Assembly: GCA_963422465.1 (NCBI GenBank)
Contig: OY730173.1
Span: 1,612,001-1,676,000, forward strand
Direction: 5' to 3'
Source of the DNA: Lichina pygmaea
Lineage: Eukaryota; Ascomycota; Lichinomycetes; Lichinales; Lichinaceae
Length of the DNA: 64,000 nucleotides
Below, piece by piece: positions 1 to 64,000 of the stretch. Each line of letters opens with the position of its first letter. Positions within the stretch are counted from its first letter, which is position 1. Made by a program: the position numbers and the translations under genes. The notes under the pieces were generated by a model. That model searched no databases. It was not told where the DNA came from and was given only the letters and a program-made list of their open reading frames with translations.

Positions 1-330
1 CTACAGCAAGGGTATAATGTCAACGGTACAACCATCATCAGCGGCATGATCGGCTTACGATTCAACCATGGTCATGTCTGTGGCATGATCCGTTGGCAGC
101 ACAACCACATCTGCCGTGTCATGTCGTGAGACTACAGTATGACCGTGTCTGTAGCCCCGTGATCGGTCTTTATAGCATATAGCATAGTCATTGTATTGTG
201 TGATCGGTATATAGCACGACCACGTCTGCGGTCCTTATCACTCTGTAGTATGAGTGACCATATCGACAGTACGGCTTGATGGCCTGGAGTACGGCCACAT
301 CTGTAGCCTTGAGATCTAGGGCAGGATCAC
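1..330. repeat. Degenerate minisatellite, period about 55-65 bases
   Basis: The phrase 'gacc(a/g)(c/t)(a/g)TCTG(c/t)(a/g)G' recurs near 70-95, 140-160, 218-235 and 290-308. Each is followed by a variant of 'ccntgatcgg'. I read this as an old, diverged tandem array. No coding frame is evident here or up to the stop of the next gene at 616. Confidence 0.5.
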
Positions 331-615
331 ACTTCTAGGCATGTCATCAACCCCCTCATTTTTTCCCCCAGCAGACTGCTTAAACTGGTATGCAGTGGGG
401 CAGTAGAGCACCCACGTCCGACCAGTCCCATCAGTACGACCACCCCATCAGTCCGACCAGCCCGACCAGACACCCAATCACGAAAACAAAAGAAAGACAG
501 CAATGATTGACAAGAGTCGAGAGACAGACGACGACAACAACGGCAACGCCATATGACACCGTCTTCGCCGATTGATCAGCGCCCCTTTGCGCCTTCTTCC
601 TCCCCCATGCCGTGT

Positions 616-3135
616 CTACAGCCAGATATCGCCGCCTTCGCCGGCCTCCCAATGACGCCAGGCGTGCTCGTACGCCGTCTCGAGATCGCGCACCCAGCGA
701 CGCGTGTCGAAGAGCGCGCTGTGAAAGCGGTTCTCGTAGAGCAGACGACGGAGCTCGGCGAGGCGGCCGCGAGCCCGGCCGCTGCTGCGCCGTTGCCGTC
801 TCTGGTCGGAATTGCTCTCGCTGCTGTCGTCGTCGTCGTCAGCCGTAATCACGTCGTGGTATTCGAGTCCGTTGCCCAGCTCGACGGCTCGGTCCTCGTA
901 GTCGTTCTCCGACTCGGCGATGAGCTCCGTCGCCGCGCGCACGCCCTCGGCCGTCTTGGGCAGGGCGCCCTTGAGGATCGAGGCCGCCATGCGCGAACAC
1001 ATCTTGTATCGGTGCCTCGGGAGCGTGAGCAGCGGCGTGCCCGACCACAGCACGTCCGCCGCCGTCGTGTGCGCGTTGCACTCGGGCGTGTCGAGGAAGA
1101 GATCGCACACGCGCGCTCGCGAGATGTGTTGATGCTTCGGCGCCACGTCCGTGAAGACGACGCGCGACGCCACCTCGGGCCCGGCCCACATCTCCGCCGT
1201 CTGCTTGAGGTGACTCTCGCCGAGGTCCGGGAAGCGCAAGAGCCAGAGTACGGCGCGAGGGACCCGAGACAGGATCCGGAGCCAGGTGCGAAATGTGCCA
1301 GGATCGATCTGTAGGCGCCGATTGGTCAGCTGGGGAGGGAGAGAGAGAGAGAGAGAGAGAGGTGTTCATAGACGTGGCGAGATCATGGTAGAGACGAAAG
1401 ACAAGAGGGAGGAGGGCGAGGGCGATAGCACGTCAATGAACAAACCCCACCTTGTACAGCTGATTAAAGTTTGCCATGATGATGGCATCGTCTCTGATCG
1501 TGGGAAAGACTTCGCGGCGCATCGCCCACCGGCGCGTCTGCTCCTGCTCCCACGACAGCTGTGGCTCGCGAGCGTCGGGCGCGCTCTGCCGGTGGTCGCA
1601 GCAGAAGAAGGTGTCCCGCGCGAAGATGATGTTCTCCGAATAGACCCATTCGTCATGCTCGCCGTCGCCACCGCCACCGCCACCGCCGCCCTCCTGCGCG
1701 ACGCACGTCTGGTCGCCGAGGTCGACGTTTCGCCGCCACGGGCGGAGCGTGTCCAGCGGGATGGCCGTCTCGTCCGCGAACAGGTAGTCGCACCACTCGG
1801 CCCCCAGCGTGCCGGCAAAGCCCATGAACGACATCTGGATCGGCGCCGGCCGGGCCGCGAAGATCTCGTTCCGCGCCCCGCGCGTGTACCCGTTGAGGTT
1901 GACCAGGATGTGGATGCCGTCCTCGACGATCTGCCCCACCACGACGCCGGCGGTCCATCGGCTGACGTCGCGGAAGACGGGCGCCTCGCGCTCGATCTGC
2001 TGCCGGTGCACCGACTGGTCGCTCGCCGTCGTCGCGTAGCAGAACGCCTTGACTCGCCGTCGATCGTGCAGGCCGAAGACGGACTGCATCAGGTGAGCCA
2101 ACGGATGGTTGTTGAAGTCGGACGAGACGTAGCCGACGTTGAGCTGCGGCGCCGGCGGCGCCGGCGGCGGGAAGACGGTGTTGGGTAGCCAGCCGGACCG
2201 CAGCGTCGAGCACGATATCCTGAGCGCGTTCCGCTCCGAGATGCGACGGATCTGCCTCGGCGACAGCGGGCAGGTGAAGGTGTGGAACGGCAGCACCGTC
2301 GGCGCGGCCGGGACGGACAGCGTCGCGGGGAGCTTCGGGCGGGCGTAGTGCGACGGCGCGTGCGCCCGCCGACGCCGATACTTGTCCTGGTACCACTGCC
2401 ATCCCAGCCGCTTGGCGGCGCGCTCGAGCAGCGGCACGATCTTGGCCGCTTCGCGCCGGCTGCCGGTCCAGCGTCGCAACGTCGCCTCCATCGCCTGACG
2501 CCGCTCGCTCGGCCAGCCGTGGCCGCTGTCCGCCCGCTCGAGCTGCTCGACCAGACGCTGGACCGTCTCGTCCGAGAGGGCGCCCCGGGCCCACGCCTCG
2601 CCTTGCGCCAGTTGCCTCTCGACAATGTCGACGACGCGCTTCATCCAGCCGGCGTTGGCGCCGCCCGAGGCCCTGGCGTCGACGAGCATGCCCTGATCGT
2701 CGACGTGCCATCGCTCCCGGGTCGGCGACCCTCCTCGACCGGCCCAGCCGCACACCGAGTTCAGGGCGTTGGCCAAGCCGCACACGGCCTCGGCGAAGTT
2801 GGGGCTGACGACGACGGCGCGGCGGTAGTATCCGATGGCGTCGCCGACCCGGCCTTGGTCCTTGACCGCGTTCGCCAGGTTCGCGAGCGCAATGTCAAAG
2901 TTCACGTCGCACGAGACGGCTTGCTCGTACATCTTGACGGCGGCGTTGAGTTGACCAATGTCCTTGAGCAGGCTGCCGAGGTTTGTGAAGAGGTGTGCGT
3001 GGCGGGAGTCCAGGTTGAGACCGTAATTGTAGTACGACAGGGCCAAGGCGACGCCGCTGCCGGGAGCAACGCCCGGTATGTCCGGCATCTGGCCGCTCGC
3101 AGTGCCGAGAGTCGGCGTCGGCCTGGTCACGACGG

Positions 3136-3227
<92 letters not shown>

Positions 3228-6200
3228 ACGCCGGCGAGAAGGATGCCGACATTGTTCGCCGTCGACGGGCTTGGGTGCAGCGAGAGCGAAAGATAATACA
3301 ACGCCAATATGTCCCGCACGCCCGAGCTCGTCTTGGGCCCGTCCGAGGCGCCGGACGACAGGCCGTCTTGGAAGATCTTGGCCAGCGAGAGCAAGGCGTT
3401 GCTCGTCGTCGACACGGCCGCTCTCTTCGACATCCCCTCTGGGATGGAGGCCAAGCCCGGCAGCTGGCCGTTGCTGGGGAAGACGAGCTTCGCCGTCAGC
3501 AGCGCCTTGTCCGGCGCGAGCGGAACCGGTTCCGTGCGCTGCTCGCAGCCCCCAAAGTTCGAAGGCGCGTTCGAGCCCTCGGACGCCATCCTCGACAGGA
3601 TCCGCTTGATGAGGCCCTCGATGCCTTGACCGCGTCTGCCCGTGGCGATCAGGACCACATCCTCGAAAGCTCGGGCGGCGCCGCTGTTGTCGCCCAAGGC
3701 GTAGAGCATGTTGCCCTTTGCGTGGACCAGGGCCAGGATCCGACCGTTCTCCGACCCCGGGATGGCGTAGCCGCTCGACCCGAAACCGGGCTGGCCCCGA
3801 CAAGCCCCAGTGTCCAGCGCGAACGAGGACCCATCGCCGTCGACATCGTAGTCGAAGATCGTTCTCGGAGACGTCTCGGCCGTGGCGGCGCTGGAGCAGC
3901 AACTGACTTCGCTGGCGGTCTCGCTGCCATGTTCGGCCGCCTTGAAGACGTCGCCGGGTCGTACGTACCTCAAGGAACGTTCGACGAATTCAATGATGTT
4001 CACCGCCTCCTTGCCCCGGTGATCGGTGCATAGAAGGCCGATGAGATGTTCGACGGCTTCGAAATAGCTCGGTCGTAGCTTCACCGATTGCAGCCAATAC
4101 TGCTCAGCCTCGCCGCGGCGGTTCAAAGCTAGCAAGGTCGCCGCGAGATTGGATATCGCCTCGACGTGGCTGCCAGGCCCAGACGGTCAGCAACAGCAGA
4201 CGGTGCACCCATTGGAGAAGATGGGAGTATGGACCACTCACGAGGGGTCCACCTCGAGGATCCGGGTGTACCATCCCAGCGCATCGTTGAAGTTGCCCAG
4301 GCCGTAAGCCAAGCAACCGGCCAGCAACATGCCGTCAATCCAGCCCCAAGCGCTCCCGACACACAATCTGCTGATCATCTCCAGCGCCGTTGCTGCCGCG
4401 CTCGCTGTTGACGTTTCCATCATCGTTAGTGGTGATGGAGAGAAGAAGAAAAAGAAGAAGAAAAAAAAAGGGGGGGGGGGGGGGGGGGACGATCAGTCGG
4501 GGGAACTCCCCAAACGAAGAAACGAGACTTGAATAAGAAAAGAGACTTGAATAGAAAGCGAGACGTGAATATGGAAGATACCCCCTAGGCACCGGGGGGG
4601 GGGGGGGGGGGGGGGAGGGGGCGAGGACTTACCCGGCGATTGCTGCAACGCGTGGGCATTGTCAGGCCGGCTCAATGGCGATAGGTGCAATTGGGGTCTG
4701 CGCTCGACCATCAGGTCGGCAGAATGATGGCGCTCGAGCGTGGCAGGTGCGACGTCGAGGGACAGACGGGTCGCAGACGACCCTCTCGGCGCGGTCAGGT
4801 GGTACCGACCGGATGCCTGAGGGTCGCTCTTCGTCTGATAGAGAGCGGGCTTCTGGAGACTGGGGGCTTGCATGCCCACGCCGGCGCCGGCGCCATGCGC
4901 CTGCGCTCGCGCCATCGGGCCCTCGGGCCCTGGCAGAACTTCCCGAGCCGGTCCGGAGAATTGAAAGGTCCGCTGGCGCGGAGGCTTCGGGTATATGGTC
5001 GGCTTGGGCAGCTTCAGGTGGGGATGGCCGCCCTGGGACGAGAGGGCCTCCACGCCCATACGCGTCTGATGCAGCGTCGTCAGCAAGTCCACGTAGATCC
5101 TGTGCGCCCAAGCCAGCAGTCTATCCTTGAACTGGCTCTGCCGGGATCCGCGCGCGGCCGGCTCGACCGAGTAAGCCGAGGAGACAGAACTCAAGTCCGA
5201 CGGGAACATGTCCTTGGAGGACGCGCCCGGTGGCGGCTCTGGGACGCCTGCCATGTCCGCAACGTGGTTACTGTGATGGAGCATCGGATATGATGGGTAC
5301 GGGTTCTGAGTCGGCACCACGTTCACCGGGAAAGCAGCGATCGGGTGCGCATCTCCAGGCTGAAACGGCACGGGCCTGCTGTGGTACTCGGCTTGCGATG
5401 GCGCCCAGTGAACGCCGTAGCTGCGGATGCCCGGCGGCGCGTTGACGGTCGGAGGGGTGTGCAGGGGCACGCTGCCCGGCGCGGCGTTCGTTGCCCCTGC
5501 GAGACCGGTCGAGAGCGGCGTCCAGGAGCCAAGGTGGTTCGGCGTAGGCATCTGGACAAAGGCATGGGCTCCATCCCACCGGGGCGGCGGCGTAGTCGTC
5601 GACGTCGTCGACGTCGTCGTCGTCGGTACGTGATGGTACCTCGGATCTCGGAGCGCAGCCGGTCGATAGGGGATGAAGACGCCATCGGGCCAATACGGGC
5701 CGTACGGCCCTTCACGGTTGGACGCCGTCGGCCCTATCGAGGGCTGATAGAACGGGTGAATGATGGCGGGAACCTGGACGCCGTTGGGCGCATAGAAGCA
5801 AGTGGGTTGCGCCGCAGTGCCTTGAATGAGCACCGAGTCGATGGCTCGAGGATACTGCGGGTCGAGGCCAGCCCATGCCATGCCACGATCGTTGCTACCA
5901 GCGCGCTCAGCGCCGGGGAACATCGGCGTGTCCCATGCCCCGCCAGATATCGTTGCCCGTCCCGGCTGGTGCTGATGCTGATGCTGATGCTGATGCTGAT
6001 GCTGATGCTGATGCTGGTGCTGGTGCTGATGCTGGTGCTGATGCTGGTGCTGGTGCTGGTGCTGGTGCTGGTGCTGGTGCTGGTGCTGGTGGTATGGCGC
6101 AACCGGGGGCGCGCCCCCCTCCTGCCCGTAGAAGACGGTCGGTCCGTGCGGCGACGGCACGACTGGCTCCTGCTGCGAAGGTTGGACGCCCGCATGGGGC

Positions 6201-6625
6201 GCCCGCAACAGTATGTGTTTTATCGGATGGGACTTTGTGTTCCACTCGTTCGATGCGCCGTCGTAGCCGGCCGACAGCGTCCCGTTAGGTGTCTTACGTC
6301 GAAGAATGTGCTCGGCGCGACGGGAAGACGACGATGACGACGAAGCCGAAGATGGATCGCACGCATCGAGGGTCCGGGCCTGGGAGGAGGAGGAGGCGGA
6401 GGACGGGTTTGCGCTTGTCGGCTGCAGCGGGAGCGCGTACTGAGCAGAGGTGTACATAGCCTGTCGAGATGGCCGGCGCGATTGCGGCAGGCGTCGAATG
6501 GCGAGAGAGCTAGTGGATGATGCTCCACCGATGGTCGGCTGCCGATCGGCGGATCCGTACGAATGGAAGTGGGGTGTGTATGCGGTGGGGCCCGGAAGGC
6601 GATGGATTGTAGCCTCGTGAAACAT
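616..6625 (-). CDS. O-GlcNAc transferase-like protein: TPR repeats plus GT41 catalytic domain
   Basis: Four exons, 6625-4633, 4404-4242, 4169-1451 and 1308-616, give 1855 codons with phases 1, 2 and 0 at the joins. The N-terminal ~660 residues are disordered and contain about 22 His-Gln pairs (residues ~178-222); they end near the conserved-looking LRRKTPNGTLSAGYDG. TPR-like helices run from exon 2, are broken by a run of about 30 Gln (~1032-1062), and continue as NLGSLLKDIGQLNAAVKMYE. The catalytic half has GYVSSDFNNHPLAHLMQS, ILVNLNGYTRGARNE, NFNQLYK (the UDP-binding Lys of OGT) and DTPECNAHTTAADVLWSGTP. The family moves GlcNAc from UDP-GlcNAc to Ser/Thr of nuclear and cytosolic proteins; activity here is inferred. 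Odd points: a Gly-rich insert in the catalytic domain (+1663-1690) and an Asp/Arg-rich insert near the C-terminus. ATG TTT CAC at 6625 is the first in-frame ATG. Confidence 0.94.
3138..3227 (-). repeat. CAG/CAA repeat encoding polyglutamine
   Basis: About 30 Gln codons between TPR segments of the OGT-like protein. CAA interruptions lie only at the 5' end of the coding strand's downstream flank; most of the run is pure CAG. Confidence 0.95.
5955..6090 (-). repeat. Hexanucleotide repeat encoding (His-Gln)n
   Basis: A CAC/CAT-CAG repeat of about 22 units in the first exon of the OGT-like gene. It stays in frame and sits in the disordered N-terminus. Confidence 0.95.
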
Positions 6626-9048
6626 GACGGCGTGCTGGGAATTGAATCCGGCAGGAGCTGGTGGTTGTGGCGGTGGCGGCGGTGGTGGTGGTGCTTCTTC
6701 CGCTTCTTCCTCACGTTCGACGTCGTCCTTGCCCTCCTCGATACCTTCGCCTTCGTCGCCGGGCGTCGTGCCGGCACGAGGCTGGGCCCTGACGGTATCG
6801 ATGAAGATACTTCGGCCACGAAGTCAGACGACGAGGCCGAAGCACGTCGTCGAGACCTCATCGATGCCGTTGGGTGCCAATGGCCGTTGGGTGCTCGAGC
6901 GGCCTCCCTCGTATGACATGTCCCGTCAGTGCGAACGAGGATCACGAGCTCCGCGACGGGCAAGGTGTGACGATTGAAGCGGTCCGTCGCATTCGCGCTG
7001 TCGCCGACAATGCTGGTATGTCAAGGCTCTTTAATTCTCCGACAGGCGATCCACATCGGGCTTGTCGCAAACCCCGACGGCGACGAAGGTCGTTCTCGCG
7101 CGGGGGGGGGGGGGGGGGGGGGGGTCGCCTTCGCAACGATCTGAAGACTATGGTCGTCAGCGACGGTGGAAAGGAGCTGAGGAAGGAGCAAGGCAGTTGA
7201 CGAATGATGGTGACGATGAGGACGGCGGCGTTGACGATGAGCACAACGATGCGGGTCTTGGCTCGTTCGTAACCACACGCTTTGTTCTTACGTACCATTG
7301 CCTGAGATGGCTTATGTCTCGACGGTGGATAACGTCGTACAGGAGCCGGGTGAGAAGGGAGTCCTCGGGAGGTAGAGGCGAGTACTCGGCGAGCTGGTTT
7401 GATGCCATGCCGTACGTAGATGATACTTTGAGCTACTTTGGTCGGGGCTGCCTTCGCCCGAAAATAGATGCGACTACCCAATGCGGCTCAGTGCGGCGGT
7501 GTTTAGGGGGGGGGGGGGGGGGCCAGATAGCCCCACAAGCCTGTTACTACCGAAATGTAGGCATTGAGGGTAGAGACCTTGAGGACTCGTAGACACAGGG
7601 CCAATCCGTGGCCGTCACAAAAAAGGGCCCCGTTTCTCAGCTTTGTCGGTGCGGTAGGTACGTACATACGTAGGGAGTGAAGTAAGCGGCTTACGGTATC
7701 ATTATGAGCGTACGAGTACTTCCGTACCCCTCAGACCTCGCACCTAGCCTAGCCTAGCCTAGCCCACAGTGCCTAGCCAGGCACCTGGGTGTCAACGGAC
7801 AAAACGCCACCACCGAAAGATCACTCCATACTGCTTTACAGCAAGCTTCCAACAAGACTTGCAAGCCAAGTCCTGCGCTCTTCAACATGAGCTGTTGATC
7901 ATGACTTCTGAACAGATTCACGTCAAGACCTTCAGTTCTTTCAACTTTTATTGGAGTGATGGAGAGGTGGTGCCACGACTTTTGGCAGGATGAAGTACTT
8001 ATGTAGATTGGAGTATCTGTAAGTCCAGTTGCCAGTGTGACAGGACTTCGATACTTTCTGGAGCAAGTCAGGTATAGTCTGCCTGCAGGTAAGTAGCACT
8101 ACCTGCAAGCATCACTACAGCCCCTTGAACTCAACAAGTCCCAAGATACGTAGGAGAAACAACAAAAGCGATTTAAAAAGTAGAGACCAGAAAAAGAATG
8201 GATAAGAAGAGACTGAAGGAGAGTGAGGGTGATGGCCAGTCCTATGTTGCAAAAGTTGTTACACAAAGGCTTGATCAAACACCCCTGCTACATACGTATC
8301 AGGTGCTGCAAGGTCTGTCTGTCTAGTACAAAGCAGGCCTGCAGGCTGCAGCAGCTGTCCTGTACGGGCAAGCGTGCTTGTTTGATGCTGCTGCTGCTGC
8401 TGCTACCGCTGCTGCCTGCGTCAGTTACGTGTCCCCTCGAGACTTCCATTCAATCGAACGAGGCAAACGGCACCTCCGCACAGTACGGCTGCGCTCGAGC
8501 AACGTACGTATGTAGGTGGCACGGAGTGCAAGGGCAGCCTACATACGAAGGTACGTATTACGTAGCGTAGGTCCCTAAAAGGACGTAACCGCACCGAGTG
8601 GATGCCACATCGTTGGTCGCAGGGACGGGAGACCGCCGTTGGAATGAAACGATGACCAACGTCAGCCGGTCAGATCGATGCAAGGAGTCCGGGGTGCCTC
8701 CTGTTGCATGGACCAATGGCAACCGGGCCCGGTGACGAGAGGTGCTTCCCCGCCCGTCACGCCGACAAATCGTCGTATGTAGACCGGATGATGATGGACC
8801 CCCGCACCCACGGCCGCGAGGCTCGAGGGATGCCGTGGTGAGTAAGCGGTCAACAGCGACTTCATCTCCTTTGCACCGAAAGCGACCGGAGCCATGAGAA
8901 TGCCAACCCGCGATACGGATATGGCAAGGCAGAGGCCAGAGTGTTGGCAAAGGTCTTTCCGAACGTGGGGCGCTCGATCGACGACGTCCTGATCACGTGA
9001 TGGGAACTAGGACGAGCAAAGAGAACTTGTATTTCATCGTGGAAGAGA
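6626..9048. other. Intergenic: 5' side of the OGT-like gene, 3' side of RPL12
   Basis: No supported gene. It holds G runs at 7102-7124 and 7506-7522, a GTACTTCCGTAC copy at 7716-7727, a short CCTAG tandem at 7743-7763, and a CTG run near 8386-8412. Frames at 7769-7993 and 8223-8570 show no recognisable protein. Confidence 0.6.
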
Positions 9049-9904
<856 letters not shown>

Positions 9905-10748
9905 GTTGGGCAGAACACTCTCTCTCTATGTGTGTGTGTGTATCGGAGGGAGGAGGACAGAGGCGATGAAGGATGGCACGAAACAAGCCTTGCTTGGGTC
10001 GTCTATGAAACTCCCCCTCGGTGGAGCTCGCGATGCTGTTTTCGCGCCGTGTAAGAATGTTAAAAATTCGTGTGGGGCCATAACCCTAAGTATCACTGTC
10101 CTTGACCGGTACGTAACATACGGTACTCCGTAACTTACATATGCACCGGTATTCCGTACATACATACGTACTTCCGTACCTACGGCACGATACGTACTCG
10201 TACGAGTACGTAATACACCTACGATACGCACTTTCGTACGAGTACGTTACGTAATGTAACTACCAACTTACCGATCGCAGTCACGTTCTTGCACGCCCGC
10301 AACCTGCTCACGAGACCGATGTCAATCCGGATGGAAAAAAAAAGACTTGTCATCCGCTATATCGGTGGCCAATCCCATACGGAACGTACAGCACCTCCTA
10401 CATACAGTACGTACATCGCTACTTGTCGGGAATGTCGGACGACAATGACCGGCAAGCTCGCGACTCTTCGGTCGGGGACAGGGCGAGTTTACCTCTGGCT
10501 GCGGCGAATCTACTGTACCACTCGTACATTTCTCGCTTCTTGATGCCCTTAGGCAGGTGCTACGTATAATCTCGAGATTGTACAGTACAGTAAGCCGTAC
10601 GAGTAAGGTGTAGGCCGGCGACAGTCTATCGACGATGAATCTACGCTTCAAGAGAAGATTGCGAGTGTGCTCCGCTTCGCCCCGACTGGCCCGGTCCTAG
10701 ATTCGGCGTGCTTGGGACGCTTTCTCGAGGTGGACCTTGCGGACGACG
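9905..10748. other. Intergenic with GTAC/TACGTA-rich block
   Basis: 10105-10262 is packed with overlapping GTAC and TACGTA words and includes GTACTTCCGTAC at 10168-10179. No gene is seen. The rest is the 5' flank of RPL12 and the 3' flank of SEC23. Confidence 0.6.
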
Positions 10749-15659
<4,911 letters not shown>

Positions 15660-15824
15660 TCAGGACACTTGAGGTGCGGCCCGACGTCGACGGCGACCTG
15701 GGCCTTCGGGCCGTTGGGCCAAGATCACCCTCAGCCTCTCGTCGTTGGGATCTTCCTCGTTGTGGTGAGCGCGGACATGTCTGCGGGGCAACAATCTCAT
15801 ATGAGCACCTTGCCAGGGCTGCAC

Positions 15825-15919
<95 letters not shown>

Positions 15920-16749
15920 GGGGAAAATCGTCGAGAGAACGCTTACCGTTGGAGATTGTCCGGTCGAGGGTAGCGGTGTTCGCGATCGGTGCAGAAAGGG
16001 CAGACGTATCCCGGAGAGTTGTGGACGAGCCGATGTCGGTTCATCTCATTCTTCCGCTTGAAGCCGCGGCCGCCTTGTCCTCGCGGACAGCCCTTCACCG
16101 GGCAGAAGTGGGGTCGTGCTTCAGAGTGAACGTTCTTGTGCGAGCTGAAAGATATCCTCGTGAGACCCCAGATGGCGGTGCCAGTTCGTCTTCAAAGTGG
16201 ACAGGGACATAGGGAGGAGGAGGAGGAGGAGGAGGAGGAGGAAGAGGAGGAAAAGGGAAGGGAAGGGGGGGAGACGAGTTTGTGGCGTTGAGAATGGGGA
16301 GAAACTTACGTAAGGAGGTATTGGGTGTTGAAAGGCGACGCGTTGCAGCCTTCGTGGTCGCAACGAAACACGCCAGTCGGGGCTTGACCGTTTGGTGAAG
16401 CCTGACCAGACACACGCCTGCCCCGTTCTTGATCCGTCCGCCGCGGCCCGGTTGGCCCACGCTCGCGGTCGGGGCTGAAGGGCTCGACGACGCCATTGCC
16501 GCTGCCGTTACCCATCTCGGCGAGGGGCGCCGGTCCGTATCGAGGTCCAGTCTCGGACGCGTGGTAATACGGATGACCGGTTGGTTGCGACGAGGGCGCC
16601 GGCGGAGGAGACATGCTGTACTCGCGAGGCCGGGCGAAAGCGTCCTGGCCGGGTGTGTCGCCGAACGAGCTGGGCGACGTGCTCTGTCCGGCCACGTGCT
16701 GGCTAACCGAGGTCTGACTCGCCACAGACGACGGCGGTGGCCGGTGGTG

Positions 16750-16786
<37 letters not shown>

Positions 16787-18015
16787 GCGGAGGGATAGGA
16801 GATGGATGGTCGAGGCCCCGACGGGGACGGTTCCGGAACCAGTGGCGCAGACGATCGTGGAGGATCACCGGCGAGCGGACGGGCCGTCTCGGTAACGGCC
16901 CCGAGGCCACGAATCTCTCGAATCGAGGGCAGGCTGGGGCCGTTGCCGTGGGATTGCCCGGCTGGACCCGAATTCATGAGCGGAAGCCTCTGCTGCGAGC
17001 CTGGTTCTTGCGGACCAGAACCGGCGACGACGTCCCTTCCGCTTCTGGGCGACATCTCGACCGGTTCGTCTCGACCTGCATCACGAGCGCGCTCGTGGTC
17101 GTGGTCGTGGTCGTGCTCTTCGGCATCCCCGTTCCGAGAATGGGCTCGCTCCTGGGAAGCTTTTGACGAGCGTTCCTTCATGCTCACCAGAACGTCGACG
17201 GCAACGTCCGAGGCAGCCGAGTCCAGCGGCGCCATCGGGGACTCGTCGACGGCGACGACGCCGTGAGCGCTCGAACTTCCTCGATCGACCGACGAGGGCG
17301 AACCAGCCTTGGCCCGAGCATCTCGGTCCTTGGAGTCCGTGGCGCAGGCCATCCCATCTGCCTTGGCCGGGCGCGAGGGAGGTTCGGCCGAGTCGCTGAC
17401 CAGCGATGGATCGACGGCCACGGTCGTGGCGTCACGGGCGGACGAGCCATCTTCGGCGATGAGCAGCGCATTCTGCGCGGCGTCTACCAGGGACTTGTTG
17501 CGGTCCGACGTGGACGGAGCCTCCTCCGCCGGCCCGCCCATGCCGCCGGTCGATTCATCCGCCTCGGCAGGCACGGGACTGAGGGGTCTTTCGCGCGCAG
17601 ACCTGAGCAGCTCCGGCTGATTGGGATCCAGGTAGCGAAGAAGGACGGCTTCGCCGAGACAGGGACGAACCTTTCGGTCAGGAGGGGTCAGCGCCGTCCG
17701 GCAAGGGAACCCTCTCCGGGCAGGATTCGGGATCGATCTCGGAGCAGCCCAGAGACGACACGATAACCGGGGGATGAGGGGGCGAGATCGACTCACGGGA
17801 GCTATGTGCGCTACACCGTTCTGCAGCGCCAATGGCACCGTCCGGGGCGGACTGTCATCCAGCCGCAAGCGGTATGGCTTGAGTTGAGGGGAACGATTGA
17901 AGGCCTCGTCGGAGTCGTACGTGTCTTCCGCCAGGATGGCTATCTGTTCGGCGGCGACGGCCGGACGGGCGGAGGGTGATGCGATCCGACGCCGATGCGG
18001 CTCTGCGCCAGGACT
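15660..18015 (-). CDS. C2H2 zinc-finger transcription factor (5' end unresolved)
   Basis: Exons 17796 side (open up to 18015)-17797, 17670-16310, 16144-15947 and 15780-15660 join in phase and end with a TGA. The N-terminal part reads AEDTYDSDEAFNRSPQLKPY, then a long Ser/Pro/acidic region with a Gln run (+16749-16789). The C-terminus has three fingers: FRCDHEGC with later H-x3-H; HFCPVKGC with KRKNEMNRHRLVH; and YVCPFC with PDNLQRHVRAHH. It ends in a basic tail. This finger trio is common in Pezizomycotina and likely binds DNA; targets are unknown. No in-frame ATG lies between the upstream TGA (18016-18018) and the conserved start, so a first exon is missing. The last intron contains a CAG repeat. 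Confidence 0.86.
15828..15918 (-). repeat. About 30 CAG triplets inside an intron of the C2H2 gene
   Basis: The repeat lies between the donor CG|GTAAGC (15946) and the acceptor CCCCGCAG (15781) of a 166-base intron. On the coding strand every unit ends in AG, so each is a possible acceptor. The conserved finger RHVRAHH is made only with the distal acceptor. Confidence 0.9.
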
Positions 18016-18018
18016 TCA

Positions 18019-20222
18019 GTATGTTTGGAGTCGATGCGGCTCAACAAAAGGGGGGAAGGTCGTACCGTCGTACGAGGGGTAGGATGCAGTAACCACAGCA
18101 GCACAGCAGCACTGCCCCAGGGGATAGCTGAAACAGCGGGATGGCACGATCGGGCCTCCCGCGTTGTTCGTATGCTGGCTCGACGTTCAAGGGAGATGGT
18201 TCAAGGTTGAGGCTCAAGCGATGCAAGATCGCCAAACAAGCGCACCTACCGGGATTCGGTGCCGGTCTCAGCCTGGTACGAATGTACGTTCCGGACGTGT
18301 TACGGCGCAGCCACGGCCGGATCGGTCTCGGCCCAAACAGGAAGTGTACTGGTGATGGTCCAGAACGAGTAGTAAGACCTCACGGCGGCTAGTGCGTTAC
18401 CGGTACGCTCACAGACTTGAGGCCTTGACAGATACATCTCTTTTGTTAGTCCAAGGCCAAAATACCACGGCTGCTGATCGGACAGACTAACACGACTGAA
18501 CTAGGAGAGGCAAGGAGATCGCAGCTGTACAGAAGTACTCGTACGTATGTATCCACCGTATCGTACAAGTCGTCGTGGTGACACCTGTAACATCCATGTG
18601 ATTGTTAGTTCGGGCTCGCTTACGAGTAGGGCAGTGAATCAATCTCAGGCAGACAGATTGAGGCTCTGCGGCAGAAAACACGGTGTGCTAGGGCAGCGGG
18701 GAAAGGGACGGACGGGTACGTACGTACTGAAGTTGCTCACCAGGATCTGACCGGTTGCGGATATCTGCCAAGGCGCTGTCTTCCCGCTCTACTAAGTGTG
18801 ATGGGAAGTCTTGGCGATCGATGATGAGTAGGCGGGCAGCCGGGAGAGTGTTCAGACGACAGGGGTTGACGATGCTGTTTCTTGATCCTGACTACTGGTA
18901 GAGCACTGAAAAGTGGTGGGATTGGGGCTGAAGATAGATGGTCATGTGATTCTACGCCTGAGGCTCAAACACGTCATACTTGGAAAGTACGTACGGAAGT
19001 ACTTTACCGCATACCTGTACTGTAAGGGGTTCGTATGTACGTTACGTACTCGTACTTCCGTACTGTACACTACTTAGTGCCAGCACACAAGTCTTCAAGC
19101 AGCCTCTGCGGCGGGAAACCGTGTGTCAGGCTGCCGTTACATTACGTACACTACTGCGGGGAAGTACCCGTACTTCCGTACCGTAATCGATCACGTGACG
19201 CTCAGTATCACCCAACGCTCAATTGGAGACTACCTCGAGAAAAACTTGAATATCTCAACTACTTTTTGTCAGAATAGTCTCAAACTTGGATATGTGGTAG
19301 ATGAGAACACATAAAAGAGATAGGGAGCAATAGAAGTCTAGTATACAAAGGATGATGACTTGCTCAAGACTCGGCCTTGTGAAGTCAGTTTTAGAGCTTC
19401 TGTCTCTGAACTCTACTTATTTCCGGCATCTTTAATAAAAGGGGTCTTATTGCTTGGTGGGGAAAAGCTCTTAGTGGTATCTGAGCTTTCCTGGACCTTC
19501 TGCCTTTCTCCTACCTGATCCTTGGACTACTTGGCTATGTACAACCAGAGTCGCAAACTCTCAACTTTAACTTAGGTGATCTGAGATGTTATAGACTATT
19601 CCTGACAGCTTAGAGCACTGATCTGACCTACTAGGTCTGGTTTTTAAGTGTTTGTAAGAACCTTGATGATTGTTAAGTTGACTTCTTCTTAGGAGGCGCT
19701 TTTCCTCTGATAGTGATAAGAAAGTGCATAACAACTGATATGGTGCTCTGCAGTAGTCGTAGTATAGCTGATATGATCCGCCATGTCATGTTTAGCAAGA
19801 GCATCACTTGTTTGGCTGTTCTATGGCTTCTTGACGACAACAAAAAAAGGGGGTCAGAATACTGAGCGTTGGGTGACACTGAGCGTCACGTGATCGATTA
19901 CGGTACTGGTAGCTGACAGCTGGCAAGTATCTCGTACCTCGTGATACAGCACGGAGAATTCCGTCTGTTGTGTGCCCGAGGTTGCCGCAGAGCCTCATCC
20001 CGCGGGAGAGCGCAGCCGGCCTCCGATCCGCCCCGTAGCTGGCTTGAGCCGCATTTTGAGCCTCCTTTCGTCCACTTTTGAGGTTGGTCGTACAAAACCC
20101 CCCACGGTAACATTAGTCGTGGAGTCGAGAACCGTTGAAGGTACGTACTGTGTACAGTAAGACGCCATCCTCGGTGAGCCCTTCCTACTGTACATACGTA
20201 CGTCGTATCTGGCCATGCCAGC
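18019..20222. other. Intergenic with GTAC blocks and a mariner-type element
   Basis: The expected missing first exon of the C2H2 gene could lie in the left part. GTAC-rich words occur at 18530-18560 and 18985-19185, with three exact copies of the 12-base motif at 18991, 19052 and 19170. The element is listed separately. Confidence 0.5.
19181..19903. mobile_element. Non-autonomous Tc1/mariner-type element with about 41 bp TIRs
   Basis: The left end at 19181 starts CCGTAATCGATCACGTGACG. The right end at 19903 is its reverse complement, and the arms match to 19221 and 19863 with one difference. Both ends are flanked by TA, the target duplicated by this superfamily. The 640-base interior is AT-rich with no transposase frame, so it is a deletion derivative or MITE. 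A TCACGTGA core near the end is, from memory, common in fungal Fot1/pogo TIRs. Confidence 0.72.
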
Positions 20223-21144
20223 ATGAGTGGCGCAGGAGACGATCGGTAAGTGTTTCTGCTCCTCCTCGACAAGAACCTCGTTCGGGTGGACACTGGTCCC
20301 GACCTCTGCCGGTCCGATGGGGCCAGTCCTGCATCACTCGCTGCATCGATTGGACACACGACTAACCTTGCCCGTTGCGTAGCTGGCGCATGCAGCGTGG
20401 ACCCCAGCCGGCTTCCGGCGGCCGGCCCCAGCGCGGTGTGGGTCACAATCCGCCGTCCTCCGGTCCGGCCAACTGGACGAGCGTCGAGAAAGGCGGTCGT
20501 AGTACGCCGGCTTCAGGCCCCACCGAAGGTCGAATGATGCCGGCGCCACGATTCGACGCGCAGGAAGCCAAGGAGCTTCTTCAAAAAGGTAAGCCAGCCA
20601 TGCCTCGAGCGGCTCAAGACGCGTGGGTGGAACCGCCAGCCTTGCCCACATGCGATGTCTGGCCGTCTCGAAGGCCGCCGTGTGGCGTCCGAGACACATC
20701 TCGATATCGAAGCTCTATGGCCTAGCCGGATCTGCACGTCTCGGGTCTATCATCCGCTCTATAATCAAGCTGACGGAACAGTCAAGCCTTCCAGGATGCT
20801 ACTCGTCACGGTATGTGCTTGTCCCTTGGTCGCGTCACGTTGCGGTATGCAAGGCCTGACAGAGCGTTCGGTCTAGGGGATCCTGATAGAGCGACTCTCT
20901 ACAAGCCTGTGAATGGCGCAGCGACGACGAACAAGCCAGCCAGTCCTTGGGCGTCCAAAGGTGCGTACCTCGTCTTGCCCCATGGCCGCCTTTCCCACCC
21001 GGCAAGGAACTCTGAGGCTGAGTCGAGCGTTGTTTCAAACAAACCCCAGCGAATCATATGGCCAACAGTCTGGACTTTTTCGTTCAGCTCCGAAAGGGCG
21101 TCGCGGCGCTGCAACATCCACAACCTGGCGCGGAACACCCATGA
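20223..21144 (+). CDS. Small conserved fungal protein of unknown function
   Basis: Four exons, 20223-20245, 20383-20588, 20877-20960 and 21050-21144, give 135 residues with consistent phases. Donors are GTAAGT, GTAAGC and GTGCGT; the first intron has GACTAACC before its TAG. The product starts MSGAGDDRWRMQRGPQP, is Gly/Pro/Ser rich, has FDAQEAKELLQKG in the middle and YKPVNG with KPASPWASK further on, and ends with MANSLDFFVQLRKGVAALQ. This end resembles an NGxDFFxxLRK tail I recall from short uncharacterised filamentous-fungal proteins; that recollection is unchecked. No signal peptide or membrane segment is seen. The internal exons are open only under splicing, which supports the model. Confidence 0.74.
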
Positions 21145-23092
21145 GATGGGCATATCTCGTAATTGGCTTTTTCTCTGTCGCGGATGGGCTGGATATGACG
21201 GGCATCCGGTGTAGTGGTCGCTTCTCCAATCCCACTGAAAGCGTCAGCAGAGTGCATTGTCTCAAGTGATGCTCTTTGAAAAGAAACCAAAACTCCCTTC
21301 CTTCATTGGAGATGAACGTCTTGGGTATGGGTATCGTAGTTCCCTCTCCATATGCCCCGCTATTCCCAGCCATGGTTGGGTCATCGATTGGAGGGGGTAC
21401 TATACTGCAGTTGACTGCCGAGGACCTGTACTCCGTAGATGCCATCGTATTTCACATGGTACAGTCCTCCGGTCACTACGACGACCATCATCATCATCAT
21501 CATCGTCAACCGCAATTCCCATCTCAATTCCAATCTCAATCTCAACCTCAGCCCTTTCAACGTCACTCGCAAGTGACCCTGAAACAAAAAACACAACAAC
21601 CCCCAACAATACACAAGTGAAGTCCTACTAGTAAGAGTGGTTTGCTATGAAAGACACTGCCCTTCGAGAGATATGCAAGCTTGCCACGATACAGGCACGT
21701 CTTCGTACGTACCGTACGCATGTACCTACAGTGCAGTAGGGGACTCTGTCACGGTCTGTGTACGGAGTACGGTACCATGATTACAATGGGCTCTGGGGGG
21801 TGGCGCGCTTGCTGTAATGTACTGTCCACTGCAAGGGACTCTTTGCGGACAGAACTGTGTGTGTGTACTACAGTACGTAGATGGAGCTCTGCATACTCGT
21901 ACACCAAGGGATTCCAAGTGATTGGAGTACGAGGTGTCTAGCGGATATAACGTTGGATTGATACAAGCAAAAGTCGATTGTAGAGCCGCACTATCAAAAC
22001 TCTTGAGACAGACGTTTGCTCTTGTACGAATAACACGTACCTTACGTAGAGCTTAGTATTCTGTATGCCCTCTGTTGGCATCAATGACTGCCTGGCATCG
22101 TGCCTGCATGGAGTCTATGTTGCTGGTGCATCAGGAAACTCGGGGACCTGGTCCATGATGTCGTGATTTTCATCCTGATCTCACCAAAGTTTTTGTACGG
22201 GTCTTTTGATACTGTTGCGGGTACTCCAGCTTACCGTACTAAGCGTACTGATCTAACGTTATATCCGCTTACGGTAAGGGGTTCTGTGTACGAGTACAAG
22301 GGGGCTCTGCGGATGCGGGGCTCTGCGTACGGTACGTATTGCGAGTTAGATTACGAAGTAGTTTGCTTCTGTGGAGATAGGGACTCTAGGTACAACTCCG
22401 TACCGGTACCGTGCGGTACGGAGTAGCGTACGTGGCCCTGATTCTGCATTGACAAGACTCTGCGCAAACTGCGTACGAGGTTACATACGTACGTAGACAG
22501 CACTCTTTCGAACAGACAGTGTTCCAGGTTACGGTACCGGTACTACGTACACAGAGGGGGTTTCCGTCGCAGACAGAACTCTTATATCTGACAGAAAGGA
22601 CTCTGATCGCCGACGAGGTTTTTGGCGTACGTAGACGAATATTCTGTGTATGAGTAATCGGACGAGTAGATGGAACTCCCACGTTTAGATGGTGTCTTGT
22701 GTAGATGGGTGGGACTGCGTAGAGTATGAAGAATAGCAAAAAAGAAAAGGCTTCTGCATACATACAGAGCTTTACGTATGATGTAGCTAAGACTCTGTAT
22801 GGTCAAGACTCCGCATGCATTTGCCTCTACCAACTCACCCCACCACTCTCACATATCAAAAACATTATTGAAACATTCCCCCCCCCCAAAGCCCCCATCT
22901 CCCATCATTCTTCCAGCAAAAGATGGAGCAGCTAAGACAGACCCACAACCAGACACGAAAACCAACAAGCAAGTTTTCTACCTAGAAGAAGAATCTGTTA
23001 TCCGTCATCCGTCATACTTGTAAGGAAAGCAAAAGCTGGAAAGGAGAGATGGATTTCGAACGACACAGAGGGCAGGCAAGGACTGTACACAG

Positions 23093-23200
23093 AATGCTGT
23101 GAGAAGGCAAAATGCTGTGAGAATATAAAATGCTGTAGGAACATGAAGTGCCGTAAGAACGTAAAATGCTGCGAGAAGGCAAAATGCTGTGAGCACACGA
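23093..23200. repeat. 18-base tandem repeat, six units
   Basis: Six consecutive units of the form AATGCTGtgAGAAggcAA with 1-6 differences each. On the minus strand they read as six-residue units with a Q-H-F core, but with no gene signals. Confidence 0.85.
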
Positions 23201-23294
23201 CTGCAGGAACCAACTGGAACTTGATCGTCTCTGCTGCTTTCGGGGTGGTGCTTTGAGGTGGCGGTGCTGCTGCCAATGCGGAACGCTGCAGGTG

Positions 23295-23665
23295 CTGTTT
23301 TTATTTTATTTTATTTATTTGATTCTTACACTGATAGTAGCTTTTCAGCCATGCAGATCTTCTAGCTAAGAGTGATTTTCTTCAGAAAACCTTTAGAGGA
23401 ATAAAAACTGAAGACTGGGGGTGACTAGAGGATGTAGCAAAAGGAAATCTTGTAGTGACTGGTAGAAAGAAAACTTCTAGATATTAGAGTGTGAATGGTG
23501 GAGTTTGAAAGCCAGATTAAACTGGTTCAGTCTTTTCAAAGACATGAACCAGTATAGAAACTTCTGTAGAAGCTCTGGGTTTGAAATAATAGAAGTGAAA
23601 TCTTGAGAATTGAAAGGAGCTTGCTGTCTTTGACTTGAATAAAGAGAGCATGAAGAGGTGATATG
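23295..23665 (-). repeat. Dispersed repeat, copy A, with a short open frame
   Basis: Aligns end to end with copy B (33075-33425) and weakly with copy C (40640-40985). On the minus strand both A and B keep the frame ISNPELLQKFLYWFMSLKRL, followed by NQF(N/D)LAFK and a stop right after SHSNI. A TTTTA-rich tail borders the + strand left end. Type is unknown; it could be part of a transposon gene. Confidence 0.7.
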
Positions 23666-23915
23666 TTTCACCGTCTCTTCTGCTGCAGGTGCTGTAGGCA
23701 CTGTGGGAGATGAATCGTGATGGCGAGTCAAGTCGAGTCGAGTCGAGTCCATTATTAAAATATATATATGAGGTATGGAGTATGACTGCATGAGGATGAT
23801 GAGAAGCGATGGCCGAGTGTACCGTATCGCGCCGCGGCGGCGGCAGTGGCAGTGGCAGTGGCAATAGACCTCCATAACGATGGGAACGAAACCAGCTTCT
23901 CCCCCTCCTCCTCCC

Positions 23916-24556
23916 TCAAGGAACAGGTCGAAATCCGTGGAAACGTGGCACCGGCGCAGGACGTGAAGGCGCCCGCCTGCCGGGGCTGCCGACGAACGAC
24001 CTTTGCATGCTATCGCCAACCTTCATGAGGAAGAACTTGGCTTTTGTCGCCGTGTCTCCGAAGAGCTGGAGGACGTCGTTCTTGAGCGTGAAAGCGTTCG
24101 TGCTCGTGTCCATCAGGTCGTCTACCAGGCCTGGCTCGAGCGGGTATGTTTTCCCTGTCGGGTTCGTGGGTGCGTCTTCTCCCGGCGGAGACCTCTCCAG
24201 GAGGTCTCTGAGCATCCGCTTGAGCTCTTTGGTCTCCGCCTCCACGACAGCTTCTTCGTCATCGTGTGGCCGGCCTTCCTCGATCTTTCTGACCTAGGGC
24301 CGGTGTCAGAGCTTTCGTCCGACGTGCCCGACCGGCCATGCTTGGTCGGACACAAACAACGAGCGGCCCTGATACTCACGATGAATTTGCGGAACGTTTG
24401 GTAGGTTCCCTGAATGTGCTTCTGCCAATGTGCATTCCACGGCGTCAATCCGTCCGCAGGGAGTTCGGGAGGTCCAACGATCGGGTCCTGTGGAGACGAA
24501 ACGGCGAGAACCGTCGAGACCAAGGGGACGAGGGCTGGTACCCATCCCCAACGCAT
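23916..24556 (-). CDS. Putative small secreted protein, unknown function
   Basis: Two exons, 24556-24380 and 24293-23916, give 184 residues. The first ATG gives MRWGWVPALVPLVSTVLAVS, a plausible signal peptide with cleavage near residue 19-20. The mature part has WNAHWQKHIQGTYQTFRKFI, an acidic-basic helix (EEAVVEAETKELKRMLRDLL), a Thr/Leu-rich segment with LKNDVLQLFGD and an Arg/Pro-rich tail. There are no cysteines in the mature part, which is unusual for small effectors. The donor is ATC|GTGAGT and the acceptor CCCTAG|GTC, phase 0. I recognise no family. Gene reality rests on the signal peptide, splice sites and codon use. Confidence 0.62.
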
Positions 24557-25637
24557 GTTTAGAGAAGCGGCTTTCACAGCCTTGGCCTGGATGTGCTTGG
24601 ATCCCTTGAGATGTCGGCTCGACGGAGGAGCAGCCTACCCAGGAATCCCAATCCGGTTGATACGACCTTTGCCGACGAGCGATGGACGGCTAGAGGACTG
24701 CCCAGAGGTGCAGCAGTAGGTCATTTGAGTGCCCACCCGCAAGGGACTCTATCTGCGACCTTGCATCTCGGGGTGCTGAGGGGCCATCGAAATACGCACA
24801 GTGCATTTGGAAGCGTCGACTGCGGATCGAGCGTGCCGTATTTGCGAAGCATCCGCGGCACGCTAACCTCACCCCTCGCCAACAAGTCGCCGTATCCCCG
24901 AGCGGCTTCTACAGTATAGATGGACCGCATCAGCGTTTGGACAGGTCTAGACGCCAGACAACCTTTTCCCTGCTTGACCTACAGTAGGGCTGACCCAAGA
25001 CCTCCACCCTCGATCTCGTACATCGTCGGACGTCATCTCGGCGCTTTTCTGTGTGGGTGTTGCGCATCGCCATCCCTCCTTTCCGTCCTAACGGCCCCGA
25101 TTCTCCATCGTCGGCGGCTTTCTGTCGACCAAGACGCTGTTGTAATTTGGCTTATCCGCAAGACCGTGTGATGGCTGCGACGAAGTTCGCGGACCCCATG
25201 TCGACATGCTATACCTTCCGCCGGAGTGTCCTTCTTGTCGTCGATGAACTTTGCCAGCTGGTTGGTCGGCTTCTGGATTTTTGTGTCCTACAGGACTCGT
25301 ATGAGAACGGCACCCGGACAGCGTTTTGGGACGGTCGGTCCCAATACGAGAAGACCAGCTCCGAGTCGGTCAAGTGTTCGAGCTTGCGAATAGTTGTGTA
25401 CGGAGGTACGCCAAACGCGAGCTACGAAGCAAGTAAGCTTCAGGTACCAAGACAGTAGCCACGCAGGCCACGGTAGCTCCTCCCGCTCCTCCAGTGAGAC
25501 GCCGCTGTACAAATACTTTTCGAGTCACGCCCCGCGAGAGAAATACCAAAAGGGCTGTGTAACACAAACAAGAACAGAAGTACGTATGTGCCGTTGAAAA
25601 AGCGCCCATGTGATGATGTGCCACCTTCAAACTCGTA
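24557..25637. other. Intergenic between the secreted-protein gene and HEM2
   Basis: The promoter of the secreted-protein gene and the 3' flank of HEM2. A minus-strand stretch at 25187-25272 has strongly G/C-ending codons and may be an exon fragment (see findings). A competing plus frame, ATG at 25171 to 25458, has weaker codon bias. Confidence 0.45.
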
Positions 25638-26778
<1,141 letters not shown>

Positions 26779-28767
26779 GGCCTCCAGGAGTGTCTAATTG
26801 AATCCGGGGTTTGCTTGGCCTGTCTTGTTTCACGTTTGACCTGTCGTCCGGTAGATTGCTCCGTACTCGCTTCGAAATACTCTAGATAGTGACGATGGTT
26901 GATGTCAGAGCTATTGCTGGGTGTAATTCACGGAGTACTGTGCTCTATGGTACCGTACTGGTACCGTAACGTAAGCATCGACGTTGGTGTGTCACGTGAC
27001 ACCGCCGGGCTCCGACGTCGTGTTATCGACCGCGTAAAGCTGACGGCATTCCAATATAGCACATCAGCGACGCGACATCATTCTCACCACCGCTGCGAGG
27101 ATGGCAAGCACCTGGGCGGTTCCCGGTACCACGGTTGGAGGCACCATCCACGCTATCACCAACACCAACACCAGCACCCTATAGCCCTCGCAGAACAACA
27201 ATAGTGGCAGTCAGAGTGGCACCCGCCCAGCTCCAGCACCCGCCTCACGGGCCCTGGGTGAGAAGCGCTCACGCAGCAGTGATGGCGATGATGGCGAGAA
27301 CAATGTCTCCAGCAGCAACAACACCACCACCACCACCACCACTCTCCCGAAGAGCCGGAAGCGACGGGGCCGAGTGAGGGCTCAATTGCCTGACCAACGT
27401 ACAACGCAGCTTGGCGACACCGGCAACCCCACCAACTCTACGTACGTATCTCTCCCCGAATAAGGGATCTCGAGGTTCTGCTGCTACGGACCTCCTTCTT
27501 TGTCCTACTGTTACCCCAGCAGTTTACCGCCCTATAGGGCGTGTGGGACAATGAGGATTTTCGCCCCTAGGGCTCTTTCGCTTCCACAAGTTTCAGAGCC
27601 CAGAGGTTTTCCTTGTTATAGAGCTACACAGTGTTCCCGGCATGGTCTAGCCACTAGCTAGTTCTGAAGCGGAGAAGGAATTCAATACAATACATCAATC
27701 TCACGTGATGTCGTACAGGGCGATGTAGAGCTATATGGAGCGCTGAATAATTAGCCCATTTCAGCGCGACGGATTCCCACCAGACTTCCGCCATCGGTGT
27801 CCGGTGGCGGTGCCTATGTGTTGAGCGGCCAGGCGACTGGTCAGCGTGCGGCATCGGCGTCGTACGGAAGAGGCTCCGAGCGCGTTAAGACTCTTGATTC
27901 TGTGTCGCTATCTAGATGTCTAATACGTACGTACAGTATGTACGTAACGTACCGTACGGTATACCGTACAGGGAAATTCTCTTCTTCTCTCACGTGACCT
28001 CGGCTCTAGCAGCGAGCGAGGACACCCCCGGTCAACACTATGGCTCTGTTCACATCCCGGTCATTTCAGATAGTGGCATGTAGCTGGCTAAAGTCCATGA
28101 CAATCCCGCTGTTTTCTTGATTCGGCTTCCGATACTGCAGCCGTCGCATCGAGCCTCTGGACCAAAGACGTGGTAAGGCCTCGCACAGGGGACACCCGTG
28201 ATTGTCCTCGGCGAGTCAGCAACCTACCTCTGTAGTCCGTTCTCAGAGTCAGTGCTGGTCAGCGAACGCTCAAGCAAGGTAATCAGAGCGACCAGGCTGG
28301 CTTGGGTGATCCGGGGACAGACCAGCACCAGGTATTGCATCACAGCAGGCGTATCCGTAGCAGTCTCATGCTCGGACACCGCTTCGGTCGTAAAACCATC
28401 AAGAAATTTCAAGTTGAGATACCATTACGATCGACATTGGCGCATGCTGCAACGCTCCTCCTAGAGACCACAGAAGAGAAGATGGAAGTTGAATGAAAGG
28501 GACGGAAAGAAGCAGAAGGAAGGAGTGAAGAGCGCTAGATGAAAGGCAATATAGGGAGAGTGGTGCTGAAAGAAATTCGTCTCCTCCCAACCAAAGATTG
28601 AGAAGGAATGGCGTGAAAAGGGAACCATCACGGAGAGAGAATTATCGACAGGTCGAGGCATGGTGCGGTCGGACACCGGGTCCCGAAGATCTCGCAAGAG
28701 TGCTCCACCAACCGGCCGTCTTGGCCGTCGAGATTCCTGCCGGCCCTACCGGAACACTTCTTCCCCG
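26779..28767. other. Intergenic with one copy of a short dispersed repeat
   Basis: Contains a possible Asn/Thr-rich frame (27184-27462, see findings), a GTAC-rich block at about 27920-27970 and repeat copy 1 at 27831-28022. The right part is the 3' flank of the Myb gene. No other gene is seen. Confidence 0.5.
27831..28022. repeat. Dispersed repeat, copy 1 (interrupted)
   Basis: Two blocks, 27831-27903 and 27987-28022, match the uninterrupted copy at 50120-50242. Shared words include CAGGCGACTGGTCAGCGTGC and CTCTAGCAGCGAGCGAGGAC. The roughly 80 bases between are GTAC-rich and absent from copy 2. Confidence 0.8.
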
Positions 28768-29428
28768 TCATGATCTCCCAAGTCCATTCGTGTCAGCGAC
28801 GCTGCCAGCCCGACATTGCATGCTCGGTGTGTAGATGCCGTCGTGGTATAGAGAGTATTCGGTCATGCCCGATATCATGCCGCTGTCGTTGAACCCGGTC
28901 GGATGCGATATGGACTGTGTGGACTGTGAGGGCACGGCGTGAGGTGGAGGAACGACGCTCGGAGGTGGGTGGCCGAGGTGCTGGGCCCGAGAGCTCCTGC
29001 GCGGGGAGTGTCTGGGCTGTTGCCGGTCCGACTTCCGCGCCGTGGCCTGCATGTTCTTGAGGCCCTCTTCGAAGCACTGTCTCACGGACGGAGGTCAGCG
29101 GCCCGGGATGGTCAGGTGTCCGGGCCGGAGAAAGACCGACCTTCTGCTCCACCGTCTTCCAGTCCTCCCTGACGCGCTGGGCCAGCGTGCTCCACATGGC
29201 CTGCCGCAGCTCCATGTAGCCCCGCGCGAGATCTTCCGTCTTCTTCGGATTCCAATCGTCCAGATTCTTCTTCTCCATCAAGCGCTCGTGCCGCTTGCGG
29301 CATGCGTTGCCGGTCTTTCCGTCGAAGAGTTCCGCGATGGCCTTCCAGCCGAGGCTCCGGGCCCGGTTGAGCTTCAAGAGGTCATCCTGCTCCGCGGACC
29401 ACGCGGTCGAAGCTCGCGGGCTCGGCAT
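28768..29428 (-). CDS. Myb/SANT-like DNA-binding protein
   Basis: Exons 29428-29141 and 29076-28768 give 198 residues. One Myb-type repeat occupies residues ~9-52: AWSAEQDDLLKLNRARSLGW, then KAIAELFDGKTGNACRKRHE, with the spaced aromatics and basic third helix of the fold. A helical segment follows (MELRQAMWSTLAQRVREDW, then EQKCFEEGLKNMQATARK), then a Pro/Ser-rich tail with SGMTEYSLYHDGIY. It likely binds DNA as a short transcription regulator; the target is unknown. The donor is CAGAAG|GTCGGT and the acceptor GAGACAG|TGC. A 27-base G run lies in its promoter (29593-29619). Confidence 0.84.
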
Positions 29429-30174
29429 GCTGGGTCTCGATCGAGGACGAGGCGTCGGAGGTCGAAGGAGCGTTCGCGTCCCGAAGAGAGAATGCGGGAT
29501 GGATTGGCCAGGCGCGCCGTCGAGAGCCCCTCACCAGGAGGCGGCCAAGGAAGATCTTTAAAGATTAATACGGACGGAAGAACGAGAGTGATGGGGGGGG
29601 GGGGGGGGGGGGGGGGGGGACGACGGCGGAGGAGGGCCCGGGTGCAGCGAACGGCGTGTCGATCGAGTCTGGGAGCTGGAGGCACAGACTGTCGGCCGTC
29701 TCCGATGCCCTTATATACATATGAACGATGCGCGAGGCAGCCGGAACGCCGCCACTGCTAGGGCGAGGTCCCTCCGAGGGAACATCACGCTCGGCCACGC
29801 CGTCATGCTGAGCGTTCAGGCAGACAGGAGCCTGGCGGGGTTTGAGGTCCCGCATCCAGATCCTGAAACGAGAAGCGCTCTGCAGAGCCCCAATACACAA
29901 AACGGTTCACGGGTGAAACCTCGCCGGGCCGACGAAGCGGTTGTAGGAGCCACAGCATCCGGGGGGGGACCCCGCTCGCCTGGCCCATGCTCAGCTTCCT
30001 CGGGGTAGAGATCTCGAGAAGAGGCTGCGGTCGAGAGGAGAGCACCAAGAATATCTTGCGTGCACGTACAAGTATGTATGATACGTACATACGTAATACG
30101 TACCGTACGTACGTGCACATACACGCACTGACGCTTGAGGGATGTCAGCCGCATTCAGCGACGGCGCATTGCTC

Positions 30175-30206
<32 letters not shown>

Positions 30207-31176
30207 AGGGCGGGCTTCGAACATTCCGGGTGCTCTTCTCCCAGCTGCCCCGTCAAGACGTTTATCTTTGGCACCTGTTTTCGGGCCCCCCCCCCCAAAG
30301 TAAGCGCCCCGCTAGCCCGTTCCAAGGATAGCCCTCGCGTATGGCCTAAGCCTAGCTGGGCGAAATCCCCCTGAAGCCCTACAGCACACTACGTGTGCAC
30401 CAGGAACGGCATAGTCCCAGCCGCCAGGAAAAGCCTACTCGTACGTATTACCGTCAGCTCCGCAGATATCTACACTCGTCCGTACGGAAGTGTTCGTGGT
30501 ACATACGTACGTTAGTACTTCCGTATATACGCGCCTATCGTACAGTAGTTATTACGAGTACATACGAAAGTACGTGCGAGTACAGCAGGCTTTGGGTACC
30601 TCAGTCGGAAGTAACAAGACGGTCGCTGTTCGAGTTCAAAGTCGTTCGTCGCAAGCGCCGCTTGCGACGCGATTGACGCCCTTTCCGTCCCCACCACCAT
30701 CCCCCCCCCCCCCCCCCCCCCCCGCGAATCTTCGTTGCCTGTATGGTTCGAGACGTGGGGCCAGTCGCTGTCGGCGCCCGTCAAATGGACGGCCTCGACG
30801 ACGCGCCGGTGCCGCCGTTCACGACAAAATCTCGAGTGATCGCCCGGCCGGTCAGAAAAAAGGTTGAAATGCGCGGGGAATCGACCAGCCATGGGCGCGA
30901 AAATCGACGGACAATCTCTGCTTCCCCGCGGAGAAGTCCTTGTTATTGTTGTTGTCGTTGTTGTCACTAGTGTCGAGGAATGTCTCGGGTCGCATGCCGT
31001 CTCTACTCGTTACCCCTGGCCTGGGGCTGCTACAATGACAGCTGCGGGCCAAAGTGGGATACTTGGAGTGTCAAAGACCAGGATGTCACGGCCATACCTC
31101 GCACCCTGGTACGGACGTTGTTCGATTGTCGTACAATGGCTTGGTCGAAGGTGGATTGCTGAGCAGTTTTTTCTAC
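29429..31176. other. Gene-poor block, left part
   Basis: Holds the longest homopolymers of the window: G at 29593-29619 and 30176-30204, C at 30701-30723. GTAC-rich patches lie at 30062-30120 and 30430-30600. I see no gene. Confidence 0.6.
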
Positions 31177-31953
31177 CGGACAATTACTCCGATGCCCCCC
31201 TCTATGCACGACTCTACCATGCCCCCCTCTGTGCCGTGTCTCACCTAGCCAAGCGAGGTACTTATCATGCCACTGAACTATCATAGTAACAGAAGTACCT
31301 GTCTAAAGTTAAGTTACAGTACATACCTCTCTTTCTTCCATGCCCCCCTCCTCCCGGTACTTAGTCTACTACCCAACAGTCATACAGATAAAGGTACCAG
31401 CTAAATTCAGAGTACAAGCGGGGTGACAGCAATAGCGACAACGACAGCGACAGCGACAGTGTGACACCAAGGGTAAAGGTGAGGCCAAGTGTGAGGGTAA
31501 AGGCGACAGTGACAGCAAGAGCAAGGGTAACAGTGAGGGCAGCGACAGCGACAGCACTGATGGCAAGGGTGATAGAGTAGCGTGGCACAGGTACTTCTGA
31601 CTTGTGTAGGTCTATTGCAATAGGAGAAGTACTCCGCTAAGTTTTCTTTTGACATACAGAAGAAGTAAGGTACTTTGATTTATATGAGTCTTAGTATGGT
31701 ACTGTAAGTATCGCACTAGCCCGGCTCCCTGTCATTGTAGGACAGATACCTCGCTTAGCTGAGTGAGACACGGGATGGAGGGGGGTATGGAAGAAAGAGA
31801 GGTACGTACTGTAACTTAAATTTAGACAGGTACTTCTGTTACTATGATAGTTCGGTGGCATGATAAGTACCTCGCTTAGCTAGGTGAGACAGCACAGAGG
31901 GGGGCATGGTAGATAGAATCATGCATAGAGGGGGGCATCGGAGTAATTGTCCG
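31177..31953. mobile_element. Mutator-type (MULE) non-autonomous foldback element
   Basis: A 777-base element with inverted arms of about 180 bases (31177-31356 and 31771-31953). Both ends start CGGACAATTACTCCGATGCC. It is flanked by the 9-base direct repeat TTTTTCTAC (31168-31176 and 31954-31962). Long TIRs plus a 9-base target duplication define Mutator-like elements. The arms carry repeated CATGCCCCCCTC and a TCTCACCTAG...AAGCGAGGTA word that occurs again just inside the right arm. The interior is a GACAGC-rich degenerate microsatellite (31423-31560) with no transposase frame. Confidence 0.88.
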
Positions 31954-31962
31954 TTTTTCTAC

Positions 31963-34900
31963 AGATTCTTTTGGTGGCACAGTCGGTGGTGCATGTTTGT
32001 TGGTTCCACCAGAGGGGATGTGCTTATGCAGGTATGTAATTGGGCGCCCCAACCGGAAACCGGCTGTCTCCCGGAGAGACCTTTGCCAAAGCTGACCGAT
32101 GATCTCGTCCCCGGCAGGTGCATGGCTCTATCGTACGAGGCCCCTACGGAACTACTCCCACCGGAGTGGGTGAATGATACACCTGCGCTTCCGATGGGGA
32201 TCTGGCGAGATGTTCTCGACGGTACAAAGCATCTTACGGCTGATTCAGCATGCGGCACATCGATCTGGAAACGAGACATCGTTCTGCACAAGTGCCACCC
32301 CCCCACCCCCTTACGCCATCACATGGGCTCGCATGAAACAGTGGAACTGAGAGAAGGCCGGAAAGATGCCCACGTGCCTTGAGATTCTCCTATGCGACGC
32401 CACAATTCCACTGGAATGATCCATGCCCTTTCTCCGTGACGGTCGCAGAAGCAGCTCCTTTTCAGCTGCAAGCGCGTCAACCTCGCTTGCCGCACGGTCT
32501 CCAAATAGCCAGGATGGCTGGATACCTACGTATGGACATACGCATCGGAACTGATCCGCTTCGGGTGCGGAGCAGGCGTCGGAGCTCGGTCGTTCCCGGA
32601 CTGGATCCGGCTCGGTCGAACACCGCCAGTCACCTCTGGGATTCATCGATCGCCAGACGGCAGAGAATGGAAGTCATCGGTTGCTAGGCCGGGCGGCAGG
32701 CCGAGAACCAATTCAGCAGACGTCTCGACCGGGCAGAGAGCCGCGAAGCCCCCTGAGGCAGAGAGCCCAGGCGGTTGCTGAGAGACCGCGAGAGCTGAGG
32801 CGAGCTGTCTACGCCACCGACGCAGCACCAGGAGCGGGCACAGCACCAGGAGCAGGCATGGCGAGAAGATCGGAGCAGCACTGGCGACTGCAGCAGCACT
32901 ACGAGCAGGCGCAGCATGCACGGCTCGGGCTATTCCCTTCGCCTCGAGCAGCTAGAACTGCGAGACCACCCGGAATCGAACGCCCTTCTCCACGGCCACA
33001 TTGCACCATCAGCCGTGACGTATCAGCATGCGTCGCGACGAGTGGAGCAGCGAGCGATAGCCTTGCAAAACGTACGCCATTTTATTTGTTCTATTTGATT
33101 CTCACACTGATAGTAGCTTTACAGCCATGCAGATCTTCTAGCTAACAGTGAACTCCTTCAGAGAGCCTCTAAAGGAATACAAACTGAAGGGAGGGAGTGA
33201 CTAGGAAAGGGAACAGAAAGAAATCTTGGAGTGTCTGGTAGTAGGGAAGAAACTAGATGTTTGAATGGGACTGGTGGCGTTTGAAGGCAAGATCGAATTG
33301 GTTTAGTCTTTTCAAAGACATAAACCAATACAGGAACTTCTGTAGAAGCTCTGGGTTTGAAATAATGGTGGTGAAATCTTGGGGATTAAAAGAAGCTTGC
33401 TGTCTTTGACTTGAATGTAATGTGTTTTGCAGTTTTTTCTGCTTGACCACATATGCATAAGGGGGTAGGGCCACGATCATGCTATGCCAGAACATGGCGC
33501 AGAGTCACCGTCCCCCTGCAGGGTCACTGCCAGTATACGCCATGGCCCGCAGCTCTCCCTGTTTCGCGTTACCTCGGTAGATTTCTCGTACGCAGGCCGA
33601 CCATGCCTCAGCACCTGCAGGGCTGCCTTTCCAGCCCACTGACCAAGTAGGGAGGAGTCTCCACCTGCCCGCTGTCGCCTGTGGGGCCCCGGTTGTACGT
33701 GGCGGCTCACCGGAGAACCTCCAGTACTGGAGAGTCTCCAGTGCCCCGGCCCCGGTCCGCAGCCAGTCCGGAGGCAGTCCGTGGCAAGACCTTAGGCAAA
33801 ACCATCAAGCCAGCACTTCGGCCATCGCACGGCCCTTGGGTACTGGAGCGGCGGAATTCCCCCGGGCTGCCTGCTCGCCTTCTTGAAGACGCAGTCCCCG
33901 CTCGACTGAAAACGCCGCGGTACAGACATCGCTCCTCTCCTAGAGATCCTCGTTGCATTAGCCACTGGAGACTCTGCTAGGGAGGGGAGTGTGCGATGGA
34001 AACCCCTCTCGACTACTCCAGAGGTGCCCTGTCGGATGCCTAGACTTCACATCCACCAGCTGCAGGGCTGGCTTCGGGCTGTAGCGTACACGGTAGACAT
34101 CCGTCGGGTTGTTTTCATCTCCCAGCTTTGGTCGCAGTCCTCTGTTCTGCTGATGACGCTCCATGGGGGCGTCCAGGGTGCCTGCGCGACACCTCCGGCG
34201 GCCCGTCGCTCCACAAGCATCAGCAGCTCGACCGGTGACTCAAATTAGCTCTCGGTGCAGCGACAGCAAGCAGCTTGGGACGCTGTCTGCCATCGCTACC
34301 CCGAGGTTCCCAGCCTGCACCACGTGGAGGTTTGAGTCGTCGCAGGCCAAAACATATGCCATACACATATGAGAATCATCGTCTGTCGATTGCAAAGTGG
34401 TCCTGCAAAAGGCCCTGTTTCCGGATTGTTTAGGGTCCAAGGCCTGAGCTTGGATGAAGAGACAGTTCCTGTTATGTTACAGTTGCCACGCGATTTATCT
34501 GGACCTTGTTCTCACGTCACCAGAGCCATGGGCATCTCGGATGAAATCAGTCTTGGGGAAAACATGCAAGGCACCCGGACATTCCTGCATATTTGACCTC
34601 GTCCGGCGACCTGCGTGGCTCTTCCCAGGTCCGCGACCGAACGGGGGTGTCAAGCAGCACGACCAGTCCTACGACCAGATCATACCTCTCCTTGTTCAAC
34701 GGTCGCCGATGGAGGCTAGACGAAGCAGGGATATAATGTCCTAGGTAGAGAAAGTGCTGGCGCCCATCGTTCTTTTTATATCAACGCGCTGATCATTCTA
34801 TATACGATCAAGCAGCTCAACTCCGGATGCTCTGGGACAAGGTCCAAAACAACGAACTGTGGCACAGTCTGATCTGGGGGATCCTTGCGCAGGACAGGCA

Positions 34901-35778
34901 TTGCGCATGACCTCTCCTCTGAGCTCCAGTTAGAGGCCGAAAAGCACGCATCTGATGTTGATGGGTAAAAGGGCATGAGCTGCCAGAAACCGACTCTCCT
35001 TGCGGGCAGATGTCCGTCAGGATGAGCCTGATGCAAAGAACAACTTGTGATGCAACGATCCAGGTGACGTTCGCGACCAGCAAGATCCAGGGGATTGTTC
35101 TGACCTCCGGTGAAAATAGACAGGGAGTTTTCGTCTTGCCCGACTGACTAACTCCTTGATCCATCACACGCTCGAGGTCGTCGATATGGCACTCAGTCCG
35201 CTGCGTCGTATCTCCTTATCGTGTCCCAGCCTTACCGTATCGATAACGCTCGCTACGCAGGCGTCCAGAGCTGCGGTATGAGGTGCCTCTCACCCGGTTC
35301 ATTACCGCACCCTCGCACCCTCGTATAAGGTACTGTGCGTGCGTAGCGCTCTTCCTCGACACTAGCCTCCACGGCAGAAGTTTCATCGAGGTCAGGAGGG
35401 TGTGCGAGATCAATCCACGTTTATCCTCCCCCCTCCCTCAACCCCCTGCATCGGGTGGTCGGACCAAGTAGGGCTAAAAAGGCCCGAGTCAGCTCTGCAC
35501 GTATGCCGTGCACATGCGGCGTTTTTTACAGTACGGAAGTACGTACCTCGACTATGGCAAGAGCTTGTCGCCAAATGCCGCCCAAGCCGCGCTTTCCTCT
35601 CCCTGCCGACCCAGAGGATGACCGGTCGACCAACACAACAAGAGCCCTGCTGTACCCGTGCCACCACACCCCGTCCCCTGGAGGGGTGTTGTCCAGCCGA
35701 ACGATAATGACAGCCAGACTGTAACTAGTAAAAGTGTCAATACCGACCAACTTCAAACCACCACAACCTCATCACAAC
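31963..35778. other. Gene-poor block, middle part
   Basis: A plus frame at about 31999-32382 reads like a protein fragment (PTELLPPEWVNDTPALPMGI) but has no start outside the mobile element and no recognised family. Dispersed repeat copy B is listed separately. From 33450 to 35770 there is GC-moderate sequence with several short frames and no supported gene. An exact GTACGGAAGTAC lies at 35531-35542. Confidence 0.45.
33075..33425 (-). repeat. Dispersed repeat, copy B, with a short open frame
   Basis: Matches copy A over about 350 bases, including GCCATGCAGATCTTCTAGCT and GAAGCTCTGGGTTTGAAATA. The minus-strand frame SQRQQASFNPQDFTTIISNP continues open to the same stop as in copy A. Confidence 0.75.
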
Positions 35779-36189
35779 ATGTCTGATTCGTACGCAGAGG
35801 TTGAGGCTCGCATCACAGAAGCCATAGATTCCATTACCGACAAAGAAAATGTCACTCTGACAGCGTTAGCCAAAGATTTTGAGGTTCCATACCAGTGACT
35901 TCGATCCCGCTTCAACGGAGTCCCTTCGAGATTGGGAGCTGCCGCCACAACCCGAAAGCTCTCTGAGGCTGAAGAAGTAGCTCTCTGCAAGTATATTGAT
36001 AGACTTGATAAGCTAGGGTCATGTGTGTGACCGGCAATGCTACGGAATGCTGCCAATCTGATCATATCTCGGGGCCATGAAGGAGAAGATCTACCACCTG
36101 TTATCGGCCCTCGATGGGTTTACTGATTCTTCAAACAACAACAACTCAGCAACACCAGCAGACTTGAGGTGGGAAAGCCTGCAACGTGA
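35779..36189 (+). pseudogene. Relic of a pogo/Fot1-type transposase N-terminus
   Basis: The frame begins MSDSYAEVEARITEAIDSIT, continues VTLTALAKDFEVPYQ, NGVPSRLGAAATTRKLSEAE and VALCKYIDRLDKLG, then LIISRGHEGEDLPPVIGPRW. This is the helix-turn-helix and CENPB-type DNA-binding layout of pogo-class transposases. TGA stops break it at 35896, 36028, 36124 and 36187, all in the one frame, each plausibly a former CGA (Arg). Similarity fades afterwards and no DDE domain follows. No TIRs were found. Confidence 0.72.
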
Positions 36190-36439
36190 GCGATGATACT
36201 ACAGATGTAGGGGAATCTGATAGGCACATAAAAACTGCCACTTTGTTCTTGTCCTGTCAAGTTATAAGTGTTTAAAATTGTTGTTATCGAAGACCAACTT
36301 TCAAGTGACAACTACTGTTATTTCTCAACAACACTAGAAAAATTGAGAGAAGTCTACAGCTTCAGAGGTCGTAGAGTAGAAGCAGGGGAATCGAATGAGC
36401 CGCTTAGATTTTCATTTAGTCGTTGCTGTACAAAGTTAT

Positions 36440-36915
36440 TTGATTGATTGATGGATTGATTGATTGAATTCCTACACCATTCTAGCGCTAGTGTATCTAG
36501 GCTGCGCTGGGTCAGCTATGGAATCAGGCTAGGAAAATTCCAAAGAGTAAAAAAAACCTCTCCCTGCAGCGCCTTGGGCAGCGCTATCCTCTCGAGTAAT
36601 CTGTAGAAGGTGGGGGGGGGTGGCTGGCTAGTAGCCAGTATCCAGCTGCTCTCCTGAGCCCAGGAGAACTGGGGGAGAACTCCGTGGCGTAGGAACCACA
36701 AGGTAGTAGCAGTCGCAGTGTATAGACTGCGGTGTACTCGCTGCAGGCGTGGGCATTCTAAAACAACGTGCTTGGCAGTCTCCCACTGCGCTCCGCAGCA
36801 ACAAGCCGGCGTCGGGAAGCCGGGGACGTGAGCCTGGGCGACCGAAGAGGAAGTACCGTGGTGAATAGCACTGCTATCTTTGGCTCGGAGGGAGGAAGAA
36901 CAGGTATTCATTTAC
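36440..36915 (-). mobile_element. 3' fragment of a non-LTR (LINE) retrotransposon
   Basis: A minus-strand frame ends about 45 bases before a (TCAA)n-type tail (36440-36469). It contains CCCGAQWETAKHVVLECPRL, a Cys-Cys-His-Cys pattern typical of the zinc-binding end downstream of non-LTR reverse transcriptases. A 3' microsatellite tail and 5' truncation are usual for LINE copies. The reverse transcriptase core itself is absent. Confidence 0.6.
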
Positions 36916-37890
36916 AGGTTGATGGCCGGTATGTACGTGAGTCTACGGTACCGGTACCGTACTGGCTATGTTTGGTGTGACTCCGTCGTAGAAAGACTTG
37001 GGTCGGCCTTGGTCCTACTGGACTGTGGATGGAGCTGTAAGGACTTGAACTTGTTCCTCTGCTACCGGTACTGTACTGTACCGTACCGGTACCGGTACGG
37101 TACCGTACAGGATTGAGATACAAGCACTTGATGGTCTTTGATATTTGTTCTCAGCCAGTACCTGGTGTTACTACCGTACTGTAGGGTATGGTACTTGCCC
37201 CCATGCCTCATACCTACAGAATCGAGCCCCAATACCGTACGGTAGTATCAAACCCTCCAAGACCTTTATGACTCTGGAGATTCTGAGCATGGCCTGGATG
37301 TTCGATGTCGATGACAAAAGTCGCCTGAGAGAGCATGCGAGCATGTTCAGGTCTGCAAATGGACATCTCTCAGGCGTCTCCATTTCCAGCGGTGACCGTC
37401 AAGCCCACGTGACCGCGTCACCAACAAAGTCACGTGCGGCATGCCCTGGAACGACGCTAGATGATTACGTGAGCCTTCGGAGGGAGAGAATCTCCGTAGC
37501 CGAGATGTCACCCTCCCGCCGGAAGCGACCGCCCGGGCCAATCGCGAAGGTGATCGCCAAATTTTCTTCGAAGTCAGGGCAGCTCAAGACGATCTGTTGA
37601 TACTCTCGTTATCGTCAGGATACCCCGCCGAAGGCCTGCAACTACTATAGGCTTTCGCCTCGATAGACTTGCCCATATATTTCCAGCTTGCGCCGAACAG
37701 ACGCTCAGGATAGAGGCCCATCGCCAGCCTCAATTGACTTCATTCGTTTGGTGACAGTGCCTAGCGGCTTCTACGTCGTTCCGGGAGGGAAGAATTGTCT
37801 GGCAGTCCGTCATGCGGAGGAGGTTATAGAAGCACTCGACCGGTCTACATCAGCAAAGATATAGACTTATTCGGTAATCGATTTTCCATC
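36916..37890. other. Intergenic, 5' flank of AGC1
   Basis: A dense GTAC/GGTACC block (36945-37110) is followed by unremarkable sequence with CACGTG motifs (37407-37435). No gene is seen. The AGC1 promoter is presumably within the last few hundred bases. Confidence 0.5.
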
Positions 37891-40475
37891 ATGGCGACGG
37901 TCAAAGACAGTGTCAAGGAGAGCTTGCTGGGAGCCACCCCCGAGCCCAATCTGTCGGCCCAGACCAAAGCCGTCTTCACCCGCAACTCGACACGAGACGA
38001 ACGGACCGGAGAGAGCTTCATGACGAGGGATGACTTCATCAGGGCCGTGGCACCTGACGACGAGGACTATGTGAGTGTCACTGCGCTTGCGACCGTCGAG
38101 GGCGGTTCAAGCACCGGCCCGAGCGGCGGCCACGTTCGCGGGGAACGCCTGGCTGACCTATGAACGTCTGCCCCGTGTAGCACAAGATCAAGAGGGAGCA
38201 ATACGCCATTCTCTTCGACGTTGCGGACCGGCGGAGGAACGGCAGGCTGACGCTGCAGGACTGGGTTGCCTTTGAAGACCTCCTGGGAAAGCCCGACGCC
38301 GAGTACGAGATCGCCTTCAGGCTGTTCGACCTCGAGGGGATCGGCCTGGTCAAGTATGAGGACTTTCAGCGGCTGTACAACCTGAACAAGGGACCGCACA
38401 GCATTCCGTTTGACTGGAGCGGCGAATGGGCCACTCTCTACACCGGCGGCACGAAGCAGCGGCACGACATGAACTACCCGCAGTTCTCGCAGATGTTGCG
38501 AGGTCTGCAGGGCGAACGGGTGCGTCAGGCCTTCCACTACTTTGATCGTCAGAGGTCGGGTTACATCGAGCCCGAGGACTTTCAACGGATCATCCTCGAG
38601 ACGTCCCGGCACAAGCTGTCGGACCACGTCCTCGACAACCTGCCGTCGCTGTGCAACATCACGACCGGCACCAAGATCTCGTACGCCAACGTCAGGGCCT
38701 TCCTCAACGTCTTGCGCGAGATGGACTTGGTCGACCTCATCATCCGCAACGCCGCGGGCAAGAGCGCGGATCGGAGGATCACGCGCACCGATTTCCTGAA
38801 CGAGGCCGCTCGCATCGCGCGCTTCTCGCTCTTCACCCCGATGGAGGCCGACATCCTCTTCCACTTTGCCGGTCTGGGCAAACCGTCGGGCCGGCTGGGC
38901 CTCGACGACTTCGCCAAGGTGCTCGATCCTTCGTGGCGGCATCCGTCGTACGGCGAGCGCGAGGAGGTGACGTCGGACGTGGCGGCCCACGTCTCGTCCT
39001 GGAGCACGTCCTTCCTGCACAAGCTGGCCGAGTCGGTCCACCACTTTGGGCTCGGCAGTGTCGCGGGCGCGTTCGGGGCCTTTGTCGTCTACCCCATCGA
39101 CCTGGTCAAGACGCGGATGCAGAACCAGCGCAGCCAGCGCGTCGGCGAGCGCCTGTACAAGAACTCGATCGACTGCGCCCGGAAGGTGATCCGCAACGAG
39201 GGCTTCCGCGGGCTGTACTCGGGCGTCCTGCCGCAGCTGATCGGCGTCGCGCCGGAGAAGGCCATCAAGCTGACGGTCAACGACCTGGTGCGGGAGAGGT
39301 ACACCGACAAGCGGACGGGCAACATCTGGTGGCCGTACGAGCTTTTGGCTGGTGGCTCGGCCGGAGCCTGTCAGGTGGTGAGTGTTTGACAGGTGGCCCT
39401 TTTCTTTTCTTTTTTTGGTCCCAGGGGGAGAGGGGCGGCGGCGGCGGCGGCGGCGGCCGGGGAACGACTGGCTCACGTCGCGACCATCGTCGTCTACTAG
39501 ATCTTCACCAATCCGCTCGAGATTGTCAAGATCAGACTGCAGGTCCAGGGCGAGGTGGCCAAGACCATGTCCGATGCGCCCCGGCGCTCGGCCATATGGA
39601 TCATGCGCAATCTGGGTCTCGTGGGGCTGTACAAGGGTGCCAGCGCGTGCTTGCTTCGGGACGGTGTGTCTCTCCTTTTGGATGTGATTGCGCGTCGATC
39701 GTTTGGATGCCCGCTAACACGCCTTCTAGTCCCCTTCTCTGCCATCTACTTCCCCGCATACAACCACCTGAAGCGGGACTACTTTGGCGAAGGCCCCGGC
39801 AAGAAGCTCGGCATCCTGCAGCTGCTGATGTCGGGGGCCATCGCCGGCATGCCGTCGGCGTACCTGACCACGCCGTGCGATGTCATCAAGACGCGGCTGC
39901 AGGTCGAAGCGCGCAAGGGCGAGACGCGATACCAGGGTCTGCGGCACTGCGCCGCGACGATCTACCGCGAGGAAGGCTTCCGCGCCTTCTTCAAGGGCGG
40001 GCCGGCGCGCGTGCTGCGGTCGTCGCCGCAGTTTGCCTTTACCTTGGCCGCGTACGAGGTGCTCCAGGGGCTCCTGCCCATGTCCGGGGCCGGGGCCGAG
40101 ACGGACAAGGCCCCCGTCGGCGGTGTCGGCAGCACGGCCAAGGCGCTCTCGATGACGGGAAGCATCCAGCCGGGCATCGGCCTGCCCCAGGCCATGGCAC
40201 CGCTGCCGTATCTCCGCAGTCGAAACGCGCTCAAGATCATCCTCGACCTCGACGAAGACTTTGGCCGGCCGAAGTTTGTACGCGACGGTAGTCGTAAGGG
40301 ATCGGTGACGTCTCTCTCTTCTCCCCCGTCATCCGACTCTGGTTCTTCGTCTTCCCCGTCCTCGTCCTCGGGAGGCTCCTGGCTTCCTTCCCTCTCATCC
40401 TCGACGTCGTCTCCGTCCGGCTCTAGCTCTAGCTCTGGTTCTGGCTCGAGAAAACCCGCCGGAGCATCTGCATGA
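37891..40475 (+). CDS. AGC1: Mitochondrial aspartate/glutamate carrier with EF-hands
   Basis: Exons 37891-38070, 38181-39377, 39501-39663 and 39730-40475 give 761 residues. The N-terminal ~340 residues are an EF-hand regulatory half ([40 protein letters not shown]), as in aralar/citrin. Three carrier repeats follow with the signatures PIDLVKTR (~365), PLEIVKIR (~464) and PCDVIKTR (~561), each followed by an EGF-type half motif ([19 protein letters not shown]). It exchanges aspartate and glutamate across the inner mitochondrial membrane and supports the malate-aspartate shuttle. The C-terminus has an unusual Ser-rich tail of about 50 residues. The acceptor of exon 3 is CTACTAG and of exon 4 CTTCTAG. 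A GGC microsatellite lies in intron 2. Confidence 0.97.
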
Positions 40476-41762
40476 GCATCAGCAGCCTAGAGATTCTATC
40501 ATCCATCCATCTATCCATCCTCATTCTCTCTGTCCTCCTAATCCTTCCAGACCTATAAGTACTATACAGGGATCCATACACTCCTTATTTTCCACACATG
40601 ATATAGATGTGATAGAGCACTTGGACATTTTCTTTATCTTTCTTTCATTCTTACTCTGGTTTGGCCGGTGAGCCATGCAGGACTTTTAGATACATGCCTG
40701 TTTTCTCAGCAGACCTTTAGAGGAATAGAAACTGAGATTTGGGGAGTAAGGCCAGGGAAAGGTCTCAAGAGATATACAGTGTCTATAAGAAAATAGAAAT
40801 CACAAAGATATAGTGTTTTCTGAAAGAAGTTGGTTGTGCCAGATTGAGCTGGTCAAGTGTTTACCAACAACATGAACCCAGAGAAAGGAATTCATTGTTT
40901 AAGCACTTTAGACTTTTTGAAGGAGAGTAGAGAAAGGATACGTAGGGAAGAAAAGAAGCTTGCTGTCTTTGTTCAAGAACAATCGCTACGAAAGAAAAAA
41001 GTGATAGCCACTTGGACATAGTACTTGTACATGCATACTGTCATTGTACACATCTGTTCCGTCTGTAAGCAAGTACGCAAACAACTCAAAACTCAAAACA
41101 CACAGAACTCTGTACTTGTAACGTAGCTTATCTACAGTACCTTTTGTACTTCCATCCTCACAAGGAACTGTCTTCCCACACTTTTGTACTCCATCCCAGG
41201 ATGCTTACGAGTACAAGAGGGGGGGGGGGGGGGGGGGGGGGATGTAGGAAGCAACGATCAAAGTCAGTACGGAACATAAATACAAGTGATTAGACAGAAA
41301 AGTGCCAGAGGAAATAAAAAGATAAAAAATTAAAAGAAGGGTGATTGGCCACATGGCTGGTCAAGCTTGTTGGCCCCCTCCCATGAAGTTGCCTGGCCTA
41401 GTCAAGTAATCGTCGATAGTGGTACAGAAGTACGTTACGTACGGTACGTACCGGTAGGCCAAAGGCTACTCGTAGTTGGGCGGTCACCGAAAGAAAAGGC
41501 GGTCGGAGCTACAGTACACAGTACGTTAGAACGGATGAAGGGATCGAGAAAGGAAGAAGGATTTGATGAAGGAAAGCCATGGAAGAGGAGTGGTACCAGT
41601 TGCCTGTTTCATGGAGCAAAAGGGAATCACGGATGGAGAGTAACGGAATCGCTGATGGAGGATGGAAATCACGGGTGGAGGATGGAATCGTCGACGAAGT
41701 ACAAGGTCGTAAAAATCAAGAACAAAAGAAGAAGAGTAGTTGGAGAGTACAGGACCCATGAT
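40476..41762. other. Intergenic with dispersed repeat copy C
   Basis: Copy C of the dispersed repeat lies at about 40640-40985 and is clearly more diverged, with the short frame broken. A G run lies at 41219-41241 and a GTAC patch at 41425-41455. The right end is the 3' flank of NTO1. Confidence 0.55.
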
Positions 41763-44700
41763 TCACCGCCGTCGTCGGGCATGACTCCGCTTCTTATCCC
41801 CTCCTGCGGCACGAGCAGCACCAGCACCTGCACTACCTCCACCGGCACCAGCAGCACCATCAGCACCACCACCACCACCTCCACCAGCACCAGCAATCGC
41901 CGCCCTGGCAGCGTTCCTGGCAGCGCCTTTTTTCCGATTTTTGATCGCGGCAGCGGCGGTAGCGGCGGCGGTACGGCTGGCGTTGGTGCTTCTGCCGGGA
42001 CCGGCACTGGCGTTCGCGTTTGTAGTCCTGCTAGCACCGGCGTTGGCGTTGGCGTTGGCGTTGGTGGCCCGACTGGCACTGTTCGTGGTGCTGGGGACAT
42101 TGGTGTCGTTCGTCCTGACCGTGGCGGCGCCCGTTGTCGTCATCTGTAGTAGTAGTAGTTGTTGTTGTTGTTGCTGTTGTTGATGGGCCTCGGCGGCTGC
42201 GGCTGCGGCTGCTGCTGCCGCCTGTCTGCCTGAACTTCTTCGCAGGAAGTGTGTTTCCTCGAAGAAGGTGCCGATGCCGGTACCGGCGGTGGGACTGGTA
42301 AATACATTCTTTTCTCGGCTGACCGCGGCCGAGGTCTTGTCTCGACGACCTGCGACGGCACCGCCTCTCTCGGCCGCGCTCGTGCCGGCTCCCACGTCGA
42401 AGCCGCTCGTGTCGTCGACGAGCCCGGCCAGCTCTTCCTCGTCCAGCTCGCTGAGCTCCTCGCTCATGCCCCGCAGCACCTCGCGTCCGGTCCAGCGCTC
42501 TTCTTGGATCACCGTGCCCAGCGGATCGAACGGCTCCATGTACCACGCTATGCCGCCGTGCCTCAGAGGCGCTAGGAGATCCTCGGTCGGATCGAGCGTC
42601 GGCGTCGCTGGTACCGACGCGCCATCTGGTGCACGGGGCGCTGCTCGGACGCTGGCCGAGAGCGGTGCCGGAAGTTGTTGCTGCTGCTGTCGCTGTGGTA
42701 CCGGTGCTAGAGGTGATAGCAGAGGCCGAGCACGGTTGTGTTGCTGGTGGTGGGGATGATGATGATGGTAGTTGTTGTCCTGCGTAGACTGCCTCGAGTC
42801 GGGCTGTGCCCATTGGCACCAGGATCTGCTCGGCTCGACGATGTCATCGGTCACGCTGGCCCCTGGTTTCGGGGCCGGCGCCACGGTAGCGACATACGCC
42901 TCGGTATCGATATTCATCGCCGTGGCATCCGTCGGGGCGGGCTTGGTGTCGGACGAGACCAACGCCCCGCTCGGGGCCAGTACCTGCGGCGACTGGCAGA
43001 GGTTGTCGCCCTGGCTAGCGGCCGCACCGTCTCCGGGCAGGGAGCCCTGTGACCCACCACCACCACCCCCACCCCCATTGAGCATCGGCGTCGACAGCGC
43101 CGCCGTCTGCGACTGACGTTGCAGGGCGTCCGCATACTCCAACTCGCTGGCATCCGCGATCGAAGCCACGGTGGAATCCCGCCGCGACAGGATGCCGTGG
43201 TCCAGGAACATCTCGAGCTCGCGGAGCTCCTTCTCGAACGGTTTCCGGCCCAGCTCGGCCTCCTTGCGCACCGCTTCTTCGAGAGCGCCCTGCACGGTCT
43301 TGATGATGCGCTTGGCGAGCCGGCGGATGTCCTTTTGCTCCGCCGTGAGAGCGACACCGGAAGGGCCCGGGGCCGAGCCCTCGCCGGCGGCAGGCGCGTT
43401 CGCTGTCGCCGGACGGTCGACCGTCACCTCGGACCCGATGACGGCGCTGAAGACGGCCCCAAAGTCCGTCGAGAATGCGGCGACGGACGTGTAGGCTCGA
43501 GCCTCGAGCTTCGACCGCACCTGCGCGAAGCCGTCGCGAAAGACTCGCTTGCCGTCGAGACTGCAGGATACGAGACCCGGACCGTCAGATGCATCTCCGG
43601 TCCACGACATCACACCCCCCAACGTACCTCTGAGCTCGTTCGAGGATCGGCCAGAGCAGGGCCGAGATCGGACAGTAGACCGTGTCGACAATGTCCTTGA
43701 GCAACTCTGCGTCGCACAGCTTCTCGTGCTCCCTCTGCCTGATCTGCTCGCACAGGCCGCGCAGCCTCCGAAGATCGTCGAGCAGCGTCTTCGCGAAATC
43801 GATGCGTCGTTGCAGCCGCACGCGGCCGGCCCGGCCCATGCCGGCAAAGTTCCGTCGCGTGACCTCCATGGACGAGAAGGTCTCCATCTGCAGCTGCAGC
43901 CGCTTGAGGAGGGCGGCGCCGCGACGGGCCTCCCTCTTCAAGGTCCAGTACTTGCACGCCTCGGCCACGTACTCCTTTCGCTTGCGGATCATGAAGCGCT
44001 GCAACGACGTCTCGACGGTGCTGTAGAGGACCTGCGGTATGACCGGCGCTCCCGACGGCAGCTTCCACACCACGCGCGGCTTCTGGTTGGCCTTCCGCTT
44101 CTTGCCGCCGACCGTGAGATGGATCCGCTGCGTCGCGGCGGCGCCGGCTTCCTCGACGGCCGACGTCACGGCCAGGGCGGCCTGCTGGCTGTCGGCCCAC
44201 AGTCGACCGCGCATGGCGTCGGCGTAGAAATCCTGGGTGTCGTTGATGGCCCGGTCCACGTCGTTCTCGCGCCGCCAGTCGGCCGGCACGTGCTTGTCGC
44301 AGTAGGCCTTGAGGACGCTCGAGTCGATGTTGGCCGGACCGCCGTGCGCCGATTTCATCTTCAGGAACAGACGCGCTCTCCGGGCGCAGGTCACATGGAA
44401 AGCCACGAAGCAGTTCTTGTTGCCGCATTGGATGCAGGCCCCCATCTTCTGCCGGCAGATGTAGCACGTCTTGCATCGGAAGGACCGATTAGCTGAGCCG
44501 CGACCGAGTCCGTCGGCCGCCACCGACGTCGGGCTACTCACCAGCTTCCAGCGCTGCTTCGGCACCTTCTCCACGTCCATGACAGGCTCCATGAAGGTCG
44601 GGTTGCCGAGGCTGACCTCCGGTATCCAGATCGCACACAGGAGATGAGACCACCTCGACGAGTTTGTCTGCTTGAAGGCACCATCGGTGTTGGGGCAGAA

Positions 44701-46486
44701 TATGCATGTCTGCAGCATGTGTCTCCGTCAGACTCTGTCCGGCCACGTACCGATCCTTGGTGGCATGAGGTGGCATGACACGACACTCACCGGCGTTCCC
44801 CGCCCGATCAGCTGACACTTCCGACACAACCACTGTCCCTCGGGGATGAAGGGCACACCGTAGCACTCCTGGTGCACGGCAAGATCACAGCCGTCGCAGA
44901 AGACGATGGCGTTGGTGTTCTCGCAGTCGCCGTCGTCGCAGACGGCACACCTGCTGTCCTGGTCTTCCCCCACCCCGCCGGGTGGCTCTCCGTTGACGGC
45001 CGCGGCCGAGCCCGATCGAGGTCGCTGGGTCTGAGGCGGTTTGGGGTTGGGCTTCGGAATACCTGCGCGACGGACGACGAGTGAGCCATCAACGCCGTGA
45101 CCCCGACGAGAGCAGCCTCCACCTACGTTTCTCGAGCGCATACCACTCCTTCTCGATCTTCGTCAGGGTGATCTCGAACACCTCCCTCGTGATGGCTTCG
45201 ACCTCCTGCGACTTCCGATGGTCGTTGTACGCGGCCAGCCACTCGTCGTCTTGCTCGTCCATGTCGTACTCGACGCGGCCGACTCCGGCACCGCCGAGCG
45301 CCGTGTTCCTGTCGCCGTCCCCCTTGAGCCCCGGCACCAGGTCGAGATCCTCCTCGAACGCGTTCTCCGAGTATCGGACGAACCTCTCCGGCCGCGGGAA
45401 GAAGTCCGTCTCCTGGTAGCCGACGTTCGCCATGCTACGGTCGACGTACCGCACCTGGCCGGTGGACTTGTGCTCGAAGGACGCGAACGGGTCCACCCGG
45501 CGAAAGGACGGTTTTGGCAGCGTGAGCCTCTCACGCGGATTCGGGCCGGGCGGCGGCACGACCTTGGGAACACACGGCGCGAGGACGCCGTTGATGGTCG
45601 CGGCATCCGGGCGTCGCGGAGGCCTACCGACGCGCCTCTTCGGCTGCGAGAAGACGACGACCGAGCCGTCGGCGGGCGCCGTCCTGGCTTCGGGGGCGCC
45701 ACGGTCCGGGGTCGATGCTACGTCGCCGTTCGCCGCCGGACTCGGCAAAGGCACGGGCGTCTCGGGGACGTCCGTTCGGATGCCGTTCACGGCGGGGGCA
45801 GCGACGGCGGAGGTGCGCTGCGCGGCGCTCGACGACGGAGCGTCGGTCGACGGCGGATCCGGCCGCGTGCCGTCGACCTCGTCGGCGCCGTACACGGCGA
45901 ACTTGGCTTCGGTGTCCAGCTGGGGATGGATCTCCTCCCACCCTCGCTCCTCACGTGGCTTGTATCCATCACCCTGTACGACGGCGGCGACGACGGCGGC
46001 GGCGGAGCTGTACCGCGGCGTTGGCGGAGCCGCCTCCCTCCGGCGCAAGGACGTCGACGGCGAAGATGCCGCGTCGAGCGCGCTCTCGCGTGCCGCCGAT
46101 GCTCTCGCCGGTGCTCCTTGGGCTCTTGCTTGGGCTCTTGCTTGGACTCTTGCCCGGGCTCTTGCTTGGGCTCTGGCTTCGGCTCCGGCTCCGGCTCCGG
46201 CTCCTGGCCCTCCCCGTGGTCGTGGCCGTGGCCGTGGACCAGTGTAGGCATATCCCCCGGGCCCCGTTCCACCGACCGGTGTTTCCGAACCATCCACCTC
46301 GATGTAGCGACCCCCGCCTCCAGGCCCGCCGGGAACATACTTTCGTTTCTTGAGCGGCGGGTCCGTCATGGCACTCGACGCAGCCACTGCGCGCTGAGCA
46401 GCCGACGGCCGTCCTCGCGGGCGGCCACGGGCTTTGTTTCTGTTCGGTGGCGGCAGCGGCGTCGCCGGCTCAGACAGGGTCACCAT
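41763..46486 (-). CDS. NTO1: NTO1/BRPF-like PHD-finger scaffold of a histone acetyltransferase complex
   Basis: Exons 46486-45127, 45062-44791, 44709-44542, 44469-43628 and 43560-41763 give 1479 residues. An enhancer-of-polycomb-like segment lies at ~320-430 ([35 protein letters not shown]). A PHD finger follows in exon 2 ([11 protein letters not shown], then [14 protein letters not shown] and WLCRKC). The zinc-knuckle and extended PHD are [41 protein letters not shown] and [10 protein letters not shown]. Nto1 recruits the NuA3 acetyltransferase to methylated H3 tails. The C-terminal third is low complexity: Gln, Ala, Asn-Ala and Gly runs. It lacks a recognisable bromodomain. The start is ATG at 46486 ([20 protein letters not shown]); the frame is open further upstream but without an ATG. 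One acceptor is AAG (44470-44472), required by the conserved L-T-C-Y join. Confidence 0.92.
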
Positions 46487-48298
46487 CGGCGGGGAGCGTG
46501 CTTGGGTCGCTCTTGGCAGCGCAAGCCCAGCACGCGCTCTCACGGCAAGCTGGAACGCCTGACACGACGGTGCCTCGCGATGGTCAGGTCGATTAAGGTT
46601 CCGAGGCCTTGTCGGTGCCACACACCAAAGCAGAAAGGTGAGATCTGAGTTGCTGAGACGCGCGGGTGTGGCGGCAGTGGGTCAGGCGGTGACTAAGCAG
46701 CGACCACGCAGTGACTAAGCAAGGGAATCTCCGGGCGTGCTCACTAGCGCTGGCTGTTCCGTACTAACGTACGTAGGTACGGGAGTACATGAGTTGGTCC
46801 GAGGACTTTTGTCACCACCACCAGTCAGCTTAGGACAGTCGTATCTGCTGAGAACGAACAAGTGTCGGCGGCTGCTGTACGGAACGTGTCGTCAGAGACC
46901 GGATGAGGACGGGTGACGGGCAACGGTGAGGATAAAGGTGACGATGATTTCGTGACACATCAAGTGAGCCGAAACCGATATGGCTGTCATTCTTAGCACC
47001 ACCGACTCCTTGCCGTATTTTGTACTGTACGTACAAGGGTACAAAGTGTTGCAAGGCTGAGATGGATTCGTACATTCGTACGTACATATGTACCCCATAC
47101 GTACAACGGGCTCGATCTAGACGTCGGCGCATACTGTTACCTTCCCTCTCCAATCTGGTGGCGTCCAGGCTGCAGGTCCGATCCCATCACTCATCAGCAT
47201 GTCACAGCCTTGTGAGAGCGATGACTACAGAGGTACGTATGTGCTCCGCAGGCACTAGCACGTGACTGAGCAGAAGGAGATGTACGTATGTACCCCCCGT
47301 GCCAGGTTTGGGGGGGGGGGGTGGACAGTAATTTAACACCCCCCCCCCCCAACCAATACCGGTACCCGTGCCATGGGGGGGTATTACCCCCCGTGGCACG
47401 GGTATGGCACGGGTAGTTCCTAGGCATCGTAGCTGACCCTTTGCTCTCTGTTTGTAATGTGGCCAAGCACGTCTCTCTTGCGGTGTATGTTTGTATGGCA
47501 CCATACGTACCATACGATATGTACAGCGTCACGACACAAGTCTGCGTACACCAGTACAAGCTATCAGCTGCTACTTTCGTAAGTGATACGACTAGATTGA
47601 GAGGTTACGCCAGTAGCAAAAAGCAGCTATGTATTGATTCTCCAGAGTAGCCCGAGGTAGATTTTGTATGGGGGTGTACGCAGACTTTTGTCGTGCCACT
47701 GTACAGGAATACGTATGTACCATATACGTAGAGATGACATCTATAACGGTCGAGGTTGTCGCATTGCTTTTCGGTTGTGTCAGGGCTGACATCCTCGCGT
47801 GCGCCTGGCGCCGGACTGCGGTCACGGATCACGGCCGACCTTCCCCGTCGTGGCCGTCACGCCCGTGCCCGTAGAATCCATCACCGCCGCCTACGCCTAC
47901 GAATGGCGCTGTGGCCCAGATCTCGACGGCTTGCACGTGCTCTCCTGTGCCACCAACAGCTCTGGACGGCCAGCACAAAAGGTCATCTCGCCGCCAGGAT
48001 TGGTGGTGGGCGGGCTGGTCAGATGAAATCGGCCATGCCCATCGTGGCAGCGTCGGCGTACATCGCGCCGGCTCGTCGAGTGACGCCGAGCGTCGATGTA
48101 GACATGCGCACGTTCGTATAAGACGGAAGATCGGGCCCGACCAAGGACGCCGGACGAGCACCGGCCATGTATCTGATCAAGGGCGTCGCCGATGCGGCCT
48201 CGATCCCGTCCGGCGAGGCCATCTCTCAGTAAGTTCCGGTAGCGTCCCCAGACGGGCCGTACGATCGGCTTCGACACGGACGGATGCGCTGACGGGAG
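46487..48298. other. Intergenic
   Basis: GTAC patches at 46765-46790, 47020-47105 and 47490-47530; a G12/C13 pair at 47310-47350; and a perfect-looking GC hairpin at 47364-47403. A missing first exon of the cystinosin homologue may lie near 48160-48290. No other gene is seen. Confidence 0.5.
47364..47403. repeat. GC-rich hairpin
   Basis: Arm ACCCGTGCCATGGGGGGG, loop TATTA, then CCCCCCGTGGCACGGGT; 17 base pairs with one mismatch. The arm word GGCACGGGTA is repeated once more at 47406-47415, and CCCCCCGTGCCA occurs at 47293-47304. Confidence 0.8.
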
Positions 48299-49357
48299 GA
48301 TGAAAAAACATCCAGTCTTCTCGGATGGCTGTAGTGAGTTGGCTCGCCCTTTCCCCGGACATGGAAGCAAGCGACGTGGAGGCCCGACGGGGTTGCTGAC
48401 CGGACCCGGCCGCCACAGTTTCGTCTGCTGGAGCCTGTCGTTCTACCCCCAGCCGATCCTGAACTGGCGTCGCAAGTCGACCGTCGGCCTCGCCCTCGAC
48501 TTTCCGACCATCAACATGCTCGGATTCGTCTGCTACCTGATCTCGTCCCTCGCTTTCCTGTACTCGCCGTTGATCCGGCGACAATATGCCGCGCGCAACC
48601 CGCGCTCGCCCGAGCCGACGGTGCGCCTCAACGACCTGGCCTTCATCGTCCACGGCGTCGTTCTGAGCTCGGTCGTCTACTCGCAGTTCTACTGCTGGAA
48701 CTTCAAGCGGGATCGCACCGATCGCCTGAGCATGCCCATCGCCGGCGTCTTCGTCGGTAGCCTGGCCGGCCTCTTGCTGGTGGCCGCCGTCGTCGTGGTC
48801 GAGGGCGGCGATGGCGGTCGAGAGCCGTTTGGCTGGGCCTGGATCGACGTGGTTCGTGCTCCGATCTCTCCCCGCGTGCGCCGCCGGTCCGGTGCCGCCT
48901 GTCGAGGCTGGGGCCCGCGACGGCCCGACCGCCGAACGCAGGATCTGACCGGCCCGGCGCTGACCTCGTCTTTCCTCCCGCCGTTTAGATCTACGCCATC
49001 AGCTACGTCAAGTTGATCGTGACGGTCGTCAAGTACATGCCGCAGGTGTGGATCAACTACACGCGCCAGTCGACCGCCGGCTGGAGCATCGAGCAGATCC
49101 TGCTGGACTTTTCCGGCGGCTTGCTGTCCCTGGTCCAGCTCGTGCTCGACTCGTCCATGCAGGGCGACTGGTCCGGCATCGCCGGCAACCCCGTCAAGCT
49201 CGGCCTTAGCGTCGTCAGCATGGCCTTTGACGCCATCTTCGTGTGCCAGCACTACCTGCTCTATCGAGACGCGCCGGCGATGGCCGCCTCGACCGACTCG
49301 ATCCGCCCTCTGCTCGAGTCTCCCTCGTGCGACATGGAGTACACTCTATTGGATTAG
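48299..49357 (+). CDS. ERS1: Cystinosin/ERS1-type lysosomal (vacuolar) cystine transporter, 5' end unresolved
   Basis: Exons 48299-48333, 48419-48851 and 48989-49357 give 278 residues in phase. Two PQ-loop motifs are present: SLSFYPQPILNWRRKS in the first repeat and VKYMPQVWINYTRQSTAGWS in the second. About seven hydrophobic segments are seen (LGFVCYLISSLAFLY, AFIVHGVVLSSVVYS, VFVGSLAGLLLVAAVVVV, IYAISYVKLIVTVV and others). Cystinosins export cystine with protons from the lysosome or vacuole. The length fits yeast Ers1 (260). The frame of the first exon (SSLLGWLY|FVCWSL) has no ATG: a TGA lies 9 bases before GAT at 48299, next to an AG acceptor. Either a small exon lies upstream or the six-A run at 48303-48308 lacks one base. 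Donor GTTCGT is slightly unusual. Confidence 0.9.
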
Positions 49358-50119
49358 GCGGGGACCGTTGACATGGAGCACTCATTCCTTTGGGTGACCC
49401 GGGCCTCGTCGTCGTCGTTGTCGTCATCATCATCATCGTCATTGTCGTCGTCAATGCACTCTCCTTCCACCTCTCCTTTCCACCTCACAAGCCTCTCTTT
49501 TGTTTTTGGCGGGGGCACGGCAGGGAGACGGTCTTTTTCCACTCTCGACGTTACTTCTACTGTAGTACGATACCCTGGCTGATCTAGATAGAATTCGGGC
49601 ATCTAGGAGAATTGGGGGGAGGTTTTTTTCAATTGCGAGCACTGGATTCATCGAACGTGAGCATATGAGCATATGAGCGTATGAGCATATGAACCTGTGA
49701 GCATGTGAGCATCAGTTATAGTATAGTAGATCATGAACATGGACGTGAGACATGATCCAGCAGGTCATGGACACGAGACACAGTAGGCCGTGCACACAAG
49801 CACGAGGAACAGTATGTCCTGATCACGTATCACACAAGGACCGAAGGTAGACACAGCATCACGTACTGTACTTGTATCAGAAGCATAGGAAGAACAAAGA
49901 CGCACGTGAACGCCCATGCAGACATGAGTGCATATGCTTGCATACGTTCCATGCACATCTGTGCGTACAGTACATGCAATGCACATATCTCCGATGCATA
50001 TACTTCCGTACGTTCAACGCACATACGCATACGGGTACGTACGGTGTGCAAGCGAAAGCGGGGAAAACGTCATCAACTTGCGGCCAGCGAATATGCTTGA
50101 CAAAAAACTGAAAGAGGTC

Positions 50120-50242
50120 TTGAGCAGCCAGGCGACTGGTCAGCGTGCGGCGTCGGCGTCGTACGGAAGACGCTCCCAGCGTGAAAGATCTCTCTTGATT
50201 CTCTTGTCTCACGTGACCTCGGCTCTAGCAGCGAGCGAGGAC
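50120..50242. repeat. Dispersed repeat, copy 2 (uninterrupted)
   Basis: Matches 27831-28022 without the GTAC-rich interruption. It ends in CTCACGTGACCTCGGCTCTA and the same GCGAGCGAGGAC end as copy 1. Confidence 0.8.
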
Positions 50243-50278
50243 TGGTCTCTCCCACCCCCCAGGTCGATAAGAGGGTAC

Positions 50279-50353
50279 TCGTGGTGGTGGTGGTAGTGGT
50301 GGTGGTGGTAGTGGTGGTGGTGGTAGTGGTGGTGGTGGTAGTGGTGGTGGTGG
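50279..50353. repeat. GGT array with regular TAG-type interruptions
   Basis: Unit GTGGTGGTGGTGGTA (15 bases) repeated about five times. It lies 37 bases after repeat copy 2. Confidence 0.9.
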
Positions 50354-50477
50354 TGATATAGATATAGATATAAGAACGGTGATATGACACAGAAAAACCA
50401 CCCGAGACTTCAATTGCCGTGCTAGAATACTCAGTCAGTCGGGGAGAAATGGTTTCAGGTGTTCAGATGGAAGAACC

Positions 50478-50643
50478 CCACGATGATCATGTAGATGGAA
50501 TCCCCCCTTGACCGTCATCACATATATGGATCCCCCCCCCATCTGACCATAATCACATGGATGGACAACCCTTTCGATCATAAATCACATAGATAGATAG
50601 AACCCCGCCGACCATAATCACATGGATAGATCATAAATCACAT
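50478..50643. repeat. Degenerate tandem repeat at the 3' side of palH
   Basis: Four to five units built on (A/C)CATAATCACATGGATGGA followed by a C-rich spacer. The last unit runs to the palH stop codon. Confidence 0.7.
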
Positions 50644-52115
50644 GTCCGACGAATTCGTACGCTGGTCAGGCTCGGTCGTGAGATCGATGGTGGCCGTCGA
50701 CAGGCCGCCGTCCTGACTGCTGTCGGCTTGCTGCATCGCGACGAGGTTGCGCAGGCCGAAGCGGCTGGGCGCCGGCACGATGGTGACGGGGAAGCGCGAC
50801 CGACGATCCTTGCGGTGCATCTTCGACTGCAGGTTGGCCTTCCTGGCCGTCATGTACGAACCGATGCGCGCCCGGAGGCCGGCGTCGTAGTCCGGGTTCA
50901 TGGCATGGTCGACGGTCGTCGTCGTCGTCGTCGGCGGCGGCGGTCCCCGACCGAGACTCGTCCTCGGCCAACTCGTGCGAGGCGTCTCGTCCCCGTCGAA
51001 GACTTCCCGGCCGAGCACGCCTTCCTGCAACTCCTCACGTTCGAGCGCCTCGATGCGCTCGACCCACTCCCACACCACCACGCTCGCGGCCGCGGCCCCG
51101 ACCCACAGCACGTAGTCGGCCCAGCCCGACACGTCCGGCTCCGCCACGTCCAGCACGAAGAAGACGACGGGGATGAGCACGGCCGTGAGCGCGAGCGCGG
51201 CCACGAACGAGATGTTGCGCATCTTCGAGTGGAAGAAGGCGAACCTCCGCTTCGAGAAGGAGTAGTACACCACCCAGAGCGCGTACAGCAAGCTCAGCGC
51301 GAGCTGGAAGAGGTAGCGGAGCGCCGGCACGACGTTGGGGGTTCGCCACGACAGCGTTCGACCGGGGTAGACAAAGTGCCGGAGCATGCCGAAGACCGTG
51401 TCGAGCACGATCAGCGCGAAGGCGGTCCACTTGATGATCTTCCTCTCCTTGTGGCGCGGGAACAGGCGCAGGAGCGTCTGCGCCTGAGCCATCCAGAGGA
51501 AGATGCTCGAGATGAAGCGGACGATGCGCATCTCGAGCCGGCTGGCCACGTCCTCGCGCAGCTCCATGGCGTCCAGCATGCCGGTGTCGTACTGCTCCTT
51601 CGCGATCTGCAGCGTCTCGACCGTGGCCAGCGTCAGAGAGACGGCGACGGTCAGGGCGGCGACCTTCTGCAGCCACGGCCTCCTGCCGACGCCGACGACG
51701 GGGCTGGTCCCGTTCGTGCCCGCGATCAGGCCCCGCCCTCCGAGGAATCCGCCAGACCTCGTCGTGCCAGGGATGAAGAAGGTGCGGGGCGTGATGACCA
51801 GCATGATGACGAGCGTGTAGCTCAGCATCGTCGCGGCCGCTAGCGCGTAGGCCTGCGGCAGGGTCGAGGTCGAGAAGGGGTTATCGGGTTTCGGATGGCG
51901 CACCGGCGCACTTTCGTCCGGTGTCGGCAGGCCCGTCGGCGCCGATGTACATTTCGGAGTGAAGCTGATATCTTGGCCGAGCGTCGTCGAGTACGAGCCG
52001 TTCAGAGCGAGGACCCCTTTCGACGGCAGTATGATGGGACCGCAGGCCTAGAGTCGCCCGATCAGCGGAGCAGCTTAGTCGAAGGTGGGGAGCGACGTAC
52101 CCGCCCATGACCCAT
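50638..52115 (-). CDS. palH: pH-response regulator PalH/Rim21, seven-membrane-segment sensor
   Basis: Exons 52115-52101 and 52047-50638 give 474 residues. The first coding exon is 15 bases (MGHGR). The extracellular part has ACGPIILPSKG and ISFTPKCTSAPTG, as in PalH. Membrane segments include AYALAAATMLSYTLVIMLVI, LQKVAALTVAVSLTLATVET, IIKWTAFALIVLDTVFGM, LRYLFQLALSLLYALWVVYY, FVAALALTAVLIPVVFFVL and YVLWVGAAAASVVVW. PalH senses ambient alkaline pH at the plasma membrane and signals with PalF, PalI and ESCRT to activate PacC/Rim101. The cytoplasmic tail (after ~340) is basic and shorter than in Aspergillus PalH (from memory above 700 residues). Intron donor GTACGT, acceptor CTCTAG. Confidence 0.93.
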
Positions 52116-53039
52116 CGCACCTTGGCTTTGCTGCCACTGGACTAGAACCGATGCGATTCGATCATGGTAGAGCTGCTACCGACTGACTACCTGCCGAGGT
52201 ACTTCGCGTACTGAGTCTTTGAGAGAGGGGGAGAGAGAGAGGGTCGGCAGGGCGCTGTGATGTCCATCTGGAGACTGCATGTTGATGCGGTACTTCGCAC
52301 GACACGTACGAGAAGTCGTGTGAGAAGTCGTCGTCGCGGCACTCAAGCACATGACGAGTCACGTGGGGGCGAGTCACGTGATCCATCATACCATATGTGA
52401 CGTGCTGACGATGATTACTAATGAAAGATGCACGTGACACAACGGACCTGAACAGGCCATTAGACTCCATGTACGTATGTACGTTACGTACCTAATTTAT
52501 ACGTACTCGTACTCGTACTCGTACGTACGTACAGAGGTACGTTACGTACAGTGCGTACATGAGCGTGTGTGGAGTGCCTACTCAGGGCTTTGATTTCGCT
52601 AAGTATTTACTTTACTTGAATAGGAGGGTTCAGCTGCCTCATCGACCTCCCTCTACAAATGTCCGAGGACCTTGGATCGTCATGTCGCAGGCGCGTGAGG
52701 CGCTCTCTCTGGTGCTTAGACTTACACTACGTAGAATGTATGTACTCGTACCTATACGTACGTGCCGATATGTACGAAGGTACAGACGCTTATGTATCTT
52801 TGCTTACGTAATCACTGTACCCTGTCTTGACCGTTTGCGGGTATTCTAGGCTTGGCACTTCTGTAGCGACTTCCGTTCGCGACTGAAGTCTCAAGAGCCT
52901 CATTCCGGCCGACGTGTTCGAATTCTTTTTAAAACCTCACTCCAAGTCTTGTCAGTCGGTCTTTGCTGCCGCCGACTGATCGTCCGTCGAAAATCCGCGA
53001 CCGATACGCCGCTGCTCAATCCGAAAGAACCACCAGAGG
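52116..53039. other. Divergent promoter region of palH and the TRA2-like gene
   Basis: Three CACGTG-containing words (52355-52440) and a GTAC/CTCGTA array (52470-52560) with (CGTACT)n lie here. A frame at 52559-52849 has an ATG but no recognisable domain. I see no gene. Confidence 0.5.
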
Positions 53040-54249
53040 ATGATGGACTTCGAAAACGAGCCCCGAGCTTTCGATGGTGCGTGACGTGCCCGGCACCGTC
53101 GATTCTTCTCCAAACGTCCCCTGTCCACCCGTGCCACGACGGCTCTGTCACTGGCGTACTTGATTCTGCCCGAAACCAGACGCAGCTCGCCCCTCCCTGT
53201 CACTCTCGTCCCTGATGCGACTCCTGACGACCGCTGTTCTCTAGACCACCAACGCTATGATCGCGATCACCGCGACCATCGCGACCGCAGCGCGTCGCCG
53301 CGCCCAGCCCGCCGAGCCGACAGCCCTCGCGGAGTTCGGACTCGCAGCGCCTCGCCGAACGGACGCATCGACCGGTGAGCTGGGCGATGCGTGGCCCGGT
53401 CAACTCGCCGGCTCCCCGCTGACGCCTATCGCGATACCAGTGGTCCCCCGATGGACAACGGCCCCATCGACGACCGTGATCCTGGTTCCCGAAACCCAGG
53501 CTCGAACCTCTTCGTGACCGGGATCCACCCGCGCCTCAGCGAAATGGACGTCTCACGCCTGTTCGAGAAGTACGGAGTGGTCGAGAGGTGTGCCATCATG
53601 GTCGACCCGCACACGAAGGAGTCCCGCGGCTTTGGCTTCGTCAAGATGGACACTGTCGACCAGGCCGAGGCTGCCCGAGACAACCTGCAAGGCGAGATCA
53701 TCGAAGGCCGTACCTTGAGCATCGAGAGAGCCCGCCGCGCTCGTCCGCGCACCCCGACCCCGGGCAAGTACTTCGGCCCGCCGAAGAGAGGTTCGTGTCG
53801 CGCCGTCGACTCGTGAAGGAAGCGCTTGCGACGTTGCTGACGATGGCGGCTCGTGCGCCTCAGATGACTTCCGTCGTCCGCCCCCGGGTCGGTTCGACCG
53901 CTACGACGATCGCCGCCGCGGTGGCTTCGGAGGTCGCCACGACGATCATTACGGCCACCGTGGATCCGGCCGTTACGACGACAGGGACCGTGACCGTCAC
54001 TACGGCAGGCGCGACAACGTGAGGGACGACTACGGCTCGCGCGCCGTCGACCGCTACGCCAGTTCCGGACGGGATGACCGCTACGACAGCCGTGGTGGTG
54101 GTGGTGGCGGCGGCGACGACCGTCGCTCCTTCTACGATCGTGACGGCGGTCGTTCCGGGCATGCCACCGGCAACAACGGCGGCTTCGCCGACGCTTCCGG
54201 TGGCAGGCCCTACGACGACCGCGCTGACGATCGCTACTCCCGTAGATGA
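53040..54249 (+). CDS. TRA2-like SR RNA-binding protein (single RRM)
   Basis: Exons 53040-53076, 53245-53374, 53441-53790 and 53864-54249 give 300 residues with matching phases. The start is MMDFENEPRAFDDHQRYDRD. An Arg/Ser-Asp region (residues ~13-60, DRSASPRPARRADSPRGVRT) precedes one RRM (~75-150) with RNP2 LFVTGI and RNP1 RGFGFVKM. The linker RARPRTPTPGKYFGPPKR matches the Thr/Pro-rich linker of transformer-2 proteins. The C-terminus is Arg/Asp/Tyr/Gly rich ([31 protein letters not shown]). TRA2 proteins bind purine-rich RNA and promote exon inclusion in the nucleus; this role is inferred. Exon 1 ends ATG-to-GATG and relies on donor GTGCGT; the last donor is GTTCGT. Confidence 0.91.
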
Positions 54250-56483
54250 GCGTTGCCTCGTCGTCGCCAGGGTCACGTTCAAGGTGAGAGGAGCTCCTAC
54301 CGAATCCCGTCGGCCCGTCGATATGGACCTGGCAGGACACCCGATCCCACCATCTGGCAATCTACGTCTCCCCACCTGAGGCTCATCTCAATCCCAACTG
54401 GTGCTCGGCCTGCTTCTTGTGTTATTGGTAGTGCGCATGCGACACTGGTCGTCCTATGTCGAGGAATCGCTGTCAGAACCATGCGGCGGCGGCGGCGGCG
54501 GCGGCTCGGCATACCCGGCAAGCGCTTCATGGACCGTCGAGGGGACACCTCTATCTCTCTCTCCAGTATCGTCGACTCTCGTCCGGCCCCCCCGCTCGAG
54601 CAACTTTCCATCTTTCCTTCCTAGTTCAGCGGCGACTCTTCGGAACAGATGGTGCGGGTCGATACAGAGCGGCAGATATTTTCGGCATGTCGACTTGTCT
54701 CCGTGGTCCCGTCAGCGTGTCAGTCGTCTCTCGTCAGATAGTATTTGCAATCAGTCTCTCGGTGTCCAACTTGTCGATCGCTCTCCGTGTCGGCCCACTG
54801 TCGGAGACAGCGCCAACATCGGCCTCCAAAAAAAAAATGAATCACGATGTCGCAGCCGGGCCCAAGATGCAGCCGTAAAAACATCCACCGAGGGGACACC
54901 AGAGGCGCAGTCGGCGCTTGTCGCTTTCGCCATGTCGCCGCTGGAGAGGCAGTGTCCATGTCCACCTCGGATGCGAGACCAAGAACAGCCTTCTCGCCGA
55001 TCAGATAAGACATTGCCGCCCTTGCCAGCCACACGACCTGATATCGGAGCGCCCGACCCAGAATCCGGTCGGTGATAGCTTGACGCCGTCGTCAGACTCC
55101 GCCCAGCCTTGCGACCTCACACGACAACGACGACGGCCGAGTAGACGCCGGCTGTCTGTGCCGTGGTATGACGGCTCATCACCAGCCCTTCATCGTCTCG
55201 ATCGAACAGACACAAGCCAGCTGAGAACCCAAGCGATTTTCATATCACGTTGACCCCCGGCTGCTGCCGTTGGATTAGCGGCAAAGGCTCCCTACATGGA
55301 TACGATTGCCCTCCGCAGAAGCGGCCAACTGAGGAAGGACGGACACATTACGAAACTGTCGTGGCCACTGCCGTTGATATCGTGATGCCGGCGATCCACG
55401 ACGATGTGGCTTGGCCACTGTCACACGAGAACAAAATTTTCATATCGATTGACGGGGCGGCGTGGCGCATACTACGCCAGTGCCGACGTTGCCAGGCCAT
55501 AGACCTGTGAGGACATGGTCGAATCGACATTCAATCACCGCCATCTCCACTGTTGATGGTTTGCACACGGCGATGCTCTCAACCTCGGAGATGAGCCGAT
55601 CCTTGACCCCTTCCCGTACGGCCGTAGCTGTATCGGCTACTCGCACAAGGATAACAAAGGGAGAAAAAAAAAACATCCCTTGCATCATCCTCGAAGTCTT
55701 TCATCCGGAAATCAAGGTCAGATCTTACATGGGCACGATGAGGTACTATCCACATTGACAATGCTTGTGAGCCTAGCCTCAACTCCAGACGTGATGGCGT
55801 TTGACGTCTCAACCGTCGGCGTCGAACGCCTCGATCATGTCTGAGTGGAGCCATGAGCTGCCAAGCGGGGGTTGATCAGCCAAAGCTCATCCGCCACATT
55901 GTTGACTACCACAATCTGCAGTATGCTTGGCCAGGAATGATCACATTCTTGAGCGTCACAGAAATCTCTTATCGTCCCATTTGGTCGAGGTGTCAACCCT
56001 CACATGTCTTTCTGCCCTCTCATTCGTGGCTCGCCGCTGCCTTTGAATCACATGGCGGACATCTCATCAACATTTTCTTCATGGGAGGGCCTGGATAGGG
56101 CCATACTGGTGCGGTCCGACGATTTGCTTCTTGTGGCATTGCTGTACTGTAGCTCGAGTCACGCGAACGCTGGGGTATCTGCAATATAGCATCCGTTCTC
56201 AAACACAGTCTTGGCATTCGCACCTCTCCCCTTTTCGCTGCTCAGTGCTGCAACACGCAAGGTATGGTGATGACCAGGTGAAGCGTTCCCGGTCCAGATC
56301 CCCTCGTGTGCGATGGCCGTTGCCCGGCGCAAGGCACGCCGAGCTGTCAGAATCGAATTGCCGGGTCCCGATGGTGGGATCGGAGCCAGATTGCCGCATA
56401 GGTCCGAGGAATGTGGCTTGCGGCAGGAGGCCGGACGTCCTGTCAAACCAAACGGCCGGAACGACGATGAAGCCGACGTTGGA

Positions 56484-56520
<37 letters not shown>

Positions 56521-57219
56521 GCGGCCGATCATCTGCTTACTGCGCGGTAGGGGTCTCGACCACCACCGGTCTCGAAGAATCGTCTCACATTTCTCGACCC
56601 TGGGTGATGCACCCTGACGCGGTAGAATGCGAGGTGAGGGAGAGAGAAAGGCCAGCATTCTTCTGGTTTCAGACATCACCAGACCACCCCCCCTTCCCCT
56701 TGCGTCAGCCCATGGACCAACGGTGGTGAGGGGTGGGAGGCAGAGACGATGTCTCCTAGGGGACGTCTGGACCCGATTGATGCTCTTGGCTGACAGCACG
56801 CAGGGACGGCCGTGCGGCTATATAGAGAGCCACATCGCGACAGTTCTGGAGCCATCCCAGGACCCTCGAGGCAGAAAACCCGCCTTCTTCTCACCCTCAA
56901 GCCGAGAAGGGGCTCGTCGTCGCCCCGTTGCTTTCGTATCGTCCTGGGCAAGCCTCATCTGGATCTCGTCTTCTCCCGCCCTCGTCCTCGAATCATCTCG
57001 TTTGTTCTCCGTCGTGTCGAACCGCGGAGCGCGCCGGCCTCCCGCCCACATCGCCTCTTTCGACATCGTCGGTTGCGAGCCCTACCATCATGGGCTCCCA
57101 AAACGGTGTAGCAGGCCTGGTGCGTTTTGATCCGCCATCGTCTTGCCCCCTCACCAACCCCCATGTCGAGACGATTCGCGGTTACTAGAAGGTGGAGGCT
57201 GATCGCTCGCTGCTAGCAG
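54250..57219. other. Large intergenic region
   Basis: Contains a GGC run (54484-54503), an AGC run (56488-56519) and many short frames on both strands with no recognised family, the longest being at 54401-55075 and 56627-57130. An ATG frame at 55853-56098 has no domain. The last ~200 bases are the promoter and 5' UTR of the repeat protein. I support no gene here. Confidence 0.45.
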
Positions 57220-58776
57220 ATGCCTGCCGGCACTCTTCTCAAGGCCCTTCTCGCCGTCGTCGCTCTCGTGGGCGGCGTCACGGCCCAGGCGATCACGTCC
57301 ACGGTCACCGTCACCGAGACCCGTGTCGAGACGGCCACGGTCACGTCGATGTCCACCGTCTGGGCCATTCAGACCGACCTCAACACGGGTGCCCCAGGCC
57401 CGGTCGATACCGTGTTCGGCACGGCCGGCGCCGGCCAAGCGACGTCGACCTCCCTCGTCACCGGTGCTCCCGGCCCTGAAAATGTCGAGCTCGTGACCGT
57501 CATCGAGACGCGCGTGGCCACGGCCACGGTCACGATCGTGTCTTTGACGACCATGTTCACCGACGGTCCCTTGCCCGTCATGCCCGAACCCACCAGCCTG
57601 TCCGAACGCCTCGGCGGCATCCTCCCCGTACCGGCCATCAGCGCTCCCAGTCTCGCCGTCCCGAGCGTGTCACTGCTCAGCCTTCCTGTCCTCAGCGTTC
57701 CAACGGGCATTCTTGGTGGGGTCAGCGTCCCAGCGGTCAGCATCCCGACAAACCTCGTCCCTAGCGTCAGTGTCCCGACGGTCAGTATCCCGACGGTCAG
57801 TATCCCGACAGACCTCGTCCCTGGCGTCAGTGTCCCGGCGGTCAGCATCCCAACAGACCTCAGCGTCCCGGCAGTCAGCATCCCGACCGACCTCGGTGTC
57901 CCAGCAGTCAGCATCCCAACGGACCTCAGCGTCCCAGCGGTCAGCATCCCGACCGACCTCAGCGTCCCGGCAGTCAGTATCCCGACCGACCTCAGCCTCC
58001 CAGCGGTCAGCATCCCGACCGACCTCAGCGTCCCAGCAGTCAGCATCCCAACGGACCTCAGCGTCCCAGCAGTCAGCATCCCAACGGACCTCGTGGCAAC
58101 AGACCTCTTGCCAACGGACCTCGTGCCAACGGACCTCGTGCCAACGGACCTTGTGCCAACGGACCTCGTAGCAACAGATCTCTTGCCAACGGACCTCGTG
58201 CCAACGGACCTCGTGCCAACGGACCTCGTGCCAACGGACCTTGTGCCAACGGACCTCGTAGCAACAGATCTCTTGCCAACGGACCTCGTGCCAACGGACC
58301 TTGTGCCAACGGACCTCGTGCCAACGGACCTTGTGCCAACGGACCTCGTAGCAACAGATCTCTTGCCAACGGACCTCGTGCCAACGGACCTCATCTCTGG
58401 CATCAGCATCCCGGCAGTCAGCATCCCGACGGGCCTCGTGGAAACAAACCTCTTGCCCACGGACCTCGTGCCAACAGACCTTGTGCCGACGGACCTCATC
58501 TCTGGCATCAGCGTTCCCGGCGCCAGCGTCCCCTCTCTTCCACTTCCGACTCCCAGCGTCCCGAGCCTGGGTCTGCCGGACATCAGCGCTCCTGCGGTCA
58601 GCGTTCCGTCTCTCGGTTTACCTGGGGGGCTGCCTACGACGCTCGCCACCGTCCTTGTCCCCCCACCTGGCCTGCCCAATCCGCTTGTCCCATCATGCTC
58701 CGCCACCACGGTCATCTCTACCGTGATCTCCACCAGATCTCTGACCGCGATCCGCTTTGTCACCGTCGGGGCTTGA
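57220..58776 (+). CDS. Secreted protein made of nested VPAVSIPTDLS and LVPTD repeats
   Basis: A single exon of 518 residues. The start MPAGTLLKALLAVVALVGGV ending in TAQ is a good signal peptide. Residues ~24-125 are Thr/Val rich with two copies of a T-V-T-x-x-E-T-R-V-x-T-A-T-V-T motif. Residues ~135-290 are about 11 units of an 11-residue repeat (VPAVSIPTDLS). Residues ~290-400 are 5-residue units LVPTD arranged in higher-order blocks VATDL-LPTDL-(VPTDL)3-4. The tail returns to SVPxxSVPSLPLP and ends in a Cys-containing Ser/Thr/Val segment with no GPI signal. The repeats have no Lys or Arg and a uniform Asp spacing. It is probably an extracellular or wall-associated structural protein; the family is unknown to me. 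The antisense frame is also open because of the repeats and is not a gene. Confidence 0.83.
   Translation: MPAGTLLKALLAVVALVGGVTAQAITSTVTVTETRVETATVTSMSTVWAIQTDLNTGAPGPVDTVFGTAGAGQATSTSLVTGAPGPENVELVTVIETRVATATVTIVSLTTMFTDGPLPVMPEPTSLSERLGGILPVPAISAPSLAVPSVSLLSLPVLSVPTGILGGVSVPAVSIPTNLVPSVSVPTVSIPTVSIPTDLVPGVSVPAVSIPTDLSVPAVSIPTDLGVPAVSIPTDLSVPAVSIPTDLSVPAVSIPTDLSLPAVSIPTDLSVPAVSIPTDLSVPAVSIPTDLVATDLLPTDLVPTDLVPTDLVPTDLVATDLLPTDLVPTDLVPTDLVPTDLVPTDLVATDLLPTDLVPTDLVPTDLVPTDLVPTDLVATDLLPTDLVPTDLISGISIPAVSIPTGLVETNLLPTDLVPTDLVPTDLISGISVPGASVPSLPLPTPSVPSLGLPDISAPAVSVPSLGLPGGLPTTLATVLVPPPGLPNPLVPSCSATTVISTVISTRSLTAIRFVTVGA
57725..58092 (+). repeat. 33-base minisatellite encoding VPAVSIPTDLS
   Basis: About 11 in-frame units with single-base variation (GCGGTCAGCATCCC, GCAGTCAGCATCCC and so on). 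The array passes directly into the 15-base array. Confidence 0.92.
58093..58400 (+). repeat. 15-base minisatellite with 75/90-base higher-order units
   Basis: Units of GTGCCAACGGACCTC with a variant pair (GTAGCAACAGATCTC then TTGCCAACGGACCTC) that starts each higher-order block. Blocks span 5, 6 and 6 units, then a partial one. Confidence 0.92.
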
Positions 58777-60243
58777 GCGCGGAGAAGAGACTGCCTCACA
58801 AGGTCGCCGAGAAGTTGCTCTCAGCCTGTGAAACAGTCTCGACAACGGCCAGGAGGTGGCTTGCGGAGGAGATGATTTCAAGGGCCCTTCTGCTCTCGAC
58901 CATGCTTTCTAGTCATCTCATCTTCATTTCGGCGGCTCCTAGCTGAATCAACTCAGAAGAGGGGCCTGCTACTATTACTACTTCTTTACCGTACCCTACG
59001 CAGTTTCCGAGTTGGATTTTTCAAACTATGGCACCACCAGGTGGGGGGTAAGTGGTGAAACGACGACGAGGGAGAATTTCCAGTAATTTTCTGTTGCCGT
59101 ATCTACCATGCGAGCAGCAACGTAGGGCTAGAATGGATGAGTTCTACGTCTCGTAACATCATCAGAGCAGAGAGGCCGTACGATCTCTTGACATTCACCG
59201 TACAGTTGCTCGGAGGAAGCTACTGGTCCTGGAAGATGGTAGATGAGTATTCGGGAGCACCGTTTACTGTTGTAAGCATGTGTGCTTCGAGCGAGGCCGT
59301 CTTACAACGCTGTTGTAGGTATGTAGTCGGTGCGCAGCATGTACATACGTACGAAGTACTTCATACTCGTAACTTGAGCCTTACCCGTGCCGAGGGGGTT
59401 ACCGTGGGTACTTGCGAGCCCCCCTCGGCACCGGTAGGAGTTTCCGGCGGCAACGGCGGCACTAGCGGCAGACGGGGGCTCAATCTATCTGACAGTGGAG
59501 AAGGTCTAGATCTTCAAGATCTAGAGTCACGTGAGAATACCTGTCGACCTAGCTACTGAACACAACCAGAGGCCTCCGCAAGACGACACCGACGTCTGCC
59601 GAAAAGTGACCTGATTCCTGAAAGACAGGAATGTAGAACACTCTACGGAGTAGAGCGTGTGGAATATATGATAATTGCGAGGGGGTCTTGTGCTATTTCC
59701 AGCGATCTTCACAAGCTGAAAATGCTGCAAATGGCCTCTCGCCCATGTCTTTCACTCGGTCCCCATCACTAGTCCATAGAGAGTCTAATCACTCGTAGGG
59801 TTGCTGGCACAGACTTTGCGATGCGGTCGTGGTGGATCCGCTCGGGTGGCCCGGTCAAAGAGTGGTGTCGTAAACCCTCCGCAGCGACATTTGAAGTGAG
59901 AGTCATTATGCTCACTGCGACTCTTTCTCCTCCTCTTACCGTGGCCCTTGTGCACTTCATGCTCTAGTCACGATCTCACTCGAACAGTTCATCCACCGGT
60001 ATGTTGTGGTGTCAGGTTACCTGGGCAGCAGTTGGAGCGCGCCTCATCACGTGACTCGACAGCCAACTCTAGCTTAACACCCCACGCGTCCCCCAAAGCA
60101 AGCATTCCAACGTGTGTTATAAGTCATCACCGCCAACCACACGAATTGTCTCCGGCAAGGTCATCACCCCACATATCTAGGGAAGCCGAAGCACGAAGAG
60201 GCGCGGATCGCGAAAGAGCAACCAAGTGCACGATCCCGCCATC
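58777..60243. other. Intergenic
   Basis: Contains a 12-base-pair inverted repeat (59387-59398 with 59420-59431, GTGCCGAGGGGG). The promoter of YTA7 lies at the right. No gene is seen. Confidence 0.5.
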
Positions 60244-63200
60244 ATGGCCGGCCGTGTGAACAAGCGAAAAGTCCGTGAAGAGAACCCGAACAAGTCAGAT
60301 TCGGACGATGAAACCTACGAGGATAAAGCGCGGCGGCCCTCTCGTCAACGCTCCGGCCGAACGACGCCAAAGAAGAAGAAGAAAGCCTCGAGGCGGAAGG
60401 CGCGCAATGACGACTCGGACGATGACATCGCGGATAGTTCTGAGGCCGAGGAAGATGATCTCAGCACGAATCTCGTCTCGGAAGCGGAGCCGGTCGAGCT
60501 GAATCCCGTGACCGGTCGTCCGAGGCGATCGGTCCGCAAGCGGCCTGTGGTTTACGACGACGGCAGCAGCGACACGGACGAACTTGCGCGCGAGGACGAG
60601 GTGGAGCAGAAGCAGGAGGAAGGTAAAGGAGGAGACGAGGAGGATGAGGTGAAGGAGAAGAGGCTCCGTCCGAGACGTGGGGCCAAGTCGGAGCAGGCCC
60701 CCAAGCCAACCCTTACGCTGAAGCTCAAGATGCCGGAGCCGCGACCAGGTAGCTCCGGAAAGAGAACGCGAGGCGGGAGCGTGCCAGGAGCGAAGCGTGG
60801 GTACAGCAACGAACCGCAATCGGCCGGCGTACGGAGAAGCGGCCGTCTGCACCCCGAAGACCCAGAGCCGGTCATCGCGCTCACGACGTCCGGCAAGCAC
60901 GCCGAAGTCGTACGGCCCGGAACGCGAAGCCCCGAGGGCCTGCCCCGTGCGGCGATTCGCGGTGGGAAGAGCTTGCCCGCCTCTGCCGGAAGTGCCATCT
61001 ACGAAGAGGACGAGGACGAGGACGCCGACGGTGCCGGCAACCTGCAGGAGCTGCGGCCCAAGAACGAAGACGCCGACGAGGGAGCAGAATCGGGTCACGG
61101 CGAGGATGACGGCAACGGCGGGGGCCGTTCAGGTCTTGCCGCCGAAGAACCTCCATCTGCGGCCGCTGGCCCGAGTGGCCGTCAGCGCGTGAGCTCCGAG
61201 AACGGAGAAGGCATCCTCTCCGTCGAAGACTCAGACCCCGAACGCGCCGAACAGATGGTGCGGTCGACGTCGAAGAGGAGCCTGGCAGACGACGACCAGA
61301 TCGCGTCGACCGGGGCTGTGGTGCTGGAGCATGACCAAGATAAGGATGCCGAGGCCGAGGCCGAGGCCGAGGCCGCGGGCGACGGCAATGGTGACGATGA
61401 CGATGACGATGACGAGGAGCCCATCTCAAACGGTCGACGCCGAAAGGCCAAGGTACCTGATCCAATCCCTTCGGAATTTCTTGAGCGTCGTGATCTGACC
61501 AGCGTTTCTGCCTTCCCCCCCCCCCCTCGAACAGGGCCGTGTTGCCATCGACGAGCCGGTCGAAAGCCAAACTCTGAAGAAGCGACGTCGGAACGGCACG
61601 CAGAAGCAAAGCAGCGACTACGAGTTCAACCCCGAAGACGAAGAGGACGACGAGATATCCGCTTCCGAACACTCGCAAGAGTCGGACGGGCAAGAAGAGC
61701 TGGAGGAACTCCGCCGGCCTACGCGCAAGCGACAGCGGGTCGAGGGGTCCGATCCGATCAAATTCGCAGGCTCTTCTCGGTTGCGGAGGCGGAAGAAGGA
61801 CGTCGACTACCGTCTCATCAGGCCGGATCTGCCTGCGCCGGAGGACATGGAGATCGAGCAGACCGAGACGCCGACGCGACGCGGTCGCGGTGGCGGCCAA
61901 GCGTCGTCGAGGCGCCATCTCTTCCCGACCGTCGGGCCCTTCGGCGGGCCCTTGGGTCTCGCAACGATGTTCGGAGGTGCGGCCGGCCTGCCCGCAGCCG
62001 GGGGCGCCGAGTCGGACAGCAGCGACGACGAGCTTCGGCAACGACCCACGGGTCAGCTTGGCGGGGTCGGAATGACGCCCACGACGGCTCTCGGCTCGAG
62101 CCTGCTTCCGGTCGCCCAGGCGCACAACTCGGACCCCGTCCAAGGCGCCTCGGCGACGACGGCGAACCTGGGCAAGATCAAGGACCGAAAGGCCCTCGCC
62201 GACGCCGATCCTCTCGGCGTCGACCAGAACATCACCTTCGACAGCGTCGGAGGCTTGCAGGGCCACGTCAACCAGCTCAAGGAGATGGTGACCCTGCCTC
62301 TGCTCTACCCCGAGATCTTCCAGCGGTACCACCTGACCCCGCCGCGTGGCGTGCTCTTCCACGGGCCGCCGGGCACGGGCAAGACCCTGCTCGCCCGGGC
62401 CTTGGCCGCCACCGTGAGCTCGCAGGGCCAAAAGATCACGTTCTACATGCGCAAGGGCGCGGACGCTCTAAGCAAGTGGGTCGGCGAGGCCGAACGGCAG
62501 CTCAGGTTGCTCTTCGAGGAGGCGCGGGCGAACCAGCCCAGCATCATCTTCTTCGACGAGATCGACGGTACGCTCGTCGTTCCTTACCTGACCTTCGTGC
62601 CGTTTCGGCGCCGTGTTAGAGCTGACGATCGTGCCCCGCGCAGGTCTCGCCCCGGTCAGGTCCAGCAAGCAGGAGCAGATCCACGCCTCGATCGTGTCGA
62701 CGTTGCTGGCGCTCATGGACGGCATGGATGGCCGCGGTCAGGTCGTGGTCATCGGTGCCACCAACCGTCCGGATTCGGTCGACCCGGCCCTTCGACGACC
62801 GGGCCGCTTCGACCGCGAGTTCTACTTCCCCTTGCCGAACAAGGAGGCTCGCCGGAGCATCCTCGACATCCACACCAAGGAGTGGAAGCCTCCGTTGGGC
62901 CCGTCCTTCAAGGAACAGGTCGCCGAGATGACCAAGGGGTACGGCGGCGCCGATCTCCGAGCCCTCTGCACCGAGGCCGCCCTGAACGCGGTCCAGCGCC
63001 GGTATCCTCAGATCTACAAGTCGAACGAGAAGCTCGTGATCGACCCGTCCACGATCAACGTCACGCCCAGGGACTTTTTCATCTCGCTCAGGGCCATGGT
63101 GCCGTCGTCGGAGAGGGCGACCTCTTCCGGAGCGGCTCCGTTGCCCAAGAAGGTCGAACCCCTGCTTCGCAAGCCGTTGGCCGAGGTCCAGGCCCGACTC

Positions 63201-64000
63201 GCCGAGATCTTGCCCCAAGGCAAGAAGCTGACGGTCCTCGAGGAGGCCGAGTTTGAGGATTACCCTGATCCCGATGGCGGGCTTCAGCGGGAACGCGTCC
63301 AGCAAGGTCTGTCTCCTCCTCCTCCATCCGGATCATGGCATCTCATTGACTCGCCTTAGATTTCGAAACATCTCGGGTCTTTCGTCCTAGATTGCTCATC
63401 CGAGGTCTGCCTGGCATGGGCCAGCAGTACTTGGCCAATGCCGTCTTGAACCAGTTCGAGGGACTACACGTCCAGTCGTTTGATCTGCCCACGCTTCTGA
63501 GCGACTCCACGAGGGTACGTTGGTAAATATCCCCAACGATCTGGCTCTCCTCTGAACAGCATGCAGTCCCCCGAGGCCGCCGTAGTTCAGCTATTTGCGG
63601 AAGTGCGCCGCCGCAAGCCTAGCGTCATCTTCATTCCGAACGTCGACTCGTGGTACTACAATGTCGGGGGCACGGTTCTGTCGACGTTCTTGAGCCTCCT
63701 GAGAACGTTGGCACCGACCGATCCGGTCCTGCTCCTCGGAATCGTCGAGACCGAATCGTCAAAGGTGAACGACAGGATGATCAAAGATCTCTTTGGCTTC
63801 TCGACAAAGAACCAGTACGAACTTGACCGACCTGATAAGGTAAGCCTCGAACCGGGGACGAAACGCTCGCGTCTTTAAAAGATCCATGTTCAACCCACAT
63901 CCTGCACGATCCCCTCCCTTCCTTCTCCCCCTCTCTTGACATTCGAGTGACAGGTCTACGGATGGTACTAACGAGCTGCAGGAGGCACGGAGGACGTTCT
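60244..64000 (+). CDS. YTA7: YTA7/ATAD2-type AAA ATPase chromatin factor (cut by the right edge)
   Basis: Exons 60244-61452, 61535-62567, 62644-63306, 63360-63514, 63567-63839 and 63983 to the edge. The N-terminal ~560 residues are acidic and basic patches (DDSDDDIADSSEAEEDD; RKKDVDYRLIRPDL). The first AAA domain has Walker A GPPGTGKTLLARALA (~680), Walker B SIIFFDEIDG (~741), and NRPDSVDPALRRPGRFDREF with sensor and Arg-finger residues. The second AAA domain is degenerate: GLPGMGQQYLANA replaces Walker A and VIFIPNVDSWYY Walker B, as known for this family. The bromodomain should follow beyond the window. Yta7 evicts or remodels histone H3-H4 and limits heterochromatin spread. The last intron has a consensus branch TACTAAC (63967-63973). 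The start ATG GCC GGC is the first in frame. Confidence 0.97.

Follow-up and report, generated by a model that had tools for sequence, protein, structure and literature searches.

A probable Mutator-type inverted-repeat element and its dispersed, probably non-autonomous family in the genome of Lichina pygmaea

Introduction

What kind of mobile element is a short inverted repeat that carries no transposase, and which enzyme could have moved it? The question is raised by an element in a 64,000-nucleotide stretch of the genome of the ascomycete Lichina pygmaea (assembly GCA_963422465.1, contig OY730173.1), which is C5:1612001-1676000 in our numbering of the contigs and is referred to below as the window. 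A first-pass annotation of the window had described a Mutator-type element, suggested to be recently inserted and dependent on a Mutator-like element (MULE) that is or was active in the genome. In the present study we delimit the element, describe its family in the own assembly (32.47 Mb, 8 contigs) and compare it with published MULEs. We propose that it is very probably a non-autonomous MULE-type MITE, belonging to a family whose several subfamilies have the tip CGGACAATTRMTSCGRTRCCC in common.

Results

Structure of the element

The element comprises 777 bases (window 31177-31953) and is bounded directly by perfect direct repeats of TTTTTCTAC, located at 31168-31176 and 31954-31962 and both read on the + strand. 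The left arm (31177-31356, + strand) and the right arm (31771-31953, - strand) show 92.4% identity over 185 alignment columns, with 167 of 176 aligned bases identical and 8 gap columns, that is, about 180 bases of terminal inverted repeat. The stretch CGGACAATTACTCC... adjoins the left duplication on its inside and has an exact inverted copy at the right end, and the outermost 32 bases of both arms are identical. These features confirm that the annotated element is real and was correctly delimited. The first 21 bases (31177-31197, + strand) form the tip CGGACAATTACTCCGATGCCC, a degenerate form of which occurs genome-wide. A search of the window for the 20-base end, tolerating up to 3 mismatches, recovers only the two tips, both exact, against a mean expectation of 0.00 in 100 shuffles.

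The best 40-base match between the arms reaches 39/40, compared with 20-23 in 12 shuffles. A chance inverted repeat, or a palindrome arising from a local inverted duplication, is thus hardly credible; we found no support for it, the shuffles (n=12) reach at most 23/40, and it is refuted by the family described below, which is dispersed, has different flanks from copy to copy and shows 9-base duplications.

The repeated words named in the first-pass annotation are present in the arms. With both strands counted, ATGCCCCCC occurs five times in the element, three times in the left arm (31192-31200, 31219-31227 and 31340-31348, + strand) and twice in the right arm (31899-31907 and 31930-31938, - strand), and TCTCACCTAG is present in both arms. 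On the right side, a segment of the arm is present in a further, incomplete copy of about 48 bp (31747-31794), which spans the inner boundary of the right arm and is absent from the annotation. The core (31357-31770) is devoid of a long reading frame and contains degenerate GACAGC / AAGGGTAA repeats at about 31425-31575. The longest ATG-started frame of the whole copy encodes 82 aa, in agreement with the earlier description of an element without transposase. The element strand folds into one very long hairpin (z -26; equalled by 0 of 20 shuffles) because of its inverted arms, and Rfam gave no match at the gathering threshold between 30500 and 32700.

Elsewhere in the window, the - strand encodes a Glycosyl transferase family 41 (O-GlcNAc transferase-like) protein with TPR repeats and a long glutamine run (1433-4186) and an open frame that includes an extended (HQ)n tract (4493-6823). 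An open frame on the + strand (57217-58776) consists mostly of VSIPTDL / LVPTDL-type repeats and perhaps encodes a surface protein.

A dispersed family with several subfamilies

A genome search with the left arm, as the annotation had proposed, yielded at least 48 matches including the two arms of the window copy (40 of 42 candidates scored). The degenerate 21-base tip CGGACAATTRMTSCGRTRCCC, with up to 3 mismatches, matches the genome 259 times (133 forward, 126 reverse), compared with 2 matches (1 forward, 1 reverse) for the same pattern read backwards. Searches with two subfamily representatives gave at least 108 and at least 83 matches, both lower bounds from the scoring of 40/95 and 40/93 candidates, respectively. 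Among the 100 of 259 tip matches that were listed, the tips group into the subfamilies ACTCCGATGCCC, AATGCGATGCCC, ACTGCGGTACCC and GCTCCGGTACCC, together with others.

The 19 copies analysed are 454-823 bases long, and their longest ATG-started frames encode 39-166 aa. The family therefore has the properties of a MITE, being short, without a long frame, present in many copies and provided with common ends. Within the tip, bases 1-9 show 95-100% conservation over 38 ends, a value biased upwards by the selection of the ends through their tips. Of 38 ends (19 copies), 30 have the word TGCCCCC within bases 27-75; 200 shuffles gave 0.6 on average and 4 at most. Since shuffles disregard common descent, we read this enrichment as retention and not as function.

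A second type of inverted-repeat element, whose ends resemble CCCGTGCCACGGGGGG, lies within some family copies, as seen in L045 (about 2375-3190) and L060 (about 585-1375). By eye, the one in L045 is flanked by TA and the one in L060 carries a short, helix-turn-helix-like frame, for which there was no Pfam match.

Target-site duplications and nested insertions

We compared the 9 bases outside each end in 24 copies with both ends recognised. Direct repeats are perfect (9/9) in 10 copies and match at 8/9 in 5, with neither in the remaining 9, so that 15/24 copies carry a recognisable 9-base duplication; 8 or more of 9 matches were reached in 0/552 comparisons of left flanks with the right flanks of other copies. 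Duplications thus recur well beyond the window. The flanks differ from copy to copy in this set, and sequence shared beyond the element borders was not seen. With up to one mismatch allowed, lengths of 8, 10 and 11 bases were found in 0/24 copies and a length of 7 in 1/24 (control 1/552). The copy in L034, among the nine with neither 9/9 nor 8/9, has an exact 7-base repeat. By eye, L037 shows no duplication at the tip and a 9-base match displaced 5 bases from the left tip, and L057, with 8/9 at the tip, also has a 9-base match 5 bases from the left tip. The duplicated targets of 14 copies contain 79% A+T, compared with 49% in the flanks. The 14 recognised duplications hold 5 mismatches in 126 positions, a figure biased low by the retention of matches of 8/9 or better. 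The 24-copy count leaves out the MULE regions L032, L063 and L064, the loci with a missing or unclear end (L048, L050, L051 and L056), L061, the interrupted copies in L062 and around L034, the interrupted host copy of L036, whose flanks are without visible duplication, and the second copy of L043.

A nested insertion is present in L036, where a 657-base copy sits in GACAATTAC within the tip of another copy and is flanked by a clean 9-base duplication. When the inserted copy is subtracted together with one of the duplications, the end of the host copy can still be recognised, reading CGGACAATTAC-CGCCGTACCCC, and this nested insertion is an empty-site argument inside one genome. The copy in L034 is also nested; it lies in the terminal portion of another member of the family and has the 7-base repeat.

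These data bear on the possibility of a Foldback-type element with composite arms, spread partly by recombination or replication slippage instead of by a transposase. The reiterated words in the arms, the extra partial arm copy, the very long hairpin (z -26, 20 shuffles) and the variation of arm length and identity among copies all speak in its favour; however, the fixed-length target duplications and the clean nested insertion point to a transposase-type strand transfer. Of the Foldback features, the reiterated words and the hairpin were observed and a regular tandem unit array was not. A Foldback structure is in any case compatible with a MULE transposase, both being described together for Tm1 of root-knot nematodes (PMC3169594), and we consider spread of the Foldback kind highly improbable.

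Age of the insertions

The first-pass annotation took the many bases shared by the arms as a sign of recent insertion, an argument that fails. Identity between the arms of one and the same copy (first 180 bases, gaps ignored) amounts to 94.9, 96.6, 61.2, 75.3, 75.8, 75.9, 76.8 and 80.7% in 8 of the 19 copies, and the copies in L036, L041 and L047, at 76-77%, yet have perfect duplications. Part of this spread reflects rearranged or shifted arm segments and not base changes. With a range of 61-97%, perfect duplications at 76-77% and shifted segments, arm similarity is not a measure of age and provides no clock.

The closest relative found for the window copy, L033, is 96.8% identical over 532 bases and 90.4% over 812 columns, and L035 is 90.0% identical over 510 bases; these similarities neither show nor exclude a recent movement of the window copy. 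In the two subfamily searches the best match to the query was 95% and 94% among the candidates scored. The few mismatches within the duplications suggest that the insertions are younger than the split between the copies, as expected if cut-and-paste transposition renews the duplication at each jump.

Search for a transposase

A transposase was not recognised in any family copy examined (19 copies by frame length, longer spans by reading), nor did we find a coding partner with the same ends among them; the full-length element with a MULE transposase that the annotation proposed to seek is thus missing from the copies examined. Reading of the long spans did not reveal a MULE, and the Pfam search covered selected frames.

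Among the spans bounded by matching ends with a common duplication, the largest is C4:1558175-1571437 (13263 bases, from L044 4476 to L043 4138), which keeps TATATTAGT at both outer ends. Its long frames are gag/reverse transcriptase-like by eye, and we rejected it as an autonomous partner because it looks like an ordinary copy split by retrotransposons. The candidates C1:4873242-4875539 (2298 bases; zf-RVT hit of 19.3 bits, below the cut-off of 27.5) and C2:4529670-4532938 were discarded as well, their pieces resembling, by eye, a non-LTR retrotransposon. Similarly, C1:2804623-2805884 (L060) and a 1419-base copy in L045 are both enlarged by another inverted-repeat element, which is TA-flanked in L045 (by eye).

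One MULE domain lies above the cut-off in the genome, at C2:4277477-4277743 (47.5 bits, cut-off 27.6), where a single frame piece matches both PF10551 and PF21056. All three forward frames of the surrounding stretch (L032:4148-6523) are interrupted by stops, 20-25 in each, although introns are possible. Inverted pairs bracketing this piece are 16-30 bases long and mostly G+C-rich, and none of the 25 out of 34 listed was judged to be its end pair. A 6-edit tip match at L032:3996 was rejected as a family end, since matches with 6 edits turn up in other loci too, at unrelated positions, and BLAST of the 19 family copies against L032 gave no match. Directly upstream of the MULE piece, L032 (C2:4272500-4282499) also holds a head-to-head inverted duplication of a Ser-rich coding start (3258-3997; 175-base arms, 89%).

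A related locus was found on C1, where a match of 52 residues (71% identical) is contained in a stretch, C1:2445009-2445982, that resembles the C2 piece (70% over 979 columns) and is partly overlapped by a 248-residue open frame (C1:2445019-2445762). On the same strand, 4.5 kb from the first, there is a second MULE-related stretch, C1:2450441-2450594 (73% over 161 columns). Reading of the sequence around both the C1 and the C2 locus showed that family ends do not bracket either of them. The nearest family copy to the C1 pieces starts at C1:2451209, about 0.6 kb past the second stretch, and on the other side no family end was found down to C1:2441000. In the absence of a matching end there, we take the adjoining copy as nesting, which may be due to chance; a former coding family member at this locus, towards which the proximity would lean instead, is possible.

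Two further inverted pairs were observed at C1. One, of 83 bases and 94% identity (C1:2450183-2451086, L063/L034), brackets the stretch at 2450441-2450594. This stretch may be nested in another inverted-repeat element or represent a capture by it. The other, with 207-base arms, 97% identity and 1719 bases between them (L063 3208-5479; L063 is C1:2443800-2450700), sits between the two MULE-related stretches, and the family tip was not found there.

The transposase class is unproven as long as no autonomous partner with the same ends is seen among the copies examined, which leaves some room for a non-autonomous element of another cut-and-paste superfamily (e.g. of hAT, KDZ or Merlin type) with a coincidental 9-base duplication. 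We consider this quite unlikely, given that the duplication measures 9 bases in 15/24 copies, that a MULE domain is found in the genome, and that the hAT dimerisation and KDZ models, neither with a working control, and the IS1595/Merlin model gave no match in the own genome. A FAR1 search, likewise lacking a working control, also gave no match.

Discussion

Despite the clear boundaries of the element, its assignment is to be worded with care. The combination of 9-base duplications, arm length, A+T-rich targets and a high copy number without a long frame fits a Mutator-type MITE. The copies examined contain no recognised transposase, so the MULE link is structural: it is based on the length of the duplications, the length of the arms and the composition of the targets, and the family is Mutator-type by structure and not a proven member. 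In the published MULE groups, duplications are of 8-11 bp where given, often 9, with one group listed without any, and the arms range from none to 640 bp (PMC6446971). The family described here shows the 9-base duplication (15/24 copies against 0/552 in the control), and the arms of about 180 bases agree with the long terminal inverted repeats of many, though not all, groups. The Mutator-type classification of the annotation is thereby upheld. A MULE transposase, either in the element or in a same-ended partner, was not seen among the copies examined.

We propose that a transposase made elsewhere would bind the tip, and perhaps also the subterminal arm words. The element would then be cut out of its donor site in a cut-and-paste process and inserted into an A+T-rich target cut with a 9-base stagger, the repair of the gaps leading to the duplication of TTTTTCTAC. 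Recognition by a MULE transposase is probable from the structure of the copies, and the partner enzyme may now be lost, broken or unrecognised. Of the annotated claim that the genome necessarily has, or once had, an active MULE, one part stands, in that some transposase must have acted, but the MULE sequences found are broken and unbracketed by family ends. It is unlikely, in our opinion, that all copies of a fungal element with more than 100 copies and several subfamilies are gene-less, their transposase coming from a locus without matching ends; the enzyme would then be either the product of a MULE gene, captured or host-resident, that acts in trans only, or a transposase too divergent for the MULE model.

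Comparable elements have been described in other organisms. Ac-mMITE / ml-MITE of pineapple is a MITE attributed to the Mutator superfamily, with 1435 copies carrying 9/10 bp duplications and an autonomous partner not found there; Ac-mMITE-1 has arms of 140-180 bp and a length of 510-570 bp (PMC8449440). By description it is similar to the window element, as a Mutator-type MITE with duplications in the 9-base range, similar arms and no autonomous partner found; it differs in being a plant element, with thousands of copies of which most lie in (TA)n microsatellites (PMC8449440). Tm1-ML of Meloidogyne has composite Foldback-like arms with a mean own-arm identity of 93.15%, MITE-like copies, and 8-10 bp duplications in 45/53 elements (PMC3169594). 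It shares with the present family the composite arms, the MITE-like copies and a duplication range spanning 9, but it comes from a nematode, and a Phantom-type transposase-coding partner with the same kind of ends was found for it (PMC3169594). Furthermore, no target consensus was seen for Tm1-ML, whereas the targets here are A+T-rich.

Among fungal MULEs, the Hop group and Phantom-Ca include ascomycetes among their hosts and have 9-10 bp duplications where given (Mutyl, Phantom-Ca), and the Hop subgroups have arms of 22-220 bp, those of Phantom-Ca being 34 bp long (PMC6446971). Those groups are classed by their transposase, whereas the element here is classed by structure alone. Mutator elements have also been reported from the fungus Mycosphaerella fijiensis (PMC3562529). 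Plant MULEs with multiple terminal inverted repeats, mostly non-autonomous elements, carry extra arm sequence inside the arm (PMC3310237); the repeated stretch is at least 100 bp in these (PMC3310237), compared with about 48 bp for the partial copy in the window element. The 14-base tip, in either orientation, was absent from the main texts of the full-text papers searched. The kind of element is ordinary, being known from plants and animals, and the family is new as far as our searches reach.

The Mutator-type MITE family reported here from a fungus is well delimited, its ends being defined and its 9-base duplications clean. In such elements arm similarity is not to be read as age. The presence or absence of each copy represents a ready marker for the comparison of strains, and the defined end sequence provides a handle for seeking the missing transposase.
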